In this document: positions 1 through 59,855 of the stretch, in pieces | Numbering within the stretch: position 1 is the stretch's first letter | Layout: every line of letters starts with the position of its first letter | Origin: Candidatus Gastranaerophilales bacterium | GTDB taxonomy: Bacteria > Cyanobacteriota > Vampirovibrionia > Gastranaerophilales > Gastranaerophilaceae | Length of the DNA stretch: 59,855 bases | Assembly: GCA_944324235.1 (NCBI GenBank) | Contig: CALUVN010000004.1 | Span: 1-59,855 of the forward strand | Direction of reading: 5' to 3' | Notes under the pieces: model-generated | Database searches by the model: none | Seen by the model: the letters and a program-made list of their open reading frames with translations, nothing else | Told to the model about the DNA's origin: nothing | Translations under genes and position numbers: made by a program

Positions 1-345
1 CACAAGGGCGCGGAATATTATTTAATTATCAAACTCTGCTCTGGAATCGGTAGACTGCGTCTACCTTACCTCTCCTCGAACGATACTTAATCGTTCTCGT
101 CGGCAGAGTGCCACAAGGGCGCGGAATATTATTTAATTATCAAACTCTGCTCTGGAATCGGTAGACTGCGTCTACCTTACCTCTCCTCAAACGATACTTA
201 ATCGTTCTCATCGGCAGAGTGCCACAAGGGCACGGAATATTATTTAATTATCAAACTCTGCTCTGGAATCGGTAGACAGCATCTACATTACCTCTCCTCA
301 AATGATACTTAATCATTCTCGTCGGCAGAGTGCCTCAAGGGCGTT
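1..345. repeat. Tandem 111-base structured repeat array (3 copies plus a stub)
   Basis: Three head-to-tail copies lie at 1-111, 112-222 and 223-333, and a short stub of a fourth follows before the sequence diverges near 345. The array may continue beyond the window start. Each unit can fold: an outer stem ACTCTGC/GCAGAGT (33-39 with 103-109) encloses hairpin GGTAGAC-TGC-GTCTACC (49-65) and hairpin GAACGAT-ACTTA-ATCGTTC (78-96). In copy 3 the second hairpin changes on both arms (ACGAT to ATGAT and ATCGT to ATCAT), so pairing is kept. There is no ORF and there are no unique spacers. It lies downstream of the csaB gene. The transcribed strand is unknown. Confidence 0.9.
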
Positions 346-386
346 GATTAACCACTTGTTTATCTTAACCAAAAAATAGATTATTG

Positions 387-1412
387 TCAAACAATATTTT
401 TAAATATATTGTCTATTCCGCTCCAGTCAAAATCTTTCTGTTCGGCAATGAGCCTTAAATCATCAGATGAAAGCGCTTTCATTCGCATAAACACATCATC
501 AAAGTCTTCGTCAGCATCCATTGAAATAACAGGAATGTTGTACTCTTCAGCCAATTTGGCAACTTTAATATCATAATTTATTGCTATTGATTTTACGCCA
601 AATTTCATGGCCAGCAGCAGCGCATGAAAACGCATACCTATAAGATAATCTAATTTAGATAATTTTTCTACAACATACTTGCCGGATAAGCCTGAAATGA
701 CTTCAACATTAGCATCCGGCTTGATATTCTTTAAAAATTCTGAAAATCTGTTGCAAACAGGCAAATCAATTAAATCTTGCAAAGAAATAACTTCAATTTT
801 CTTATCCGGAAAGTCTTTTACAAGCTGTAGGGCAATTTTTTTTAAAAGTCTGTCATTCATGCTTTTAAAATTACGAAGCTGAACTCCAACAGTATCGGTA
901 GTTTCAGACTTTACAAAAGGAAAAGAATATATAGGGTCACAAACCAGATTAGCATGCACATTCCATGTTTCAAGCAATTTAAGACTATTTTCATCACGAA
1001 CAGACACATATTCACATCGTTTTAATAAGAAACCTGTAAGCATGGCTGCCACTCTGTTATTTACAGGACCAATTCCCTGTGCAAATATTATAACTTTTTT
1101 TCTGAAACAAAGTCCGAGTGCAATTATACTAAGGTAATACAATAGACTTTTGAGACTTGTCGCATCCTGAAGCAGACTGCCGCCGCCAGAAATTAAAATA
1201 TCTGATTGCTTTATTGCTTTAATAACTTTATGTAAAGAAAAGTTTTTTACTGATTTTACATAATAATTCAGTGTTGTAAAGTCAGGATTACCTGACAAAA
1301 CAGTAATGTCAGCATCATAACTGTTCAATTTCTGTATTAAAGTATACAAAATTGCTTCGTCACCGAAATTACCATAGCCATAATATCCTGATATAACAAC
1401 ATTTTTACCCAT
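387..1412 (-). CDS. csaB: Polysaccharide pyruvyl transferase, CsaB family
   Basis: CsaB adds pyruvate ketal groups to wall- or envelope-linked polysaccharide, which is the anchor for SLH-domain proteins. The 341-residue protein opens with the family signature ISGYYGYGNFGDEAILY, carries SGGGSLLQD near residue 75-83, and has the C-terminal GMRFHALLLAM block typical of pyruvyl transferases. Length matches the family (about 330-370). It is the last gene of a tight minus-strand cluster, starting two bases after the kdgK stop, so it is probably co-transcribed with eda and kdgK. An SLH protein that could use the modified polymer is encoded at 23996-25267. The family call is firm; the substrate polymer is inferred. 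Confidence 0.88.
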   Translation of the reverse strand: MGKNVVISGYYGYGNFGDEAILYTLIQKLNSYDADITVLSGNPDFTTLNYYVKSVKNFSLHKVIKAIKQSDILISGGGSLLQDATSLKSLLYYLSIIALGLCFRKKVIIFAQGIGPVNNRVAAMLTGFLLKRCEYVSVRDENSLKLLETWNVHANLVCDPIYSFPFVKSETTDTVGVQLRNFKSMNDRLLKKIALQLVKDFPDKKIEVISLQDLIDLPVCNRFSEFLKNIKPDANVEVISGLSGKYVVEKLSKLDYLIGMRFHALLLAMKFGVKSIAINYDIKVAKLAEEYNIPVISMDADEDFDDVFMRMKALSSDDLRLIAEQKDFDWSGIDNIFKNIV

Positions 1413-1414
1413 TA

Positions 1415-2359
1415 TTAACTAGCACCGCCACGAAAAATATTATACACTTTATCCTTATACGGAATTGATTTAATCGCACCAATACCCTGCGCTTGCAGAC
1501 CTGCGAGAATAGATGCAAATTTTGCGGCCTCAAACGGCGTAAATCCTTTAACAACAGCATGTAAAAAACCACCGTTAAATACATCACCTGAGCATGTTGT
1601 ATCAATTACATCTCTTGTATAAAACTCAGTAAATACAATGTTACCGTTGTATCCTGTAAAGTAACCGCCATCTTGCGATGATTTTATAACAACAACACCG
1701 ACGCCCATATCCCAAATTGCTTTAATGATATTTTCAACAGAATCAATTTCAAGAATATTTACAGTATCATACTTTGCACTCATAAACAAAATATCAACAT
1801 TCGGAATAATTTCATTAAAATATTCGCGAGCTATTTCAGGGGTTGTTATTAACGAAGAGAAGTTCGGGTCATAAGCAGTCATAACGGAATTCTCTTTTGC
1901 AACAGAAAAAGCATGATTAACAGCTTCCTTTGCAGATAAGGAGAGACATTGAGTTATACCTGAGGCGTACACTGCACGCGCAGATTTTATGTAATCTTCA
2001 GAAATATCTTCTATGGACAATTTTGCAGGAGCAATTTTTTTTCTGTAATAAGTGAACTCTTTTTCTTTAGAGCCATCGCGAGCAATAAAATAAAATCCAT
2101 TCGGATCAGTTGCCAGCTTAACCTGAGAAATATCAAGTCCTTCAGCCTGCCAGCTGTCCATAAGATACTCTTTAAATGCATCATTTCCAACTCTTGTAAT
2201 AAATCCTACTTTAGAACCTGAGCGCTGAGCCGCGACCGCTGTTGCAAGGGCATCTCCTCCGTAATATTTATGCAAACATTCCGCGGCGCTCAAAGATATA
2301 TCACTTGATAATTCAATCAAACATTCGCCGATAGTAACAATATCAAGTTTTTGTTCCAT
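1415..2359 (-). CDS. kdgK: PfkB-family sugar kinase, probably 2-keto-3-deoxygluconate kinase
   Basis: This is a ribokinase/PfkB-fold kinase of 314 residues. The N-terminal block IVTIGECLIELS and the C-terminal signature DTTCSGDVFNGGF (residues 253-265) are clear; the Asp of SGD is the expected catalytic base. The anion-hole motif is usually GAGD, and here it is CSGD. The usual GGxxxNxA sugar-binding block reads GGDALATA, so one Asn is replaced. The gene sits six bases after a KDPG-aldolase-like gene, and this pairing supports phosphorylation of 2-keto-3-deoxygluconate followed by aldol cleavage to pyruvate and glyceraldehyde-3-phosphate. Another PfkB sugar kinase activity is possible. Confidence 0.8.
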   Translation of the reverse strand: MEQKLDIVTIGECLIELSSDISLSAAECLHKYYGGDALATAVAAQRSGSKVGFITRVGNDAFKEYLMDSWQAEGLDISQVKLATDPNGFYFIARDGSKEKEFTYYRKKIAPAKLSIEDISEDYIKSARAVYASGITQCLSLSAKEAVNHAFSVAKENSVMTAYDPNFSSLITTPEIAREYFNEIIPNVDILFMSAKYDTVNILEIDSVENIIKAIWDMGVGVVVIKSSQDGGYFTGYNGNIVFTEFYTRDVIDTTCSGDVFNGGFLHAVVKGFTPFEAAKFASILAGLQAQGIGAIKSIPYKDKVYNIFRGGAS

Positions 2360-2365
2360 AAAAGA

Positions 2366-2974
2366 TTACCCCCTGATATCCGCTAAAACGCGTTTTGCAC
2401 GTTTAGTTATCTCATTATAATTAAACCCGTCATAAAAATCACGACCGACTCCTACAGCAAAAGCGCCGGCTTTAATATAGTCGTTTACTTCGTTAAGCTT
2501 AACATTTCCCAGCGGTAATATATTCAAGAACGGCATAGGTCTTAACAAATCTTCAACATATTGAACTCCGCCCATAGCAGTAATCGGGTATATCTTAATA
2601 ACCGGAATACGTGCTTTCCAAGCCGCATACGCTTCGTTTGCTGTTGAAGTTCCTGCAATGAACGGAATTTTGCCGTTTTTTGAAATTTTTACAAGATTCA
2701 TTTGAAAAATAGGTGACGAAATTACTTTTGCACCGGCAGAAATTGCAGCATTAGCCTGCATTGCAGTAATAATTCCGCCTGCACAAACCTGAATATATTT
2801 TGAGACTTCTTCTATAGCTTTATAAATTTGTGGATTTTGGACATTTATCTCCACAAATTTAATTCCGCCGTCAATTAACGCCTTTGCGGTGTTAATAACA
2901 AAATCGGGTTCATTTCCTCTTATAATTGGTAATATTTTTTCTTCTGATAATATTTTAATTAAATTTTCTTGCAT
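2366..2974 (-). CDS. eda: KDPG/KHG aldolase-like protein
   Basis: The class I aldolase of the Entner-Doudoroff or uronate pathway splits 2-keto-3-deoxy-6-phosphogluconate into pyruvate and glyceraldehyde-3-phosphate. The 202-residue length fits the family. Recognisable blocks are ILPIIRG near the N-terminus, VEINVQNP (strand with the catalytic Glu), CAGGIITAMQANAAISAGAKVISSP, and IPVIKIYPI, whose Lys is the expected Schiff-base residue. The sequence is divergent from the common VLEVTLRT and FPG versions, so substrate range may differ. An AGGATAG ribosome site precedes the ATG. It is the first gene of the eda-kdgK-csaB cluster and is divergent from the cyclase gene at 3033. Confidence 0.8.
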   Translation of the reverse strand: MQENLIKILSEEKILPIIRGNEPDFVINTAKALIDGGIKFVEINVQNPQIYKAIEEVSKYIQVCAGGIITAMQANAAISAGAKVISSPIFQMNLVKISKNGKIPFIAGTSTANEAYAAWKARIPVIKIYPITAMGGVQYVEDLLRPMPFLNILPLGNVKLNEVNDYIKAGAFAVGVGRDFYDGFNYNEITKRAKRVLADIRG

Positions 2975-3032
2975 AAACTATCCTTTTTTCAAAATTTATT
3001 ATATCATAAAATAGAAAACGGGATAGAGTGTT

Positions 3033-4979
3033 ATGAAGCGACTTAAATCTAAACTATTTTATTTATATGCATTTTTAATTCACATATTACTTTCAATAAT
3101 TATTATTTTTGTATCATGGGAGTTTTTGGAGTACAAAGCCTACAACTTCATGATAAAAAATGTCACTGCGAAACCTACTGTTTCCAAAGATATAGTTATT
3201 ATTTCCATAGATAATAATTCCGTTTCGCGCTACAGATGGCCATGGAAGCGTGAGTTATATTCATACATATTTGAATATCTTAACACCTATTCAAAACCTA
3301 AAGTGATAGGTTATGATGCTATTTTAAGTGTCTTAGACGCGGAAAATCCTGAATCGGATGCAAAATTTTTTGCACAGCTGAAAAAAACTCCTAATTTAGT
3401 AGTCGGTTTTATCCCGATGCGTGAAAATGTTTCTGTTGAAGAGACTGACACGGAATTTTTAAACGCATTTCATAAAAAATTCGGAGTTACAATCCACGAC
3501 ATGCGCAAAAATAAAATTCAGGGGCGCTATAACTCAATAATAACTTTTCCGAAACCGTATTTTGATTCTGTAGAAAATGCTGGTTCGGTCAAATCAACTA
3601 CAGCGCTATACGGATATTTGCAATCTGCTGATAATATCATCAGCGTTAACGGGAAAATGTATCCTGTTCTGGCATTGCGCATGTATATGCTTATGAACAA
3701 TATACACGAACTGGCTTTGACTGACAGTGAAATTATTATCCCTAAGACAGGATTGCATATCCCTGTTATGAATTCGTCTATTGGGTCTCAAACGCTTATA
3801 ACATTTAAAAAGATGCTAAAGAACAGTGAATACTCACACATAAAATATTCGGCATCAGACATAATTGACTCACTGGCTTTGATAAAAGAAGGTAAAAAGC
3901 CTATAATTGACCCGCACGAATTTGACGGGAAAATAGTTTTTATCGGCGCAAATGCTCAGGCTGCTGCCATAGGACCTGTCGATGCGCTGCTTACACCTAT
4001 GTCAGAAAAACATCCGGGGGTTGATATTCAGGCTACAATTCTTGACAATATTATGCACTCTGACTTTACAAAGCAGTCGAGTATTGCATTTGACTTAATA
4101 ATGCTTACACTGCTGACTGTGGCCACATTGACACTAATTTTAAGATTGTCTTTCTTCAAATCACTGATTTCAGTTATAGTACTTTGTGTATTATATACGA
4201 TTTTTTCTGTTATTTGCTTTAAATTTAATGTGGCAGTCAACGTTATAACGCCATTGCTGCTTCAGTTAAGTACATTGATTTTCGGTTACTCATACAGATT
4301 TATTCTGGAAGGCCGGAACAAAGAAAAAATTAAGCAGGCAATGGGAAAATACATCTCTCAGGACGTTATGAAAAACGTTGTGCAGAATATTGATGATATA
4401 AAACTCGGCGGCAAAAAAGCTGTCGTTACTGTTTTGTTTGCTGATATTCGCGGATTTACAAGCATGAGCGAAAAAATGTCTGCCGAAGATGTTTCAAAAA
4501 TTCTAAACGAGTATTTTACCGAGATAGAACCGATTATATCAAAATACAACGGTGTAATAAATAAATTTATAGGCGATGCTGTCATGGCAGTGTTCGGTGA
4601 TCCTATAGAAGACTTAAATCATCCTGTAAACGCAGTAAGATGTGCTAATGAAATGCTTAAAAAAGTAGATCAGCTTCAAGATAAGTGGCTTTTTGAGGGT
4701 AAACCTAAAATTGAAATCGGCATAGGAATAAATACAGGCGAAGCATTTGTAGGTAATATTGGTTCTGAAAAACGTCTTGAATACACTGTAATCGGCGATA
4801 CAGTCAATCTTGCAAGCAGAATTGAAAGCTATAATAAAGTTTATAAAACAAACCTCCTGATAAGCAGTTCAACATATTCTTACGTAAGCGGAATTGCTGA
4901 TGTTATCAAAATCAGTGAAGTTACTATCAGGGGTAAATCTAAAAAAATGGATATTTATGAAGTCTTGAGGCTGTCGTAA
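3033..4979 (+). CDS. CHASE2-domain class III adenylate/guanylate cyclase
   Basis: This is a membrane receptor that makes cyclic nucleotide. After an N-terminal membrane segment (about 10-30) comes a CHASE2 extracytoplasmic sensor with the hallmarks DIVIISIDNNSVSRYRWPW and IVFIGANAQAAAIG...GVDIQATILDNIM. Two or three membrane helices follow (about 350-425), then a class III cyclase domain from about 450. Metal-binding Asp residues sit in LFADIRGFTSMSEKMS and IGDAVMAVFG, and EYTVIGDTVNLASRIES is the conserved end of the active site. The 648-residue length is normal for this architecture. The stop codon is followed directly by the TTG start of recG. Whether ATP or GTP is used cannot be told by eye. 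Confidence 0.93.
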   Translation: MKRLKSKLFYLYAFLIHILLSIIIIFVSWEFLEYKAYNFMIKNVTAKPTVSKDIVIISIDNNSVSRYRWPWKRELYSYIFEYLNTYSKPKVIGYDAILSVLDAENPESDAKFFAQLKKTPNLVVGFIPMRENVSVEETDTEFLNAFHKKFGVTIHDMRKNKIQGRYNSIITFPKPYFDSVENAGSVKSTTALYGYLQSADNIISVNGKMYPVLALRMYMLMNNIHELALTDSEIIIPKTGLHIPVMNSSIGSQTLITFKKMLKNSEYSHIKYSASDIIDSLALIKEGKKPIIDPHEFDGKIVFIGANAQAAAIGPVDALLTPMSEKHPGVDIQATILDNIMHSDFTKQSSIAFDLIMLTLLTVATLTLILRLSFFKSLISVIVLCVLYTIFSVICFKFNVAVNVITPLLLQLSTLIFGYSYRFILEGRNKEKIKQAMGKYISQDVMKNVVQNIDDIKLGGKKAVVTVLFADIRGFTSMSEKMSAEDVSKILNEYFTEIEPIISKYNGVINKFIGDAVMAVFGDPIEDLNHPVNAVRCANEMLKKVDQLQDKWLFEGKPKIEIGIGINTGEAFVGNIGSEKRLEYTVIGDTVNLASRIESYNKVYKTNLLISSSTYSYVSGIADVIKISEVTIRGKSKKMDIYEVLRLS

Positions 4980-7379
4980 TTGGAAAATATTGATCAGATA
5001 AGAACTGCCATAGAACTTGAAATTAACCACAAATACATAGATATTCGCGGTAGAAAACAGACTTTTTCTTCATTTATAAAAAATGAAGCATATAAAATGT
5101 ACAAAAATTCAAATAAATCCCCAAAATGGCAGGTTATAGCTGAGATTTTCGAACACTACCCGTGTGAAAGCGTGCAAGGCAGAAGACGTGCAATAGAAAG
5201 ACTTGTTAAAGTTATTAAATCAGAACTTAAGACGTCAGATACGACTACAAGTAAAAATAAACAAGAAAAAGAATCTTCAAAACCTTTTTCAACAAATCCT
5301 GCAGAAGTAGATGTAATGTATGTTAAAGGTGTCGGCCCCAAATTAGCATATAAACTCAATAAAATCGGGATATATACAGCACAGGATTTAATAATGTACT
5401 TTCCGAGAAGGCATATTGATTACTCTGCAAGAACCCTGATACGTGATTTGAAAGAGGGTGAAAATACAACTATTTTCGGTTATATAAAATCAGTTTCCGC
5501 CTTTAACTCAAAAAATAATCTTTCTGTGGTAAAAGTTATTATTTCAGATGAAAGCGGTAATCTTGAACTTGGATTTTTTCAGGCTAAATCTAACCGTTTC
5601 ATGCTTGAAAGAATCAAGGCTCAATTTCCTGTCAATGCAGGAATCATGGTCTCTGGCAAAGTTAAGTTAAATAACTACAACAAAAAACTTACTATTGATA
5701 AGCCGTCTTACTCAATTATGACTGGTGAATTTCTTGAAAACGGCTCTTCAAATCTTAATCTGGCAAGAATTGTGCCGATATACCCTCTTACGGAAGATTT
5801 AAGTATAAAAACACTGAGGCGGGCAATATTCAACGCAATTGAAATATATAAGGACAAAATTCCGAATATTTTGCCTGATGAGCTTATTAAAAAACACGGG
5901 TTGCTTGATAAAAATATTGCAATTCAGCATATACATTTCCCTGAAACTCAGGAAATGCTTGAAAGAGCCAGATTCAGTCTGATATTTGAGGAGTTATTTC
6001 TTGTTCAACTGAAACTTGTAAGACTCAGAGAATCTGCAAGATTATCAAATTCATCACTGGCGCTTGAAGTTAAACAAGACGGGCTTGTCAGAAAATTTAT
6101 TGACAGTCTGCCATTTAAGTTAACAAGCGGACAGAAAAAAGCAGTAAATGAAATTCTTGCTGATATGACATCAGAAGAACCGATGCAAAGACTTTTACAG
6201 GGAGATGTCGGCAGCGGAAAAACAGTCGTTGCCACAATAATGCTTCTTGCTGCAGTAGAAAACGGATATCAGGGGGCTATTATGGCTCCTACGGAAATTC
6301 TTGCCCAGCAGCACTATAATAACCTTGTTCAATGGCTAACACCTATGGGATTGAGTGTAGGACTATTTCTCGGCTCGCAGAGCAAAAAAATCAGAAATGA
6401 GATGTTGACAAATCTTAAAAACGGACAGATGCATATAGCTGTCGGAACTCATGCTTTGATACAGGATACAGTTGATTTTGCAAATCTAGGCGCTATTGTT
6501 GTCGATGAACAGCACAGATTCGGTGTTAAACAAAGAAATATACTCCGCAAAAAATCTCATAACCCCCAAATGCTTACAATGACTGCAACTCCTATACCAA
6601 GAACTCTTGCTCTGACAGTACACGGGGATTTAGACCTTACGATAATAGATGAGCTGCCTAAAGGAAGATTACCCATAAAAACAAGCATGACATCTTCTCA
6701 CAGAGGCGTTTACGAACTGATTAAAAATGAAGTGGAAGCAGGCAGACAAGCTTACGTTGTATATCCGCTGATTGAAGAGAGTGAAACGCTTTCTGCCAAA
6801 GCTGCAACGATTGAAGCTGAAAAGTTACAAAATGAAATATTCCCGCAATTTAAAATAGGCTTGCTCCACGGAAAACTTAAAAATGACGAAAAAGAGCAGG
6901 TAATGGCTGACTTTAAAAATAAAAAATATGACGTTCTGGTTTCTACAACAGTTGTTGAAGTCGGAGTAGATGTACCAAACGCGACTGTTATGGTAATTGA
7001 AAATGCAGAACGTTTCGGCTTATCTCAACTTCACCAGCTTAGAGGTCGGGTCGGTAGAAACGATTTACAATCATACTGCGTACTTGTGACAGCTTCAAAA
7101 TCGCAGGAAACACGCGAACGCCTCAATATTATGACACAAACAAACGACGGCTTTGTTATTGCAGAAAAAGATTTGCAGCTTCGCGGACCGGGAGAATTTT
7201 TAGGAACACGCCAGAGCGGTCTGCCTGATTTAATTATTTCTGATATTGTCAGAGACGCCAAAATTCTTGAACTTGCCCGTAATGAGGCTATAGATTTTGT
7301 TAAGACACGTGATTTAACCCTGTATCCGGCTCTGAACGCCGTTACATCGCTTCAATTATTTACAGGCCTGGATGTGTAA
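4980..7379 (+). CDS. recG: ATP-dependent DNA helicase RecG
   Basis: RecG remodels stalled replication forks and Holliday junctions. The 799-residue protein has an extra N-terminal part of about 105 residues, then the wedge/OB domain (VKGVGPKLAYKLNKIGI, FGYIKSVSAF), the Walker A GDVGSGKT, DEQHRFG (DExH box), TMTATPIPRTLAL and the C-terminal LRGRVGRNDLQSYC and LRGPGEFLGTRQSG blocks. E. coli RecG is 693 residues, so the extension accounts for the difference. The start is TTG at 4980, the base after the cyclase stop, with TGAGG about ten bases upstream. Translational coupling with the cyclase gene is likely, although no functional link is known. Confidence 0.95.
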   Translation: MENIDQIRTAIELEINHKYIDIRGRKQTFSSFIKNEAYKMYKNSNKSPKWQVIAEIFEHYPCESVQGRRRAIERLVKVIKSELKTSDTTTSKNKQEKESSKPFSTNPAEVDVMYVKGVGPKLAYKLNKIGIYTAQDLIMYFPRRHIDYSARTLIRDLKEGENTTIFGYIKSVSAFNSKNNLSVVKVIISDESGNLELGFFQAKSNRFMLERIKAQFPVNAGIMVSGKVKLNNYNKKLTIDKPSYSIMTGEFLENGSSNLNLARIVPIYPLTEDLSIKTLRRAIFNAIEIYKDKIPNILPDELIKKHGLLDKNIAIQHIHFPETQEMLERARFSLIFEELFLVQLKLVRLRESARLSNSSLALEVKQDGLVRKFIDSLPFKLTSGQKKAVNEILADMTSEEPMQRLLQGDVGSGKTVVATIMLLAAVENGYQGAIMAPTEILAQQHYNNLVQWLTPMGLSVGLFLGSQSKKIRNEMLTNLKNGQMHIAVGTHALIQDTVDFANLGAIVVDEQHRFGVKQRNILRKKSHNPQMLTMTATPIPRTLALTVHGDLDLTIIDELPKGRLPIKTSMTSSHRGVYELIKNEVEAGRQAYVVYPLIEESETLSAKAATIEAEKLQNEIFPQFKIGLLHGKLKNDEKEQVMADFKNKKYDVLVSTTVVEVGVDVPNATVMVIENAERFGLSQLHQLRGRVGRNDLQSYCVLVTASKSQETRERLNIMTQTNDGFVIAEKDLQLRGPGEFLGTRQSGLPDLIISDIVRDAKILELARNEAIDFVKTRDLTLYPALNAVTSLQLFTGLDV

Positions 7380-7550
7380 TTTGTAATATTTCTTAATATT
7401 CAGCGTGTTTAATATACCATATTATTATAAAAACTGTTATAATATAAATACAGGGAAAACCAGATTACACAAGGACAATAATCAACTTAATACTTATGCT
7501 TATGTAAAGAAATGTAACAAAAAGATATTATATACGCAATTATTAAAAAC

Positions 7551-7572
7551 GTATATACTTTATATATATAAG
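7551..7572 (+). promoter_or_regulatory. Atypical core promoter, lineage motif (TACTTTATATATA class)
   Basis: GTATATACTTTATATATATAAG lies 27 bases before the ATG at 7599, with TGTAACA at about 7514, some 43 bases before the TAC of the core. The same core precedes genes at 19510, 20547 and 46314. Function as a promoter is inferred from recurrence and position. Confidence 0.6.
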
Positions 7573-7598
7573 CACGAGTAAACTAAGGAGATGAGTTT

Positions 7599-8900
7599 AT
7601 GGCATTCATACAACCAGTAAGACCCGGAGCATGGGGCAAATTTAGCACTCCACAGGTTGTCAACAAGACAATCATATCTGGCAGCTTCAACAATTATGGC
7701 GGCGGTGGTATGCCACCAATGATGGGCGGCGGAATGATGGTTGGCGGCTATGATTACGGTTGCTACGGAGGTTGCGGCGGCGGAATGAAACCATTCTGGG
7801 GTGGATTTTTAGGCGGTTTCCTCGGCGGAGTATTGAACTTCTTCGGCGGCGGAGGAGGTACTTCCCGCATAAGTGACACATCTTCTTATTACAGCACGCA
7901 ACAAGGTACTATGCCTCCTGGCAGTGATGGTATGGACAGCTTGAGAGAACTGTATCCAGATCACAAGTTCTCAAGAGTTGGCAATAAATTCGTATGCGTA
8001 ACTTCTGACGGCAAACAAATTACTGGTAAATCACCAGAAGATTTATTGAATAAACTTGGTGGTAGCACAAACACAACTAAGCAGGCTGCACTTACAGGTG
8101 ACGGCAGAGAAACTGCTCTTAAGGAATTAAGAGAAGAAGCTACCAAATTTAATAGTAACAATGGCAAAGATGGATTTGCGTTATCTGTAAATGATAATCC
8201 TACTGGAGATAAAACTAAGGGTACAGATTTACAATATACATTAACTTATACAGATAGCAAGGGTAACGCACACACATCTGAATTCAAAACTGTACCAACA
8301 CCTGGTGAATTAAAGCAATTTAAAGATGGTATTGAAGCTAAAATTACAGGTGGAGCAGCACCGGTTAGTACTAATCCAAATGGTAATACCCCGAAAACTA
8401 ATCCGAATGGCGGTAACGAAAAAGGCGCGGTAGCTCCAAAATCAGAATTTGATGATGTATTCTCAAAATTCCCACAAGGATACAAATATGTTGACGGCAA
8501 AGGCGTTGAAGGACCTGATGGCAGTATCTACAAAACTCCTGCAAACCTGTTGGCTAAATTATCCTCAGGTCATACACCAGTAAATTCAAAAGATTTTGAT
8601 ATAAATACTTTGAATGGTCAAAATATCATTGCACACGATGAAGGTGATCCTGTTGATATCACTGGCGATGTATCAGTTGATGCAAGTAAAAATACCATCA
8701 CAATTAATGGACATACTTATAACATAGTTCAAAATAGTGGACAGTTTGTATTCTTTAACGATCCGAGCGCAAAAAATAGCAATGGCGGAGGTCAAACATA
8801 CATATTAGAAAAAACTCCGAGCGGCGATTACAGATTGAGTCAATATGAATTTTTGAAACGCACTGACGCTGATGATGGTTATAACATAGCTGCACACTAA
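7599..8900 (+). CDS. Gly/Met-rich protein of unknown function, lineage-specific
   Basis: I do not recognise this 433-residue protein. The first 90 residues are rich in Gly, Met, Phe and Cys (GGGGMPPMMGGGMMVGG; FLGGFLGGVLNFFGGGGG) and contain a short hydrophobic stretch that might insert in a membrane. The rest is hydrophilic, with two similar segments: LYPDHKFSRVGNKFVCVTSDGKQITGK-type and FPQGYKYVDGKGVEGPDGSIYKTPANLL-type, which look like a repeated small domain. A strong AAGGAG ribosome site and a strong terminator flank it, and it has its own TACTTTATATATA-type promoter. Codon use looks optimised, so high expression is plausible. There is no classic signal peptide. A surface or cell-envelope role is only a guess. 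Confidence 0.85.
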   Translation: MAFIQPVRPGAWGKFSTPQVVNKTIISGSFNNYGGGGMPPMMGGGMMVGGYDYGCYGGCGGGMKPFWGGFLGGFLGGVLNFFGGGGGTSRISDTSSYYSTQQGTMPPGSDGMDSLRELYPDHKFSRVGNKFVCVTSDGKQITGKSPEDLLNKLGGSTNTTKQAALTGDGRETALKELREEATKFNSNNGKDGFALSVNDNPTGDKTKGTDLQYTLTYTDSKGNAHTSEFKTVPTPGELKQFKDGIEAKITGGAAPVSTNPNGNTPKTNPNGGNEKGAVAPKSEFDDVFSKFPQGYKYVDGKGVEGPDGSIYKTPANLLAKLSSGHTPVNSKDFDINTLNGQNIIAHDEGDPVDITGDVSVDASKNTITINGHTYNIVQNSGQFVFFNDPSAKNSNGGGQTYILEKTPSGDYRLSQYEFLKRTDADDGYNIAAH

Positions 8901-8915
8901 TAGATGTCAATAATA

Positions 8916-8950
8916 AAAAGGGGCGGACTAAAATGTTCCGCCTCTTTTAT
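8916..8950 (+). terminator. Rho-independent terminator
   Basis: Stem AAAAG-GGGCGGA pairs with TTCCGCC-TCTTTT around a short loop, ending in a T-rich tail. It closes the 7599-8900 gene and isolates it from rpiB. Confidence 0.85.
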
Positions 8951-9013
8951 ATTTACAAAAAAGAAAAAAAATCGTATAATAAACACACACATTAAGAAAG
9001 GAGTGTTTATTAT

Positions 9014-9451
9014 ATGGAAGACTTAAGAGTAGCAATCGGCTCAGATCATGGCGGTTTTTACTATAAAGAAAAAATTATTGAATATTTAAAATCACGCAAC
9101 ATTCCATACATTGATGTCGGGACACATACACGTGAAGCTTGCGATTATCCTGTAATTGCAAGGGATGTGGCAGAAATGGTCATATCCGGTCGGGCAAATC
9201 GCGGTATTTTAATCTGTGGTACCGGTATTGGTATGTCAATTGCAGCAAACAAAGTTCACGGAATAAGAGCTGCACTATGCGGAGACACTTATTCAGCCAG
9301 AGTTTCACGTGCACATAATAACGCAAATGTACTTTGTCTTGGAGAAAGAGTCATCGGTGAGCATCTTGCACTTGATATTGTTGATATCTGGCTTAAAGCC
9401 GGCTTTGAAGGCGGTACCCGCCATGCGCGCCGCGTTGGTATGATTGAATAG
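9014..9451 (+). CDS. rpiB: Ribose-5-phosphate isomerase B
   Basis: RpiB interconverts ribose-5-phosphate and ribulose-5-phosphate in the pentose phosphate pathway. At 145 residues it matches the RpiB/LacAB family length. Seen are IGSDHGGFYYKE at the N-terminus (phosphate and ring-opening region), ICGTGIGMSIAANK with the catalytic-base Cys, and LCLGERVIG. It starts at an ATG behind AAGGAG. The next gene, rsfS, begins about 20 bases after the stop, so the two form an operon that ends at the hairpin near 9867. Confidence 0.95.
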   Translation: MEDLRVAIGSDHGGFYYKEKIIEYLKSRNIPYIDVGTHTREACDYPVIARDVAEMVISGRANRGILICGTGIGMSIAANKVHGIRAALCGDTYSARVSRAHNNANVLCLGERVIGEHLALDIVDIWLKAGFEGGTRHARRVGMIE

Positions 9452-9470
9452 TAAAAAAGAGAGGAACACC

Positions 9471-9863
9471 GTGGAAGAATTAAGTTCACATAAACTAGCC
9501 TGCGTCATAGCAAGGGTGCTTGACGACAAATTGGCAAAAGACATTACAATATTAAACATAAGCAATGTTTCTTCTCTTGCAGACTTTTTTGTCATAGCAA
9601 CTGCCGATTCTACACCTCATGTCAAGGCTCTGATGGAAGAGGTGAAGGACAGAATTAAATCTATTTTTTCCCGATTGCCGGTGCGATTGGAAAATGATGC
9701 TAAAAATCGCTGGAATCTTCTGGATTACGGCGATGTGGTTGTCCACATTCTGCATAAAGACGAACGCGTAACCTACGCTATAGAAAAATTTTGGAGTAAT
9801 GCTTTCAGTATATCAGAAGACGAATGGAAAGAGACTTCAAAAGAATATTCTCAATATAACTAA
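9471..9863 (+). CDS. rsfS: Ribosomal silencing factor RsfS
   Basis: RsfS (DUF143/Iojap) binds ribosomal protein uL14 and blocks subunit joining when nutrients are scarce. The protein contains the family blocks ARVLDDKLAKDITILNISNVSSLADFFVIATADS and WNLLDYGDVVVHILHKDERVTYAIEKFW. I place the start at GTG 9471, preceded by AGAGAGG, giving 130 residues; an upstream TTG at 9444 would overlap rpiB and lacks a ribosome site. In many bacteria rsfS lies beside nadD and yqeK, but here those genes are 37 kb away at 46726. Confidence 0.92.
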   Translation: MEELSSHKLACVIARVLDDKLAKDITILNISNVSSLADFFVIATADSTPHVKALMEEVKDRIKSIFSRLPVRLENDAKNRWNLLDYGDVVVHILHKDERVTYAIEKFWSNAFSISEDEWKETSKEYSQYN

Positions 9864-9866
9864 TCA

Positions 9867-9900
9867 TACAAGCCCTGCACTATCAGGGCTTGTAACATTT
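9867..9900 (+). terminator. Terminator hairpin after rsfS
   Basis: Perfect inverted repeat TACAAGCCCTG / CAGGGCTTGTA with a six-base loop directly after the rsfS stop. The T-tract is weak (ACATTT), so it may act partly as an mRNA stabiliser. Confidence 0.7.
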
Positions 9901-9909
9901 CTAAATGAT

Positions 9910-9938
9910 TTTACAAACTAAAAAAAATAGGCTAGAAT
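9910..9938 (+). promoter_or_regulatory. Sigma-70-type promoter, leaderless arrangement
   Basis: TTTACA, a 17-base spacer and TAGAAT. The -10 box ends six bases before ATG 9945, so the expected +1 is the A of the start codon. No ribosome site is present. Confidence 0.75.
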
Positions 9939-9944
9939 ATAAGC

Positions 9945-11018
9945 ATGGAAAATATTAAAAATGATTTAGGACAAAGAATTAACGATGCCATTATGGCAAT
10001 GGCCAAAGATCCGCAAAATGCGGAGCACTATCATACACTTTCGGAACTTTATCTTGAACAACAGGACTATGACAAAGTTATGTCCGTTCTTGAAAGCCTT
10101 TTGACTATTCACCCGAAAGATGTTCAGGCTCTCGTAGGTATGGGTACGATGTGGTTTTATGAAAAGGATTTCAGAAAATCACTTTCATATTACAATAAAG
10201 CTCTTGAAATCAATCCTAAAAACTACCTGATTTACTATAACATCGGTAATGTTTTTGCTGAATGGAAAAATTTTGATAAGGCGTTGTTCTACTACAATCG
10301 TGCTATTGATTTGAATTCTACAAATCCGGAAATTTATAATGCTATCGCTTTGCTTTATTATGATGTAAATAATTACATTGAATCGAAAGCATACTACGAA
10401 AAGGCACTCTCGCTTGATCCGGAAAACATCACTGCACTTGTTGATATGGGTAATGTTTGTTTTAAACTATTTGACTATGAAACAGCTTTAAACCTCTACA
10501 AAAAAGTGTTTGTCCTTAATCCTGATAACAAAATTGTTGCTATCTGCATTGGTAACACTCTTACTCTGATGAAAGAAAGAGAACAGGCCTACAATTACTT
10601 TGAAAAAGCACTAACAATGGAAGGTGATAATTATAAAGCTTACATTTGTTATGCAATGGCTCTTTCAGAATTTCAGGAATATGATGTTGCTGTTGAAATG
10701 TATAAGCGTGCTATTAATGCTTCACCTAAAGAAATTAATGCGCAAACGTTGTTGGCAAATCTCTATACTAACTTCAATATGCTTGATTTAGCTATAGATA
10801 TGTACAAAGAAATTTTGAAATTAAAACCGACGAGTGCTGAAACTTATATGCTACTCGGCAATGCACATTATCTTAAAGGTGAAATTGAACCGGCTATCGC
10901 ATCCTACAGGACGTCAATGAGGATTGAGCCTGAAAATGATGAATATAAACTCATTTACCTGCAAATTGTTGAAGAATACATTGACAAAAAACGTGCAGGA
11001 GAACTGGAGGTACACTAA
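9945..11018 (+). CDS. Tetratricopeptide-repeat protein
   Basis: The 357-residue protein is made almost wholly of TPR units of 34 residues, about nine of them, with typical signatures such as ALEINPKNYLIYYNIGNVF, ALSLDPENITALVDMGNVC and ILKLKPTSAETYMLLGNAH. There is no signal peptide or membrane segment, so it is probably a cytoplasmic scaffold for protein contacts. Its stop overlaps the ATG of the next gene (TAATG), which implies translational coupling to a Tic20-like membrane protein. The start lacks a ribosome site and fits leaderless initiation. The exact partner is unknown. Confidence 0.88.
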   Translation: MENIKNDLGQRINDAIMAMAKDPQNAEHYHTLSELYLEQQDYDKVMSVLESLLTIHPKDVQALVGMGTMWFYEKDFRKSLSYYNKALEINPKNYLIYYNIGNVFAEWKNFDKALFYYNRAIDLNSTNPEIYNAIALLYYDVNNYIESKAYYEKALSLDPENITALVDMGNVCFKLFDYETALNLYKKVFVLNPDNKIVAICIGNTLTLMKEREQAYNYFEKALTMEGDNYKAYICYAMALSEFQEYDVAVEMYKRAINASPKEINAQTLLANLYTNFNMLDLAIDMYKEILKLKPTSAETYMLLGNAHYLKGEIEPAIASYRTSMRIEPENDEYKLIYLQIVEEYIDKKRAGELEVH

Positions 11019-11428
11019 TGTACCCTGAAAATAATAAACCATATATGATTGAACGTATTGTGGCTGCACTAAGCTATTTTACAGTTGGCTTTGCCGGATG
11101 TGCGTGGCTTATTATATCTAAATTTGCAGGATTAAGACTGACTAAATTTTTAACATTCCACATTTTTCAGTCTATATTCCTTTCTATTGGTTATGTTGTT
11201 TTATCTTTTCTGATAACATATCTTGTACAAATCTTAAGCATTGTACCTTTTATAAATAAACTGACTGCTCAGATTATTTTTCTGCTAAATATGCCTTTTA
11301 TAATCGGATATTCAATTATACAAATTTTTATTTACGGAATAATGATTTATTGTATAATTACTTCTTTTGCGGGCAAATATACAAAATTACCGTACGTATC
11401 TAACATTATAAACTATAACGTCAGATAA
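11018..11428 (+). CDS. Tic20-like four-helix membrane protein
   Basis: This small membrane protein of 136 residues has four predicted helices. The N-terminal ERIVAALSYF, the mid-protein FLTFHIFQSIFLS (His/Gln in helix 2) and the end GKYTKLPYVSNIINYNVR match the pattern of the Tic20/DUF4870 family as I know it (R..aaLsYl; GrY...P.vS...). Tic20 forms part of the chloroplast inner-membrane protein import channel; bacterial members have poorly defined roles. The one-base overlap with the TPR gene suggests a TPR-membrane protein unit. Family membership is moderately sure, function is not. Confidence 0.65.
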   Translation: MYPENNKPYMIERIVAALSYFTVGFAGCAWLIISKFAGLRLTKFLTFHIFQSIFLSIGYVVLSFLITYLVQILSIVPFINKLTAQIIFLLNMPFIIGYSIIQIFIYGIMIYCIITSFAGKYTKLPYVSNIINYNVR

Positions 11429-11458
11429 TCATACAAAATAAAAAATTCAGGCTTTGTT

Positions 11459-12259
11459 CTAACCGGCAGTATGTAATATTGTGTTTTCAAAATATGAAGA
11501 GAACAGCGAACTGAATATTACAAAAGCACCTGCCAGCAGGATTAAAGAAAGAATCGGAATCAGTAAAGACCAAACAATTCCCTGACGGGCTTGAGATTCG
11601 TGAAACTCATTCATATCAGTCCATTCCTGAGCCTCATAAGCCCATCTGTTACCTTTTATACCGCATATAACCGCAAAATACGGCAATGCAAACACAAAAA
11701 ATGCCGGTATTGCCCAAATAGTTTTTCTAATAGAAACCTTGTTCATCAATCCCCAAATCCATGTACCCCAGAATGCTCCCCAGTTAAATTTTGCCATATC
11801 AGGATTATAGTTTTCTCCGGTAAATTTACCTTTGAACGAAGCAAAAATTATTAACAGTGCTAGCTGAGTATAAGGCATAAAGTATGAACCTAATGACATT
11901 GCTTCATATGTAATTGCTGAATGTAATATGAGCAATGCAATAAAAATAAAAAGATATTTTAATGGAGTATTTTCCTCGCCAACAATATCAGCATATCTTT
12001 TAGCAAAATTTGCGAAATTCATGTAAAAGCTTAACGGCAACAAAATCAAATATAGCAATATTGGGATTAGAGCAGATGAAGCAAAGACATCAGTTATATT
12101 TCCGCTAAAGATAGAACCGTTACATATTACAGAAGCCAAAAGCGGTAAGGTCAAAACATTTCCAAGTATTGTTATGTACATAAAATTAACTATAAAGCCG
12201 CTTCTGCTGATTATGCCTGTAAATTTAAACGGATTAAGATTTTCCTCGCGTAAGTTCAT
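11459..12259 (-). CDS. Membrane protein with DUF805-like N-terminus and DUF2628-like C-terminus
   Basis: The 266-residue polytopic protein has about seven membrane helices. The N-terminus NPFKFTGIISRSGFIVNFMY resembles the DUF805 opening (GRisR.eFw), followed by helices and SFYMNFANFAKRYADI. The second half, FNWGAFWGTWIWGLMNKVS, resembles DUF2628-type proteins. No catalytic motif is visible. The start codon follows a strong GGAGG whose sequence is locked in an inverted repeat (12265-12292), so translation or transcription may be regulated. It is convergent with the Tic20-like gene and downstream of the NAGPA-type gene on the same strand. Function unknown. Confidence 0.7.
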   Translation of the reverse strand: MNLREENLNPFKFTGIISRSGFIVNFMYITILGNVLTLPLLASVICNGSIFSGNITDVFASSALIPILLYLILLPLSFYMNFANFAKRYADIVGEENTPLKYLFIFIALLILHSAITYEAMSLGSYFMPYTQLALLIIFASFKGKFTGENYNPDMAKFNWGAFWGTWIWGLMNKVSIRKTIWAIPAFFVFALPYFAVICGIKGNRWAYEAQEWTDMNEFHESQARQGIVWSLLIPILSLILLAGAFVIFSSLFSSYFENTILHTAG

Positions 12260-12264
12260 AAAAA

Positions 12265-12292
12265 ATCCTCCAATTATTCTAACATGGAGGAT
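12265..12292 (-). promoter_or_regulatory. Hairpin containing the Shine-Dalgarno of the 12259 gene
   Basis: On the minus strand ATCCTCCA, a 12-base loop and TGGAGGAT are followed by T-run and ATG. The downstream arm is the ribosome site itself. The structure also resembles a terminator for the upstream 12320-13573 gene. Both roles are inferred. Confidence 0.6.
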
Positions 12293-12319
12293 ATCATATT
12301 ATGCAACATAGTAACTCAA

Positions 12320-13573
12320 CTATTTAGTCGAAAGTACAACAGCATTTGATAATGCAATCCCGCCGTAGACTTTCGGATTATTAACAATTTTTCCTTTAAC
12401 ATACATTACGGTAGAACCGCCGCCATCAAGATTTATTGCATTTGTACATCCAATACTTTTCATAAAATTTGCCAGCTCTGTAAGAGTAAGCCCGACAGAT
12501 GCACCTTCGCGCCCGTCAACCGCGACAAGAATCAATCGCCCGTCAGCAGTATAACCTATTGCACTTCTCGGATTTTTTCCGGTTATTGAATGAAGCTTTT
12601 GTGCTGTCACATCAACATATACATCGCCGTTTTTTACAAGATAAGGGCCTCCGCTTATAATGTGTTTAACGTCTTTCCACTCAGGAAGTGTTTTCATTGT
12701 AAGCTTAATTTTTTTCCCTGATTGAAGAGCAGCTAACTTTGATTTTGGGCCTACAAGGACATAACCGTCTTGCGGAATTTCACACTGACCTGCCCCTACA
12801 GAGATAATCTTATTATCACTAACAGCAACCTGCCAGCCATATTTAGGCGAAGACGGAGATTTTTTACCCCAATCAGGAGTGTACAACAGAACATGCGTTG
12901 AAAGTGTCCGTTGTTGATTAAGATTATCAACTGCAATAACTTCACCGCCTGATTTAACCTTTGCATCAAGACTCACTCTTGCAACATCAAACCCATCATC
13001 AAATACACCCAGAGCAACTCTGTCATACATAGGCCCCGTAATCAACTTGCCATCTATCATTAATGTTCCGATTGGAACGCCTGTTTGGGGTTTAAAATAT
13101 GTACCGTTTAAAGCAACTATTGAGGAATTTTTCATCGCAATATTTTTTATTGTCTTCTTACTATTTAACTTATCAGAAGCAAGCTCCGGTCTTAATTCAA
13201 TGTCAGCCAAATTCATATCCGCTTCTACAACATTAATTCTGACAGGCCGACCGCTAAAGTATTTGGTCACTTTTATATGCTTCACCCCTCGCTCAACATC
13301 ATTAATAACGGCCTTTGGATATTTTTCCTTGATTGACTGCGTAAACTTCTCTTCTTTAAGCTCAGGCGAAATTTCCTCTAATATTTGCTGCCCCACAGAA
13401 ACATTAATTTTTTGTACAGCGGCACTCGCAACCCTGACCTCGTCAGGCATTGCGAGTACCCAAACCTGTGAACACGCAAGCAGACCAATTATCGAAAGAT
13501 TGAACAAACTTCCGATTAAACCTGAAATCTCCTTGCTGTTAAACCCGTACGGGCGTGTTAATATAGTATCCAT
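12320..13573 (-). CDS. Phosphodiester glycosidase (NAGPA/DUF2233) family exported protein
   Basis: This family includes N-acetylglucosamine-1-phosphodiester alpha-N-acetylglucosaminidase and bacterial wall or exopolysaccharide-related hydrolases. A hydrophobic N-terminal segment (about residues 20-45) suggests export or membrane anchoring. The domain spans about 150-417 with VALNGTYFKPQTGVPIGTLM, SAIGYTADGRLILVAVDGR and the diagnostic end CTNAINLDGGGSTVMYVKG. I chose ATG 13573, which has AGGTGG five bases upstream, over GTG 13582, giving 417 residues. A sigma-70 promoter and a leader of about 105 bases precede it. A role in envelope glycan turnover is inferred. Confidence 0.85.
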   Translation of the reverse strand: MDTILTRPYGFNSKEISGLIGSLFNLSIIGLLACSQVWVLAMPDEVRVASAAVQKINVSVGQQILEEISPELKEEKFTQSIKEKYPKAVINDVERGVKHIKVTKYFSGRPVRINVVEADMNLADIELRPELASDKLNSKKTIKNIAMKNSSIVALNGTYFKPQTGVPIGTLMIDGKLITGPMYDRVALGVFDDGFDVARVSLDAKVKSGGEVIAVDNLNQQRTLSTHVLLYTPDWGKKSPSSPKYGWQVAVSDNKIISVGAGQCEIPQDGYVLVGPKSKLAALQSGKKIKLTMKTLPEWKDVKHIISGGPYLVKNGDVYVDVTAQKLHSITGKNPRSAIGYTADGRLILVAVDGREGASVGLTLTELANFMKSIGCTNAINLDGGGSTVMYVKGKIVNNPKVYGGIALSNAVVLSTK

Positions 13574-13666
13574 ATGTGCCACCTGTTATGTCTTGCAGTA
13601 CTCGGATACCTTTTTTATTTAAGAGTGGTGCGGGGAATAACACTCATCAGAAACCTAACATAACCA

Positions 13667-13723
13667 TTAGGGACTTCCTACTACTATTGTAACATATTTT
13701 TATAAAAAAATCAAGTCCCTTAA
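13667..13723 (-). promoter_or_regulatory. Sigma-70 promoter flanked by inverted repeats, for the NAGPA-type gene
   Basis: Minus-strand TTGATT (13709-13714), 17-base spacer, TACAAT (13686-13691). The core is bracketed by inverted repeats TTAGGGACTT (13667-13676) and AAGTCCCTTAA (13713-13723). A leader of roughly 105 bases follows. I tried and failed to match it to a riboswitch class. Confidence 0.65.
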
Positions 13724-13779
13724 ACCTAAGCTGTAAAAGTTTTTTAGCCATATTATAAGTGTAAAAAGTACATTATACT

Positions 13780-16071
13780 TTAATCTAAATCTACAGGCTC
13801 CCGCAATATCTTATCTATTGCCTCACGGGCAGTAAATACAAGCCATTCTGGAACATTATCAATAGTCGTAAATTGGCGAAGGACGTCGACTGTACGTTTA
13901 AAGCTTCTTACTATATCACCTTCGCCGATGTCAAGAGATTCGGCAATAGTTTCCCATTCAGCACCATCAACCCACAGCTCAATCATAGAACTGTAAAAAG
14001 GATTTATATAAAGCGGAGCTTCAACAGAGTAATGTTTTTGCACCTTATCAATCTTTCTGCGTATGTTTCGAATAAGGTTAAGCGATTTTCTGACAGGTTC
14101 AGAGAGCGGCAAACCATACATCATATCTGTACGCTGCTCTTCAGTTGTAATAGCAGAAACAACAGCTGCAAGCTGGGCAGGTGACAGATTTTGTAAAGCA
14201 TCAGAGAAAATAACCTGAGACAGGTACAATTCATTTTCCGAGCGAATTTGTGAGGTAGTTTTGCCCCAATCAGTCGGATAGTCGTCTTTTAAGTAACCGA
14301 AATCAATAAGCACGCTTCTGTGAGCAAGGAATTTATTCCAGAAAATATCGCGCTGACGTTCCATTTCTTTTTCGAGTTTATGCTGACGTACGCGAATTCT
14401 TTCAATAACTTCAACATTCTTGGAATGTTTTTTGTAAAGCTTACAGGTATCACATTTGAATGAATGCATACTTGCAAGAAGCTCCTTATTTTGTTTTCCG
14501 AATTGTATAACTTCTTCGGTGAGAGGCCTGTTTTTATGTTTTTCTTGTTTAAGAATTTTTTTGTAAGTTTGCCTGTTTTGAACATAGATATGACGCATTT
14601 TATCGTATTCGTGGAGCACATCGTCAGAAAGATGAGAAGGGCAGACAAATTCACGCTGTTTAATTTCATTTTCATTAAGTTCATACTGTTTCAGCAGCGG
14701 CTGCAGGCGTGAACCGGATGAAAAATATCCAAAACTTTTCAATATCAACTCTTTAGATTCTTCAAGGCTGAATCGCTGGAGAAGATTTAAAACCATAGAA
14801 TAGCTCGGAGAAAATCTGCTTTCAAGCGGATTAGCATCGCTGAGCACAAGTTCTGCAACTTCTTCAGGGGTTTGGAACGGAGTACCAACAATTACTACAT
14901 AACCAATCTCATCCATACCACGACGGCCGGCACGTCCTGACATTTGTAAAAATTCGCTTGCCGTAAGCATTCTATGGCCGCTGTCTGTACGTTTGCTGGT
15001 TGAGCTTATAACTGTTGTGCGTGCAGGCATATTTATACCTGCTGCAAGTGTTTCTGTTGCAAAGACTACTTTGATTAATCCCTTCTGGAATAATTTTTCT
15101 ACAAGATTTTTCCATGCAGGAAGAAGCCCTGCGTGGTGGGACGCAACACCGCACATCAAATAATCAAGGTGTTTGTTATTATACAGATGAGGATATTCCG
15201 CAATATACTCATCAATAAATTGTTTAATCTGAGCCTGCTCTGCACGTGAAACCAACTCAAGCGAGGCACAGCGCTCCATTTGCTCATCACATTTTTTGCG
15301 CGAAAAAGTAAAATAAATTGCAGGAAGCATATCGTTTTGCGCCAAATTTCTTATCACATCATTTACCGGAGATTTTGGAGATTTACGTTTCCCCTTGTGA
15401 AATTCACGTTTTTCCGGTTTGATTTTTTTATTTAACTGACCGCTTGGTGTTAAAAGCGGCAGTAACTTGTACGGCTGCGAACTGTCAAAATAGAAAAATC
15501 TTAACGGAACCGGTCGGAAATCAGTATCAACAAGTTCAGTCTTTGAATGAACTGTGTTAATCCAGTCAGTAAGTTCCTGCGCATTTGCAACGGTAGCTGA
15601 TAATGCAATAATCTGAACATTTGTAGGACAGTAGATAATACTTTCTTCCCATACAGTACCGCGCTGTTCATCATTCATATAATGAACTTCATCAAGTACA
15701 ACATACCTTACGTCCTTCATATTATCAGCTACAGCTCCAAAATTAGTGCCGTAAAGCATATTTCTGAAAACTTCAGTTGTCATTACGACAATTTGAGCAT
15801 TACGATTAATAGAAGTATCTCCGGTTAGAAGTCCCACCTTATCCTGACCGTATTTTTCGCCAAAATCATAATATTTCTGATTAGACAAAGCCTTCAAAGG
15901 AGTAGTATAGAAAACTCTTAATCCCTGCTCAAGCGCCCTGTGAATAGCATGTTGAGCAATAACGGTTTTACCCGCACCGGTCGGAGCGCAGACAACTACA
16001 CTTTCACCATTGTCTATACAATTACATGCATCTTTTTGAAAATCATCCAGTTCAAACGGAAATTCGTACAT
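13780..16071 (-). CDS. Ski2-like superfamily 2 RNA helicase
   Basis: The 763-residue helicase resembles the Ski2/Mtr4 group, whose bacterial members are common in Cyanobacteria and whose plant relative ISE2 acts in chloroplasts. Motifs in order: Q-like LDDFQKDA, APTGAGKT (Walker A, near residue 30), TTPLKALSNQK, GDTSINRNAQIVVMTTEV, LDEVHY (DExH), ALSATVAN, GVASHHAGLLPAWK, FATETLAAGINMPARTTV and QMSGRAGRRGMD. The C-terminal region carries CxxC (CDTCKLYKKH) within a coiled-coil section and a DSHCT-like end. It likely unwinds structured RNA during maturation or decay. AAGGA precedes the ATG. Confidence 0.9.
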   Translation of the reverse strand: MYEFPFELDDFQKDACNCIDNGESVVVCAPTGAGKTVIAQHAIHRALEQGLRVFYTTPLKALSNQKYYDFGEKYGQDKVGLLTGDTSINRNAQIVVMTTEVFRNMLYGTNFGAVADNMKDVRYVVLDEVHYMNDEQRGTVWEESIIYCPTNVQIIALSATVANAQELTDWINTVHSKTELVDTDFRPVPLRFFYFDSSQPYKLLPLLTPSGQLNKKIKPEKREFHKGKRKSPKSPVNDVIRNLAQNDMLPAIYFTFSRKKCDEQMERCASLELVSRAEQAQIKQFIDEYIAEYPHLYNNKHLDYLMCGVASHHAGLLPAWKNLVEKLFQKGLIKVVFATETLAAGINMPARTTVISSTSKRTDSGHRMLTASEFLQMSGRAGRRGMDEIGYVVIVGTPFQTPEEVAELVLSDANPLESRFSPSYSMVLNLLQRFSLEESKELILKSFGYFSSGSRLQPLLKQYELNENEIKQREFVCPSHLSDDVLHEYDKMRHIYVQNRQTYKKILKQEKHKNRPLTEEVIQFGKQNKELLASMHSFKCDTCKLYKKHSKNVEVIERIRVRQHKLEKEMERQRDIFWNKFLAHRSVLIDFGYLKDDYPTDWGKTTSQIRSENELYLSQVIFSDALQNLSPAQLAAVVSAITTEEQRTDMMYGLPLSEPVRKSLNLIRNIRRKIDKVQKHYSVEAPLYINPFYSSMIELWVDGAEWETIAESLDIGEGDIVRSFKRTVDVLRQFTTIDNVPEWLVFTAREAIDKILREPVDLD

Positions 16072-16205
16072 CTTAATCCTTAATACAAATTATATTCATA
16101 AATATTATGCACTAAAAATTAACAAATGTAAATTAATGTGCAAATTTAAGGACTTTTGCGCTATTTTATATTATAAAAATAATTATTAATGGAAAAAGGA
16201 ACAAA

Positions 16206-16580
16206 ATGAAAATAAATACTATCCCACACAATAAGACAACTTTTGGTATGGCTGTTATTACACCGGCGGCTGAAAAAGAAAAGGTTAGAGATTATCTGCA
16301 AAGACACATTACTACAGAAAAAGAAGTAATAAAACTGAATATGTATATTGAGGAACAGAAAAATAACCCTATTGATATATACATCGCAACAACAGAAAAA
16401 AGTAGAACCCAAAATGAAAAATTTAAAGCAATAGTCGGCGGCAGAGAATATATTTCTAAAAATCCTATTAGAGCAATAAGAAAAGCAATTAGTTCAGCAA
16501 ATAGCTTTTATGCTGAAAAATTGGTCAACGAAGCAAAATGTGCTGGCAAACATATGATTATTGCAAAACTACTAAAATAG
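16206..16580 (+). CDS. Unknown protein with N-terminal T-F-G leader
   Basis: I do not recognise this 124-residue protein. It opens MKINTIPHNKTTFGMAVITP, a short leader with Ile/Asn residues ending in T-F-G that is echoed in the kinase-like protein at 58719 and the DUF2023 protein at 58244. The remainder is mixed charge and probably alpha/beta, without a membrane segment or Cys pairs. A ribosome site (AAAAAGGAA) precedes the ATG, and a bidirectional terminator follows, so it is a single-gene unit divergent from the helicase. Codon use is like its neighbours, so it looks like a real gene. Confidence 0.75.
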   Translation: MKINTIPHNKTTFGMAVITPAAEKEKVRDYLQRHITTEKEVIKLNMYIEEQKNNPIDIYIATTEKSRTQNEKFKAIVGGREYISKNPIRAIRKAISSANSFYAEKLVNEAKCAGKHMIIAKLLK

Positions 16581-16603
16581 AATATGTCTTATATAATAAA
16601 AAT

Positions 16604-16632
16604 AAAAAAGCCTCAAATCTGAGGCTTTTTTA
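16604..16632. terminator. Bidirectional terminator
   Basis: AAAAAAGCCTC, six-base loop, GAGGCTTTTTT: symmetrical, serving both the plus-strand 16206 gene and the minus-strand serS. Confidence 0.9.
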
Positions 16633-17898
16633 TTATATTTTATCAAATCCTGTATATTTTCTAAGAACTTCCGGAATGATAATAGTTCCGTCAGCCTGCT
16701 GGTAATTTTCCACGATAGCTGCAAAAGTTCTGCCAACCGCAAGACCAGAACCGTTAATAGTGTGAACAAATTGAACTTTTCCTGTCTCTTTATCACGATA
16801 TCTGATATTTGCACGTCTTGCCTGATAATCTCCGTAATTAGAGCAGCTGGAAATTTCTTTATAAGTACCGTAAGACGGCATCCAAACTTCCAAATCCCAG
16901 CATTTGTTTGCAGAGAATCCAATGTCAGCAGTGCAAAGAGCTTCACGTCTGTACGGAAGTTCAAGCAGCTGGAGCATTTTTTCTGCATCTTCTGTTAATT
17001 TTTCATGCTCTTCTTTACTTGATTGTGGTGTGCAGAGTTTAACAAGTTCAACCTTATTAAACTGGTGTACACGTATCAAACCTCTTGTATCCTTACCTGC
17101 TGAGCCTGCTTCGCGTCTGAAACAAGGCGTATAAGCAGTCATATACATCGGTAAATCGTCTTCAGAAAGGATTTCACCTGCGTATATATTCGTAACCGGA
17201 ACTTCGGCTGTCGGTATCAAGTACAAATCTTCATCTACACATTTATACATATCTTCTTTAAACTTAGGCAACTGGCCTGTTCCTGTCATTGTTGCTGCAT
17301 TAGCCATAAATGGCGGTAGAATTTCTTCATAACCCTGCTCACCTGTATGATAATCAAGGAAGAAATTAATAATTGCGCGCTCGAGTTTTGCACCTTTGCC
17401 GCGATACAGTGTGAAACGGCTTTGAGAAAGTTTTACGCCTCTTTCAAAATCAACGAGATTTTTTTCTTCACACAAATCCCAGTGTGCTTTAAATTCAAAA
17501 TCAAATTTACGAGGTTCACCCCATTTGTAAACTTCGACGTTATCATCTTCTGATGCACCAATCGGAGTAGTTTCATCAGGAATATTCGGAATATGCAAAA
17601 GTAGAGTTCTTTGTTTTTCATCTAATTCAGTTTGCTTTTCTTCCAAAGATTTTATTTCATCACCGATTTTACGAACATCTTCCTGAATAGCGTCCGTATT
17701 TTCACCTTTTTTCTTGAGTTCACCGATTTTTTGAGACTCAGACTTTCTTTTCGCTCTCAATTCATCGGCCTGTGTCTGAATTTTACGGCGTTCAACGTCT
17801 ATTTCAATAACTTCATCAATAGATAACTCAGGATTTCTGCGTTTGAGAAGTTCATTAATCTTATCAGGATTTTCTCTGATTAGTCTTATATCAAGCAT
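16633..17898 (-). CDS. serS: Seryl-tRNA synthetase
   Basis: SerRS charges tRNA-Ser (and tRNA-Sec where present). The protein has the N-terminal coiled-coil arm (about 30-105: [19 protein letters not shown] to [11 protein letters not shown]) that grips the long variable arm of tRNA-Ser, then the class II catalytic core with motif 2 ([26 protein letters not shown]) and motif 3 ([19 protein letters not shown]). I start it at ATG 17898, behind AGAGGT, for 421 residues; an upstream in-frame extension is not supported. It is a normal-length, complete gene, apparently monocistronic. Confidence 0.96.
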
Positions 17899-18049
17899 CT
17901 GTAACCTCTTTCTTATATATTTTTTAAGCATACTAATTCTAATTCAAATACAAGTATTAATCAAGGATAAAATACTCTAAAATAAATCTTTGGATTGATA
18001 GACTTTGCATGAAAATCTTTTATAATGAAAATGAAGGGATAGAGTGTGT

Positions 18050-18358
18050 ATGTTCAAAAAATTAGCATTAAGACTCAGAAAAGAGAATAAAGCGGTAAAT
18101 GAGAATATATCCTGCCCGATAGAACACAGCGGGAACGAATTCATGGACGGGCTCACAAAAAAGGCCGTAAAGCTCTATGAAAAAGAGTGTGACATAAAAA
18201 ACTTTTCTAAACTTGTTCTCTCAAATCCTGAAAACACTTCTCATAATGATTTGGTGAAAGACTTGTTTGATGATGGCGTTGCTGATCCGTTTATTGACGA
18301 AAAGCTCAGCTTGCTTTCTGATAATAAAAAGTTTTTGAGAGATTTAGGGCTTTTATAA
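18050..18358 (+). CDS. Small acidic protein of unknown function
   Basis: The protein has 102 residues from ATG 18050 and no recognised domain. It is helical, with a basic N-terminus ([15 protein letters not shown]) and a more acidic C-terminus. The ATG was preferred over the GTG at 18044 because TATAAT (about 18020) and a GGGAT element lie suitably upstream. Its last six bases overlap the end of the convergent isocitrate dehydrogenase gene. Cytoplasmic by composition. The gene seems real because it has its own promoter and usual codon composition. Confidence 0.65.
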
Positions 18359-19345
18359 GTTTGAAATTACCGCATCACGAAACTCAGTGGTTGAAGCATT
18401 TCCGCCTAAATCTGCCGTACATATACCGCCAGCCAGAGTTTTAAATAAAGCCTTTTCTATTTTTTCCGCATACAAAAACTCTTTCATGTATCTAAGCATC
18501 TCTATTGCAGAAAGTAAAAGCGCTGTTGGGTTTGCCTTATTTTGTCCTTTTATATCCGGTGCAGAACCGTGAACAGGTTCAAATACCGCGCAATCAGTCC
18601 CTATATTTGCACCTTGAGCTACACCAAGCCCGCCAATTAATCCTGCGCATAAATCGGAGACAATATCTCCGTACAAATTAGGTAATACAAGAACATCAAA
18701 CTGCTCCGGTTTTTGCACAAGCTGCATACACAGATTATCAACCAGAATTTCTCTTTTTTTAATTTGAGGATATTGCTCTGCTACTTTTCTATAGCAATCG
18801 AGAAATAATCCGTCAGATAATTTCATAATATTAGCCTTAGTAACAACGCAAACCTCACTGCGACCGTTATTTACAGCATAATCAAACGCGAATTTACAAA
18901 TTCGTTCGGAGGCTTTGCGGGTAATTATTTTAATACTCTCAGCAGTGTCTTCATCTGCTTGCCGCTCAATTCCGGCATATAAATCCTCTGTATTTTCTCT
19001 CACAACAACAATATCAACATTATCAAATCTGGTCTTTACATTAGGCAAATTTTTGCAAGGGCGCAGGTTTGCATACAAATCCAACTCTTTTCTAAGCTGA
19101 ACATTAACTGAGCGGAAACCTTTGCCGATAGGAGTTGTAACAGGAGCTTTCAGAGCAATTTTATTTTTTTTGATTGAATTCAAAACACGTTCAGGAAGCG
19201 GAACACCCTCCTTTGTAATAACATCTTCGCCGGCAGTTTGTACATCCCAATCTATTTTTAAGCCGCTTGCATCAATTATTTTTACAACTGCATCCGAAAT
19301 TTCCGGCCCTATGCCATCACCGTTTATCAAAGTCACTTTCCGCAT
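18353..19345 (-). CDS. NAD-type isocitrate/isopropylmalate dehydrogenase family protein, probably isocitrate dehydrogenase
   Basis: The family oxidatively decarboxylates beta-hydroxy acids. The 330-residue length, the opening [21 protein letters not shown], the substrate loop [31 protein letters not shown] (Ser/Asn and Arg residues typical of isocitrate rather than isopropylmalate enzymes), [14 protein letters not shown], and [19 protein letters not shown] support a short NAD-dependent isocitrate dehydrogenase of the homodimeric/IDH3-like type. No TCA-cycle neighbours are nearby. Isopropylmalate or homoisocitrate dehydrogenase is a less likely alternative. Its end overlaps the convergent 18050 gene by six bases. 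Confidence 0.85.
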
Positions 19346-19463
19346 ATAATCTCCTTTTCATTTGTCTATAAAAGTAACTATACTCTTGTGTTTGTAATTT
19401 GTAAAGATGTAAATGTTAAGAAAAATTACAAAAAAAGCATTACAAAGCAATTAACGTATGAAA

Positions 19464-19480
19464 AAATACTTTATATAAAC
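19464..19480 (+). promoter_or_regulatory. Atypical core promoter, lineage motif
   Basis: AAATACTTTATATAAAC, 30 bases before ATG 19510; a shorter match to the motif at 7551, 20503 and 46262. TTACAAAG lies upstream. Confidence 0.5.
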
Positions 19481-19509
19481 AGGTAAGGTAAAAAAGGTAG
19501 GTTAATTTT

Positions 19510-20409
19510 ATGAGCGTAGGTTCAATAGGATGGAAAGCACTGTGCGCAGCAGCAAAAGGTTATGGTAAACGTGCTGCAAAATTATACCCGAGCTTTGTAT
19601 CGGGCACGGCAAATGACATCATGGCAGCAACAATGAAAAATCGAATAAAAAACAGAGCTGCAAATGAAAGCTGGTTTAAGGCAGTCAAAAACGGTTTTAA
19701 GGACGGGGTACTTGCCGCTGAAAAATTTAACAACAAAAACATAGCAAGAAACGGCGGTAGCGTCTGGAAAAATATAAAATATAATTTATCGACTATACCT
19801 GATAAAATTGCTCAGGGCTGGCGTGTTGGTGGTCAAAATGCCGTAAGACACGGCAAAAATAAGTTATGGGGAAACTTTAAGGGAATTTTTAAAGGAATAG
19901 GCACAAGAATGCCGCTTATAGGTACATTACTGCTTGCAGCAACATCATTACCGGACATCTTTAAAGCAACGGCAAACGAAGGCATAGTTTCAGGTAGCGC
20001 CGAAGTTGTAAAAGTAGCAGCTAGAGTTGGAGGTGGTACTCTTGCCGCTGCAGTCGGTACAGCACTACTCGGACCAATCGGGGGGCTCGTAGGTTATGCG
20101 GTTGGAGATTGGATAACCTCAAAAATAGTAGGTAAAAGCTACTCAGAACGCAAATATGATCAGGAACAAAAAATTGCAGAAGAAGTAGAAAAACGTGCAA
20201 CAGAAAAAGCTGCAGAAGTCGCAGCAACAGCAGGATATCAGCAAGTACCCTTCGCAGGCGGGTATAATCCGTTTCAGATGATGCAAATGCAACAATTAAT
20301 GGGCAATGGCGGTAACATTTTTGAACAGGATATTTACGGCAATCCGTTTGCATACACAGCACCTCAGCCTGAAGCATCCGAAGAAAATACAAAAAAAGCA
20401 GAAAAATAA
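19510..20409 (+). CDS. Glycine-zipper membrane-active protein, lineage-specific
   Basis: I do not recognise this 299-residue protein. Residues 1-130 are basic and helical (GSIGWKALCAAAKGYGKRAAKLYPSF; several KxxxG repeats). About 130-150 and 170-205 are hydrophobic; the latter (GGGTLAAAVGTALLGPIGG) is a glycine zipper flanked by DWITSKIVGKSY. A charged helix (EQKIAEEVEKRATEKAAEVAA) then leads to a Pro/Asn/Phe/Met-rich tail (GGYNPFQMMQMQQLMGNGG). There is no signal peptide. The next gene has the same plan, so the two are likely paralogous in design. Related plans are seen in some pore-forming or surface proteins, but no homology claim is made. Confidence 0.8.
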   Translation: MSVGSIGWKALCAAAKGYGKRAAKLYPSFVSGTANDIMAATMKNRIKNRAANESWFKAVKNGFKDGVLAAEKFNNKNIARNGGSVWKNIKYNLSTIPDKIAQGWRVGGQNAVRHGKNKLWGNFKGIFKGIGTRMPLIGTLLLAATSLPDIFKATANEGIVSGSAEVVKVAARVGGGTLAAAVGTALLGPIGGLVGYAVGDWITSKIVGKSYSERKYDQEQKIAEEVEKRATEKAAEVAATAGYQQVPFAGGYNPFQMMQMQQLMGNGGNIFEQDIYGNPFAYTAPQPEASEENTKKAEK

Positions 20410-20502
20410 ATATACATCCAATCAATTACCCCAATCCGCGGCAAATCTGAAAAGGTTTGCCGTTTTTAACATTTGTTAACAAAAGGCAATTTTATACAAG
20501 AG

Positions 20503-20522
20503 AAATACTTTATATATATAAG
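20503..20522 (+). promoter_or_regulatory. Atypical core promoter, lineage motif
   Basis: AAATACTTTATATATATAAG, 24 bases before ATG 20547, with TTTGTTAACAAAAG about 30 bases upstream of the core. Confidence 0.6.
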
Positions 20523-20546
20523 GGAAAAATTATTCACGGGGAAATT

Positions 20547-22160
20547 ATGTCTGGGAAAATTACAGCAGCGCAGCCGCAATATAATAAACAAAATGTAGAA
20601 AAATTAGTAAGATATGCAAACTATTCAGAAGTAAATCCTACAGAAATAGGACCGACTGACGGATTAGCATTTATGGCTGGTGCCGAACTTGCGGGAAAGG
20701 GTAAAAACTGGTGGAGTACAAATAAAGGGCATAGAGTTCAATCACTTAAACAAAACTTAACCCCTGATTTAACTAAAACAAAAGATTTTGTTATTGATTT
20801 TAAGAAAAATCCCGGCAACACCATAATGGAAAGATACAGACATCAAAAAGTAAACAGTATGCTTAAACGTACACCGAAAGCTCCTGTTATACAAGAGGGT
20901 GCTGCTGTTACTACTAAAATGAAAAACGCACAGGTTGTAGCTGATAAATATAAAGATGTAAGAAGACTTCTTGAAGAGGCGCAAACACTAAAAGGTGATG
21001 CATTAAAAACTGCAGCAAAAAATATAGAAATAGCACAAGCACAGGCAAAATATAATGTACACCTTGCCAAAATGAATGGTGAAATAAAGCCTAAAAGCGC
21101 TTTTGGAAAGGCCAAAAGATATATAGCAAAGAAAAGCGGTGCATCTGCAGTAAAAAGTAAATATCTTAAAACAGCAGCAAATTCATCAAAATTAAGAACA
21201 CTAAGCAAATGTGCAAAAGGTGGTAATGCACTTTTCGCAGCTGTTTCCGCAGGTGTTGCAGGACTGGAAGTCTACAATACTTATAAAACACTCGGTAAAG
21301 AAAGCGGCAACAAGCAACTTGTAAAAAGTACAGTAAATACTGCAGCAGATGTCGGAGGATGGATTTTAGGTGCAAAAGCAGGTGCAATTGCAGGTGCAGC
21401 AATCGGTTCATGCATTCCTGTTCCGGTAGTTGGAACTGTAGTCGGAGCAATTGTCGGAGTAGGCTGCGGGCTTTTAGGAAGCTGGTTGGCAGGTAAAGCC
21501 GCAAGAGCAGTAACAGGCCCTTCCGAAATGGAACTGGCAGAAAAGAAACAAGTTGAATATGCAATGGATAACCCTGAATATATGAGCGCAGTGCTTAATA
21601 CAGCTGCAAATCGAATCAATGAAGAAGTTCAAAGTGGGGCAGTTAGTGAAGATACTCAACAAATAGCAGAAGCATACAGTGAAGTTTCAGACACATTCAC
21701 ACAACAAATCGAAGGGATGGTAGCAGAAACAGATAGAGAAAACGCTTCAGCAGATACTCAGACAACACAATCACCTGAAACATCTGCAGATGAAAGAGTG
21801 GCTCAAAATGGAAAAGCTGTAAGAGCAGCTGCAGCGAAAGAGGAAGTCGTTACAACACCGGCACAATCATCAAGCACACCTTTAGTAGCAGACGCAGGTT
21901 CAAAGGTAACTGAAGAAAAAAGTGAGCAAAAAACCTCATCAGGTACAAAAGTAAAAAATCAAGAATTAAACAATATACTGGCAAAACTTAGCGCTCTAGT
22001 CGGCTACAATCCATCTGCAGACACATCATATTCGTCAGGCTTTAATCCTACGATGCCGATGCCTTTTGGATTTAGTTATACACCAATGCCAACAGTTTTT
22101 GGCTTTAACCCGATGATGAATAATTTTAACTTATTTCCTCAATTTGGATATATGGCGTAA
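20547..22160 (+). CDS. Large glycine-zipper protein, lineage-specific
   Basis: This 537-residue protein from ATG 20547 (GGGGA upstream) has no known domain. A basic N-terminal half contains KNWWSTNKGHRVQSL, echoed by the KNWWTKFKGHIMGRR of the 43811-46144 protein. A hydrophobic glycine zipper (ILGAKAGAIAGAAIG ... VVGTVVGAIVGVGCGLLGSW) sits around residues 270-320. Then come an acidic, Gln/Thr-rich disordered stretch and an aromatic-proline tail with repeated FGF and NPM elements. There is no signal peptide. The upstream in-frame extension to 20457 runs through the promoter and is rejected. It may form a membrane-inserted assembly with the 19510 product. Confidence 0.8.
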   Translation: MSGKITAAQPQYNKQNVEKLVRYANYSEVNPTEIGPTDGLAFMAGAELAGKGKNWWSTNKGHRVQSLKQNLTPDLTKTKDFVIDFKKNPGNTIMERYRHQKVNSMLKRTPKAPVIQEGAAVTTKMKNAQVVADKYKDVRRLLEEAQTLKGDALKTAAKNIEIAQAQAKYNVHLAKMNGEIKPKSAFGKAKRYIAKKSGASAVKSKYLKTAANSSKLRTLSKCAKGGNALFAAVSAGVAGLEVYNTYKTLGKESGNKQLVKSTVNTAADVGGWILGAKAGAIAGAAIGSCIPVPVVGTVVGAIVGVGCGLLGSWLAGKAARAVTGPSEMELAEKKQVEYAMDNPEYMSAVLNTAANRINEEVQSGAVSEDTQQIAEAYSEVSDTFTQQIEGMVAETDRENASADTQTTQSPETSADERVAQNGKAVRAAAAKEEVVTTPAQSSSTPLVADAGSKVTEEKSEQKTSSGTKVKNQELNNILAKLSALVGYNPSADTSYSSGFNPTMPMPFGFSYTPMPTVFGFNPMMNNFNLFPQFGYMA

Positions 22161-22162
22161 TA

Positions 22163-22192
22163 AAAAAGGTCTGATTAAATCAGACCTTTTCT
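22163..22192. terminator. Bidirectional terminator
   Basis: AAAAGGTCTGA, TTAAA loop, TCAGACCTTTT; T-rich on both strands. It serves 20547-22160 (+) and 22193-22366 (-). Confidence 0.88.
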
Positions 22193-22366
22193 TTAGAATT
22201 TAGGAAGTTTGAAGTCACGCTCGGCAATTGACGCCGTGCATTCCAAAATTTCATCAAGGAATTTGGATATCGCACGCTCCATCGAGATTACTTCTTCCTT
22301 TAGTGCTTGAAAACTTTCGTCTTTCACTTCACGCAACGCACTGTCAAATAGTTTGTCATGATACAT
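22193..22366 (-). CDS. Small helical protein of unknown function
   Basis: The protein has 57 residues, starting MYHDKLFDSALREVKDE, and is predicted to be one or two amphipathic helices with a likely coiled coil. ATG 22366 has AGGAG nine bases upstream; the in-frame GTG at 22393 has none. A terminator directly follows the stop, which supports a true gene. Composition (acid and base in near balance, few hydrophobics) suggests a cytoplasmic regulator or assembly protein, but no function can be assigned. Confidence 0.6.
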   Translation of the reverse strand: MYHDKLFDSALREVKDESFQALKEEVISMERAISKFLDEILECTASIAERDFKLPKF

Positions 22367-22489
22367 ATTTACATACTCCTGTTTATTATTCACATTCTAA
22401 ATATCGGACTTTTTCAGGGGAAACTTTAAATATTTAAACAATATTGTTACAAAATTTATTATTTATGAGATATTTTTTTTATTTTAAAG

Positions 22490-22495
22490 TAAAAT
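22490..22495 (+). promoter_or_regulatory. -10 box of leaderless udk-like gene
   Basis: TAAAAT followed by ATTAGA and ATG 22502. Six-base spacing as in the other leaderless genes. The -35 is weak. Confidence 0.55.
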
Positions 22496-22501
22496 ATTAG
22501 A

Positions 22502-23377
22502 ATGATGCGTACCTATACGCAGGAAGGTAATTTTATTTATATGATGACTGATTTTCAATTGACAAGTTATGACTATTACTCCAGCAGACGCGACATGGAA
22601 GTAATCTCAAATATAGTTGATGCACTGAATAAAATTCTTGAAGAAGATAAATCTCAGGCTCAGCCGCTATTTCTAAGAATATCAGAAAATCTTATTCTGA
22701 ATATTGCCCGCAAAGTTGTACTTGATAAGAAAAAAACTTTTCTTATCGGTATTACAGGAGAGAGTGCGTCAGGAAAAACAGTTTTTGTTGATAATACGAT
22801 TAAGGCCTGCGTAAAAGAGAAAAAAGAAGGCATTTATACAGTTATACGATGTGATGACTACTACAAAGATACATCTAAAGAACTTCTTGAAGCCGGCAGC
22901 TATGAAGAACTGTTTAAAACAGGTTTCAGCTTTGACACACCTGATGCGATAAATCTTGATTTAATGAAGGAGCATCTTATTGCGCTTAAAAACGGTGAAA
23001 CCATTACATCACCTAATTATAATTTTGTTACCTGTGAATCTGATCCGAATGGTGAGATTAAAAAGCCGGCAAAGGTAGTTTTAACCGAAGGATTATATGT
23101 TCTTAATGAAGGTCTACGCGAAATTATGGATGTAAAAGTTTATGTATTCACTCCGTTAGTAGTCCTTAAAGAGAGATGGTATAAAAGAGCTGCACTCAGA
23201 GGTAAAACAGGACAGGCTGCAGATTTACAGTTTCAAGATGTAAATAAAACGGCTCAACAATATATAAGACCGGCATATCAGATTTCAGATGCAGTCATCA
23301 ACGGACTTGTAAGTCAGGAATATATTCAGCAAATAACTGATAAAATTCTGAATACCCTGCGAGAAATTGTTTATTAG
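22502..23377 (+). CDS. Uridine kinase-like P-loop kinase
   Basis: This phosphoribulokinase/uridine kinase superfamily protein has 291 residues. The Walker A is GESASGKT (86-93); CDDYYKDTSKE is the base-binding and acidic segment typical of uridine kinases, and NYNFVTCES with VVLTEGLYVL completes the site. An extra N-terminal region of about 75 helical residues precedes the domain, longer than in standard Udk (about 210 residues). Start choice: the first ATG, 22502, sits six bases after a -10 box, whereas the second ATG pair near 22541 has a poorly spaced ribosome site. It may phosphorylate uridine/cytidine or another ribosyl substrate. Confidence 0.82.
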   Translation: MMRTYTQEGNFIYMMTDFQLTSYDYYSSRRDMEVISNIVDALNKILEEDKSQAQPLFLRISENLILNIARKVVLDKKKTFLIGITGESASGKTVFVDNTIKACVKEKKEGIYTVIRCDDYYKDTSKELLEAGSYEELFKTGFSFDTPDAINLDLMKEHLIALKNGETITSPNYNFVTCESDPNGEIKKPAKVVLTEGLYVLNEGLREIMDVKVYVFTPLVVLKERWYKRAALRGKTGQAADLQFQDVNKTAQQYIRPAYQISDAVINGLVSQEYIQQITDKILNTLREIVY

Positions 23378-23390
23378 TATTTATATTACA

Positions 23391-23422
23391 AAGAAAAGCG
23401 CCTGAATAGGCGCTGTTTCTTC
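23391..23422 (+). terminator. Terminator after the udk-like gene
   Basis: AAGAAA-AGCGCCT, GAAT loop, AGGCGCT-G-TTTCTT: long stem with pairing A/T flanks. Confidence 0.85.
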
Positions 23423-23447
23423 TGCAATTGCCGTGACTTACCGTGGA

Positions 23448-23804
23448 TTAATACTTTCTTCCGCAAGGACACATTGGCTCTTCTATAACTTCATACACAG
23501 GCATAATAATTTTCTGGCATGAATTGCATTCACTTTTTTTAGGGAAAGCTTTCGTGCAGGTTGGGCATACAGGTGCTGCTGCGCCTGTACAAGCATCGCA
23601 TTTAACTTTTTTCTCTTTACACTTACAACAGTTTTTGAATCCTGTGAACGGGTTCAAACTAAATGCAGGTTCACATGGTTCTGACAATGTATAAGTCTGA
23701 GGATTTGCATAGGTTAATGAATTTGAATTATGCCATGCAAAGGCACTGTTTACACCTAAAAACATAATTGTGCATACTGAAATAGGCAATAAAAATTTTT
23801 TCAT
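23448..23804 (-). CDS. Secreted cysteine-rich protein
   Basis: The 118-residue protein has a clear signal peptide (MKKFLLPISVCTIMFLGVNSAFA, cleavage after AFA). The mature part has a Cys-rich core with FKNCCKCKEKKVKCDACTG, VCPTCTKAFPKKSECNSCQ and a terminal CPCG, i.e. several CxxC pairs like a double zinc ribbon or a metal-binding knot. No family is recognised. It has an AGGAGT ribosome site and stands alone between two terminators. Outside the cytoplasm the Cys residues could form disulfides or bind metal. Role unknown. Confidence 0.8.
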   Translation of the reverse strand: MKKFLLPISVCTIMFLGVNSAFAWHNSNSLTYANPQTYTLSEPCEPAFSLNPFTGFKNCCKCKEKKVKCDACTGAAAPVCPTCTKAFPKKSECNSCQKIIMPVYEVIEEPMCPCGRKY

Positions 23805-23942
23805 AATAATACTCCTGGTTTAAAATAGTTCCAACCGAATAAAAAATCAGCTACATTTATATTTTAAACTTATATCAGGATATTACTATACCAACATGGG
23901 GAATCAACACTGAACTTTCGTATCAGACAGAAATAATTATAT

Positions 23943-23970
23943 TAAAAAAGGGCCGCCTATCAGGCAGCCC
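23943..23970 (-). terminator. Terminator after the SLH gene
   Basis: Minus strand GGGCTGCCT, GAT loop, AGGCGGCCC followed by six T. Confidence 0.88.
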
Positions 23971-23995
23971 CAACATATGGTTCTGTTTACTATAA

Positions 23996-25267
23996 TTATT
24001 TTACGCTTGCATCTTCAAGCAATATAACATAGATTTCTTCGCCTTGTTTTGCATTGTAGTTCAATCCAGGAGTTACCAAGCCTGTAACTAAACCAATACC
24101 AGCACCAACAGGAAGACCGATTGCAACACCTGTACCAACTTTTACAGGTTCAGGTATAAATGCAAAACCAACACCGGCACCAGTACCTACAGCACCTAAA
24201 GTAACAGTTGATAAAACAATTTTACCTGCTGTCATCCAAGGACCTTCTTTAAGTTCATAGTTTTTGTAGAAAGGTTTTGCAACTAATTTGTACTGGCTTC
24301 CGTTAGGGAAGATTACTCTGTCTAAGTGCAAATAAACACGAGCATTTTTGTTGAACCATTTAGGTTTAACAATCTCGTCAACTGTTGCAAAGAATTTTGA
24401 TCCTGCAGGGATAACAACTGTACCTTCTTCAGTACAGATATCTTTATCAGCAACAAAATAAAGAGTATCACCGGCTGCATGATATTTAGATTTGAATTTT
24501 TCATCAAAAGCAACTTCTAAAACGTTACCTTTAACAATGATTTTTCTCAAATTAGTAATTTTAACTTCATTTGATTCTGCTTTTCTAGTAACATTCAAAT
24601 GTTCAACTCTTACAACATCTTCAGACACATATTGTTTCTTAACAAGAGCAATCTTAGATTTTAATCTTGAAAGCAATACAGCAGCTTCAGCTCTGGTTAA
24701 TGCGTCATCCGGTCTCAATTCGTTAGCATTTGGATAGTTTACATAAATACCGTCAGTTAAAGTTTTAGCATAAACATATTTTGCCCAGCCAGGAACTTTG
24801 TTTGCGTCAACAAAATTAGATAAAATAGAAGTATCAGTAACTTTATCACGTGTAATATGGCTTACAACAGACTGAGCTTCTGAACGGATAAGCACCTTAG
24901 AAGGTTGGAAAGTTTTATTCGGATATCCATAAACCAATCCAAGCTGTTGAGAACGCAAAATAGCACCATAGTCAGGATCTGAAGAAGATACATCCTTAAA
25001 TGTATTTTGGATTTTAATATCAAGATTGTCATTTGATAAAAGTTTTAATAAAGATTTAACAAATTCAACCCTGGTAACAACTTCTTCAGGATAGAAGTTA
25101 GTAGACGCATCAAGCGTCATGATGTCATTAGAAACGACATCTGCAATTTCTTTTTGTGCCCAGTAATCTTTGCTTACATCGGCAATACCGTCATAAGCAA
25201 AAACAGGCACTGCAGTTGCTGCAAGTAGACCTAAAGCAACAACACCTGTAGATAATAAATTTCTCAT
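23996..25267 (-). CDS. S-layer homology (SLH) domain exported protein
   Basis: The 423-residue protein has a signal peptide (cleavage near VFA, residue 24). Three SLH units follow (about 25-70, 85-135 and 145-205), with conserved TRVEFVKSLL, IRSEAQSVVS and TRAEAAVLLSRL blocks; this domain binds pyruvylated envelope polysaccharide. A beta-rich middle (VVIPAGSKFFATVDEIVK) and a C-terminal glycine-zipper segment (GAVGTGAGVGFAF...GLPVGAGIGLVTGLV) suggest a second envelope contact, perhaps outer membrane. The csaB gene at 387 would provide the ligand. GAGGAAG precedes the ATG. It is likely a major wall-outer membrane linker, by analogy with SLH proteins of Cyanobacteria. Confidence 0.88.
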   Translation of the reverse strand: MRNLLSTGVVALGLLAATAVPVFAYDGIADVSKDYWAQKEIADVVSNDIMTLDASTNFYPEEVVTRVEFVKSLLKLLSNDNLDIKIQNTFKDVSSSDPDYGAILRSQQLGLVYGYPNKTFQPSKVLIRSEAQSVVSHITRDKVTDTSILSNFVDANKVPGWAKYVYAKTLTDGIYVNYPNANELRPDDALTRAEAAVLLSRLKSKIALVKKQYVSEDVVRVEHLNVTRKAESNEVKITNLRKIIVKGNVLEVAFDEKFKSKYHAAGDTLYFVADKDICTEEGTVVIPAGSKFFATVDEIVKPKWFNKNARVYLHLDRVIFPNGSQYKLVAKPFYKNYELKEGPWMTAGKIVLSTVTLGAVGTGAGVGFAFIPEPVKVGTGVAIGLPVGAGIGLVTGLVTPGLNYNAKQGEEIYVILLEDASVK

Positions 25268-25437
25268 GTTTACTTCCTCATATTCTATAAACAGTAACCA
25301 TCAAGTTTGCACTCAGTATAACTCATAATAATAATTTTGTAAACCCACATAACATATAAATATAATCTTGAAAAAATTTTTTCAGCAAAATAAAATTTAT
25401 ATGGGATACCCCTTTACACATAAGAAAGAAGGCTGAA

Positions 25438-26874
25438 ATGAAACATTACACAATGACAAAGATTGTTGCGACACTTGGGCCTGCAACATCAACAAAAGCG
25501 GACATAAAAAGATTATTCGATGCAGGAGTCACTATGTTCCGACTGAATTCATCACATGAAACTCCTGCAGTACATCAAGAAAGATTGAATTTTATAAGAG
25601 AAATCGAAAAAGAAGAAAAAACTCTTATTCCGGTATTGCTAGACCTGCAAGGTCCGAAAATAAGAATCGGTGAACTGAAAGAAAGTTTCGAAATCAAAAA
25701 AGGCGAAATTTTAAAATTCAAACACCAAAAGGAAATGGTTGACGGCATAATACCTGTTGACTATGAAGGAATTGCAGATGACGTAAAACCAGGAGAAAAA
25801 ATCCTGATAGATGACGGTAAATTACAACTTACAGTTGTAGCTGTAGAAGATGGAGTTATTAGCGCTAAAGTTGAGACAGGCGGACTTTTAAAAAAGAGAA
25901 AGGGTCTTAATATTCCGGGAGCTACAGGAAGCATAGACGTATTAACTCAACAAGACTTTGAATACGTAAACTTTGCTGTAACAAACAATATTGACTACCT
26001 CGGTCTCTCCTTTGTCAGAACAGGCGATGATGTAAAAAAACTAAGAAAAATTCTTGACAACATGAATTCTCAAGTAAAAATCATCTCTAAAATTGAAAAA
26101 CCTCAGGCTGTTGAAAATATTGATGAAATTATTTCACTTTCGGACGGTATAATGGTAGCAAGAGGTGACTTAGGTATTGAAATTTCTACAGAAAAAGTGC
26201 CTATTGTTCAAAAAGATATCATCAGAAAAGCAAATATGAACAGAAAAGTTGTAATCGTTGCAACTCAAATGCTCGAAAGCATGATTGAAAATCCTATTCC
26301 TACACGTGCAGAAACTTCTGACGTAGCTAATGCAATTTTTGACGGAGCAGATGCAGTTATGCTTTCCGGAGAAACTGCTGCAGGTAAATATCCTGAAGAA
26401 GCTGTTCACATTATGAAAATGATTGCTGATAACGTTGAATCAAGCAATTTCCTTGAAAGAAACTGCTTCTCCAAAAATATGATTGAAAGCATCGCTAACC
26501 AATCAATGGCAATCGGCATGGCTATAACTGATATTATTAAAAATATTGATGTAAAAGCTATTGTTACAATAACAGCAAGCGGTTACACTCCAAAATTTTT
26601 GTCTGAATCCAGACCTAGTGTTCCAATATTTGCTTGCTGCCCGCAAAAAACAACTTGCAGAGGTATCAAATTATACAGAGGCATCTATCCGATTGACCTC
26701 CAAATTGAAGGAAAAATCGATAAACAAACTCTTAGAAAAATTGACGATTTCTTCCTTAATAAAATGGAATATGCTAAAGGTGATATAGTTGTATTTACCG
26801 GTTCAATTCCTCAACTTTTAACCGGCGGTACAAACTTTATTAAAATCCATGAACTCGGTTCTACCGACAACTAG
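25438..26874 (+). CDS. pyk: Pyruvate kinase
   Basis: Pyruvate kinase converts phosphoenolpyruvate and ADP to pyruvate and ATP. The 478-residue length matches bacterial type. Seen: MTKIVATLGPATSTKADIKRL, FRLNSSHETP (substrate-binding Asn/Ser), LLDLQGPKIRIG, ISKIEKPQAVENIDEII (catalytic Lys), MVARGDLGIEI, VATQMLESMIENPIPTRAE and FDGADAVMLSGETAAGKYP. The C-terminal domain is about 120 residues, without the extra PEP-utiliser domain found in Bacillus. It stands as a single gene with its own terminator. Confidence 0.97.
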   Translation: MKHYTMTKIVATLGPATSTKADIKRLFDAGVTMFRLNSSHETPAVHQERLNFIREIEKEEKTLIPVLLDLQGPKIRIGELKESFEIKKGEILKFKHQKEMVDGIIPVDYEGIADDVKPGEKILIDDGKLQLTVVAVEDGVISAKVETGGLLKKRKGLNIPGATGSIDVLTQQDFEYVNFAVTNNIDYLGLSFVRTGDDVKKLRKILDNMNSQVKIISKIEKPQAVENIDEIISLSDGIMVARGDLGIEISTEKVPIVQKDIIRKANMNRKVVIVATQMLESMIENPIPTRAETSDVANAIFDGADAVMLSGETAAGKYPEEAVHIMKMIADNVESSNFLERNCFSKNMIESIANQSMAIGMAITDIIKNIDVKAIVTITASGYTPKFLSESRPSVPIFACCPQKTTCRGIKLYRGIYPIDLQIEGKIDKQTLRKIDDFFLNKMEYAKGDIVVFTGSIPQLLTGGTNFIKIHELGSTDN

Positions 26875-26905
26875 TTCTTTATTTTTGAACAAAATATAAA
26901 ATAAA

Positions 26906-26936
26906 AAGCCCCTTTTTTAAGGGGCTGAATTTTTGT
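26906..26936. terminator. Bidirectional terminator after pyk
   Basis: AAAAAGCCCCTT, TTTT loop, AAGGGGCT-GAATTTTT. On the minus strand the same hairpin ends in CTTTTTATTTT, closing the candidate RNA starting near 27025. Confidence 0.88.
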
Positions 26937-27025
26937 TTAGGAAGGTAGGAATAGGAATTTGTCTCTCTTTTTTAAACGGAATATATTAAATCTCTCTCTT
27001 AATATCGTGTTTTGTTATTTATATC
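26906..27025 (-). ncRNA. Candidate small RNA or gene relic behind a duplicated promoter
   Basis: A minus-strand promoter region (27014-27085) matches 61 of 72 bases of the 46226-46297 region without gaps. Downstream there is no ORF, only about 120 bases ending at the strong hairpin shared with pyk. A pyrimidine-rich element at 26936-26959 matches 20 of 24 bases of 46493-46516, which lies 3' of the 54-residue gene. Either the coding part was lost or this is an RNA gene. Transcription is inferred. Confidence 0.45.
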
Positions 27026-27085
27026 TTACATATATATAAAGTATATAAATAATTTCAAATTTCAGACTTTATAAAACTTGTTACA
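27014..27085 (-). promoter_or_regulatory. Second copy of the 46226-46297 promoter region
   Basis: Contains TGTAACAAG followed 42 bases later by TACTTTATATATATG and TAAGATATAAATAA. Near-identical layout to the promoter of the 54-residue gene. Oriented away from the plus-strand ORF at 27176. Confidence 0.6.
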
Positions 27086-27175
27086 AAAGTTAACATAAAA
27101 AATTTAGTAAGGAGTATTGATTTTTATCAAATTAAGTTTTAAAATAATAAGGTAAAAGGTTTTTTGAGGGTAGTA

Positions 27176-27460
27176 ATGTTAGTTTCTTCTATTGCAAAAT
27201 TTAATGCGATGAACCAAATGAACAATGCAGCTTTTGCTATGATGCAGAATTCAAATGCAATGCTGAACAATGCTAATGGTCACACATTCGGTGGAGAGCA
27301 CGATTTAAGCATGCTCAATAAAATGGACAAAAAATTGAGTTTGGATCTTGTTACAAACAAATTACTGTACCAATTATCATATCTGCAGGAAAAAATGGCA
27401 GACAAGCACCAAGCAGCTGAATGCCGTAAAAACGGTAAACAGCTTTCTGTATTAGCTTAA
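27176..27460 (+). CDS. Small Met/Asn-rich protein, lineage-specific
   Basis: The protein has 94 residues from ATG 27176, chosen because GAGGG lies five bases upstream; the TTG at 27164 has no such site. The N-terminus is rich in Met, Asn and Ala (MLVSSIAKFNAMNQMNNAA), then comes HTFGGEHDLSMLNKMDKKLSLDLVTNKLLYQLSYLQEKMA, which looks helical. It resembles the 54-residue protein at 46314 in size, helical character and Met/Asn content, and both neighbour copies of the same promoter. Possibly a small structural or regulatory protein. Not recognised. Confidence 0.65.
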   Translation: MLVSSIAKFNAMNQMNNAAFAMMQNSNAMLNNANGHTFGGEHDLSMLNKMDKKLSLDLVTNKLLYQLSYLQEKMADKHQAAECRKNGKQLSVLA

Positions 27461-27573
27461 ATTTAAGTCTCTTTTTAAAACAAATTTTGCTGCATTAGCA
27501 CTGCAAGCAGGCATTTTTTCGCTGCTATCCACATCAGGATGCTGTTTTATTTAGCGCAATATTTAGCTCAAGC

Positions 27574-28761
27574 TCATACAGGTTCTTTTGATACATTAAG
27601 CAAACGCACAAGCGGAGAACACGCAGCCGGTATAATTGCCACAATAAGCAGAACTTTTGTAATGCCGAAATTCTGAGCACTGAATCCTATTAACGTCATA
27701 AATATAGCAACAATTCCCCAGGAGAATCCATTAATAAAGCCTGAAATAACACTTTTATATTCAGGCAGAACATTTTGAGCAAGATACATGGTAACAGGGA
27801 ACGCCATCATAGTAAACATGCCCATCAGCGCAAATACGGCAATCGACAGAATAGGCATAGTTTTATAAGTCATGATAAATAATATCATCAATGGCAAAGT
27901 TGATATCATGGAAAAATAGAAGATATTGCGTGTTCCAAGTATTTGCTCGGCATTTCGGCTGATAAGAGAACCAATGCCGCCGGCAAATATAAACAGGAAT
28001 AGAGCAACACCAATATAAAACGGAGAACATCCCATACTTTTCCATAAGAACGGAAGCAGTATGGCGCATGAATTGTTAATCAAAGTTTTTAACATGGAAA
28101 TTATAATAAGAATACGCAATTCATTGTTAGCAAGTATATCGCCAACAGTCTGCTTGAATGTTGCAACTCTAGTGCAAGCAGTGATTATTGAGAACTTAGG
28201 CAGCATCGCAAACATCAATAAAGCCCAGCTTATACCAAAAATTGCGAGTACAGGCATTTTTTCAAACCCCCAGTACTGGGCGACATAAGCTGAAAAAATC
28301 GGGCCAAAGGCATAACCGAGAGTACCCATGCTTAAAAATACACCTAAAGCTTTTGCCGCAGTGTTTCCCGCAAAATGCGTGACAACTCCGAGTGCCTGCG
28401 GGTGAAAAAAGCTTGAACCGAGACTTCCGAATATTATGAAAAATATAAGAAAATAAATATTAGGCGAGCCCGGAGCAAACGATATGAACATAGAAGACAT
28501 TAATAGTCCCCAGAAAATGAAAAAACGCTTATGAAATCTATCCGCAAAAAAGCCAAATAGCGGCTGTAAAAGATTAGAAAAGATTTGAGCAATACTCATT
28601 ATAACAGTGGCAAATGCCATTGAAAATGCCAGTTTTGCGGCAATAAAAGGCATAATCGGGTTCAAAAGTCCTGTGTATATATCGTTAACAAAATGTCCGC
28701 CAGAAAGCCAAACCAGTGCTTTTATATTTCTATCATCATTCTTATCTTTGTCAAATCCCAT
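27574..28761 (-). CDS. MFS transporter, fosmidomycin-resistance (Fsr)-like
   Basis: This major facilitator protein of 395 residues has twelve predicted helices. The opening LVWLSGGHFVNDIYTGLLNPIMPFIAAKL and LQPLFGFFADR match the Fsr-like branch of drug/metabolite exporters; the motif-A-like loop is FADRFHKR. The substrate is unknown. The start lacks a ribosome site, and TATAAT ends nine bases before the ATG, so the leader would be very short. The last gene of the neighbourhood on this strand, it lies beside lgt (stop at 28804) but is separated by its own promoter. Confidence 0.85.
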   Translation of the reverse strand: MGFDKDKNDDRNIKALVWLSGGHFVNDIYTGLLNPIMPFIAAKLAFSMAFATVIMSIAQIFSNLLQPLFGFFADRFHKRFFIFWGLLMSSMFISFAPGSPNIYFLIFFIIFGSLGSSFFHPQALGVVTHFAGNTAAKALGVFLSMGTLGYAFGPIFSAYVAQYWGFEKMPVLAIFGISWALLMFAMLPKFSIITACTRVATFKQTVGDILANNELRILIIISMLKTLINNSCAILLPFLWKSMGCSPFYIGVALFLFIFAGGIGSLISRNAEQILGTRNIFYFSMISTLPLMILFIMTYKTMPILSIAVFALMGMFTMMAFPVTMYLAQNVLPEYKSVISGFINGFSWGIVAIFMTLIGFSAQNFGITKVLLIVAIIPAACSPLVRLLNVSKEPV

Positions 28762-28803
28762 AACAGAAAGATTATACGCTAAAAAAAATAAAAGACAAAG
28801 AAG

Positions 28804-29592
28804 TTAAGAGGGTGATTTTTTATTCAGAAGAAAATAAAAAATTAAAGCAACAATCATCAAAAAGACAGACACAATCTGAGCGATATGTAATGACCCGACA
28901 TCAAGAGCGCTGTCCACTCTTATGGCCTCAATAAAAATTCTGACAAAAGAATACAAGAACAGATATGCACATGCAGTAACACCAGGGGTATGGGAGTTTT
29001 TACGCAAAATAACAATCAATAAAATAAAAATAACAAAATCCAGAATACTTTCATACAGGAAAGTCGGATGGAAATATTCATACTGAATAAATTCATCTGG
29101 ACGCTGAGAAGGGGGAATATACAATTTCCAAGGAAGAGTTGTCGGAAGCCCAAAAGCCTCAGAATTAAAGAAATTTCCCCATCTGCCTATAGATTGTCCA
29201 ATGGCCGCGCCGCAGCAAAAGACGTCAAATAATTTCCAGAAAGAGATATTTTTGCGCCACGCAGTATACAAAATAGCACACACGCCTATAAAAAGCATGC
29301 CATGAACCGAAAGTCCACCCTGACGGATATTAAGAATTTGCAGCGGGAATTGAATATAATAATCTAAATTCACCAGACAGTAATAGAGCCTTGCACCGAT
29401 AATCCCAGAAAAAATAATAAATGGAGAGTAATCAATAATAATACCTGCTTGCTCGCGCGAATAAAATATCTTAAAAAGAAAATATGCCGTCATACACCCC
29501 GTAAAAACAGCAAAAGCCATTATCAAGCCGTAAAAATAAACAGGCATGGAAAAAATATTAAATGCGACTTCACCCGGTGAAGTAAAAACCAC
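28804..29592 (-). CDS. lgt: Prolipoprotein diacylglyceryl transferase
   Basis: Lgt transfers diacylglyceryl from phosphatidylglycerol to the lipobox cysteine of prolipoproteins in the inner membrane. The 262-residue protein has about seven helices; IGARLYYCLVN, GGLSVHGML (catalytic His and Gly-rich loop) and the family signature GQSIGRWGNFFNSEAFG are all present. It starts five bases after the stop of a TPR lipoprotein-like gene, so the enzyme and a likely substrate are co-transcribed. Normal length and complete. Confidence 0.95.
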   Translation of the reverse strand: MVFTSPGEVAFNIFSMPVYFYGLIMAFAVFTGCMTAYFLFKIFYSREQAGIIIDYSPFIIFSGIIGARLYYCLVNLDYYIQFPLQILNIRQGGLSVHGMLFIGVCAILYTAWRKNISFWKLFDVFCCGAAIGQSIGRWGNFFNSEAFGLPTTLPWKLYIPPSQRPDEFIQYEYFHPTFLYESILDFVIFILLIVILRKNSHTPGVTACAYLFLYSFVRIFIEAIRVDSALDVGSLHIAQIVSVFLMIVALIFYFLLNKKSPS

Positions 29593-29597
29593 TGCAA

Positions 29598-30227
29598 TTA
29601 TTCCTCATTAATTTGTTTTACAGGAGCTGAAGCTGCATTCAACCTGTCTTCAATAGATTTAATCTTATTTTTAACATCCTCGGCATCACCGGCCTCAGGA
29701 GCACTTTCAAGATACTTGTTATAATTTGCAAGAGCAGCAGTCAACATGTCATTTTCAGCCTTTTGTGCTTCGGGAGAGAGCGTTTTTTCAAGCTCAACAT
29801 CTTCTGTATCTTCTACAGACACTGTATCCTGATTTAAATCATCCTGAGCTTTTACGATATTACCTGTCTCGTTTACAATGTACTCACCGGATTTAATGGC
29901 GGATGCAAGGCTTTCCTGAGCAACAGCCAGCGAATAATAGGCGTCAGCAAAATCGGATTTTAAACTTATAGCCTTTTCATAGGCGGAAATAGCATTAAGG
30001 TAATCCTCCGCCTGAGTATATGCTACAGCCAGATTATAATGAGATTCAAACACGGTATCATCTAAATCAATACTTGATTTTAAGCGTTCGATAGCAGCAG
30101 TGTAATCCCCCTGCTCCATAAAAACTTTCGCTTTATTGTTAAGTTCTTGAACCGCAAAATTATTAATACATGCGGTAGAGAAAACTGAAATAGTCAGTAT
30201 ACTTACCAATAGAAGTGCTTTTTTCAT
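29598..30227 (-). CDS. TPR-containing putative lipoprotein
   Basis: The 209-residue protein has an N-terminal export signal MKKALLLVSILTISVFSTAC; the Cys after STA could be a lipobox residue, though the -3 position is Ser rather than the preferred Leu. Three TPR-like units follow (about 30-110; DYTAAIERLKSSIDLDDTVF, DYLNAISAYEKAISLKSDF), then an acidic segment with another helical pair. It probably sits on the periplasmic face and binds partner proteins. Its placement directly upstream of lgt supports the lipoprotein call. GATGAGG precedes the start. Confidence 0.8.
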   Translation of the reverse strand: MKKALLLVSILTISVFSTACINNFAVQELNNKAKVFMEQGDYTAAIERLKSSIDLDDTVFESHYNLAVAYTQAEDYLNAISAYEKAISLKSDFADAYYSLAVAQESLASAIKSGEYIVNETGNIVKAQDDLNQDTVSVEDTEDVELEKTLSPEAQKAENDMLTAALANYNKYLESAPEAGDAEDVKNKIKSIEDRLNAASAPVKQINEE

Positions 30228-30340
30228 ATAACCTCATCCCTCTTATGTAAAAACTATGTTACGGTAATTATAAAATAATAAAAAAAATTATGCAAATTTA
30301 CAAATTTAAGTTACAATATAATCTAAAGGAGTAAATTCTC

Positions 30341-30616
30341 ATGTCAAAAGAAAAAGTAGTAAAACTCGGCGACAAGAAAAAAGAGCATCACGAACACGAG
30401 GTCTCTAATAAACATTCACACGAAGACGAATTGGTATATTGCAGTTTTTGCCACCGTCCGAACACTCAGGTACTGAAAATGGTTCAGGGCCCGGGGGTAA
30501 ATATCTGTTCTGAATGCGCAATGATTGCAGTACAATATTTAATATTAAATGATAGAATGCCGTCAGCAGAAGCACAACAAATCCTTGACGCGTTCTGGGG
30601 GAAAGCCCGCAAATGA
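30341..30616 (+). CDS. Free-standing ClpX-type zinc finger protein
   Basis: The 91-residue protein has a His/Lys/Glu-rich N-terminus (HHEHEVSNKHSHEDE) and then a C4 zinc finger, Cys34-x2-Cys37 ... Cys56-x2-Cys59, in the context VYCSFCHRPNTQVLKMVQGPGVNICSECA. This is the N-terminal zinc-binding domain of ClpX, which recognises substrates and adaptors, but no AAA+ module follows. The ATG is behind AAAGGAG. The next gene overlaps it (ATGA). It may compete with or feed substrates to ClpXP; inference only. The same operon encodes isolated ClpC-type N-domains (32953). Confidence 0.82.
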   Translation: MSKEKVVKLGDKKKEHHEHEVSNKHSHEDELVYCSFCHRPNTQVLKMVQGPGVNICSECAMIAVQYLILNDRMPSAEAQQILDAFWGKARK

Positions 30617-32223
30617 TTTTTAATCAGGACATCAGACAGCTTAATCCTTTTGAAATAAAGGCAGAGCTTAATAATCTTTTTGCAAAATATAAAGAAAGCT
30701 CAAGCATTGTCTCCTGCGATGTCAACTTAAAGCTGCTTGATGCCCAGCAGGATAAAAAAACTATTACCAAATTACTTTTTAAAGAATTAACAAACTTACA
30801 AAAAGAAAATACAGAAATTATACGTTTTCTTCTGGAGCGCTACTGCGACAGAGAAGAATTAACCGCAAAGTTATGGTCTATACTTAATGAAAAATACATA
30901 TCAAATGACGTAAAACTGGTTATTTTAAACTTTTTACGGGATATTGATACCAGCTGGTCATACGACAAGCTGAGTGAAGTAGTGGATGAACATGAACTTC
31001 TTGATGCAGATACAAAAAAACTTCTCACAACAGCCATAGCAAATCCTGAAGTGCAGATAGACTTTTTGGATTTTTTGAATTCGCTGCAAAATCACGATAA
31101 AATTGTTCTTATAAAATCACTTGCAGAAGATTATTCCGAAGACGAACTTGCTAATATACTGATACCTGTATTCCTTGCACAGCCGGCAAGTGAAGCAGGT
31201 GAAGAAGCTCTTACACTTCTCGGAGAGTCAAAATCACAACTTGCGTTTCACGCATTGAATTCTGCACTTGATTTTATGGATGAGAAAATGCTGCCGCTTG
31301 TTAAAAAAAATATCTCAAAACTAAAAATGGCAGGTATCAGAACAGATAATTCACATGAGTTCTACAAAGAACTTCTTTCAATATCCAAGCCATACAGGTT
31401 CTGCGCAACGTTTCCTGACGGACACGGAAACTCGGCACTTATTTTTTCAAGAATAAATGATGAAGATAAAATTCAGTTTGTAGCAATTGTTATAAACGAT
31501 TACACCGGCATCAGGGACTGTTTCGGGTTCAATGAAATCAGCAAATTTGAATGCGACACAATAATTAACAGATTCTATAAGAATGAAACATCCCTGAACA
31601 TAAAACCGGAAGCACTGAAAACAATCCTCAACAACGCGGAAAAACTGTCCCGCGAAAATCTGGCAAATAGAAGCATACCGTATGAGTATATTTGCTGGAA
31701 AAATTTAATCGCTGATATAGACGAAGAAAACGAAGATATTGAGATTATTCTTGAAAAAGAATTCACAAAACGAAAAATTTCGCAGGCTGAATTTGAAGAA
31801 TTCACCGAATCTGATGCCGCTTCACACTGGTTTATGGATGGCGGCTACAGTCCGGAATTTGAAGCGTTCATTGCAAATCTCAACTCTAAACTAAAAAGTG
31901 ATTTTAACAGCGTTAACCTGAATACGGAAGTTGATGATAATGTTTATAAAATTTTTGATGAAACAGAAGTCAGAGTCTGGAAAAAACGTATTCTTACCTG
32001 TTCATATCTTTTCCTCCTGACAGCAAACAAGCATCTTGCTGATGTTGCCTTTAATATATATCACAGTGAGGATTATACTGAAAAATTATTTAAACATATA
32101 ATCAAAAGAAGTATATACGAGTATTATTTTGCGTTAAAATATAATGCAGACAGTAATTCATTATTTTCAAACGCTGAATTGCAAAATATAGTAGATAAAA
32201 TCGAATCCGAATGGGTGCGCTAA
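30613..32223 (+). CDS. Unknown soluble protein with HEAT-like helices
   Basis: I do not recognise this 536-residue protein. The first half (about 1-215) is an array of paired helices resembling HEAT/armadillo repeats (LRDIDTSWSYDKLSEVVDEHE, FLAQPASEAGEEALTLLGE). The second half mixes alpha/beta, with FCATFPDGHGNSALIFSRIN and FVAIVINDYTGIRDCFGF. There is no membrane segment or catalytic motif. Its start overlaps the zinc-finger gene and its stop overlaps the ruvX start (TAATG), so it is translated as part of the operon. A scaffold role is plausible. Function unknown. Confidence 0.8.
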   Translation: MIFNQDIRQLNPFEIKAELNNLFAKYKESSSIVSCDVNLKLLDAQQDKKTITKLLFKELTNLQKENTEIIRFLLERYCDREELTAKLWSILNEKYISNDVKLVILNFLRDIDTSWSYDKLSEVVDEHELLDADTKKLLTTAIANPEVQIDFLDFLNSLQNHDKIVLIKSLAEDYSEDELANILIPVFLAQPASEAGEEALTLLGESKSQLAFHALNSALDFMDEKMLPLVKKNISKLKMAGIRTDNSHEFYKELLSISKPYRFCATFPDGHGNSALIFSRINDEDKIQFVAIVINDYTGIRDCFGFNEISKFECDTIINRFYKNETSLNIKPEALKTILNNAEKLSRENLANRSIPYEYICWKNLIADIDEENEDIEIILEKEFTKRKISQAEFEEFTESDAASHWFMDGGYSPEFEAFIANLNSKLKSDFNSVNLNTEVDDNVYKIFDETEVRVWKKRILTCSYLFLLTANKHLADVAFNIYHSEDYTEKLFKHIIKRSIYEYYFALKYNADSNSLFSNAELQNIVDKIESEWVR

Positions 32224-32624
32224 TGTATAAAGTAATGTGTTTAGATGTAGGTACAAAACGAATAGGAGTCGCATTGAGCGATTATCTTTTGATAATTGCA
32301 AGCGGTCACTCGGTTATTGACAGAGTACCTGAGGACAAAGCCATTGAGACGATTTTAAATATTGCAAAAGAAAATAATGTAAAAAAAATTGTGGTAGGTT
32401 TACCTGTTAACATGGACGGAACAGAGGGTTCACAGGCGGAAGACTGCAAAAATTTTGCATCAAAAATAAAAAACTATGAAATAATATTTGAAGATGAACG
32501 CTTAACATCACATCAGGCAGAAGAAAATTTAAGAAGCAAAAAAATAGACTTCAAAAAGAACAAAGGACTGGTTGATATTGAAAGCGCTTGTATTATACTG
32601 GAACAATACTTAGCAAGAAAATAA
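32223..32624 (+). CDS. ruvX: Putative pre-16S rRNA nuclease / RuvX (YqgF)
   Basis: The YqgF/RuvX RNase H-fold nuclease matures the 5' end of 16S rRNA in E. coli and has been proposed as a resolvase. From ATG 32223 (overlapping the previous stop) it has 133 residues. LDVGTKRIGVALSD holds the first catalytic Asp, IVVGLPVNMDGTEG the Gly-rich loop, FEDERLTSHQAE the Glu/Asp, and DIESACIILEQYL the last Asp. Its neighbour DUF1292 follows it as in Firmicutes (yrrK-yrzB), a conserved gene pair. Confidence 0.93.
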   Translation: MYKVMCLDVGTKRIGVALSDYLLIIASGHSVIDRVPEDKAIETILNIAKENNVKKIVVGLPVNMDGTEGSQAEDCKNFASKIKNYEIIFEDERLTSHQAEENLRSKKIDFKKNKGLVDIESACIILEQYLARK

Positions 32625-32639
32625 CGAAAGGTGAACAAA

Positions 32640-32948
32640 ATGGAAAACAACGAAAACAACATTGATCTTGAAGACAGACTTATCGAAACAATTGATGAGA
32701 ACGGCAATATCATTACATTTGAACTCTACGACATAGTAGAAGTAGATGAACAGGAATACGCACTGTTGCTTCCTACAGAACAAGATGAAGATGCTGAAGA
32801 CGACGATGACGAAATCGTTCTTATGAGATTAACTAAAAAAGGCGATGACTACCTGTTTGAAACCATCGAAGATGATGACGAATTCAATAAAGTAGCTGCT
32901 TACGTTGAAAGCATGGACGAAGAAGAAACAGCAGAAGACGAGGAATAA
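32640..32948 (+). CDS. DUF1292 protein (YrzB-like)
   Basis: The 102-residue very acidic protein shows the DUF1292 pattern DENGNIITFELYDIVEVDEQEYALLLP ... EIVLMRLTKKGDDYLFETIEDDDEFNKV. Start at ATG 32640 with GAAAGG upstream. It directly follows ruvX, as in many Firmicutes. The charge-rich tail (EDDDDE and EEETAEDEE) is longer than in most members. No biochemical function is established for the family, although its co-occurrence with ruvX suggests a link to RNA processing. Confidence 0.85.
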   Translation: MENNENNIDLEDRLIETIDENGNIITFELYDIVEVDEQEYALLLPTEQDEDAEDDDDEIVLMRLTKKGDDYLFETIEDDDEFNKVAAYVESMDEEETAEDEE

Positions 32949-32952
32949 TATT

Positions 32953-34317
32953 TTGTTTGAAAAATTTACGGAAAAAGCAATAAATGTTGTAAGTGAATCG
33001 CAAAAACAGGCTCAAGAGCTGCATTCGCCGTATGTGACCACAGAATGCTTGCTCTTAGCTCTGATTAAGGAAGCAAAAGGTATATCACTGAAAATATTTA
33101 AAACCTATAGCATTGACTTTGATACTGTAAAGCAGAAAGTCATTAAAATCCTTAACACCAGACCTGACACCGAGTTAAAAAATCCGCTGCCGTTCAGCGA
33201 TAACTACAAAGCAATCCTGAAAACCACTATGGATCTTGCCGGCAAGTCAGGAAATCTTACTGTGCTTTATGAACATTTATTCCTTGCCGTAATAAGCGAA
33301 CAAAATTCAAATGCGGTTAAAATTCTGCGCGAGCTCGGTTTTGATATTCCAAAATCTAAAACTCTGCTTGAAAAACTTGTTCAAAAGAAAATAAAAAAAC
33401 TGTATCACCCTGAAGTCGAAGAACAGAAAGACGCGGATACTAATCAGGCAGAAACAACCGATGCGCTGTTTGACAGCGAAGAATCCTCAAAAGTATTTGA
33501 ACGTGCTGTAGCAAAATTATCTGCATCAAATTACGAAATTCTGGGAACAGAGCAGATAATATCTTCTATATTAGAAGATAAATCTTCCGATTTGTCGCAT
33601 ATCTTTGAAAAATACGGTGTAACATCGGAATTATTTGAAGAAAAGCTTGCAAATATCCAGTCAAGACAATCAGAATATGCGGGCAGACAGATAATTTTTA
33701 CGCCAAACGCCTTCAGAGTAATGAACCTTGCGCTTGAAACCGCAAAAGAATTAGGTTCATCCGTTGTTTTACCGGAGCATATGGTACTCGGGCTTTTAAA
33801 AACGAAAAAAGGGGTCGCTTACGACATTCTAAAAGAATTAAGAGTTCCTGACAACGACCTCGCTCACAGCATAATCAAACCGATTGAAAAACAAATGCCT
33901 GAAACGCTGATTATTTTGAGGCTTGCCAAAGAAGAAGCCCGCAGACTCGGACGTAACATAGTCGGAACAGAAATGTTTCTGCTGGGCATAATAGGTCAGG
34001 CTACGGGAATTGGTGCACTTGTGCTGAATGAGCTGGAAATAAGCATTAAAGATGCCCGCGCTGTCGTTGAAAATATGATTGGCTACGGCAATGAATATTT
34101 TGAAAAAGAAATAACGTTCACAAAACGAGCCAAAAAAGTTCTTGAAATCGCGTGGGAACTTGCAAAAAAAGAAAAAAAATCACGAATTGAATCTGCACAT
34201 ATGCTCCAAGCATTGACTCTTGTGCCAGACTGCCTTGCAATGAAAGCACTTGAGCAGCTCGGTGTCGATGCGGTTGAAATTACGCAGGGCATAAAAAAAC
34301 AGACAATGTCTATCTGA
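32953..34317 (+). CDS. Six Clp_N repeats without an ATPase domain
   Basis: The 454-residue protein (TTG start at 32953, GAGGA upstream) consists of six Clp_N-type repeats, about 1-66, 80-145, 179-235, 248-308, 315-376 and 387-448. Repeat 1 opens FEKFTEKAINVVSESQKQA, just like ClpC, and includes TTECLLLALI; later repeats show LPEHMVLGLLK and GTEMFLLGII. Each pair equals one ClpC N-domain, which binds substrates, adaptors and arginine-phosphate. There is no Walker motif anywhere. It could be a substrate adaptor, decoy or regulator for ClpCP, or a free receptor. An upstream ORF extension into DUF1292 is not supported. Confidence 0.88.
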   Translation: MFEKFTEKAINVVSESQKQAQELHSPYVTTECLLLALIKEAKGISLKIFKTYSIDFDTVKQKVIKILNTRPDTELKNPLPFSDNYKAILKTTMDLAGKSGNLTVLYEHLFLAVISEQNSNAVKILRELGFDIPKSKTLLEKLVQKKIKKLYHPEVEEQKDADTNQAETTDALFDSEESSKVFERAVAKLSASNYEILGTEQIISSILEDKSSDLSHIFEKYGVTSELFEEKLANIQSRQSEYAGRQIIFTPNAFRVMNLALETAKELGSSVVLPEHMVLGLLKTKKGVAYDILKELRVPDNDLAHSIIKPIEKQMPETLIILRLAKEEARRLGRNIVGTEMFLLGIIGQATGIGALVLNELEISIKDARAVVENMIGYGNEYFEKEITFTKRAKKVLEIAWELAKKEKKSRIESAHMLQALTLVPDCLAMKALEQLGVDAVEITQGIKKQTMSI

Positions 34318-34318
34318 T

Positions 34319-35662
34319 ATGAATGAAATTTTGAAAACAGTTGAAGAATTTATTGTTAAACACCGTATCTGCGGAAATGTTTTAATAGGTTTTTCAGGAG
34401 GTGTTGATTCAATGTGTCTTGCGGATATAATGCACAGGCTTTCCGCATCACACAAGATAAACCTTACGGCAGTACATCTTAACCACAACTGGCGCGGCAA
34501 GGACAGTCTGCAAGACGAAATTAATTGTAAAAATTTCTGTCAGGAACTTGGCATAAATTTTTACAGTGAAACTCTATCTGATGATATTCCGCATACTGAA
34601 ACTGCAGCTCGCGATGCAAGATATAAATTTTTTGAAAAATGCGCTCAAAAATTTAATTCAAAAACAGTTCTCACGGCTCACACGGCATCTGATAATGCAG
34701 AAACAGTTCTCTACAGAATATTTAAAGGCACAGGAACAATCGGTCTGGAAGGAATTAAAGAAGTCCGCGGAATATATTACCGCCCCCTCATTGGAATATA
34801 CAGAGAACAAATTGAAGAATATTGCAAAACAAACAACCTGACGCCAAATATTGACAAGTCTAACTTTGATATCAAATATAAAAGAAATTTTTTGAGATAC
34901 GAAATTTTAGAAAAAGCAAAAGAAATTAACCCCGATGCCGCAAAAGCCGTCAACAGTCTTTCCACGCTTTCAAAAGAGACAAACAGTATTGCGGAAGAAT
35001 ATCTTGAAATCATCAAAAAGCAGGTAAAAAATGATGATATTTATAACACCTCTAAATTTATAGAATATTCGCACCCCGTACAAAATCGATTAATTTATGA
35101 TATTTTTCAAGAATACAAACTGGATTACGACTATGAAAAAATAACAGGCGTACGCAGGTTTATTGAAGAAAATGCAGGGTCAAAATCCGGCAATACACTG
35201 TCTTTAAGCAATAAACTTATGCTGTTTGTAAGCACAAATACTATAAAAATAATTAAACCTGAAGCGCTGACTGACTTTAGTATTGATATAACGCATACAG
35301 GAAATTATGAAACACCATACGGAACTTTTATAATTACAGAAGCGACATCCTCAAACGAAGAAGTTAAAAAGAAAGATGAATTCTATGTATGTGCTGAAAT
35401 TGCGGATATAAATTTTACAATAAGAACACGCAGAGAGGGAGACATAATTCAGCCGCTCGGAATGAAAGGGCATCAAAAATTAAAAAAATACCTCAACGAG
35501 AAAAAAATTCCTAATCACGAAAAAGACAAAATAGTTCTGCTTGCTCAGGGTAAAGAAATTCTCTGGGCTGCCGGCACCGGAATAAGCGAAAAAATTAAAG
35601 TTGATAAAAAATGCACACACGTGCTAAAATTTATAAGAAAAGAGGGAGCAAATGGAAATTAA
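34319..35662 (+). CDS. tilS: tRNA(Ile)-lysidine synthetase
   Basis: TilS converts C34 of tRNA-Ile2 to lysidine, fixing AUA decoding. It has the PP-loop SGGVDSMCL (residues about 25-33), LTAVHLNHNWRGKDSLQDE, TAHTASDNAETVLYRIFKGTG, RGIYYRPLIG and NFDIKYKRNFLRYEIL. The C-terminal domain is present with LGMKGHQKLKKYLNEKKIP. At 447 residues it is full length. It starts one base after the Clp_N gene stop and overlaps hpt by 11 bases. The tilS-hpt pair is conserved widely, for example in Firmicutes. Confidence 0.95.
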   Translation: MNEILKTVEEFIVKHRICGNVLIGFSGGVDSMCLADIMHRLSASHKINLTAVHLNHNWRGKDSLQDEINCKNFCQELGINFYSETLSDDIPHTETAARDARYKFFEKCAQKFNSKTVLTAHTASDNAETVLYRIFKGTGTIGLEGIKEVRGIYYRPLIGIYREQIEEYCKTNNLTPNIDKSNFDIKYKRNFLRYEILEKAKEINPDAAKAVNSLSTLSKETNSIAEEYLEIIKKQVKNDDIYNTSKFIEYSHPVQNRLIYDIFQEYKLDYDYEKITGVRRFIEENAGSKSGNTLSLSNKLMLFVSTNTIKIIKPEALTDFSIDITHTGNYETPYGTFIITEATSSNEEVKKKDEFYVCAEIADINFTIRTRREGDIIQPLGMKGHQKLKKYLNEKKIPNHEKDKIVLLAQGKEILWAAGTGISEKIKVDKKCTHVLKFIRKEGANGN

Positions 35663-36188
35663 AGAGTCTGACTTAAAAGTTCTGTTCACTGAAGAACAAA
35701 TTCAAGCCAAAATAAAAGAACTAGCAGTAGAAATGAACAAATTTTATAATGGCGAAGAAGTTTATGCAATATGCGTGCTGAAAGGTGCAGTTATGTTTGC
35801 GGTAGATCTGGTAAAACATCTGAATATGCCGCTGAAAATGGAATTTATACGACTTTCCAGCTACGGAACAGGTATGACGACCACCGGAAAAGTAAATGCG
35901 GTTGATATATCACTTCCGGATTTAAACGGCAAAAATGTACTTATCATTGAAGACATTGTGGACACAGGATTGACGGCTAAATTCCTAATGGACTTTATGC
36001 ACTGCAATTTTAAGACCAAAAGCACAAAGTTCTGCTCTCTGCTGGATAAAAAAATAACCAGAAAAGTTGATATTGAACCTGACTACTATGGTTTTGAAAT
36101 TGATGACAAATTTCTTGTAGGCTACGGGCTTGACTATGAAGGGTACTACAGAAATCTTCGCTACATCGGATATGTAGATAAAAATTAA
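35652..36188 (+). CDS. hpt: Hypoxanthine-guanine phosphoribosyltransferase
   Basis: Hpt salvages hypoxanthine and guanine using PRPP. The protein has 178 residues with VLKGAVMFAVDLVKHL, MEFIRLSSYGTGMTTTGKV (substrate flap) and the PRPP loop VLIIEDIVDTGLTAKFLMD, then CSLLDKK and VGYGLDYEGYYRNLRYIGYV. AGAGGGAG precedes the ATG. It overlaps the end of tilS. The order tilS-hpt is often followed by ftsH, but here a histidine kinase gene follows. Confidence 0.95.
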   Translation: MEIKESDLKVLFTEEQIQAKIKELAVEMNKFYNGEEVYAICVLKGAVMFAVDLVKHLNMPLKMEFIRLSSYGTGMTTTGKVNAVDISLPDLNGKNVLIIEDIVDTGLTAKFLMDFMHCNFKTKSTKFCSLLDKKITRKVDIEPDYYGFEIDDKFLVGYGLDYEGYYRNLRYIGYVDKN

Positions 36189-36191
36189 ATT

Positions 36192-37349
36192 ATGGATATT
36201 TACAGACAAAGTATAAAAAAAATAAATGACTTTTTTCGGATAAATCTGAGAGATTCTTACTGTATTGATAAAATTTTTGCAGTACTTAACGACATTATTG
36301 CATTTGAATCAGGCTACATTTTTTATGTGTTCCCCGAATACATAAATCTTGAATTTTCCTGTAATAATACGCTGAGTAAAAAAGAATTCATAAATTTGGA
36401 TGAAGTGAAAAAACAACAGGATATAAATTATCTGAATTCGGATTTAAAAATTGACAATACAACATTTGCACATCTTGTTATAACAAGAAAAACCCTATTC
36501 AATGAGGACGAGAAGGCTATATTTAGCACATTATCCGAGGTGATTGCAAGCTTAATAAGAAATATAGAACTTAACAGTATAATATCCCTGCAGGTACAGG
36601 CACAGCAGGAAAGTATAGCAGAACTCAACAAAGCTTATCAGACTATAAAAAAACAAAATAAAAAAATACTTAAAGCTGATAAAATAAAAAGTAACTTCCT
36701 TGCGAATGTCTCGCACGAATTAAGGACACCTTTGAATTCCATAATAGGATTTTCAGACCTGCTATACTCGGACTGCTGCGGCAAACTTAATAAAAAACAA
36801 AAGGATTATGTAAATGATATAAAAATCTCTGGGCTGCACCTTCTGGGAATGATTAATGAAATTCTTGATATGGCAAAAATTGAATCAAATTCAATGAAAA
36901 TGAATACCTCAGACTTTGATATCAAACTCGCTGTTGATGAAGTTTTAAATATATTACGCCCGCTTGCCCTGAAAAAAAATATCAAACTTCTACAAGACAC
37001 GCAATCAGTAACTATCACAGCAGACTACGTAAAAATACAGCAAATTCTGTTTAACCTTTTAAGTAATGCAATAAAATTCACGCCAGAAAACGGAGAAATT
37101 GTAATTTCTGTCAAAAAAGATAAGCAAAATACCGCTATAAGCGTAAAAGATAACGGTATAGGCATAGATAAAAAAGAGATAAAAAAAATATTTAAAAAAT
37201 TTGAGCAGGGTACAAATGCAAAATACACAAATTCAACCGGTTTGGGACTTACAATAACACGAGAACTGGTCAAACTGCATGGCGGAGAAATTACTGTTAC
37301 CAGTGAACCGAACTCCGGTTCAGTGTTTATTGTAAAAATACCTTGTTAA
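36192..37349 (+). CDS. Soluble sensor histidine kinase
   Basis: The 385-residue orphan histidine kinase lacks membrane helices. An N-terminal domain of about 120 residues is probably GAF-like, then comes a coiled coil (LQVQAQQESIAELNKAYQ), HisKA with FLANVSHELRTPLNSIIGFSDLL (phospho-acceptor His), and a HATPase_c domain with N (LFNLLSNAIKFTP), G1 (VKDNGIGIDKKEI) and G2 (STGLGLTITRELVKLHGG) boxes. No response regulator is adjacent. Starts four bases after hpt, so it is at the end of the 30341-37349 operon. The input signal is unknown. Confidence 0.93.
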   Translation: MDIYRQSIKKINDFFRINLRDSYCIDKIFAVLNDIIAFESGYIFYVFPEYINLEFSCNNTLSKKEFINLDEVKKQQDINYLNSDLKIDNTTFAHLVITRKTLFNEDEKAIFSTLSEVIASLIRNIELNSIISLQVQAQQESIAELNKAYQTIKKQNKKILKADKIKSNFLANVSHELRTPLNSIIGFSDLLYSDCCGKLNKKQKDYVNDIKISGLHLLGMINEILDMAKIESNSMKMNTSDFDIKLAVDEVLNILRPLALKKNIKLLQDTQSVTITADYVKIQQILFNLLSNAIKFTPENGEIVISVKKDKQNTAISVKDNGIGIDKKEIKKIFKKFEQGTNAKYTNSTGLGLTITRELVKLHGGEITVTSEPNSGSVFIVKIPC

Positions 37350-37405
37350 ACCTGCTAAAATATGGTAAGATAATAAAAAATATTAGTTTATGAGAGGGTT
37401 GGAAT

Positions 37406-38158
37406 ATGGCATCAATAAAAGACGCAATTGAAGAATGCATTATGGATAGAAACGCGGTATTTAAGTATCTTATAATTGCTGTTCCGCTGTATATGACGTA
37501 CAATACCTCATTAAACGGTATAAAAGAGGGTTCTGCCATTCTGGAAAAACTTTCATCTTTAACATCAGCAGATCCTTACTGGGGAAGCGCAGCTGCATTA
37601 ATTCTGTTCGGAATGGCGTTGATTACAACACACAATGTTATCAACACAAACAACCACGTGTTACCTACTGCAAATATATTCAGTTTTGCATTTCAAACGA
37701 TAATAGGATTTATCTCATTAATCCCTGCAATCGTTTTTTATTCACTGGTACCGGGAATACTAATCGCAAATTTGTCAAAAGTTGTCCCTGAAAATATTGC
37801 TAATCCGATTAATTTTATAATTACAGCAATATGCCAGTTTTGCATATTTTCTGCTTACATTATGTATTCAAAAAAATACCAATTCAAAGATTCGCTTAAT
37901 TTTCAACTTACATTCAGCACAATTGTTGAAACATCCATAAGTATATTATACTGCTTGATTTTACTATTTCTGGTAAACATGGTTACTACAGGATTTGTTA
38001 TTTACGTATTCTGGATATTTAAGCTTTTAGGTACACCTTTATTCACATACATACTCGCGTTCATGACCGTACTAAACACTGCAATTTTTGCTCACTGCCT
38101 TGCACAGGTAGGGTATGAAAAAATTATTAAAGAAGAAAATAAAGATAGAATTATTTAG
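37406..38158 (+). CDS. Polytopic membrane protein of unknown function
   Basis: The 250-residue protein has about six membrane helices and only short loops, with no recognisable transporter or enzyme motif. A small N-terminal helix ([16 protein letters not shown]) precedes the first membrane segment. AGAGGG precedes the ATG. Overall layout resembles the DUF4013 type of helical membrane proteins, without clear sequence support. Its stop overlaps the 3' end of convergent uvrB by eight bases. Confidence 0.75.
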
Positions 38159-40136
38159 CCATTTCTCTAAGCTTTTTAAGTTGGTCACGAATTTCAGCTG
38201 CACGTTCAAAGTCTAGAATTTTAGCAGCTTTGTGCATATCTTTTTCAAGTTTATCAATAAGCTTAGGTAAATCCTTCTTATCAATCCCCATATCAACCAT
38301 TTCTTCAGCGACAATATCTTCAAGATCTCTATAACTTGCAACAAGAGAAAGAAGATTATTTTCAATAGGCTTTTTGATAGTTTGCGGAACTATACCGTAC
38401 TTTTTGTTATAAGCCATTTGAATATCACGTCTTCTGTTTGTTTCATCAATGGCTTTTTGCATTGAATCCGTAATTTTATCGGCATACATAATAACTTCAC
38501 CGCAAGCATTACGCGCGGCACGACCGATAGTTTGAATAAGACTGGTTTCAGAACGCAAAAATCCTTCTTTATCTGCATCCATAATGGCAACGAGCGAAAC
38601 TTCAGGGATATCAAGCCCTTCTCTCAACAAGTTTACCCCGATTAAAACGTCAAATTCACCAAGCCTCAAATCACGCAAAATTTCAACGCGTTCAAGCGAC
38701 TGAATTTCACTGTGCAAGTATCTTACCCTGATACCTTCCTGAATAAAATAATCGGTTAAATCTTCTGCCATACGCTTTGTCAAAGTAGTAATAAGCACTC
38801 TTTCATTTTTGGCAGCACGTTTTTCAATTTCCGTTTTTAAATCAGAAATTTGGGTATCAATAGGTCTGACATGGATTTTAGGATCGACAAGACCTGTCGG
38901 ACGAATAATCTGTTCAACCATGCGTTCTGATGTTTTTCGCTCAAATTCACCCGGAGTAGCAGAAATATAAATTTTTTGCCCTACCTTAGCAAAAAACTCA
39001 TCTTCTCTAAGCGGTCTGTTATCTTTTGCACACGGCAATCTGAAACCGTACGAAATAAGCGTATCTTTTCTTGCTGCATCACCATGGCTCATACCTTTCA
39101 ACTGCGGAAGGGTAACGTGCGACTCATCAATTACCGTAAGAAAATCCCCCCTGAAGTAATCAAGCAATGTAGCAGGCGCAGATCCCGGAGGACGCCGCTC
39201 AATTATTCTTGAATAATTTTCAATACCTGAGCAGTAGCCCATTTCCTTTATCATTTCCATATCATATTTTACACGCTGTTCAAGACGCTGAGCCTCAATC
39301 AGTTTATTTTCGCTTTGAAGCTCAGCAAGTCTGTTTTTAAGTTCCTGACGGATGAGCCCTATGGTCTCATCGACATTTTCATCATAGGAAAGATAATGTA
39401 CAGCAGGATAAATAACTGTAGTTTGCGGAGTTTCAATAATTTCACCCGTCACATTGTCGATACGGACAATTTTTTCAACTTCATCTCCAAAGAAATAAAT
39501 TCGAGTGATAATTTTTTCGTAAGAAGGCATAATCTCGACAATGTCGCCTCTTGCTCTGAATGTAGATCGCTCCAGCACAAGATCATTTCTTGTATATTGA
39601 ACACTGATTAAGTGTCTTAAAAGGTCATCTCTATCTATATTATCCCCGACATTGATTTCTACAGAACCGCGAAAATAGTTTTCAGGAAGACCCAAGCCGT
39701 AAATACAACTGACAGATGCAATAATTATTACATCATTACGCTCATAAAGACTGCGAGTTGTATTGTGACGCAATCTGTCAATCTCTTCATTAATAGATGC
39801 AGATTTTTCAATATAAGTATCCGTACGCGGAATATATGCTTCCGGCTGATAGTAGTCGTAATAACTTATAAAGTATTCAACAGCATTATCAGGAAAAAGT
39901 TCTTTAAATTCGTTATATAACTGAGCTGCAAGTGTCTTGTTATGAGCGATAATAAGAGTTGGTTTCTGAATCTTTTCAATAACATTTGCAATAGTAAAGG
40001 TTTTACCTGAACCCGTAATACCGAGCAATGTCTGCGCATCAAAACCCGAATTTAAACCGTCAACAAGTTCAGCAATAGCTTTGGGCTGATCTCCGGACGG
40101 GCTGTATTTTGAATTAATTACAAACTTTTTATCCAT
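38151..40136 (-). CDS. uvrB: Excinuclease ABC subunit B
   Basis: UvrB is the damage-verification helicase of nucleotide excision repair. It has 661 residues with Walker A GITGSGKT, the [17 protein letters not shown] motif, the beta-hairpin region [69 protein letters not shown] and [10 protein letters not shown], plus the C-terminal UVR motif ([15 protein letters not shown]) that binds UvrC. The start ATG lies six bases after a TAAAAT -10 box and has no ribosome site. Complete and of normal length. Confidence 0.97.
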
Positions 40137-40142
40137 AATTCA

Positions 40143-40171
40143 ATTTTAGCCCAATTAAAAAAAATTTACAA
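40143..40171 (-). promoter_or_regulatory. Promoter of uvrB, leaderless arrangement
   Basis: Minus strand TTGTAA (40166-40171), 17-base spacer, TAAAAT (40143-40148), then six bases to ATG. No LexA-like box was evident. Confidence 0.75.
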
Positions 40172-40232
40172 AAGACTAGCAAAATTTTTTTTTTACAGAG
40201 ATTATATATATAGACAACCTATAGGAATCAGA

Positions 40233-41297
40233 ATGTTGATAAAACCAATTGCATTTACGTCAATAGAAAATAACCCAGCCCAAAATGCAAAAGAAACCAT
40301 TAAACCAAGCCCCCCTAAGCAAGATACTGAGGCTGATTATCAAGATCCGCTTAACGACTGGAAGTTAAGAGCTCTGTCATACTCTAACGAAATAGGTGCA
40401 GCACTGAATGTAATTACCCCTCGATTAGGTGCAGCACTCTGGATTCCGACATTTATGTATCTCGGGGCAGACATTTATGATAAATACAAAAATGACAAAG
40501 ATGTCTACAGTCCAAGCAGCAAAAGAGGTTTAGAACAGGTAATTTCCCAATCGGTATCCAGCATTCTGCTGCCTGCAATACCTATTCTTGTAGGACAAAA
40601 AATGACTTCTCCGGTCGGAAAAATCTTCAGTGACAGACTTTCTATTAATGAAAAAGATGCTGCAATAAATGAAATTAACTTATTTATTGACCAGATTCCC
40701 AATAATGTTTTTGACAATAAAGATTTGTACAAAGAAAAACTCAGAAATACTATTCAAAACAGAATTAACGTAATTAAACACGATATTAAAACCGATAATA
40801 TTTTCAAAAAAATATATAAGTATCTGAATGGTGACTATGCTCTATGGAACACAAAAGAAGCCAGAATTGAAAAATTTATAGAACAAAACTGCAATGAGAT
40901 ATTTTCAATAAAAGAAAATTTAGATAAAGGTGTTAGAGACGAAAAACTCTCCAAAAAACTATTTAATGAATATACAGAAGAAGTATTACTGAAACAGAGA
41001 TTGTATGGAGATGACAGCACGCGTCAGTCATTAAGAAAAGTTTTGAAAAAATATGAAAACACGAAAATTTTCAGAAACAAATTAATCAAAACCTTTGGCG
41101 GTATAGCAGCACTTATACTGCTTATCAAACCGATTGATAACTTTACACAAAATCTTGTAATTGACAAATTCGTAGATCCCGGTATAGATAGAATCAACGA
41201 AAGGCTTTCTGAAAGTAACCTGCTGAGAAGAAAAATTATGACTCAAGAAAACGGAACTCCTGTACCGTCGGAACAATCCGAAAAAACAGATGCCTAA
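40233..41297 (+). CDS. Lineage-specific membrane-associated protein
   Basis: The 354-residue protein has no known family. A short N-terminal leader (MLIKPIAFTSIENNPAQNAK) and a Pro-rich stretch are followed by two weakly hydrophobic segments around 60-80 and 95-125 (AALWIPTFMYLGADIYDKYK; VSSILLPAIPILVGQKMTSP), a central helical charged domain, and a hydrophobic segment near 295-315 (IAALILLIKPIDNF). The first segment resembles the W-x-P-A-x-Y block of the 43811-46144 protein, and the last segment resembles its LVVMGMVMPFLNN region, so they may be distant paralogues. ATAGGA precedes the ATG; an ATTATATATATAG element lies near 40200. Confidence 0.75.
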   Translation: MLIKPIAFTSIENNPAQNAKETIKPSPPKQDTEADYQDPLNDWKLRALSYSNEIGAALNVITPRLGAALWIPTFMYLGADIYDKYKNDKDVYSPSSKRGLEQVISQSVSSILLPAIPILVGQKMTSPVGKIFSDRLSINEKDAAINEINLFIDQIPNNVFDNKDLYKEKLRNTIQNRINVIKHDIKTDNIFKKIYKYLNGDYALWNTKEARIEKFIEQNCNEIFSIKENLDKGVRDEKLSKKLFNEYTEEVLLKQRLYGDDSTRQSLRKVLKKYENTKIFRNKLIKTFGGIAALILLIKPIDNFTQNLVIDKFVDPGIDRINERLSESNLLRRKIMTQENGTPVPSEQSEKTDA

Positions 41298-42376
41298 TTA
41301 TTATATCTTGATTTTAGACCCGAGTTATCGGAAAAACGAGCAAGCAACTCGGAAATTCCGGCAGGAGATATATCCTCAACTTTATCAAACTTAATCCCGT
41401 CCTCTTTGTTCACAATATATATATCAAAAGAGATATCAGAAATATTCCCGCAAGAATTTTTTAATTCCAGAATAATATCAAACTTTGAAAACAGACGTTC
41501 TCTTGCCTTAATCGGATATAGGTTTAACTCTTTTGCATAAACTCCTGTAAGTTTTTCAACACAATCATCAACGTCTTCGCTTCTCATATAAACTCTGGAA
41601 TAGCAGCATGCATTTGATAAATTTGTAATAACATAGGGTAAAAATTCATTTTGAATTTCATCGACAAACATAAAATCAGGCTTAAATCGCAAAACATTAT
41701 CAAAAACAGAAGAAAATTCGTTTCTGTCGCGTATAAATTCAGTCTGTAGAGCAATTACACCGTTATCGTCAGGATTGTACATTTTTGAATGCTGAAGCAG
41801 CACTGCTCTGCGATTTACACCAGCAAAATCAAACATATCGCTTAAGGCAACCAAACAATCCGATACAGGAGAAAAACCTGAACCTGTAATAAGGATATTA
41901 GCATTTAAAAGCAAAAATGACGATAACATTGAATTGTTTGCATCCGAAGAACAACTATTTTTTAAGGTAAAAAATTCGGAATTACCGTTAAATATAGCTG
42001 AAACTAGAATATTATCATATCGGAAACAAAGAGATTTTAAAGGCGAATCGAAACTGACACCGCGAAGTTCGAAAATATTATTTTTTAATTGTGCCATCTG
42101 CTCTTCATCAAGAGTTTTCACAAAACATGAAAAACCGTCCGATGTTTCAAGATAAACATCTCCTGAATCATAGATATAAATCGTGTTATTCCCGTCATCA
42201 TATTCAAGAAGTGAAGATAGCCCAAGAAAATAATCATCACTCAATATATCTGAAAAATCATCATCAGTCTTTGACTTTATAAATTCAGAGAGTGAAAGCG
42301 TTTCTTCTGCAGGTAAATCAGCATTAAAATCAGTATTTGGGGTATATATTCCCTGAAATCTATCCTGTAATCCCAT
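41294..42376 (-). CDS. Degenerate CpaF/TadA-like secretion ATPase homologue
   Basis: The 360-residue protein shows the CpaF/TadA plan without its nucleotide-binding residues. At 159-173 the segment ANILITGSGFSPVSD stands where CpaF has the Walker A (nILItGgtGSGKTT); Gly-Lys-Thr is lost. At 228-241 VLRFKPDFMFVDEIQ corresponds to the CpaF LRmRPDriivGEvR box, keeping the Glu. Segments between match in spacing (NRRAVLLQHSKMYN for the eRvvtiEDt.EL strand). It is translated 12 bases after a CpaE/TadZ-like gene, the usual partner of CpaF. It may be a structural or regulatory pseudo-ATPase. Homology by eye, function inferred. Confidence 0.6.
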   Translation of the reverse strand: MGLQDRFQGIYTPNTDFNADLPAEETLSLSEFIKSKTDDDFSDILSDDYFLGLSSLLEYDDGNNTIYIYDSGDVYLETSDGFSCFVKTLDEEQMAQLKNNIFELRGVSFDSPLKSLCFRYDNILVSAIFNGNSEFFTLKNSCSSDANNSMLSSFLLLNANILITGSGFSPVSDCLVALSDMFDFAGVNRRAVLLQHSKMYNPDDNGVIALQTEFIRDRNEFSSVFDNVLRFKPDFMFVDEIQNEFLPYVITNLSNACCYSRVYMRSEDVDDCVEKLTGVYAKELNLYPIKARERLFSKFDIILELKNSCGNISDISFDIYIVNKEDGIKFDKVEDISPAGISELLARFSDNSGLKSRYNN

Positions 42377-42388
42377 AAATTAAACCTC

Positions 42389-43555
42389 TCAGGTATTCAT
42401 TTTTCGTTCAAAATCTGCTCTAAATATATTATCTGTCAAATATAATGCAAAGTCTCTATACGATTTTGCAATGTTTGAAGAAGGATTAAGCTCAACTACA
42501 GGAATACCTTTATTTATAGCAGACATCATCGTAAAGTAGTTATTTGGAATTCTCCAGTATATTTTGCGTCCGAGAACTTTTTCAACATCGGCAGAAGTTA
42601 CTTCGTCATTCTCCATATAGCGGTTTATCAATATCTGCACCTTATCTTTATGATACCCGAGTTTTTCAAACAGTTCTAAACATCTTTGACAATTCCGCAT
42701 AGCAGGGAGGTTTGCAACGGCCGTCAATAAAATAATATTTGATTTTTCAAGAGCCGTAAGCGTCTTGTCGTCAAAAGCCGAGGCTGCATCAATAATTATA
42801 TACGCAAAAGTACGGCCCAAAATATCAATAAGCTTTGAAATTTGTTTTGGAGAAACATCATCAGCCATCCTGAAAAAAGGTGGATCAGCAAGCACATACA
42901 AGGATGTCTCTTTATACTTTTCCATAGTGCTAAGCAAAAAATCACCGTTAATTTTATCAAGATTATCAAGCATATATGAAATATTAAAAGATGGTTTCAT
43001 ATCCAAAAAAGTAGTAACGTCACCAAGCTGAAAATTTAAATCAACAAGCGCAACATTTTCTCTTGTTGTTTTAGCAATTTCAAGTGCAAGATTTGTGGCG
43101 ATAGAGGTTTTGCCGATTCCTCCCTTATTAGAAAATACTGATATTACCCTGCACTTAGACTCCTCTTTGAACGAACCAGCAAAAGAGTCATACATTTTTT
43201 TCATAATCTGTTCGAACTCGGAGCGAATAAGCGGATACGAAACAAATTCTCTTGCGCCTGCTCTCATTAGTTTCACCATAAGTTCAACTGACGGATTTTC
43301 TGAAACAATCAAAATTTTGCAGTCGGAAACTTCTGATGAAACCTTTGTAATAAAATCAATTTTTTGTTCAGCAGCGGTGTCCATATCAACAATTAAGACC
43401 GTTTTAGGTGATGAATTTACAATATCAAAACACGATGAAAAATCAGAAACAACACCTTTGCAATCAAACAGCGCAGTATCCTTTATGAACATATTAATTA
43501 TATTAGCCGTCTGTAAATTGTCAGACAAAACAATACTTGAAACATTATTAACCAT
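42389..43555 (-). CDS. CpaE/TadZ-like MinD-family ATPase
   Basis: The protein has 388 residues from ATG 43555. Residues 1-125 form a receiver-like domain (VLIVDMD, with Asp58; AGAREFVSYPL), as in CpaE/TadZ, which polar-localise Tad pilus machinery. The MinD-type ATPase has the deviant Walker A KGGIGKT (144-150), NVALVDLNFQLGDVTTFLDMKPS, YIIIDAASAFDDKTLTALEKSN and the ILINRYMEN motif. An upstream extension (TTG 43579) runs through the -10 box and is rejected. The partner gene 41294 follows. No pilin or other Tad genes are visible in this window. Confidence 0.85.
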   Translation of the reverse strand: MVNNVSSIVLSDNLQTANIINMFIKDTALFDCKGVVSDFSSCFDIVNSSPKTVLIVDMDTAAEQKIDFITKVSSEVSDCKILIVSENPSVELMVKLMRAGAREFVSYPLIRSEFEQIMKKMYDSFAGSFKEESKCRVISVFSNKGGIGKTSIATNLALEIAKTTRENVALVDLNFQLGDVTTFLDMKPSFNISYMLDNLDKINGDFLLSTMEKYKETSLYVLADPPFFRMADDVSPKQISKLIDILGRTFAYIIIDAASAFDDKTLTALEKSNIILLTAVANLPAMRNCQRCLELFEKLGYHKDKVQILINRYMENDEVTSADVEKVLGRKIYWRIPNNYFTMMSAINKGIPVVELNPSSNIAKSYRDFALYLTDNIFRADFERKMNT

Positions 43556-43561
43556 ACAAGA

Positions 43562-43590
43562 ATTATAACATTTCGTCAAAAATCTGGCAA
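43562..43590 (-). promoter_or_regulatory. Promoter of the cpaE-like gene, leaderless arrangement
   Basis: Minus strand TTGCCA (43585-43590), 17-base spacer, TATAAT (43562-43567), six bases to ATG 43555. The T-run of the upstream RNA gene ends one base from the -35. Confidence 0.78.
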
Positions 43591-43591
43591 T

Positions 43592-43770
43592 AAAAAAGCC
43601 CTATACAGATGTGATTTTGTTACCTGCGCGGCTCGCAGGTGGGTGAACGCCTCGGATAATCCGTTTCCCGCTGGCGATTGAAACAATCGGCGGGTATACT
43701 TCAACACCGTTAGAGTCAATTCTCCCTGTTAATAAAGATGTAGGAACAAAATTAGACATCCATACAGAGC
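43592..43770 (-). ncRNA. ssrS: Structured RNA of about 179 nt, 6S-like
   Basis: A sigma-70 promoter (43777-43805) starts an RNA of about 179 nt that ends in a T-run at 43592-43597. Its ends pair: 43745-43767 with 43601-43621 (about 18 pairs, with AACAAAAT perfectly matched). Inside are hairpins ACCTGCG/CGCAGGT (43622-43640) and CCCGC/GCGGG enclosing CGATTG/CAATCG (43667-43694). Length, closed-end rod and isolation from ORFs fit 6S RNA, which binds RNA polymerase. I could not match a conserved 6S sequence by eye, so the RNA call is firmer than the 6S call. Confidence 0.6.
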
Positions 43771-43776
43771 AATTTT

Positions 43777-43805
43777 ATTATAACATATTTGAATTAAGTA
43801 TTCAA
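43777..43805 (-). promoter_or_regulatory. Promoter of the 6S-like RNA
   Basis: Minus strand TTGAAT (43800-43805), 17-base spacer, TATAAT (43777-43782); expected start about 43770. The -35 lies just after the stop of the 43811-46144 gene. Confidence 0.8.
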
Positions 43806-43810
43806 CCTAC

Positions 43811-46144
43811 CTACCATTTCATAGCAAGAGTTTCCATCGCCAGTTTTTCAGCATCATCCGACTTTTTCAACGCAGCGTCAACAGCACTGGTGTCTTGCTG
43901 TGCATTAGCAAGTTTGACAGGAGCAGAGGACGGAACATAAGTTCTTACGGGTTCAAGTTCTTCACCTTCTTTAGGTTGATTTGTTTGTGGCGTTTGCTGA
44001 GTTTGTTCAGCCGGTTTTGGTGTTAACTTATTTTCATACATTTTTCCTTGTTGAGCCATATTCAGCAAGTTAGTCGGTCTTGACAAATCCGCTTTAGGCT
44101 GAGGAGTCGGCTGCTGAGCGTACGGATGACCGTTTGTTGCCATATTAATCAAATTTGTCGGGCGGGAAAGGTCTGGTTGAACCATATTATTCAAAGCATT
44201 TTGCTGTTTTAAGTCTGCAATATATTTTTGTAACTCTGCTTGTTGTTCAGGTGTCATAGCATTTGAATCTTGAGCAGCCTCAGTGTCCGGTTCTTTATCA
44301 AGAATTGACTGAGACGGTCTGCCGAACAACAGATGAGTAAACTTAACACCTAAGTTATTAAGGAACGGCATAACCATACCCATTACGACAAGAATTCTGA
44401 CAGGATAGCCTAAACCTTGTTTCATCCAGTATTTTGGATGCCTGAATGCATCTTTAAGCATTTGACCTACTTTTTTGAATCCGAATTTAGGTTCAAGATG
44501 TAAAGCCTTAGTACGATATGCAGCAGGTTGTTCCAGACCAACAGTAACAATACGTGCAGCTTTTTTAAGAAGTTTAACTAACGGATTCCACGTATCGCCT
44601 TTTAATATGCCTTTTAAGGCTTTCTTAGCTGCTTTATATTCGGATTTTGATGTGTATTGAGCATTTGTAGCCTTATCGTTAAAGAAATTAAGAGCAGTTC
44701 TATATGCCTCAGTCATATTTTTACCGGACTGAGCTGCACGTTGAGCTTTGAGTATAACTTCTTTTGCAGCATTATACTCGGCAACGGTCATCTTAGCTTT
44801 TTTAGCATCAAGTTTTTTGAGCAAATTAATAAAGGTTTTGTCACTGATACCGGCATATTGAACACCACCGAATATGTGAGTCAATTTCAAAGCTATAGGA
44901 GAGAATATGAAGAAACCTACCATTTCAGATAAACGCTCAGCAAATGTCTGGAACTTGTCGCCTTTTTCCGCATTAGCAGTTCTGATAAGAACATCAGCCA
45001 GCAAAGTTGCGTTCATTAATGCTACGAACTTACCGCCTGCAACTCTGTTTGTTGCACCTTCAAGGAAATAGTTAGTAAACTTCGGCAAAAATCTTCCTAA
45101 TTTAGTTTTGTTAGAAAGTGAACCGTCCGGCATTCTGCCTGTCGCACTAATCAACTTATTACGGAATTCAGACATATAAACGCGACGCCCCATAATATGA
45201 CCTTTAAATTTTGTCCACCAGTTTTTATCTGATGTCCAAATTTTTGAGTACATATTCGGGTTAGCCTTGTCGCAAGCTTTTACGACATCATCAAGTCTGT
45301 TTATAATATCCTCTTTTACAGACATAAAATGTTTAAGATTATTATACCCTAACGCACGTGCTTTAAGGTTTTTCAATGCTTCAGCACGGCGTGCCGGAGA
45401 CAAATTCATAAATCTGTCTATAACTTGAGGATTTTTATTCTTTGAAAGAAGTTCAAATTCTGCGCGCTGTAAAACTTCCTTAGCATCAGCGCCGCCTTTA
45501 ATAAGAGCTTTTTTTGCATCAATAAATGCCTTATCAGCTCCGTAAGCATCCAAATCTTTAACATTTTTTACGCTATGCTCAATAAAGTTTTCTGCCACCT
45601 GAGGGTAATCGTACAGGATAAAACCTCTCATACCTTTAGCTTGAGATTTTACAAAATCAAGTTCCGGACTTGTAGGGGTTTTCATTGCTCTTAAAACAGC
45701 ACTGTTCTCAAATGCTTTTTTAACTGTCCAATTTTTAGCAGAAGTAAGCCATTGACCGATAGCCTGTACAGGCCCTGATTTTGCGACTCTGTTATCCGTA
45801 ACTAAATTTGAAACTTTATCGCCGAAATTACCTATTTTACCAAGTATAGTTTTATTGTAATCAGCACCTCTTGCTGCTTTTGCATACAAATCCATGCTCT
45901 GAGCAGTCACATACCAGGCAGGAAGACCGACAGCCCAGAGTTTCAACGGGTCAATTTCTTCAAACTGAGAAACTCTGTTTGCAACATAAGTATCCTGTGC
46001 TTTTTGTTTTAAAGCTTCTGGATCAACATTTGCCTGCATAGCAGGAGTTGCTGTTGCACCCTGTGATTGCACCTGAGAGTGCTGGGGTTGTACATAACCG
46101 TTTCCAAATGATTGTTTATATCTGTAATCAGTTTGATTGAACAT
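43811..46144 (-). CDS. Large lineage-specific protein with repeated C-terminal motif
   Basis: The protein has 777 residues from ATG 46144; a longer reading frame upstream overlaps another gene's promoter and is rejected. No family is recognised. The N-terminus (MFNQTDYRYKQSFGNGYVQ) is Gln/Asn-rich. Hydrophobic segments occur near 470-490, and at about 630-650 (RILVVMGMVMPFLNNLG). The middle is basic and helical (KNWWTKFKGHIMGRR). The C-terminal 140 residues are disordered, with the motif DLSRPTNL(I/L)NMA twice, about 30 residues apart. An upstream element TTAATATATAAGG resembles the lineage core promoter. Perhaps a membrane-linked assembly protein. Confidence 0.82.
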   Translation of the reverse strand: MFNQTDYRYKQSFGNGYVQPQHSQVQSQGATATPAMQANVDPEALKQKAQDTYVANRVSQFEEIDPLKLWAVGLPAWYVTAQSMDLYAKAARGADYNKTILGKIGNFGDKVSNLVTDNRVAKSGPVQAIGQWLTSAKNWTVKKAFENSAVLRAMKTPTSPELDFVKSQAKGMRGFILYDYPQVAENFIEHSVKNVKDLDAYGADKAFIDAKKALIKGGADAKEVLQRAEFELLSKNKNPQVIDRFMNLSPARRAEALKNLKARALGYNNLKHFMSVKEDIINRLDDVVKACDKANPNMYSKIWTSDKNWWTKFKGHIMGRRVYMSEFRNKLISATGRMPDGSLSNKTKLGRFLPKFTNYFLEGATNRVAGGKFVALMNATLLADVLIRTANAEKGDKFQTFAERLSEMVGFFIFSPIALKLTHIFGGVQYAGISDKTFINLLKKLDAKKAKMTVAEYNAAKEVILKAQRAAQSGKNMTEAYRTALNFFNDKATNAQYTSKSEYKAAKKALKGILKGDTWNPLVKLLKKAARIVTVGLEQPAAYRTKALHLEPKFGFKKVGQMLKDAFRHPKYWMKQGLGYPVRILVVMGMVMPFLNNLGVKFTHLLFGRPSQSILDKEPDTEAAQDSNAMTPEQQAELQKYIADLKQQNALNNMVQPDLSRPTNLINMATNGHPYAQQPTPQPKADLSRPTNLLNMAQQGKMYENKLTPKPAEQTQQTPQTNQPKEGEELEPVRTYVPSSAPVKLANAQQDTSAVDAALKKSDDAEKLAMETLAMKW

Positions 46145-46225
46145 TATTATCCCTACTATAACCTTATATATTAATAAAAACCTGCCACTCAAAAAAATTG
46201 CCATTTTTTGGCTATTGTAACGAAA

Positions 46226-46297
46226 TGTAACAAGTTTTATCAAAACTGAAATTCGAGTTTGTTTATATACTTTATATATACATAAGAGATAAATAAG
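46226..46297 (+). promoter_or_regulatory. Promoter region of the 54-residue gene, lineage motif
   Basis: TGTAACAAG, then 42 bases downstream TACTTTATATATAC and ATAAGAG. A near copy occurs at 27014-27085. The intergenic region is shared with the divergent 43811-46144 gene. Confidence 0.65.
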
Positions 46298-46313
46298 AAG
46301 AGAGGCGACAGAG

Positions 46314-46478
46314 ATGGCAGTAAAAAATTTAAACAAGATTGACGATAAATTAAAAACAATGTACGACAATCAAGTTACACTTGCTACAAACCAAGCATTT
46401 GTTGATCGCTCAGACTTATTATTTGAACAGATGAACTTCATTGCAATGGCAAATAAGCAGGCGTTACATCTGAAATAA
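46314..46478 (+). CDS. 54-residue helical protein
   Basis: This small ORF begins MAVKNLNKIDDKLKTMYDNQ and ends NFIAMANKQALHLK. AGAGAGG sits nine bases before the ATG, and the gene has one of the clearest lineage promoters in the window plus a strong downstream terminator at 46565. It is likely helical and soluble. The long 3' untranslated part (about 85 bases) holds a repeated TTCCTA element shared with the candidate RNA at 26906-27025. The gene is short, so coding status rests on the ribosome site, promoter and terminator. Confidence 0.65.
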   Translation: MAVKNLNKIDDKLKTMYDNQVTLATNQAFVDRSDLLFEQMNFIAMANKQALHLK

Positions 46479-46564
46479 GATTTACTTACATACCTTCCTA
46501 TTCCTATATTCCTAAAAAAGTTTAACTATTTAACTCCAATTAATTTTTCCCCTACAAATTTTGT

Positions 46565-46595
46565 ACCTGATTTCTCCCGAGATCAGGTTTTTTTT
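46565..46595 (+). terminator. Terminator of the 54-residue gene
   Basis: ACCTGAT, ten-base loop, ATCAGGT followed by eight T. Confidence 0.9.
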
Positions 46596-46713
46596 ATCGC
46601 AAAAGTTTCGGTTGGCAAACATGATGTATACAAAGTTCACTTTACTGGGATTTAATATCATTTTTAGTAGTTTAAGAATTCTATGAGAAGTATATACTGC
46701 ATAGATTTTATGC

Positions 46714-46719
46714 TAAAAT
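46714..46719 (+). promoter_or_regulatory. Extended -10 box of nadD, leaderless arrangement
   Basis: TGC-TAAAAT then six bases to ATG 46726. The -35 is poor, but the TGn extension fits an extended -10 promoter. Confidence 0.65.
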
Positions 46720-46725
46720 TTACGT

Positions 46726-47316
46726 ATGAAATTATGCGTTTTTCAAGGGACATTTAATCCAATACACCGCGCTCATCTGCAGGTTGCAGATTATGTCAGC
46801 AAAAATTACGATTTTGACAAAATTCTGTTTATTCCGGCATTCAAGCCTCCGCACAAAGACTATGACCCTAAAATGTCTTTTCACAGATTTAATATGGTTA
46901 AGCTCGCAGCACAAGGGAAATTGAATTTTGACGTTTCCGATATTGAGTTCAGGTCGGATAATAAATCCTACACATACAACACTATCCGAGAACTTTACAA
47001 AATCTACGATATTGAGGGCAAAATAAATTTTATTATTGGCACGGATGCATTTGAAAAAATAGAAAGCTGGTACGAAACTGACAAGCTCAAAAAGCTCGTG
47101 CATTTTATTGTATTCAGACGTACAAACGATTTTACAAAAGGAAATTACGATTATCTCAAACAAAAAGGATATGATTTTTCTTTCGCAGAGCTGGATTTTT
47201 GTGATATTTCCTCCACTCAATTGAGGTCAAGAATCGCAAATGGTGAGAAAATTAATGATATTGTAACAAGTGAAGTCGAGGATTACATAAAAGAAAATGG
47301 TTTATACAAAAATTGA
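46726..47316 (+). CDS. nadD: Nicotinate-nucleotide adenylyltransferase
   Basis: NadD makes nicotinate adenine dinucleotide from NaMN and ATP in NAD synthesis. The 196-residue protein has FQGTFNPIHRAHLQVADYV (nucleotidyltransferase HxGH-like motif, here HRAH), ILFIPAFKPPHK, INFIIGTDAFEKIESWYE and the ISSTQLRSRIANGE signature. No ribosome site; -10 box six bases upstream. Its end overlaps yqeK by 20 bases, a conserved pair. Confidence 0.95.
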   Translation: MKLCVFQGTFNPIHRAHLQVADYVSKNYDFDKILFIPAFKPPHKDYDPKMSFHRFNMVKLAAQGKLNFDVSDIEFRSDNKSYTYNTIRELYKIYDIEGKINFIIGTDAFEKIESWYETDKLKKLVHFIVFRRTNDFTKGNYDYLKQKGYDFSFAELDFCDISSTQLRSRIANGEKINDIVTSEVEDYIKENGLYKN

Positions 47317-47890
47317 CGAAATTCAAATTAAAGATTGGCTTAAAAATAACCTGAACGATGAAAGATACAGCCACTCTCTCGGGACTGCCGGCTGCGCTAA
47401 AGAACTTGCAGGCATGTACGGAATAAATCAAGAAAAAGCCTATATTGCAGGACTTTTGCATGACTGCGCAAAATGTTTCAGCAACGAAAAACTTCTGGAC
47501 ATTATCAAAAATAATCTTGAAGTGGATGAATGCGAAATGCTTAATTACAAAACACTACACGCACCTGTAAGCGCTTATTATGCTGAAAAAGAATTCGGTG
47601 TAACCGATAAAGAAATTCTCTCAGCTATAAGATGGCATACCCTCGGACAAATTGAAATGTCTGATTTTGAAAAAATTATATTTCTTGCCGATAAAATTGA
47701 GCCGAATACAAGGGATAAATCATACCGCGAAGAAATCCTTAATATTTTAAAAGAAAAAAACGGACTGAACAAAGCACTACTAAAATGTTACAAAGAAACA
47801 CTCAAAAGCCTTGTTAACCGCGATTTAAAAATATGTCTGCTCACTGTTGAAATCTATAATAAACTTCAGGATTTGTGCAAGACTATTTAA
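47297..47890 (+). CDS. yqeK: HD-domain hydrolase YqeK
   Basis: YqeK-type HD proteins hydrolyse diadenosine tetraphosphate symmetrically. The 197-residue protein has HSLGTAGCAKELAGMYG, the metal HD motif in AGLLHDCAKCFSNEKL, and further metal ligands in LHAPVSAYYAEKEFG and IRWHTLGQIEMSDFEKIIFLADKIEPNTRD. The gene begins inside the end of nadD, as in many bacteria where the two genes are partners. A TGTTACA site and a new promoter follow. Confidence 0.93.
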   Translation: MVYTKIDEIQIKDWLKNNLNDERYSHSLGTAGCAKELAGMYGINQEKAYIAGLLHDCAKCFSNEKLLDIIKNNLEVDECEMLNYKTLHAPVSAYYAEKEFGVTDKEILSAIRWHTLGQIEMSDFEKIIFLADKIEPNTRDKSYREEILNILKEKNGLNKALLKCYKETLKSLVNRDLKICLLTVEIYNKLQDLCKTI

Positions 47891-47967
47891 AAATGTTACA
47901 AATTGACTTTTTACAGACATATAAGGCATGTTCATGCTAAAATTAAGTTTAAGATGAGGAGTGTTTA

Positions 47968-50589
47968 ATGAAAATACTGGAAGTAAAAAATAATCTTGTT
48001 AAAATCAGTTATAATAATGATGAACGTCTTGTCCTTTCAGGGTTTGTCATTATTGAGGATGAGAAAACACCTTATGTGGCTCAAATTGTAAACCTTAAAG
48101 CTGATGATACCGGCAATTATGCTATTGTAAGATTAATTTTTACATTCAACAGCGACGGAATTGTCTCCAACTATGACGGCTCAATTCCGACTCTTGATGC
48201 TCTAGTTACTCCGCTTCCTTCTGAAGAACTCCTTGATATTCTACCGATGAATAATCCGCTCAAAATCGGATTACTGGCCCAACAAGGATTTTTGCTGAAT
48301 CTAGACCAAACAATACTAAAAAAAGACTTGATTATTTGCTCTGATAAAAATGAAAATACAAGTATTCTTGTTAATAACATCATAAAACAACTCCAAAGAA
48401 CTAACCAGAAAGTCATTGTATGCGATATTGACGATGCTATTGAGCATGAAGATAAATTCGTTTTCGGCGAGGATTTTAAACTTCCGCTGAATTTTGACAC
48501 AATAAACTTCATCTGGGAAAATGCACTCGACGATGTTGATGCAACCAGCAAAGCCGTTATTCAGGATATCTTTCTTGAATTGCAGGATTATGCACAGACT
48601 GCACCTCATAAATTTATCCCGTTTGACCAGTTTATTGAGGTAGTAAATTCTCAATACGAAGAAACTAATATCCCTGAGCTGGTTTTATTGAAAAATAAAC
48701 TTCTAAAATATGAAGAAAACAACGTATTTGCAAACCACCACTCCGAATTTGAATCTCTTGACGAATTCTTACGGAAGAATATCTCAACGGTTATTGACCT
48801 TTCAACAGCCATTAACCCTAAATTGCAAAAGCAAATTATTGAATATGTTTACGGTGTAATGCATGATATGCGTGAAACTATTGTTGCTATTACCGCAGTC
48901 AATAACGCAAACTCTGACAAAAAATTGCTTAAATTATTCTACTCTTCAGGAAACGTATTTACTACAGTAATTTGCAGCCATGAATATAAATTTATTGCTG
49001 AATTAAAACAGATAGCCAGAAATGTTATCTTCTTTACCCCGCAAACTGTTATGCACGATTTTGCAAGCTATAACACGTTTTTAAATAAGCTTAATCAGGA
49101 CGAATTCGTTGTTTACGGCGAATTGACCCAAAATATTCCGCTCATTGTCCAGTCTATGCAGCTGGAAGCTATGGACACTCTTGCAAGAAAACTTGAAGAA
49201 GAAAAACGTATTGAAGAAGAAAAACAAAAAGAATTTGAAAAAGCTCAGGCTGAACTTGAGGCTGCTTCAAAACCGATTATGACTACACCTTCTTCTGAAA
49301 CGGTTCAAGAAGAACAGCAAGCAGAACAGCTTGATGAATACCCAAATGAAGAAAATGAAGCTGTAGAAGAAGAAGTTGAAGAACTTGAGAATAATGCTGA
49401 TGACGAACTTCAAACTCAAGACGCTCTTGAATCTGAAGATACAACCGAATCTGATGAAAATATCTTTTCGGACACAGAAAATTTTTCTGACGAAATTGAA
49501 AACAATATTCAGGATGAAATACAAGAACCTGTTGATGAAATTGTAATTCAGGAAGACGGCAGCGAGATTGAAGAAGAAATTCTTCCTCCGGATGAAGACA
49601 ATTCTCAAGAGTACATAACCGAAGACATCGCGGCAACACCGGAAGAAACCGAAGAAGAAATTACGATAGAAGAGCCGCTTCCGGAAGATCCTTATCAAAA
49701 TATTTTTGATAAGCAAACTCCATTTGAAAATTCCGCACAACAAAACGAACCGATTACAGACAACGCAGCTAGAGACGTAGATGAATATATCATATATAAC
49801 GACAAAAAAGACGAAATCCCTTCTATTGATGAAGTGATTGCTAACGAAGAATCAGAACATCAAAATTTTGTTGAAAATTCAGACCTTAATGATGCTGATT
49901 CTGAAATTCCGAATATTCTGCAACACACTGAAAATGAAGAAGACGAGGAAAGCAATGCAGTTATAATTGAAGAATTACATCACAACGATGAATCTGAAGA
50001 GTTTTCCGAAGAAAATACAACTGACATTCACGAACAGCAGACTGACGACTCACCAGAAGAAACTCAGCCGGAACAGCCTTACTATATTGAAGAACCTAAT
50101 GAACCTGCACATTCTGACAATAAATACGTAGGGATAAACGATTTTGATAATGCTCAACCACAAACAGAGGATACTCTTACTGAAGATGACCTTAATTTTA
50201 TAGATGAACTTAATTTTGATAACATTGAAGAAGCTCAACCGTCTCATAAAGATGAAAGTGACGGACAGATAATTTCTTTTGAAGAATTTGAACAAGAGAC
50301 TCAAAATTCAGACAATAAACAAGATGAGCATGATGAACAAAATTTAACTTACGATGAACCGCAAATAGTACCTGTTTATTCTGCTGATGACAGCAATGAC
50401 AATATCGATATTGTTGAAGGTAATACAGAAACATTTGAGCAAGGCGATAAAGTTTCTCACCCTAAATACGGAATCGGTATCGTTGAAAAAATGATTAAAT
50501 ACGGCAATAAAACACTGTGTTCAATCAACTTTGAAAACGTTGGAAGAAGACTTCTTGACCCTGCAATTTCTGAGATATCCAAGGCTTAA
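47968..50589 (+). CDS. HerA-like pseudo-ATPase fused to a PcrA/UvrD-type C-terminal domain
   Basis: This 873-residue protein has three parts. Residues 1-100 resemble a HAS-barrel (LSGFVIIEDEKTPYVAQIVNL). About 115-400 follow HerA-like secondary structure: LIICSDKNENTSILVNNII replaces the Walker A and lacks GKS/T, VIVCDIDDA sits at the Walker-B-like HerA strand, and STVIDLSTAINPKLQKQII resembles the HerA sensor helix. A linker of about 400 acidic residues follows. The end (FEQGDKVSHPKYGIGIVEKM ... INFENVGRRLLDP) matches the Tudor-like C-terminal domain of PcrA/UvrD that binds RNA polymerase. AGGAG precedes the ATG. Homology by eye; the function is inferred. Confidence 0.7.
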   Translation: MKILEVKNNLVKISYNNDERLVLSGFVIIEDEKTPYVAQIVNLKADDTGNYAIVRLIFTFNSDGIVSNYDGSIPTLDALVTPLPSEELLDILPMNNPLKIGLLAQQGFLLNLDQTILKKDLIICSDKNENTSILVNNIIKQLQRTNQKVIVCDIDDAIEHEDKFVFGEDFKLPLNFDTINFIWENALDDVDATSKAVIQDIFLELQDYAQTAPHKFIPFDQFIEVVNSQYEETNIPELVLLKNKLLKYEENNVFANHHSEFESLDEFLRKNISTVIDLSTAINPKLQKQIIEYVYGVMHDMRETIVAITAVNNANSDKKLLKLFYSSGNVFTTVICSHEYKFIAELKQIARNVIFFTPQTVMHDFASYNTFLNKLNQDEFVVYGELTQNIPLIVQSMQLEAMDTLARKLEEEKRIEEEKQKEFEKAQAELEAASKPIMTTPSSETVQEEQQAEQLDEYPNEENEAVEEEVEELENNADDELQTQDALESEDTTESDENIFSDTENFSDEIENNIQDEIQEPVDEIVIQEDGSEIEEEILPPDEDNSQEYITEDIAATPEETEEEITIEEPLPEDPYQNIFDKQTPFENSAQQNEPITDNAARDVDEYIIYNDKKDEIPSIDEVIANEESEHQNFVENSDLNDADSEIPNILQHTENEEDEESNAVIIEELHHNDESEEFSEENTTDIHEQQTDDSPEETQPEQPYYIEEPNEPAHSDNKYVGINDFDNAQPQTEDTLTEDDLNFIDELNFDNIEEAQPSHKDESDGQIISFEEFEQETQNSDNKQDEHDEQNLTYDEPQIVPVYSADDSNDNIDIVEGNTETFEQGDKVSHPKYGIGIVEKMIKYGNKTLCSINFENVGRRLLDPAISEISKA

Positions 50590-50936
50590 CGCAGGTTTGA
50601 AGCACCTTTTAAATAGACAAATTCAGGTTCAAAATCTTCACTGCAATTCAGCACAATAAGCACTCTTAAGCATTTTTCAAGAGCCCCCGGAACATTAAGC
50701 TCATGGAAACACATCATCGCAACTTTATCCCACCCGTCAAGCTCCAAACGCGCGAATTTTGCAGGAAATGCCGCGTCTAAGTCCTCTGTCAGTGTAAATA
50801 TAACGTGCGAAATATCCTTAGCTTTAATATTATTGCGTAATATCATCGCATTTAAAAGTTCAATAGCAGCGCTTCTAATCTCTTTATCGCTGTTGCAGTC
50901 AACAGTAATTGCGCCTCTTATACCTTTTGTGACCAT
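50586..50936 (-). CDS. aroH: AroH-type chorismate mutase
   Basis: This chorismate mutase converts chorismate to prephenate for Phe/Tyr synthesis. The 116-residue protein has the short trimeric AroH family pattern: GIRGAITVDCNSDKEI near the N-terminus (Arg), AAIELLNAMILRNNI, SHVIFTLTEDLDAAFPAKFAR and the C-terminal KCLRVLIVLN region. It overlaps the end of the large gene at 47968 by four bases and lies 13 bases before fmt in the same direction (upstream part of the def-fmt-aroH run). Moderate sequence divergence. Confidence 0.88.
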   Translation of the reverse strand: MVTKGIRGAITVDCNSDKEIRSAAIELLNAMILRNNIKAKDISHVIFTLTEDLDAAFPAKFARLELDGWDKVAMMCFHELNVPGALEKCLRVLIVLNCSEDFEPEFVYLKGASNLR

Positions 50937-50949
50937 GAATTTAACTCCA

Positions 50950-51876
50950 TTACTTTTTTAATCCGTTGTACCAGTCGCGGGCAAACATTTCGCCTTTGCT
51001 CTCTGGTTTTACTTTTATAAGAAGAATATTGCAGTCTGCACAGGCAACTTCTATACCATCTTTTGACACGGAACAAAACTCTCCGCATTCTCCTGTTTTC
51101 TTAGGCGACTTGATTACTCTGGTTTCCATTACCTTTATAATCTTGCCGTCATGCATAAAATATGCGCCCGGAAATTTATAAATACCTCTGACAAGATTAT
51201 GAATATCTTCGGCCGGCTTATTCCAGTCAATAAGGCACTCTTCTTTTGTTAACTTGTTTGCCATACAAACACAGTCCTCTGACTGGGGAACAGGGCTAAT
51301 CGTACCATCAACAAGACCGCATAACGTATCCTCCAATAACTGAGGAGATTCATTGCTTATTTTTTCAAACAAATCAACGCAAGTCATATTTTCAGGTATA
51401 TCAATAATTTTCTTCAAACAAACATCGCCGCAATCAAGACCTAATTCCGTAATCATAGTACAAATCCCAGTCTGCTTATCACCATTTATAATAGCACGCT
51501 GTATAGGATTTGCACCGCGATATTTAGGAAGTAATGATGCATGCAGATTTATAGTATGATACTTTGGAATATCCAGAACTTCCTGAGAAAGAATCTGTCC
51601 GAAAGCAAAAGTTACGAAAAAATCCGGAGTCAGCTTTTTCAATTCATCCTGAATTTCTGGTTCTTTTCTGATAGACTTAGGCTGAAATACCGGTAATCCT
51701 TTTGATAGAGCGAATTCCTTTATAGGAGACATTGAAAGTTTTTTGCCGCGCCCTGCAGGTTTATCAGGCTGAGTTACGACAGCAAGCACATCAATTTTGT
51801 CAGAATTATAAAGATATTCCAGCGATTTCAGTGCAATAAGCGGAGTACCGAAAAAAACAACTTTAATCTTTTTCAT
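50950..51876 (-). CDS. fmt: Methionyl-tRNA formyltransferase
   Basis: Fmt formylates the initiator Met-tRNA. From ATG 51876 it has 308 residues, with KVVFFGTPLIALKSLEYL, VTQPDKPAGRGKKLSMSPIKE, HTINLHASLLPKYRGANPIQRAIINGD (active-site Asn/His/Asp residues) and TGICTMITELGLDCGDV. The in-frame extension to 51942 lies inside def and is rejected. It overlaps def by 14 bases, so the def-fmt pair is translationally coupled, as commonly seen. Confidence 0.96.
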   Translation of the reverse strand: MKKIKVVFFGTPLIALKSLEYLYNSDKIDVLAVVTQPDKPAGRGKKLSMSPIKEFALSKGLPVFQPKSIRKEPEIQDELKKLTPDFFVTFAFGQILSQEVLDIPKYHTINLHASLLPKYRGANPIQRAIINGDKQTGICTMITELGLDCGDVCLKKIIDIPENMTCVDLFEKISNESPQLLEDTLCGLVDGTISPVPQSEDCVCMANKLTKEECLIDWNKPAEDIHNLVRGIYKFPGAYFMHDGKIIKVMETRVIKSPKKTGECGEFCSVSKDGIEVACADCNILLIKVKPESKGEMFARDWYNGLKK

Positions 51877-52432
51877 CTTGCAATAACTTCTCCAATTCAG
51901 GTTCTTCAAGCAGCATATCCGCATCAATAGGCGGCAAATCAAACTTTTTCAACACTTCATCTGCTTCAAACCTGTTTACGCAGTGGTCAATAAACAAAAT
52001 TCCGTCCAAATGGTCATTTTCATGCTGAATTGCATTAGCCATTAATTCTCCGTCCTTAGCTTCAAGCACAAAAGATTTGCCTTTTATATCCATAGCCTTG
52101 ACCATAACATTCTTATATCGTTTTACGTCAGTGTATGCTTCCGGAAAACTCAAACATCCTTCCTGTTTAATCATTGCGCCGGATTTTTTAATTATTTTAG
52201 GATTAATAAATACAACAGGATTAAAAGGCTCATCATTTTTAGAGACGTCAATTACAAATACCCGCAAATTTACACCAATTTGCGGAGCAGCAAGCCCTAC
52301 ACCATTATTAGCATACATGGTATCCAGCAAATCCTGAACTAAATCCTGAATTTTTTTTGATACTTTATGAACTTCTTTAGATGGTTCTCTTAATGATTTT
52401 TCACCGTACTTTAAAACTTTTCTTACTGCCAT
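51863..52432 (-). CDS. def: Peptide deformylase
   Basis: Def removes the formyl group from new proteins. The 189-residue protein has all three motifs: GVGLAAPQIGV, EGCLSFPE (metal-binding Cys) and QHENDHLDG (HExDH-like, with two His metal ligands and Glu). A GAGAGG ribosome site and TATAAT box precede the ATG. First gene of the def-fmt-aroH cluster. Normal length for type I deformylases. Confidence 0.96.
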   Translation of the reverse strand: MAVRKVLKYGEKSLREPSKEVHKVSKKIQDLVQDLLDTMYANNGVGLAAPQIGVNLRVFVIDVSKNDEPFNPVVFINPKIIKKSGAMIKQEGCLSFPEAYTDVKRYKNVMVKAMDIKGKSFVLEAKDGELMANAIQHENDHLDGILFIDHCVNRFEADEVLKKFDLPPIDADMLLEEPELEKLLQDEKD

Positions 52433-52530
52433 AATCTACCTCTCATAAGTATCATTATACTATAAATATCAGAACTATTGCAAATCAAAACATACATGTG
52501 CTAATATATATTCAAATTGAAGGAGCGCTT

Positions 52531-52692
52531 ATGCATCTAAATTACAATTATAATTATTTTAACAACATTGACGGTAATAAACAAAACCGTTCTCCTTTAC
52601 CCGCCCAAAAACAATACACACCGGCAAGTGTCATCCCAAAATTCACACCTGATAAAACCATAATTTTTGGGGCTAAACAACCTGTTAAATAA
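52531..52692 (+). CDS. 53-residue protein with T-I-I-F-G motif
   Basis: The small protein MHLNYNYNYFNNIDGNKQNR... ends KFTPDKTIIFGAKQPVK. AAGGAGC lies six bases before the ATG. It is rich in Asn, Tyr, Pro and Lys and without hydrophobic segments, so probably disordered. The TFG/IFG-type end recalls the N-terminal leaders of the 16206 and 58719 proteins, here without a following domain. Its 3' end overlaps convergent queE by eight bases. Could be a leader-only relic or a small secreted protein. Confidence 0.6.
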   Translation: MHLNYNYNYFNNIDGNKQNRSPLPAQKQYTPASVIPKFTPDKTIIFGAKQPVK

Positions 52693-53368
52693 CATTAATA
52701 AATTTATGTACCTGAGGTATTAGCCTTACCTTAATATGCTTTTCCAAAAACTTATCAAGAATTTTTGTGCAAAATTCAGGAGAAACAGACATTTTATCCT
52801 GAATCATTTTGGGCTGCAATATTAAATCCAAATTATACTTGGCTGCAAGTGTACAGCAGCAATCAATTTCAGCATCAGATATATTTTCATCAAAAACAAT
52901 TTTGGCAAAACACTCAATACCTTTCGCATGTTCAAAAAATTTATCATGGAGGACATAAGAATTTTTTATACCTGTTGCACTCTCAAGCTTTATATCAGCA
53001 GAAATTATATCTATATACAATTTTATTTTATCTAATTCATTATAAAGAGTTGCATTAGTTTCAAGATAAATTTTACGATTTTTCATGAGCGGAAGAAATT
53101 CTGCAAGAAAATCTGCAGACAGAAGAGGTTCGCCGCCCGTCAACGAAACAGAAGCTATTGTGTCAAGATTAAACGATTTAACTTTTTCAAAAAGTTCATG
53201 CGGGGTATATTCAACATAATCTTTTTTAGTAGAAAATTCAGTATCACAATATTTACAATTCAAATTACAATCGCAAAATCTTATAAACAACTGTTTTACA
53301 CCTACATAAGGCCCTTCCCCTTGAATTGAGGCAAAAATTTCTTTTATTTTAGCTTTATTTTCACTCAT
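52685..53368 (-). CDS. queE: 7-carboxy-7-deazaguanine synthase (radical SAM)
   Basis: QueE forms the deazaguanine core of queuosine. The 227-residue protein has the substrate-binding opening FASIQGEGPYVGVKQLFIRF, the radical-SAM cysteines in CNLNCKYCDTEF (Cys-x3-Cys-x2-Cys), VSLTGGEPLLSADFLAEF (GGE motif) and LETNATLY. It overlaps dnaJ-like and the 52531 gene by eight bases. Other queuosine genes are not in the window. Confidence 0.92.
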   Translation of the reverse strand: MSENKAKIKEIFASIQGEGPYVGVKQLFIRFCDCNLNCKYCDTEFSTKKDYVEYTPHELFEKVKSFNLDTIASVSLTGGEPLLSADFLAEFLPLMKNRKIYLETNATLYNELDKIKLYIDIISADIKLESATGIKNSYVLHDKFFEHAKGIECFAKIVFDENISDAEIDCCCTLAAKYNLDLILQPKMIQDKMSVSPEFCTKILDKFLEKHIKVRLIPQVHKFINVI

Positions 53369-54503
53369 GCAACAAATTCTCTCTGATATTAGACGATGAC
53401 AACTTTTTCAACTTTTCATATAATCTGATTTCATCATCACTCAAAGTATCCGGAATTTCAATAGTAACTGTAACAATCATATCGCCTTTTTTACCGTTTT
53501 TTTCCAGTCCCTGCGCTGCCAGCCTGAATTTTTGACCGGAATTTGTTTTTGGAGGAATTTTTAATTTTAACTCACCATCGGCGGCCGGAATTGTAACAAC
53601 AGTCCCGAGTACAGCCTCGAATGGTGTAATAGGTAAATTCATAAGGATATCTGAACCGTCATATTTCATTGCACTGTCATGAATCACGGTAATTTTAAGA
53701 AATAAATCACCGTTTTTACCGCCATCAGTACCTGCATTTCCTTCATTTTTAATTCTTAATTTTGCACCGTTTTTAATATTCGGCGGAATTTTAACGGTAA
53801 TTTTTTTATGCTCGCTGATTTCGCCTGTACCGTTACACTCATTACATTTTGCACCGTTAATAAATTTGCGTCCGCGGCATTTAGTGCATTGATAAGAGTG
53901 CATTACGTTTACCGTACGGGAAGTTCCGCGAATTGACTCCAGCAGTGTAAGCGAAATATCAGTTGTAATATCTGAGCCGTTTTTAGGGGTATTTTTTGCA
54001 GTCTTACTCTTTGGAGAATTCCTGGAAAATTCTTCAAAAATGTCTGAAAATAAATTTTTAGACTTTGTTTTTTCGCTTTTAGTCTGACGCTGTGAACTTG
54101 AAGATTGAGGCGGTGGTGGCGGAGGCGGTGGTGAAGACTGTTTTTTCTCTTCCTGACGCGGCGAATCTTTCTTTACGTTTTCCGACGTTTTTGACGACGA
54201 CTTATTTACAGTTCTGTCTTCAAATTTCGGCTCTTTCGATTTTTTATACGAAGTAGAAGACGAAGATTTATATGACTTAAAAAATCCGTGTAACGTATTA
54301 TACTGATTGCGCTTTACATTATCAGAAAGAGTTTCGTAAGCCTCCGTGATAGTTTTAAATTTCGCTGCCGCTTCCGGAGAATTATTAACATCAGGATGGT
54401 ATTTGCGAGCCAATTTACGATACGCAGCCTTAATCTCCGACACATCAGAATCAGGAGTAACACCTAAAATCTCATAATAATTTTTGCCATCTCGTAAAGC
54501 CAT
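53361..54503 (-). CDS. DnaJ-like co-chaperone with reduced zinc finger
   Basis: DnaJ stimulates the DnaK ATPase. The 380-residue protein has the J-domain (1-75, HPD at 36-38), a long charged Ser/Lys-rich linker with an eight-Pro run, then only two CxxC motifs (CTKCRGRKF and CNECNGTG; normal DnaJ has four) and the C-terminal substrate domains (VKIPPNIKNGAKLRIKNEGN, GDLFLKITVI). It probably binds one zinc instead of two. The ATG lies six bases after a TATTAT box with no ribosome site. Its end overlaps queE by eight bases. Confidence 0.85.
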   Translation of the reverse strand: MALRDGKNYYEILGVTPDSDVSEIKAAYRKLARKYHPDVNNSPEAAAKFKTITEAYETLSDNVKRNQYNTLHGFFKSYKSSSSTSYKKSKEPKFEDRTVNKSSSKTSENVKKDSPRQEEKKQSSPPPPPPPPQSSSSQRQTKSEKTKSKNLFSDIFEEFSRNSPKSKTAKNTPKNGSDITTDISLTLLESIRGTSRTVNVMHSYQCTKCRGRKFINGAKCNECNGTGEISEHKKITVKIPPNIKNGAKLRIKNEGNAGTDGGKNGDLFLKITVIHDSAMKYDGSDILMNLPITPFEAVLGTVVTIPAADGELKLKIPPKTNSGQKFRLAAQGLEKNGKKGDMIVTVTIEIPDTLSDDEIRLYEKLKKLSSSNIRENLLHE

Positions 54504-54509
54504 ACAACT

Positions 54510-54537
54510 ATAATAACGATTTTGTACAAAAATTCAA
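54510..54537 (-). promoter_or_regulatory. Promoter of dnaJ-like gene, leaderless arrangement
   Basis: Minus strand TTGAAT (54532-54537), 16-base spacer, TATTAT (54510-54515), six bases to ATG 54503. Confidence 0.7.
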
Positions 54538-55797
54538 CTACTTAACAGGCTGACAAATATCTTTTCTGTATTTTTTCCCTGAAAACGCCACAGCATCTAT
54601 ATCTTCATATAACAAATTTCTTGCTGTGGAAAGAGTAGAGGCTGTTCTTGTTATCACAAAAGCATTACCTTTTTGCGCAATATATTCAAAATACTCATTT
54701 TTACGTACATTAATAAATGAAACATCAGCACCGTCATCAAGTACAGCGTCAAGCCCTTCTACAACTTTTTCATCGGATGAATACGAGGAAATAACTGCAG
54801 AAACACCTGACTTACCATTTAGTCTGATAAACTCGTAATCGTCAGCAAAAGAACCTACCGCGCAATCCATAAAGAGTTGAAATATATTTTCGTCAATTAA
54901 ACTTAAAATCAAATCTGCATCGTGGTTTGCAAAAAACGGCTTATATCCGGTAACAAAATATCCGCCCTCGTCAGATAAAACCACATCAAAACCAAGAATA
55001 CCAACGTAAGGTGCACCATTTTTTTCAAGAGAATTAACAACCCTTACCGCTACATCGTTTAGTAAAGCATTTTCAAGTTCAGCCGAAATTTTATAATCCG
55101 GCGCAAAAGCTCCGACACCGGAGGTGAACAATCCACCGTCGCCGTCAGATGCAAATTTATAATCTGCAGAGCTCACAATCGGCAGAACTTTATAGCCGTC
55201 TGTAATGACGTAAAACGTAAAATCGTGTCCATAAATATAATCTTCTAGTATAACTTTCTTTTCCCCGCGGAGAAAAAGTTCTTCAATATAAGTTTTTGCA
55301 TCGGAAACATTCAAGCATGCAAACTTATCCGAAAAAAATTGGTTCTCATCGCACTTTATAATTAGCGGGAACGATGCATTTTTCAAATAATCGAAAGCAA
55401 GCTGCTGCTTATCAAAAATTCCGAATTTAGGGGTTGGAATACGCTGCTTATACAAAAACTTCTTGGCTGCGGCTCTGGAAAGGGAAGACAGTGCACTTTG
55501 TTTTGAAGGTGCAAATATCAGCTGCCCGCCTGAGGCAAATACCGTTGCTATATCACTTTTAATAGCAAGTTCAGAACAGCAAACACTAAAATCAATCGAA
55601 TTTTCAAGTACGAATTCCAAAAGTTCAGCCGGATTATCTTCACGAATATCTACGCACTCTGCAATATCGGAAAAAATCGGAGCGCCTGACGCAACAAAAA
55701 CCTTTTCAACACCCGAATAAGAGCTTATTTTCTTCACGAGTGCATACGCCGCAGCTGACGAACCTACAACTAAAATTTTCTTGTTTACATTATCCAT
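54538..55797 (-). CDS. Divergent PurD-like ATP-grasp protein
   Basis: The 419-residue protein follows the plan of phosphoribosylamine-glycine ligase: ILVVGSSAAAYALVKKI (GsGgrEhAla in PurD), FAPSKQSALSSLSRAAAKKFLYKQRIPTPKF (GPs..aA.lEgSKafak.f...ipta), ADYKFASDGDGGLFTSGVGAFAP (DHKr..dgd.GpNTGGMGAysP). Changed: the usual RFGDPE is here FFANHD, and GREHA is absent. It may therefore be a pseudo-enzyme or have another substrate. The ATG is six bases after a TATAAT box. No purine genes flank it. Confidence 0.75.
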   Translation of the reverse strand: MDNVNKKILVVGSSAAAYALVKKISSYSGVEKVFVASGAPIFSDIAECVDIREDNPAELLEFVLENSIDFSVCCSELAIKSDIATVFASGGQLIFAPSKQSALSSLSRAAAKKFLYKQRIPTPKFGIFDKQQLAFDYLKNASFPLIIKCDENQFFSDKFACLNVSDAKTYIEELFLRGEKKVILEDYIYGHDFTFYVITDGYKVLPIVSSADYKFASDGDGGLFTSGVGAFAPDYKISAELENALLNDVAVRVVNSLEKNGAPYVGILGFDVVLSDEGGYFVTGYKPFFANHDADLILSLIDENIFQLFMDCAVGSFADDYEFIRLNGKSGVSAVISSYSSDEKVVEGLDAVLDDGADVSFINVRKNEYFEYIAQKGNAFVITRTASTLSTARNLLYEDIDAVAFSGKKYRKDICQPVK

Positions 55798-55803
55798 AAA
55801 TAA

Positions 55804-55809
55804 ATTATA
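55804..55809 (-). promoter_or_regulatory. -10 box of leaderless purD-like gene
   Basis: Minus strand TATAAT then TTATTT and ATG 55797. The -35 is not clear. Confidence 0.65.
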
Positions 55810-55929
55810 CTACACAAAAAGTATGATTTTGTTAAGAAATATAACAATTTTATAATAAAATATGTTATAATAATGACACAGAATAAAAAATCCTTAAAAA
55901 AGAAAGTGTAATAGAGAGGGTATAGTAAA

Positions 55930-56175
55930 ATGGCAAGTTTAGTAAGTTTGTTGACACAAGCATTATCGCAAAGCACTAATGTTCAAGGTACATCATCGGT
56001 AAGAGTCGCATCACCGTCAACATCACCTTACGGAAGAAATCCGTTTGTAAATTATAACGGAAATACTTATTCTAATACTTATGCCAAAAACAACCCGGTA
56101 CGCGGCGGATATTTTGCCGGATACTATAACGGAAAACAAAATATCGTCGGACAGAGATTATTTATTGAAGTTTAG
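55930..56175 (+). CDS. Small Asn/Tyr/Ser-rich protein
   Basis: The 81-residue protein starts MASLVSLLTQALSQSTNVQG and is otherwise rich in Asn, Tyr, Gly, Ser (YNGNTYSNTYAKNN, RGGYFAGYYNGKQNIVG). TTATAAT near 55868 and AGAGAGGG upstream of the ATG support expression. No signal peptide. It is likely extended or surface-like by composition, and resembles other small lineage proteins here. A strong terminator follows at 56188. Confidence 0.7.
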   Translation: MASLVSLLTQALSQSTNVQGTSSVRVASPSTSPYGRNPFVNYNGNTYSNTYAKNNPVRGGYFAGYYNGKQNIVGQRLFIEV

Positions 56176-56187
56176 AAGTTAAAAATT

Positions 56188-56216
56188 AAGCTCCCTGTTT
56201 TGAGGGAGCTTTTAAA
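56188..56216 (+). terminator. Terminator of the 55930 gene
   Basis: AAGCTCCCT, GTTTTG loop, AGGGAGCTT followed by TTAAATTT. Confidence 0.85.
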
Positions 56217-56395
56217 TTTACTTCAAATTATGTAACAATATATTTTATATACTAACCATTTATATTAGCATTATTGTATTATTGTAATATCCCCATGCTG
56301 TGGATAACATTAATAAATAAATTTTAAATAGAAATAGTAAAGAGAGATTACAAAGCTTTATAAAAATAAGTGTGTATCAAAGAAAATAAAGAATA

Positions 56396-58174
56396 ATGAA
56401 TAAAATAATAGAAAACATCAAACAAACACAAGCCTATATAAATTATTCAAGAATGTGGCCCTATGTAAAACCGTACTGGTTCAGAGCATTAATGGCTGTT
56501 CTGATTTGTATTCCGATAGGTTCACTTGATGCAGTTATTGCACTTGCACTAAAACCGTATATGGATTTGGTAATGGTTGAAAAAACTGTCCAATCACCAT
56601 GGTATATACCGTTTGGAATAGTTGCATTTACCTGTATACAGGGGATACTAAACTACCTTGCAACATACTTAAACACCTGGGTAGGCGGAAAAATTACCAA
56701 CGATCTGAAATTTAATCTTTTCAAAAAAATGCTGACATTTGAAACTGCATATTTTGACAAGAAAAAATCAGGTGATATTGTTTTCAGATTTAATAACGAT
56801 GCTGATACGGCATGCGCAGGTCTGCTTGATAACCTGAAAACTTTTGTTTCAAGATTATTTTCATCAATATCACTGGTCGGAGTATTGATTTACAACTCAT
56901 GGCAGCTTGCAATTATTGCGATTGTGGTACTCGGCTGTGCATTTCTCCCGCTTGCTAAAATTCGCGAACGTATCAAAAGCGTTATGGATAAATCGGTTGC
57001 GGCAGGTTCTACAATTATTACAGCATACAATGAAGCCTTTGCAGGCAACAAAACAATAACATCTTATAACCTTGATACTTATCAGGAAAAGAAATTCAAA
57101 AATAATCTCAATAATATTTTCAGTCTGAAAATAAAAATGATACAAAGAACAAGCTGGCTATCTCCTATGATGCACGTAATCGTTTCTGTAGGTATCGGGC
57201 TTGCGATAGGATACGGATCACACCTCATTCTGACAAAACAGATTACAAGCGGAAATTTTGTTTCGTTTATTACTGCTCTTATAATGTTATACACGCCTAT
57301 TAAAAATCTTGGCAACAACTTCAACGCAGTCCAATTCTCATTTATGGCAATTGAACGTGTGTTCAATGTATTGGACGCAAAACCTGCAATAAAAGATAAG
57401 CCTGATGCTAAAATCTTAAACGGCGTACATAAAAGTATTGACTTTGAACACGTTAACTTTGAATACATAAAAGGCAAACCTGTTTTAAAAGATATAAACT
57501 TAAAAGTAAACGCAGGGGAAACAATTGCACTTGTCGGCAACTCCGGAGGCGGGAAATCTACAATCGTAAGCCTTATCCCGAGATTTTATGATGTAAAATC
57601 CGGTTCTATCAAAATCGACGGACTCGACATTAAGGATTACACGTTAAAATCACTCAGAGCAAATATTTCCGTTGTATTTCAGGATAACTTCCTGTTTTCA
57701 GGCACAATCAAAGAAAACATTCTTTTAGGCAAGCAAAATGCCACAGATGAAGAAATCCATAAAGCTTTAGAAATGGCATATCTTGATGAATTTGTAAAAA
57801 CTCTGAAAGACGGTATTAACACCTATATCGGTGAACGCGGGATTTTGCTTTCAGGCGGACAAAAACAGCGTGTCGCAATTGCGCGTGCATTTATAAAAAA
57901 TGCGCCTATAGTAATTCTTGACGAAGCAACAAGTGCACTGGATAACAAATCAGAAGCAATCGTACAAAAAGCTATTGATAACCTGATGAAAGATAAAACC
58001 GTGTTTGTAATTGCGCACAGATTATCGACCGTACAGAACGCGCACAGAATAGCAGTAATCAACGAGGGCAAACTGGCAGAACTTGGCAGCCACGAAGAAT
58101 TAATGCAAATCGAAAACGGCTTATACAAAAATCTTTATAATATGCAATTCAAAAAACAAGAAGCGGTGGTGTAA
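56396..58174 (+). CDS. ABC exporter, MsbA-like
   Basis: This half-size ABC exporter has 592 residues: six membrane helices (about 25-310), then the ATPase with Walker A GNSGGGKST, Q-loop VFQDNFLFSG, signature LSGGQKQR, Walker B VILDEATSALD and H-loop IAHRLST. The overall order and the FDKKKSGDIVFRFNNDAD segment match MsbA-type lipid A flippases; multidrug transporters of the same type are an alternative. It probably works as a homodimer in the inner membrane. About 220 bases of AT-rich sequence precede it with no clear ribosome site, and no repeats or ORFs were seen there. Confidence 0.93.
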   Translation: MNKIIENIKQTQAYINYSRMWPYVKPYWFRALMAVLICIPIGSLDAVIALALKPYMDLVMVEKTVQSPWYIPFGIVAFTCIQGILNYLATYLNTWVGGKITNDLKFNLFKKMLTFETAYFDKKKSGDIVFRFNNDADTACAGLLDNLKTFVSRLFSSISLVGVLIYNSWQLAIIAIVVLGCAFLPLAKIRERIKSVMDKSVAAGSTIITAYNEAFAGNKTITSYNLDTYQEKKFKNNLNNIFSLKIKMIQRTSWLSPMMHVIVSVGIGLAIGYGSHLILTKQITSGNFVSFITALIMLYTPIKNLGNNFNAVQFSFMAIERVFNVLDAKPAIKDKPDAKILNGVHKSIDFEHVNFEYIKGKPVLKDINLKVNAGETIALVGNSGGGKSTIVSLIPRFYDVKSGSIKIDGLDIKDYTLKSLRANISVVFQDNFLFSGTIKENILLGKQNATDEEIHKALEMAYLDEFVKTLKDGINTYIGERGILLSGGQKQRVAIARAFIKNAPIVILDEATSALDNKSEAIVQKAIDNLMKDKTVFVIAHRLSTVQNAHRIAVINEGKLAELGSHEELMQIENGLYKNLYNMQFKKQEAVV

Positions 58175-58181
58175 ATTAACA

Positions 58182-58234
58182 TTGACAGACTGCAAAAAAT
58201 TAGCTATTATAAAGTTAGGTGTAGCTAACTTTAT
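58182..58234 (+). promoter_or_regulatory. Strong sigma-70 promoter with palindrome at the start site
   Basis: TTGACA (58182-58187), 17-base spacer, TATTAT (58205-58210). A perfect ten-base inverted repeat ATAAAGTTAG / CTAACTTTAT (58209-58218 with 58225-58234) covers the expected start and ends one base before the AGAGG ribosome site. It may be an operator or an mRNA hairpin. Confidence 0.8.
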
Positions 58235-58243
58235 AGAGGTATT

Positions 58244-58711
58244 ATGTTTATTCAAGCTGTTAGCTCATTTGCAGCATATAAAAGAAACAACGTCAACGTT
58301 GTCAGAACTCCGCAGCAAACTTTTACTTCCTGCTGCGATAAGGATTGTTTGAAAACTCAAATTTCCGATTTACGTGTATTCAATCACCATATTTACGAAT
58401 ACAAAAAGGGACTGAGAAGGCTCATTCTCACTACAGAAAAAGGACAATATCAGGACGTAATCGAAAACCGTTTGCAAAATGAAAAAATTCCTTACCTTAT
58501 TAATCCTGTAGGAAACGGCAAAATTAACGTATTTTTCGGAGATGAACGCTGCGTCAAAGTTGCGGAAACACTGAACCCCAAGCTCAATCTTCTATCACCG
58601 GAACAAGATTTTATACTCGGAATCATGCTTGGCTACGACAGGGTTATGCAATGTGAAAGATATCTCAAATTCAAAGATAAAGAAATTAACCGCACCGATT
58701 CAATGATTTGA
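58244..58711 (+). CDS. DUF2023 protein with N-terminal leader
   Basis: Residues about 44-140 match DUF2023 as I know it: VFNHHIYEYKKGLRRLILTT, VFFGDERCVKV, LSPEQDFILGIMLGYDRVMQCERYL. That family is a small cytosolic protein of unknown role, sometimes beside a flavodoxin gene. Here the domain is preceded by a leader of about 43 residues (MFIQAVSSFAAYKRNNVNVV then QQTFTSCC). The leader is the unusual part; it resembles the leaders at 16206 and 58719. The gene has its own strong promoter. AGAGG precedes the ATG. Confidence 0.82.
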   Translation: MFIQAVSSFAAYKRNNVNVVRTPQQTFTSCCDKDCLKTQISDLRVFNHHIYEYKKGLRRLILTTEKGQYQDVIENRLQNEKIPYLINPVGNGKINVFFGDERCVKVAETLNPKLNLLSPEQDFILGIMLGYDRVMQCERYLKFKDKEINRTDSMI

Positions 58712-58718
58712 TACAAAA

Positions 58719-59723
58719 TTATTTTGAAAGAATATTGTCTAAATAATCACTTGTTAACTTAAGTCTGAGTTTTTGTTCTGGTACAATCTTACGCATACTC
58801 TTCAATGTATTCATAACACTGCCAGAAGAAACTTTTAGATTGCATAAATTTTCAATAATATTATTCCATATAATTTTATCAGCCGGGCAGTCACCGAAAT
58901 CAAGATTGCACTTCATACCAGCAAGTATAATTTTCTTTAAAAGCTGCCGCCTTGCAGGCACTGCACCATCACTGTAAGGGGCAAATGTTTCAATGTTCAT
59001 TTTTTCTAAAAATACACTCAGCATTTCAGCAATCGAATTAGGATTTTTTATACAAGTTGATGAAATTTCATCGGTAATCCTCAATGTATTGCCAACAAGC
59101 ACAAAATTATTAGGATTCTTAAAATCAAAAGTATAATTATTAAAACCTCTTCCCATTTTATTCAGAGTATCAAAATCTTTTGCAATTGCATCAAACGCTC
59201 TTTGCGGGACAGCAGCAAATTTAGGCAGGTAAATATTTTCATAATAAGCCTGTGCATCATCCGGCAATAGCGAGGCTAACAATTTTTGCGGAATACCTGC
59301 TTGAGTGTGAATTCCGCAAGAAGAAACATTCTTTAAAATCTTAGCATGTGTAAAATTTGCTACAGACTCACCGTAATAAGTTTTCAAAGCTCCAAATTTT
59401 TTCTTTGGAATATTTTCAAAAAAGAATAAATCAGCTGTTAAATTGGGCAGCTTAAACGCATACTTATCATCAATTTTATAAACTCGGCCATGAAAACCTG
59501 CACCTAAAAGTCTCTGAGAATTAAAATGCTTTAAAACAAAATCATTAAACGCAGAAGTGAGATTAGAAACATCCTTCTTGCACACTCTTTGCTTATCCAA
59601 AACAACATCCAGCTGACGCGAAAATGCTGAACGATAACCGAATGTCGGAGAATATGACATTTTTTTATTACTTCTTATATTATTAAAATTTTGATTAAAA
59701 GTTGCAATTTGCATACGACACAT
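58719..59723 (-). CDS. Protein-kinase-fold protein with N-terminal leader
   Basis: This 334-residue protein has the main features of a Ser/Thr kinase: Gly-rich loop GAGFHGRVYKI (74-84), Lys91 in YAFKLP, a likely alphaC Glu119, a catalytic loop D200-F-K-N-P-N205 (DxKxxN in kinases) and Asp218 in ITDEIS (DFG position, though FG are absent). The N-terminus (NFNNIRSNKKMSYSPTFGYR) is a leader like those at 16206 and 58244. The helical C-lobe is short. No secretion genes are close by. It may phosphorylate a partner or a small molecule; whether it is exported is unknown. Two possible ATGs (59723, 59714), neither with a ribosome site. Confidence 0.75.
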   Translation of the reverse strand: MCRMQIATFNQNFNNIRSNKKMSYSPTFGYRSAFSRQLDVVLDKQRVCKKDVSNLTSAFNDFVLKHFNSQRLLGAGFHGRVYKIDDKYAFKLPNLTADLFFFENIPKKKFGALKTYYGESVANFTHAKILKNVSSCGIHTQAGIPQKLLASLLPDDAQAYYENIYLPKFAAVPQRAFDAIAKDFDTLNKMGRGFNNYTFDFKNPNNFVLVGNTLRITDEISSTCIKNPNSIAEMLSVFLEKMNIETFAPYSDGAVPARRQLLKKIILAGMKCNLDFGDCPADKIIWNNIIENLCNLKVSSGSVMNTLKSMRKIVPEQKLRLKLTSDYLDNILSK

Positions 59724-59796
59724 AAAACGTGTAAATAAAAAAAATTGCTCAGTAACAAAATATTACATAAATTTGTAATGGTATAGGAGTGTTTAT

Positions 59797-59855
59797 ATGT
59801 CTGTGAATCCTAATGAGTTAAGTATAAAAATTAATGAAAATTCTAAAATGAAAAA
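59797..59855 (+). CDS. Start of a gene that runs off the window
   Basis: ATG 59797 is preceded by TAGGAG and opens MSVNPNELSIKINENSKMK. An open frame runs to the window edge, so product and length are unknown. It is divergent from the kinase-like gene and shares a region with GTAACAAAATATTAC, an imperfect palindrome. Called partial only. Confidence 0.6.
   Translation, partial: MSVNPNELSIKINENSKMK

Follow-up and report, generated by a model that had tools for sequence, protein, structure and literature searches.

An uncatalogued, strongly diverged protein-kinase-like family, probably of active phosphotransferases, with a recurrent N-terminal leader in the class Vampirovibrionia

We report that an open reading frame in the window, by which we mean the whole stretch of DNA analysed (59,855 bp, the entire contig C4 of a 1.94 Mb genome that is 99.8% complete), probably encodes a phosphotransferase of the protein-kinase-like (PKL) type, from an uncatalogued family that has diverged strongly and belongs to the class Vampirovibrionia. 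We put the probability of this reading at about 0.68. By its named relatives, the genome falls in Candidatus Gastranaerophilales, within this class. The family is richest in gut Gastranaerophilaceae and, judging from its conserved residues, is probably enzymatically active. On this reading it adds an uncatalogued group, marked by a longer catalytic loop and by the lack of an alpha-C helix, that is spread across the gut Gastranaerophilaceae. The features to which we refer are given here by their positions in the window.

58719..59723, minus strand: PKL-family open reading frame of 334 amino acids, from the list of open reading frames
59714, minus strand: likely true start, Met4, giving a product of 331 amino acids, from the starts of homologues
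59634..59714, minus strand: leader, residues 4-30, polar and disordered, with the anchor F28-G29 at its end, from pLDDT, homologues and recurrence
59481..59504, minus strand: Gly-rich loop GAGFHGRV, residues 74-81, in which G76 is invariant
59451..59453, minus strand: K91, candidate ATP-phosphate Lys, in YAFK, from the alignment of 51 homologues
59202..59207, minus strand: P173-Q174, where the second C-lobe helix begins; all 51 homologues have Q174
59103..59126, minus strand: putative catalytic loop DFKNPNNF, residues 200-207, in which all 51 homologues share D200, N203 and N206
59070..59072, minus strand: D218, putative DFG-type metal Asp, within D-E-I, from the alignment
58722..58970, minus strand: C-terminal helical region, residues 252-334, from the model, with K264 conserved in at least 90%
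58244..58711, plus strand: DUF2023 neighbour, convergent, with a leader-like N-terminus (PF09633, E 2.4e-38)

The open frame that an earlier note on this DNA had placed at these coordinates on the minus strand is real and under purifying selection. Comparison with four orthologues of 51-84% identity gave dN/dS values of 0.14-0.27 over the full length and of 0.11-0.14 in the core. The frame does run for 334 amino acids, and we correct its start to Met4, which is the probable one because homologues open with M[KQ]I. The protein has an orthologue at 85% identity, and a paralogue at 35% identity is present on contig C3 of the same genome.

Structure prediction supports the protein-kinase fold that the earlier note had proposed. 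AlphaFold2 run on the family alignment produced a confident model (mean pLDDT 91.4, pTM 0.87), a core-only model reached a pLDDT of 92.5, and the elements follow one another as in the two-lobe PKL topology; no fold of another kind, which would have spoken against the proposal, was predicted. The leading Foldseek matches in the PDB were all PKL proteins, namely APH(2''), the IRAK3 pseudokinase, choline kinase, PI3K and Lpg2603, and phage Ser/Thr kinases stood on top in a viral library. These matches are nevertheless weak (best E 1.1e-3, TM about 0.25-0.4), and the window protein is therefore to be regarded as a remote PKL member. The model has no helix between beta3 and beta4, so that the alpha-C helix and its ion-pair Glu are absent; this does not exclude a PKL protein, because alpha-C is also missing in some predicted kinase families.

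The residues that the family retains are those expected at a PKL active site. No variation is seen among 51 homologues at G76, G118, Q174, D200, N203, N206, D218 and K264, and when more distant members (18-46% identity) were added the only invariant columns were G76, D200, N206 and D218. These four correspond to the glycine of the Gly loop, the catalytic Asp, the metal-binding Asn and the DFG Asp of the PKL active site, and their conservation is far beyond chance. Most of the motifs listed in the earlier note could be recovered in this way. Its Gly-rich loop is GAGFHGRV, its ATP Lys is K91 (Lys in 43 and Arg in 8 of the 51 homologues), and its distal Asp is D218. The Phe-Gly of DFG, which it had noted as missing, is indeed replaced, since D218 is followed by E-I in the window protein and the position reads D-[DE]-[ILV] in most members. 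The HxD His is also lacking, F preceding D200. The DxKxxN that it had proposed holds in part: D200 is invariant, but residue 202 is Lys in just 10 of 51 homologues and residue 205 is Asn in 48 of 51, so that the motif as first read was partly accidental. Because N203 and N206 are invariant and K202 is not conserved, the family motif is better written D-x-x-N-P-x-N. The canonical catalytic loop, as in PKA, is D-x-K-P-x-N, and the Asp-Asn spacing in the family is thus one residue longer.

We propose that ATP-Mg is probably held between a small beta-sheet N-lobe, with the Gly loop (G76) and K91 and without alpha-C, and a helical C-lobe that would supply D200 as catalytic Asp and N206 and D218 as metal ligands. 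The gamma-phosphate would then be passed to a substrate. A protein is the most likely substrate class, yet the nearest structures include aminoglycoside phosphotransferases.

Comparison with known kinase families placed the protein in none of them. Searches of Pfam and NCBIfam returned no match to the window protein even at E 5. It is not a Hanks-type Ser/Thr kinase (PF00069), having no Pfam match, no HRD and D-E-I in place of DFG, nor is it assigned to the APH family (PF01636), which likewise gave no Pfam match; APH(2'') enzymes are the best Foldseek matches of both models, but at E 1e-3 at best and a TM of about 0.3. The sole solved kinase matched by sequence was SteC (PDB 8jbi), whose N-lobe was hit by profile at E 7.9e-6 and 6.9e-7 over ~48 residues that begin shortly before the Gly loop and end shortly after the Lys. 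SteC, a secreted effector of Salmonella, is a reduced kinase whose motifs depart from the standard and which can dispense with the alpha-C Glu (PMC13395416). Its HD and DGD motifs, as described there, are absent here, where F-D and D-E-I are found instead, and we therefore speak of resemblance to SteC, confined to the N-lobe, and not of membership. Lpg2603 (Lem28; PDB 6vve), an IP6-activated effector kinase of Legionella, has the remote PKL fold in common with the core model (Foldseek probability 0.99, TM 0.40, E 4.8e-3), but by sequence it scores E 2, so that the likeness is one of fold. As for Kinase-PolyVal (PF18762), the window protein had no match and three distant members matched the N-lobe weakly, the best at 22.9 bits and thus below the curated cut-off of 27 bits. 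Loss of the usual C-terminal subdomain has been described for Kinase-PolyVal (PMC5512222). The present family differs from it in being chromosomal, and searches of phages, plasmids and viral contigs gave no member. What counts against the PKL reading as a whole, then, is the weakness of the Foldseek matches, the lack of a Pfam or NCBIfam match, the absence of the alpha-C helix with its Glu, of the HxD His and of the DFG Phe-Gly, and the Arg at position 91 in 8 of 51 homologues.

A single-sequence search found a homologue in 80 of 288 genomes of Gastranaerophilaceae, and in 70 of the 235 of good quality. A profile search across the class was positive in 105 of 240 genomes and reached three of its other families at E values from 1e-6 to 1e-23. 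When 292 genomes were drawn from across the phylum, the matches listed all fell within the same taxonomic family. The distribution is patchy, and the gene is therefore an accessory one. Tandem copies occur, and we also noted an in-frame tandem fusion of two homologous family domains (638-640 aa; L047:933-2846:+, genome G187, C1) and, on the minus strand of L139, a frame of 739 aa in which an apparent kinase-like domain (YDFNLGN, FFDFE) precedes a domain of the present family. Five matches cross one in-frame stop (G043:C10:23478-24431, G216:C29:20115-21068, G196:C1:18392-19342, G257:C19:35861-36763 and G116:C23:23942-24931); these members are possibly pseudogenes, or else the ends of the matches may overrun the true stop. 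A phage or plasmid origin was rejected, as no relative was present in viral contigs, phages or plasmids and the family is chromosomal; the window protein had no match in PHROGs. A role as a defence system was also rejected, PADLOC giving weak matches only (mad6, best E 1.2e-4, 3 members). Among open-licence papers we found no literature on the family or on its leader.

The N-terminus of the protein is set apart from this conserved core, residues 1-21 being disordered in the AlphaFold2 model (pLDDT <50). Of the TFG leader described in the earlier note, the leader itself is real and the window protein does read PTFG, but the form found across the family is a variable, polar stretch that ends in F(x)G(Y); of 58 sequences, 57 have the Phe and 42 the Gly. 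It is fast-evolving, with an identity between close relatives of 31-48% against 59-93% for the core. The further claim that such a leader is also seen on unrelated proteins is confirmed by our counts. The pattern was present at the first ATG of 17 of 500 non-redundant non-kinase proteins, against a mean of 1.4 and a maximum of 5 in shuffles (n=200) and 3 of 2192 at internal Met; the Fisher p of 2e-10 is optimistic, because this stricter pattern was written after examples had been seen. The sample comprised about 440 kb of this genome together with loci of relatives, with frames called mechanically. With a first, looser pattern, superseded by the stricter one, the enrichment had been modest, at 16 carriers where shuffles averaged 7.0. 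Among the carriers are an HNH nuclease, an AAA ATPase and the kinase-like protein P0001 described below, and in some carriers a transmembrane or signal-like segment follows the leader, so that a single export meaning for all carriers is not obvious. Kinase relatives from another, large-genome family of the class have no leader and bear a long, unrelated N-terminal extension, which indicates that leader and kinase domain are separable. We envisage the leader as a separate, disordered tag grafted onto the kinase and onto other proteins of the lineage, for which targeting or docking would be the most likely role. Shared in this manner, it defines a set of tagged proteins in uncultured commensals.

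Two proteins with such a leader deserve mention. One of the carriers (P0001, L080:11308-12732:+), encoded in the same genome, is also kinase-like but looks unrelated to the present family; its loop is a standard D-L-N-P-N-N, and it matches LanKC, RIO1, Bud32 and APH models weakly. The other, of 124 amino acids, lies in the window at 16206-16580 (+); it begins with a leader of the same kind (MKINTIPHNKTTFG) and has no Pfam match.

The convergent arrangement of the DUF2023 gene and the kinase gene is kept in four genomes of the genus. We count the DUF2023 gene as a neighbour of the kinase only, and a conserved operon partner was sought across genera and rejected. DUF2023 pairs with flavodoxin in Bacteroidetes (PMC10434189), and the protein is presumably intracellular, since its relatives elsewhere are encoded with flavodoxin. 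A second DUF2023 gene (L126:5464-5775:+), without a leader-like start, lies beside fliR/fliQ/fliP.

Several other readings have to be weighed against a diverged PKL phosphotransferase, and they overlap with it in part, as a sugar kinase or an effector kinase would also be a PKL phosphotransferase. We give little credence to a pseudokinase, that is, an ATP-binding or scaffold protein without catalysis. The alpha-C Glu, the HxD His and the DFG Phe-Gly are missing and the Lys is Arg in some members, but no positions of the family are better conserved than the catalytic Asp, the metal Asn and the DFG-type Asp, which is the reverse of pseudokinase decay, and predicted Legionella kinase families that lack alpha-C or have Arg for the Lys retain the same Asp and Asn residues (PMC9758233). 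With these residues retained and with such precedents, ATP-dependent phosphotransfer would be expected. A kinase of small molecules or envelope sugars, similar to APH or Kdo kinases and tied to surface polysaccharide that the same locus would produce, is unlikely, though we treat it as live without favouring it. It would fit the best Foldseek matches, which are APH(2'') enzymes and choline kinase, and it would fit the surroundings of the gene in its genus, where in the four genomes compared an MsbA-like transporter is located within a few genes of the kinase. The three relatives have a KdsC/KDN-9-P-type phosphatase ahead of the transporter, one or more of them adding a PseF-like cytidylyltransferase, glycosyltransferases or CreD, and the phosphatase is also nearby in two genomes of another genus. 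However, other genes surround the C3 paralogue and the members in most other genera, and the window protein lacks a Pfam APH match.

The effector idea, a lead in the earlier note, stays a lead, and an unlikely one in our estimate: the protein would be a secreted kinase with a type III-type export signal in its leader, would leave the cell through a flagellin-less flagellar export apparatus and would act on host cells or other microbes. In its favour are the disordered, polar and fast-evolving N-terminus, the patchy and tandem-duplicated occurrence of the family in gut bacteria, and the fact that SteC, itself an effector kinase, is the best sequence match among solved structures. The genome also has flagellar-type export and basal-body genes: FlhA on C55 (L123:6529-8628:-; its score reaches the curated cut-off of neither the FlhA nor the SctV model), FliP, FliQ- and FliR-like and FliM/N-like genes on C19 (L126:5772-9707), FliF and FliE on C54 (L127:182-2219), FlgB/C/G-type rod proteins on C10 (L073:71-1624), and FliH. 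Flagellin was recovered from four control genomes, but the same search gave no match to it in this 99.8% complete genome, and export genes without detectable flagellin make a candidate type III-type exporter and hence a possible route. Partial flagellar gene sets have already been described for Gastranaerophilales (PMC5877343), and other Melainabacteria have flagellin (PMC3787301). A VirB4-type T4SS was rejected as a route, no VirB4 having been found in the genome. Against an effector stand the carriers of the leader, which include the HNH nuclease and the AAA ATPase and some of which look intracellular, as well as the similar start on the DUF2023 protein, presumably intracellular as set out above, and the transmembrane or signal-like segments that some leaders precede. 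Moreover, the apparatus may be a mere decayed flagellum, and the kinase gene sits among variable chromosomal neighbours. The link between leader and export apparatus is speculation. That the F(x)G leader is the export signal of a filament-less flagellar type III apparatus, which delivers a tagged repertoire including kinases to the gut or to host cells, strikes us as improbable; if true, commensal, non-photosynthetic Cyanobacteriota would possess an effector system that has not been described before. The leader set does make a testable question of whether a filament-less flagellar export apparatus secretes tagged proteins.

In the same genome, on contig C20, we observed a paralogue of the cytoplasmic domain of FlhA that stands alone (L122:10076-11560:+). 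Directly after it lies a 4-alpha-glucanotransferase-like gene (L122:11629-13665:+) whose product has a leader-like start (MQVSGIRNSNMGQSVVFGRRP).
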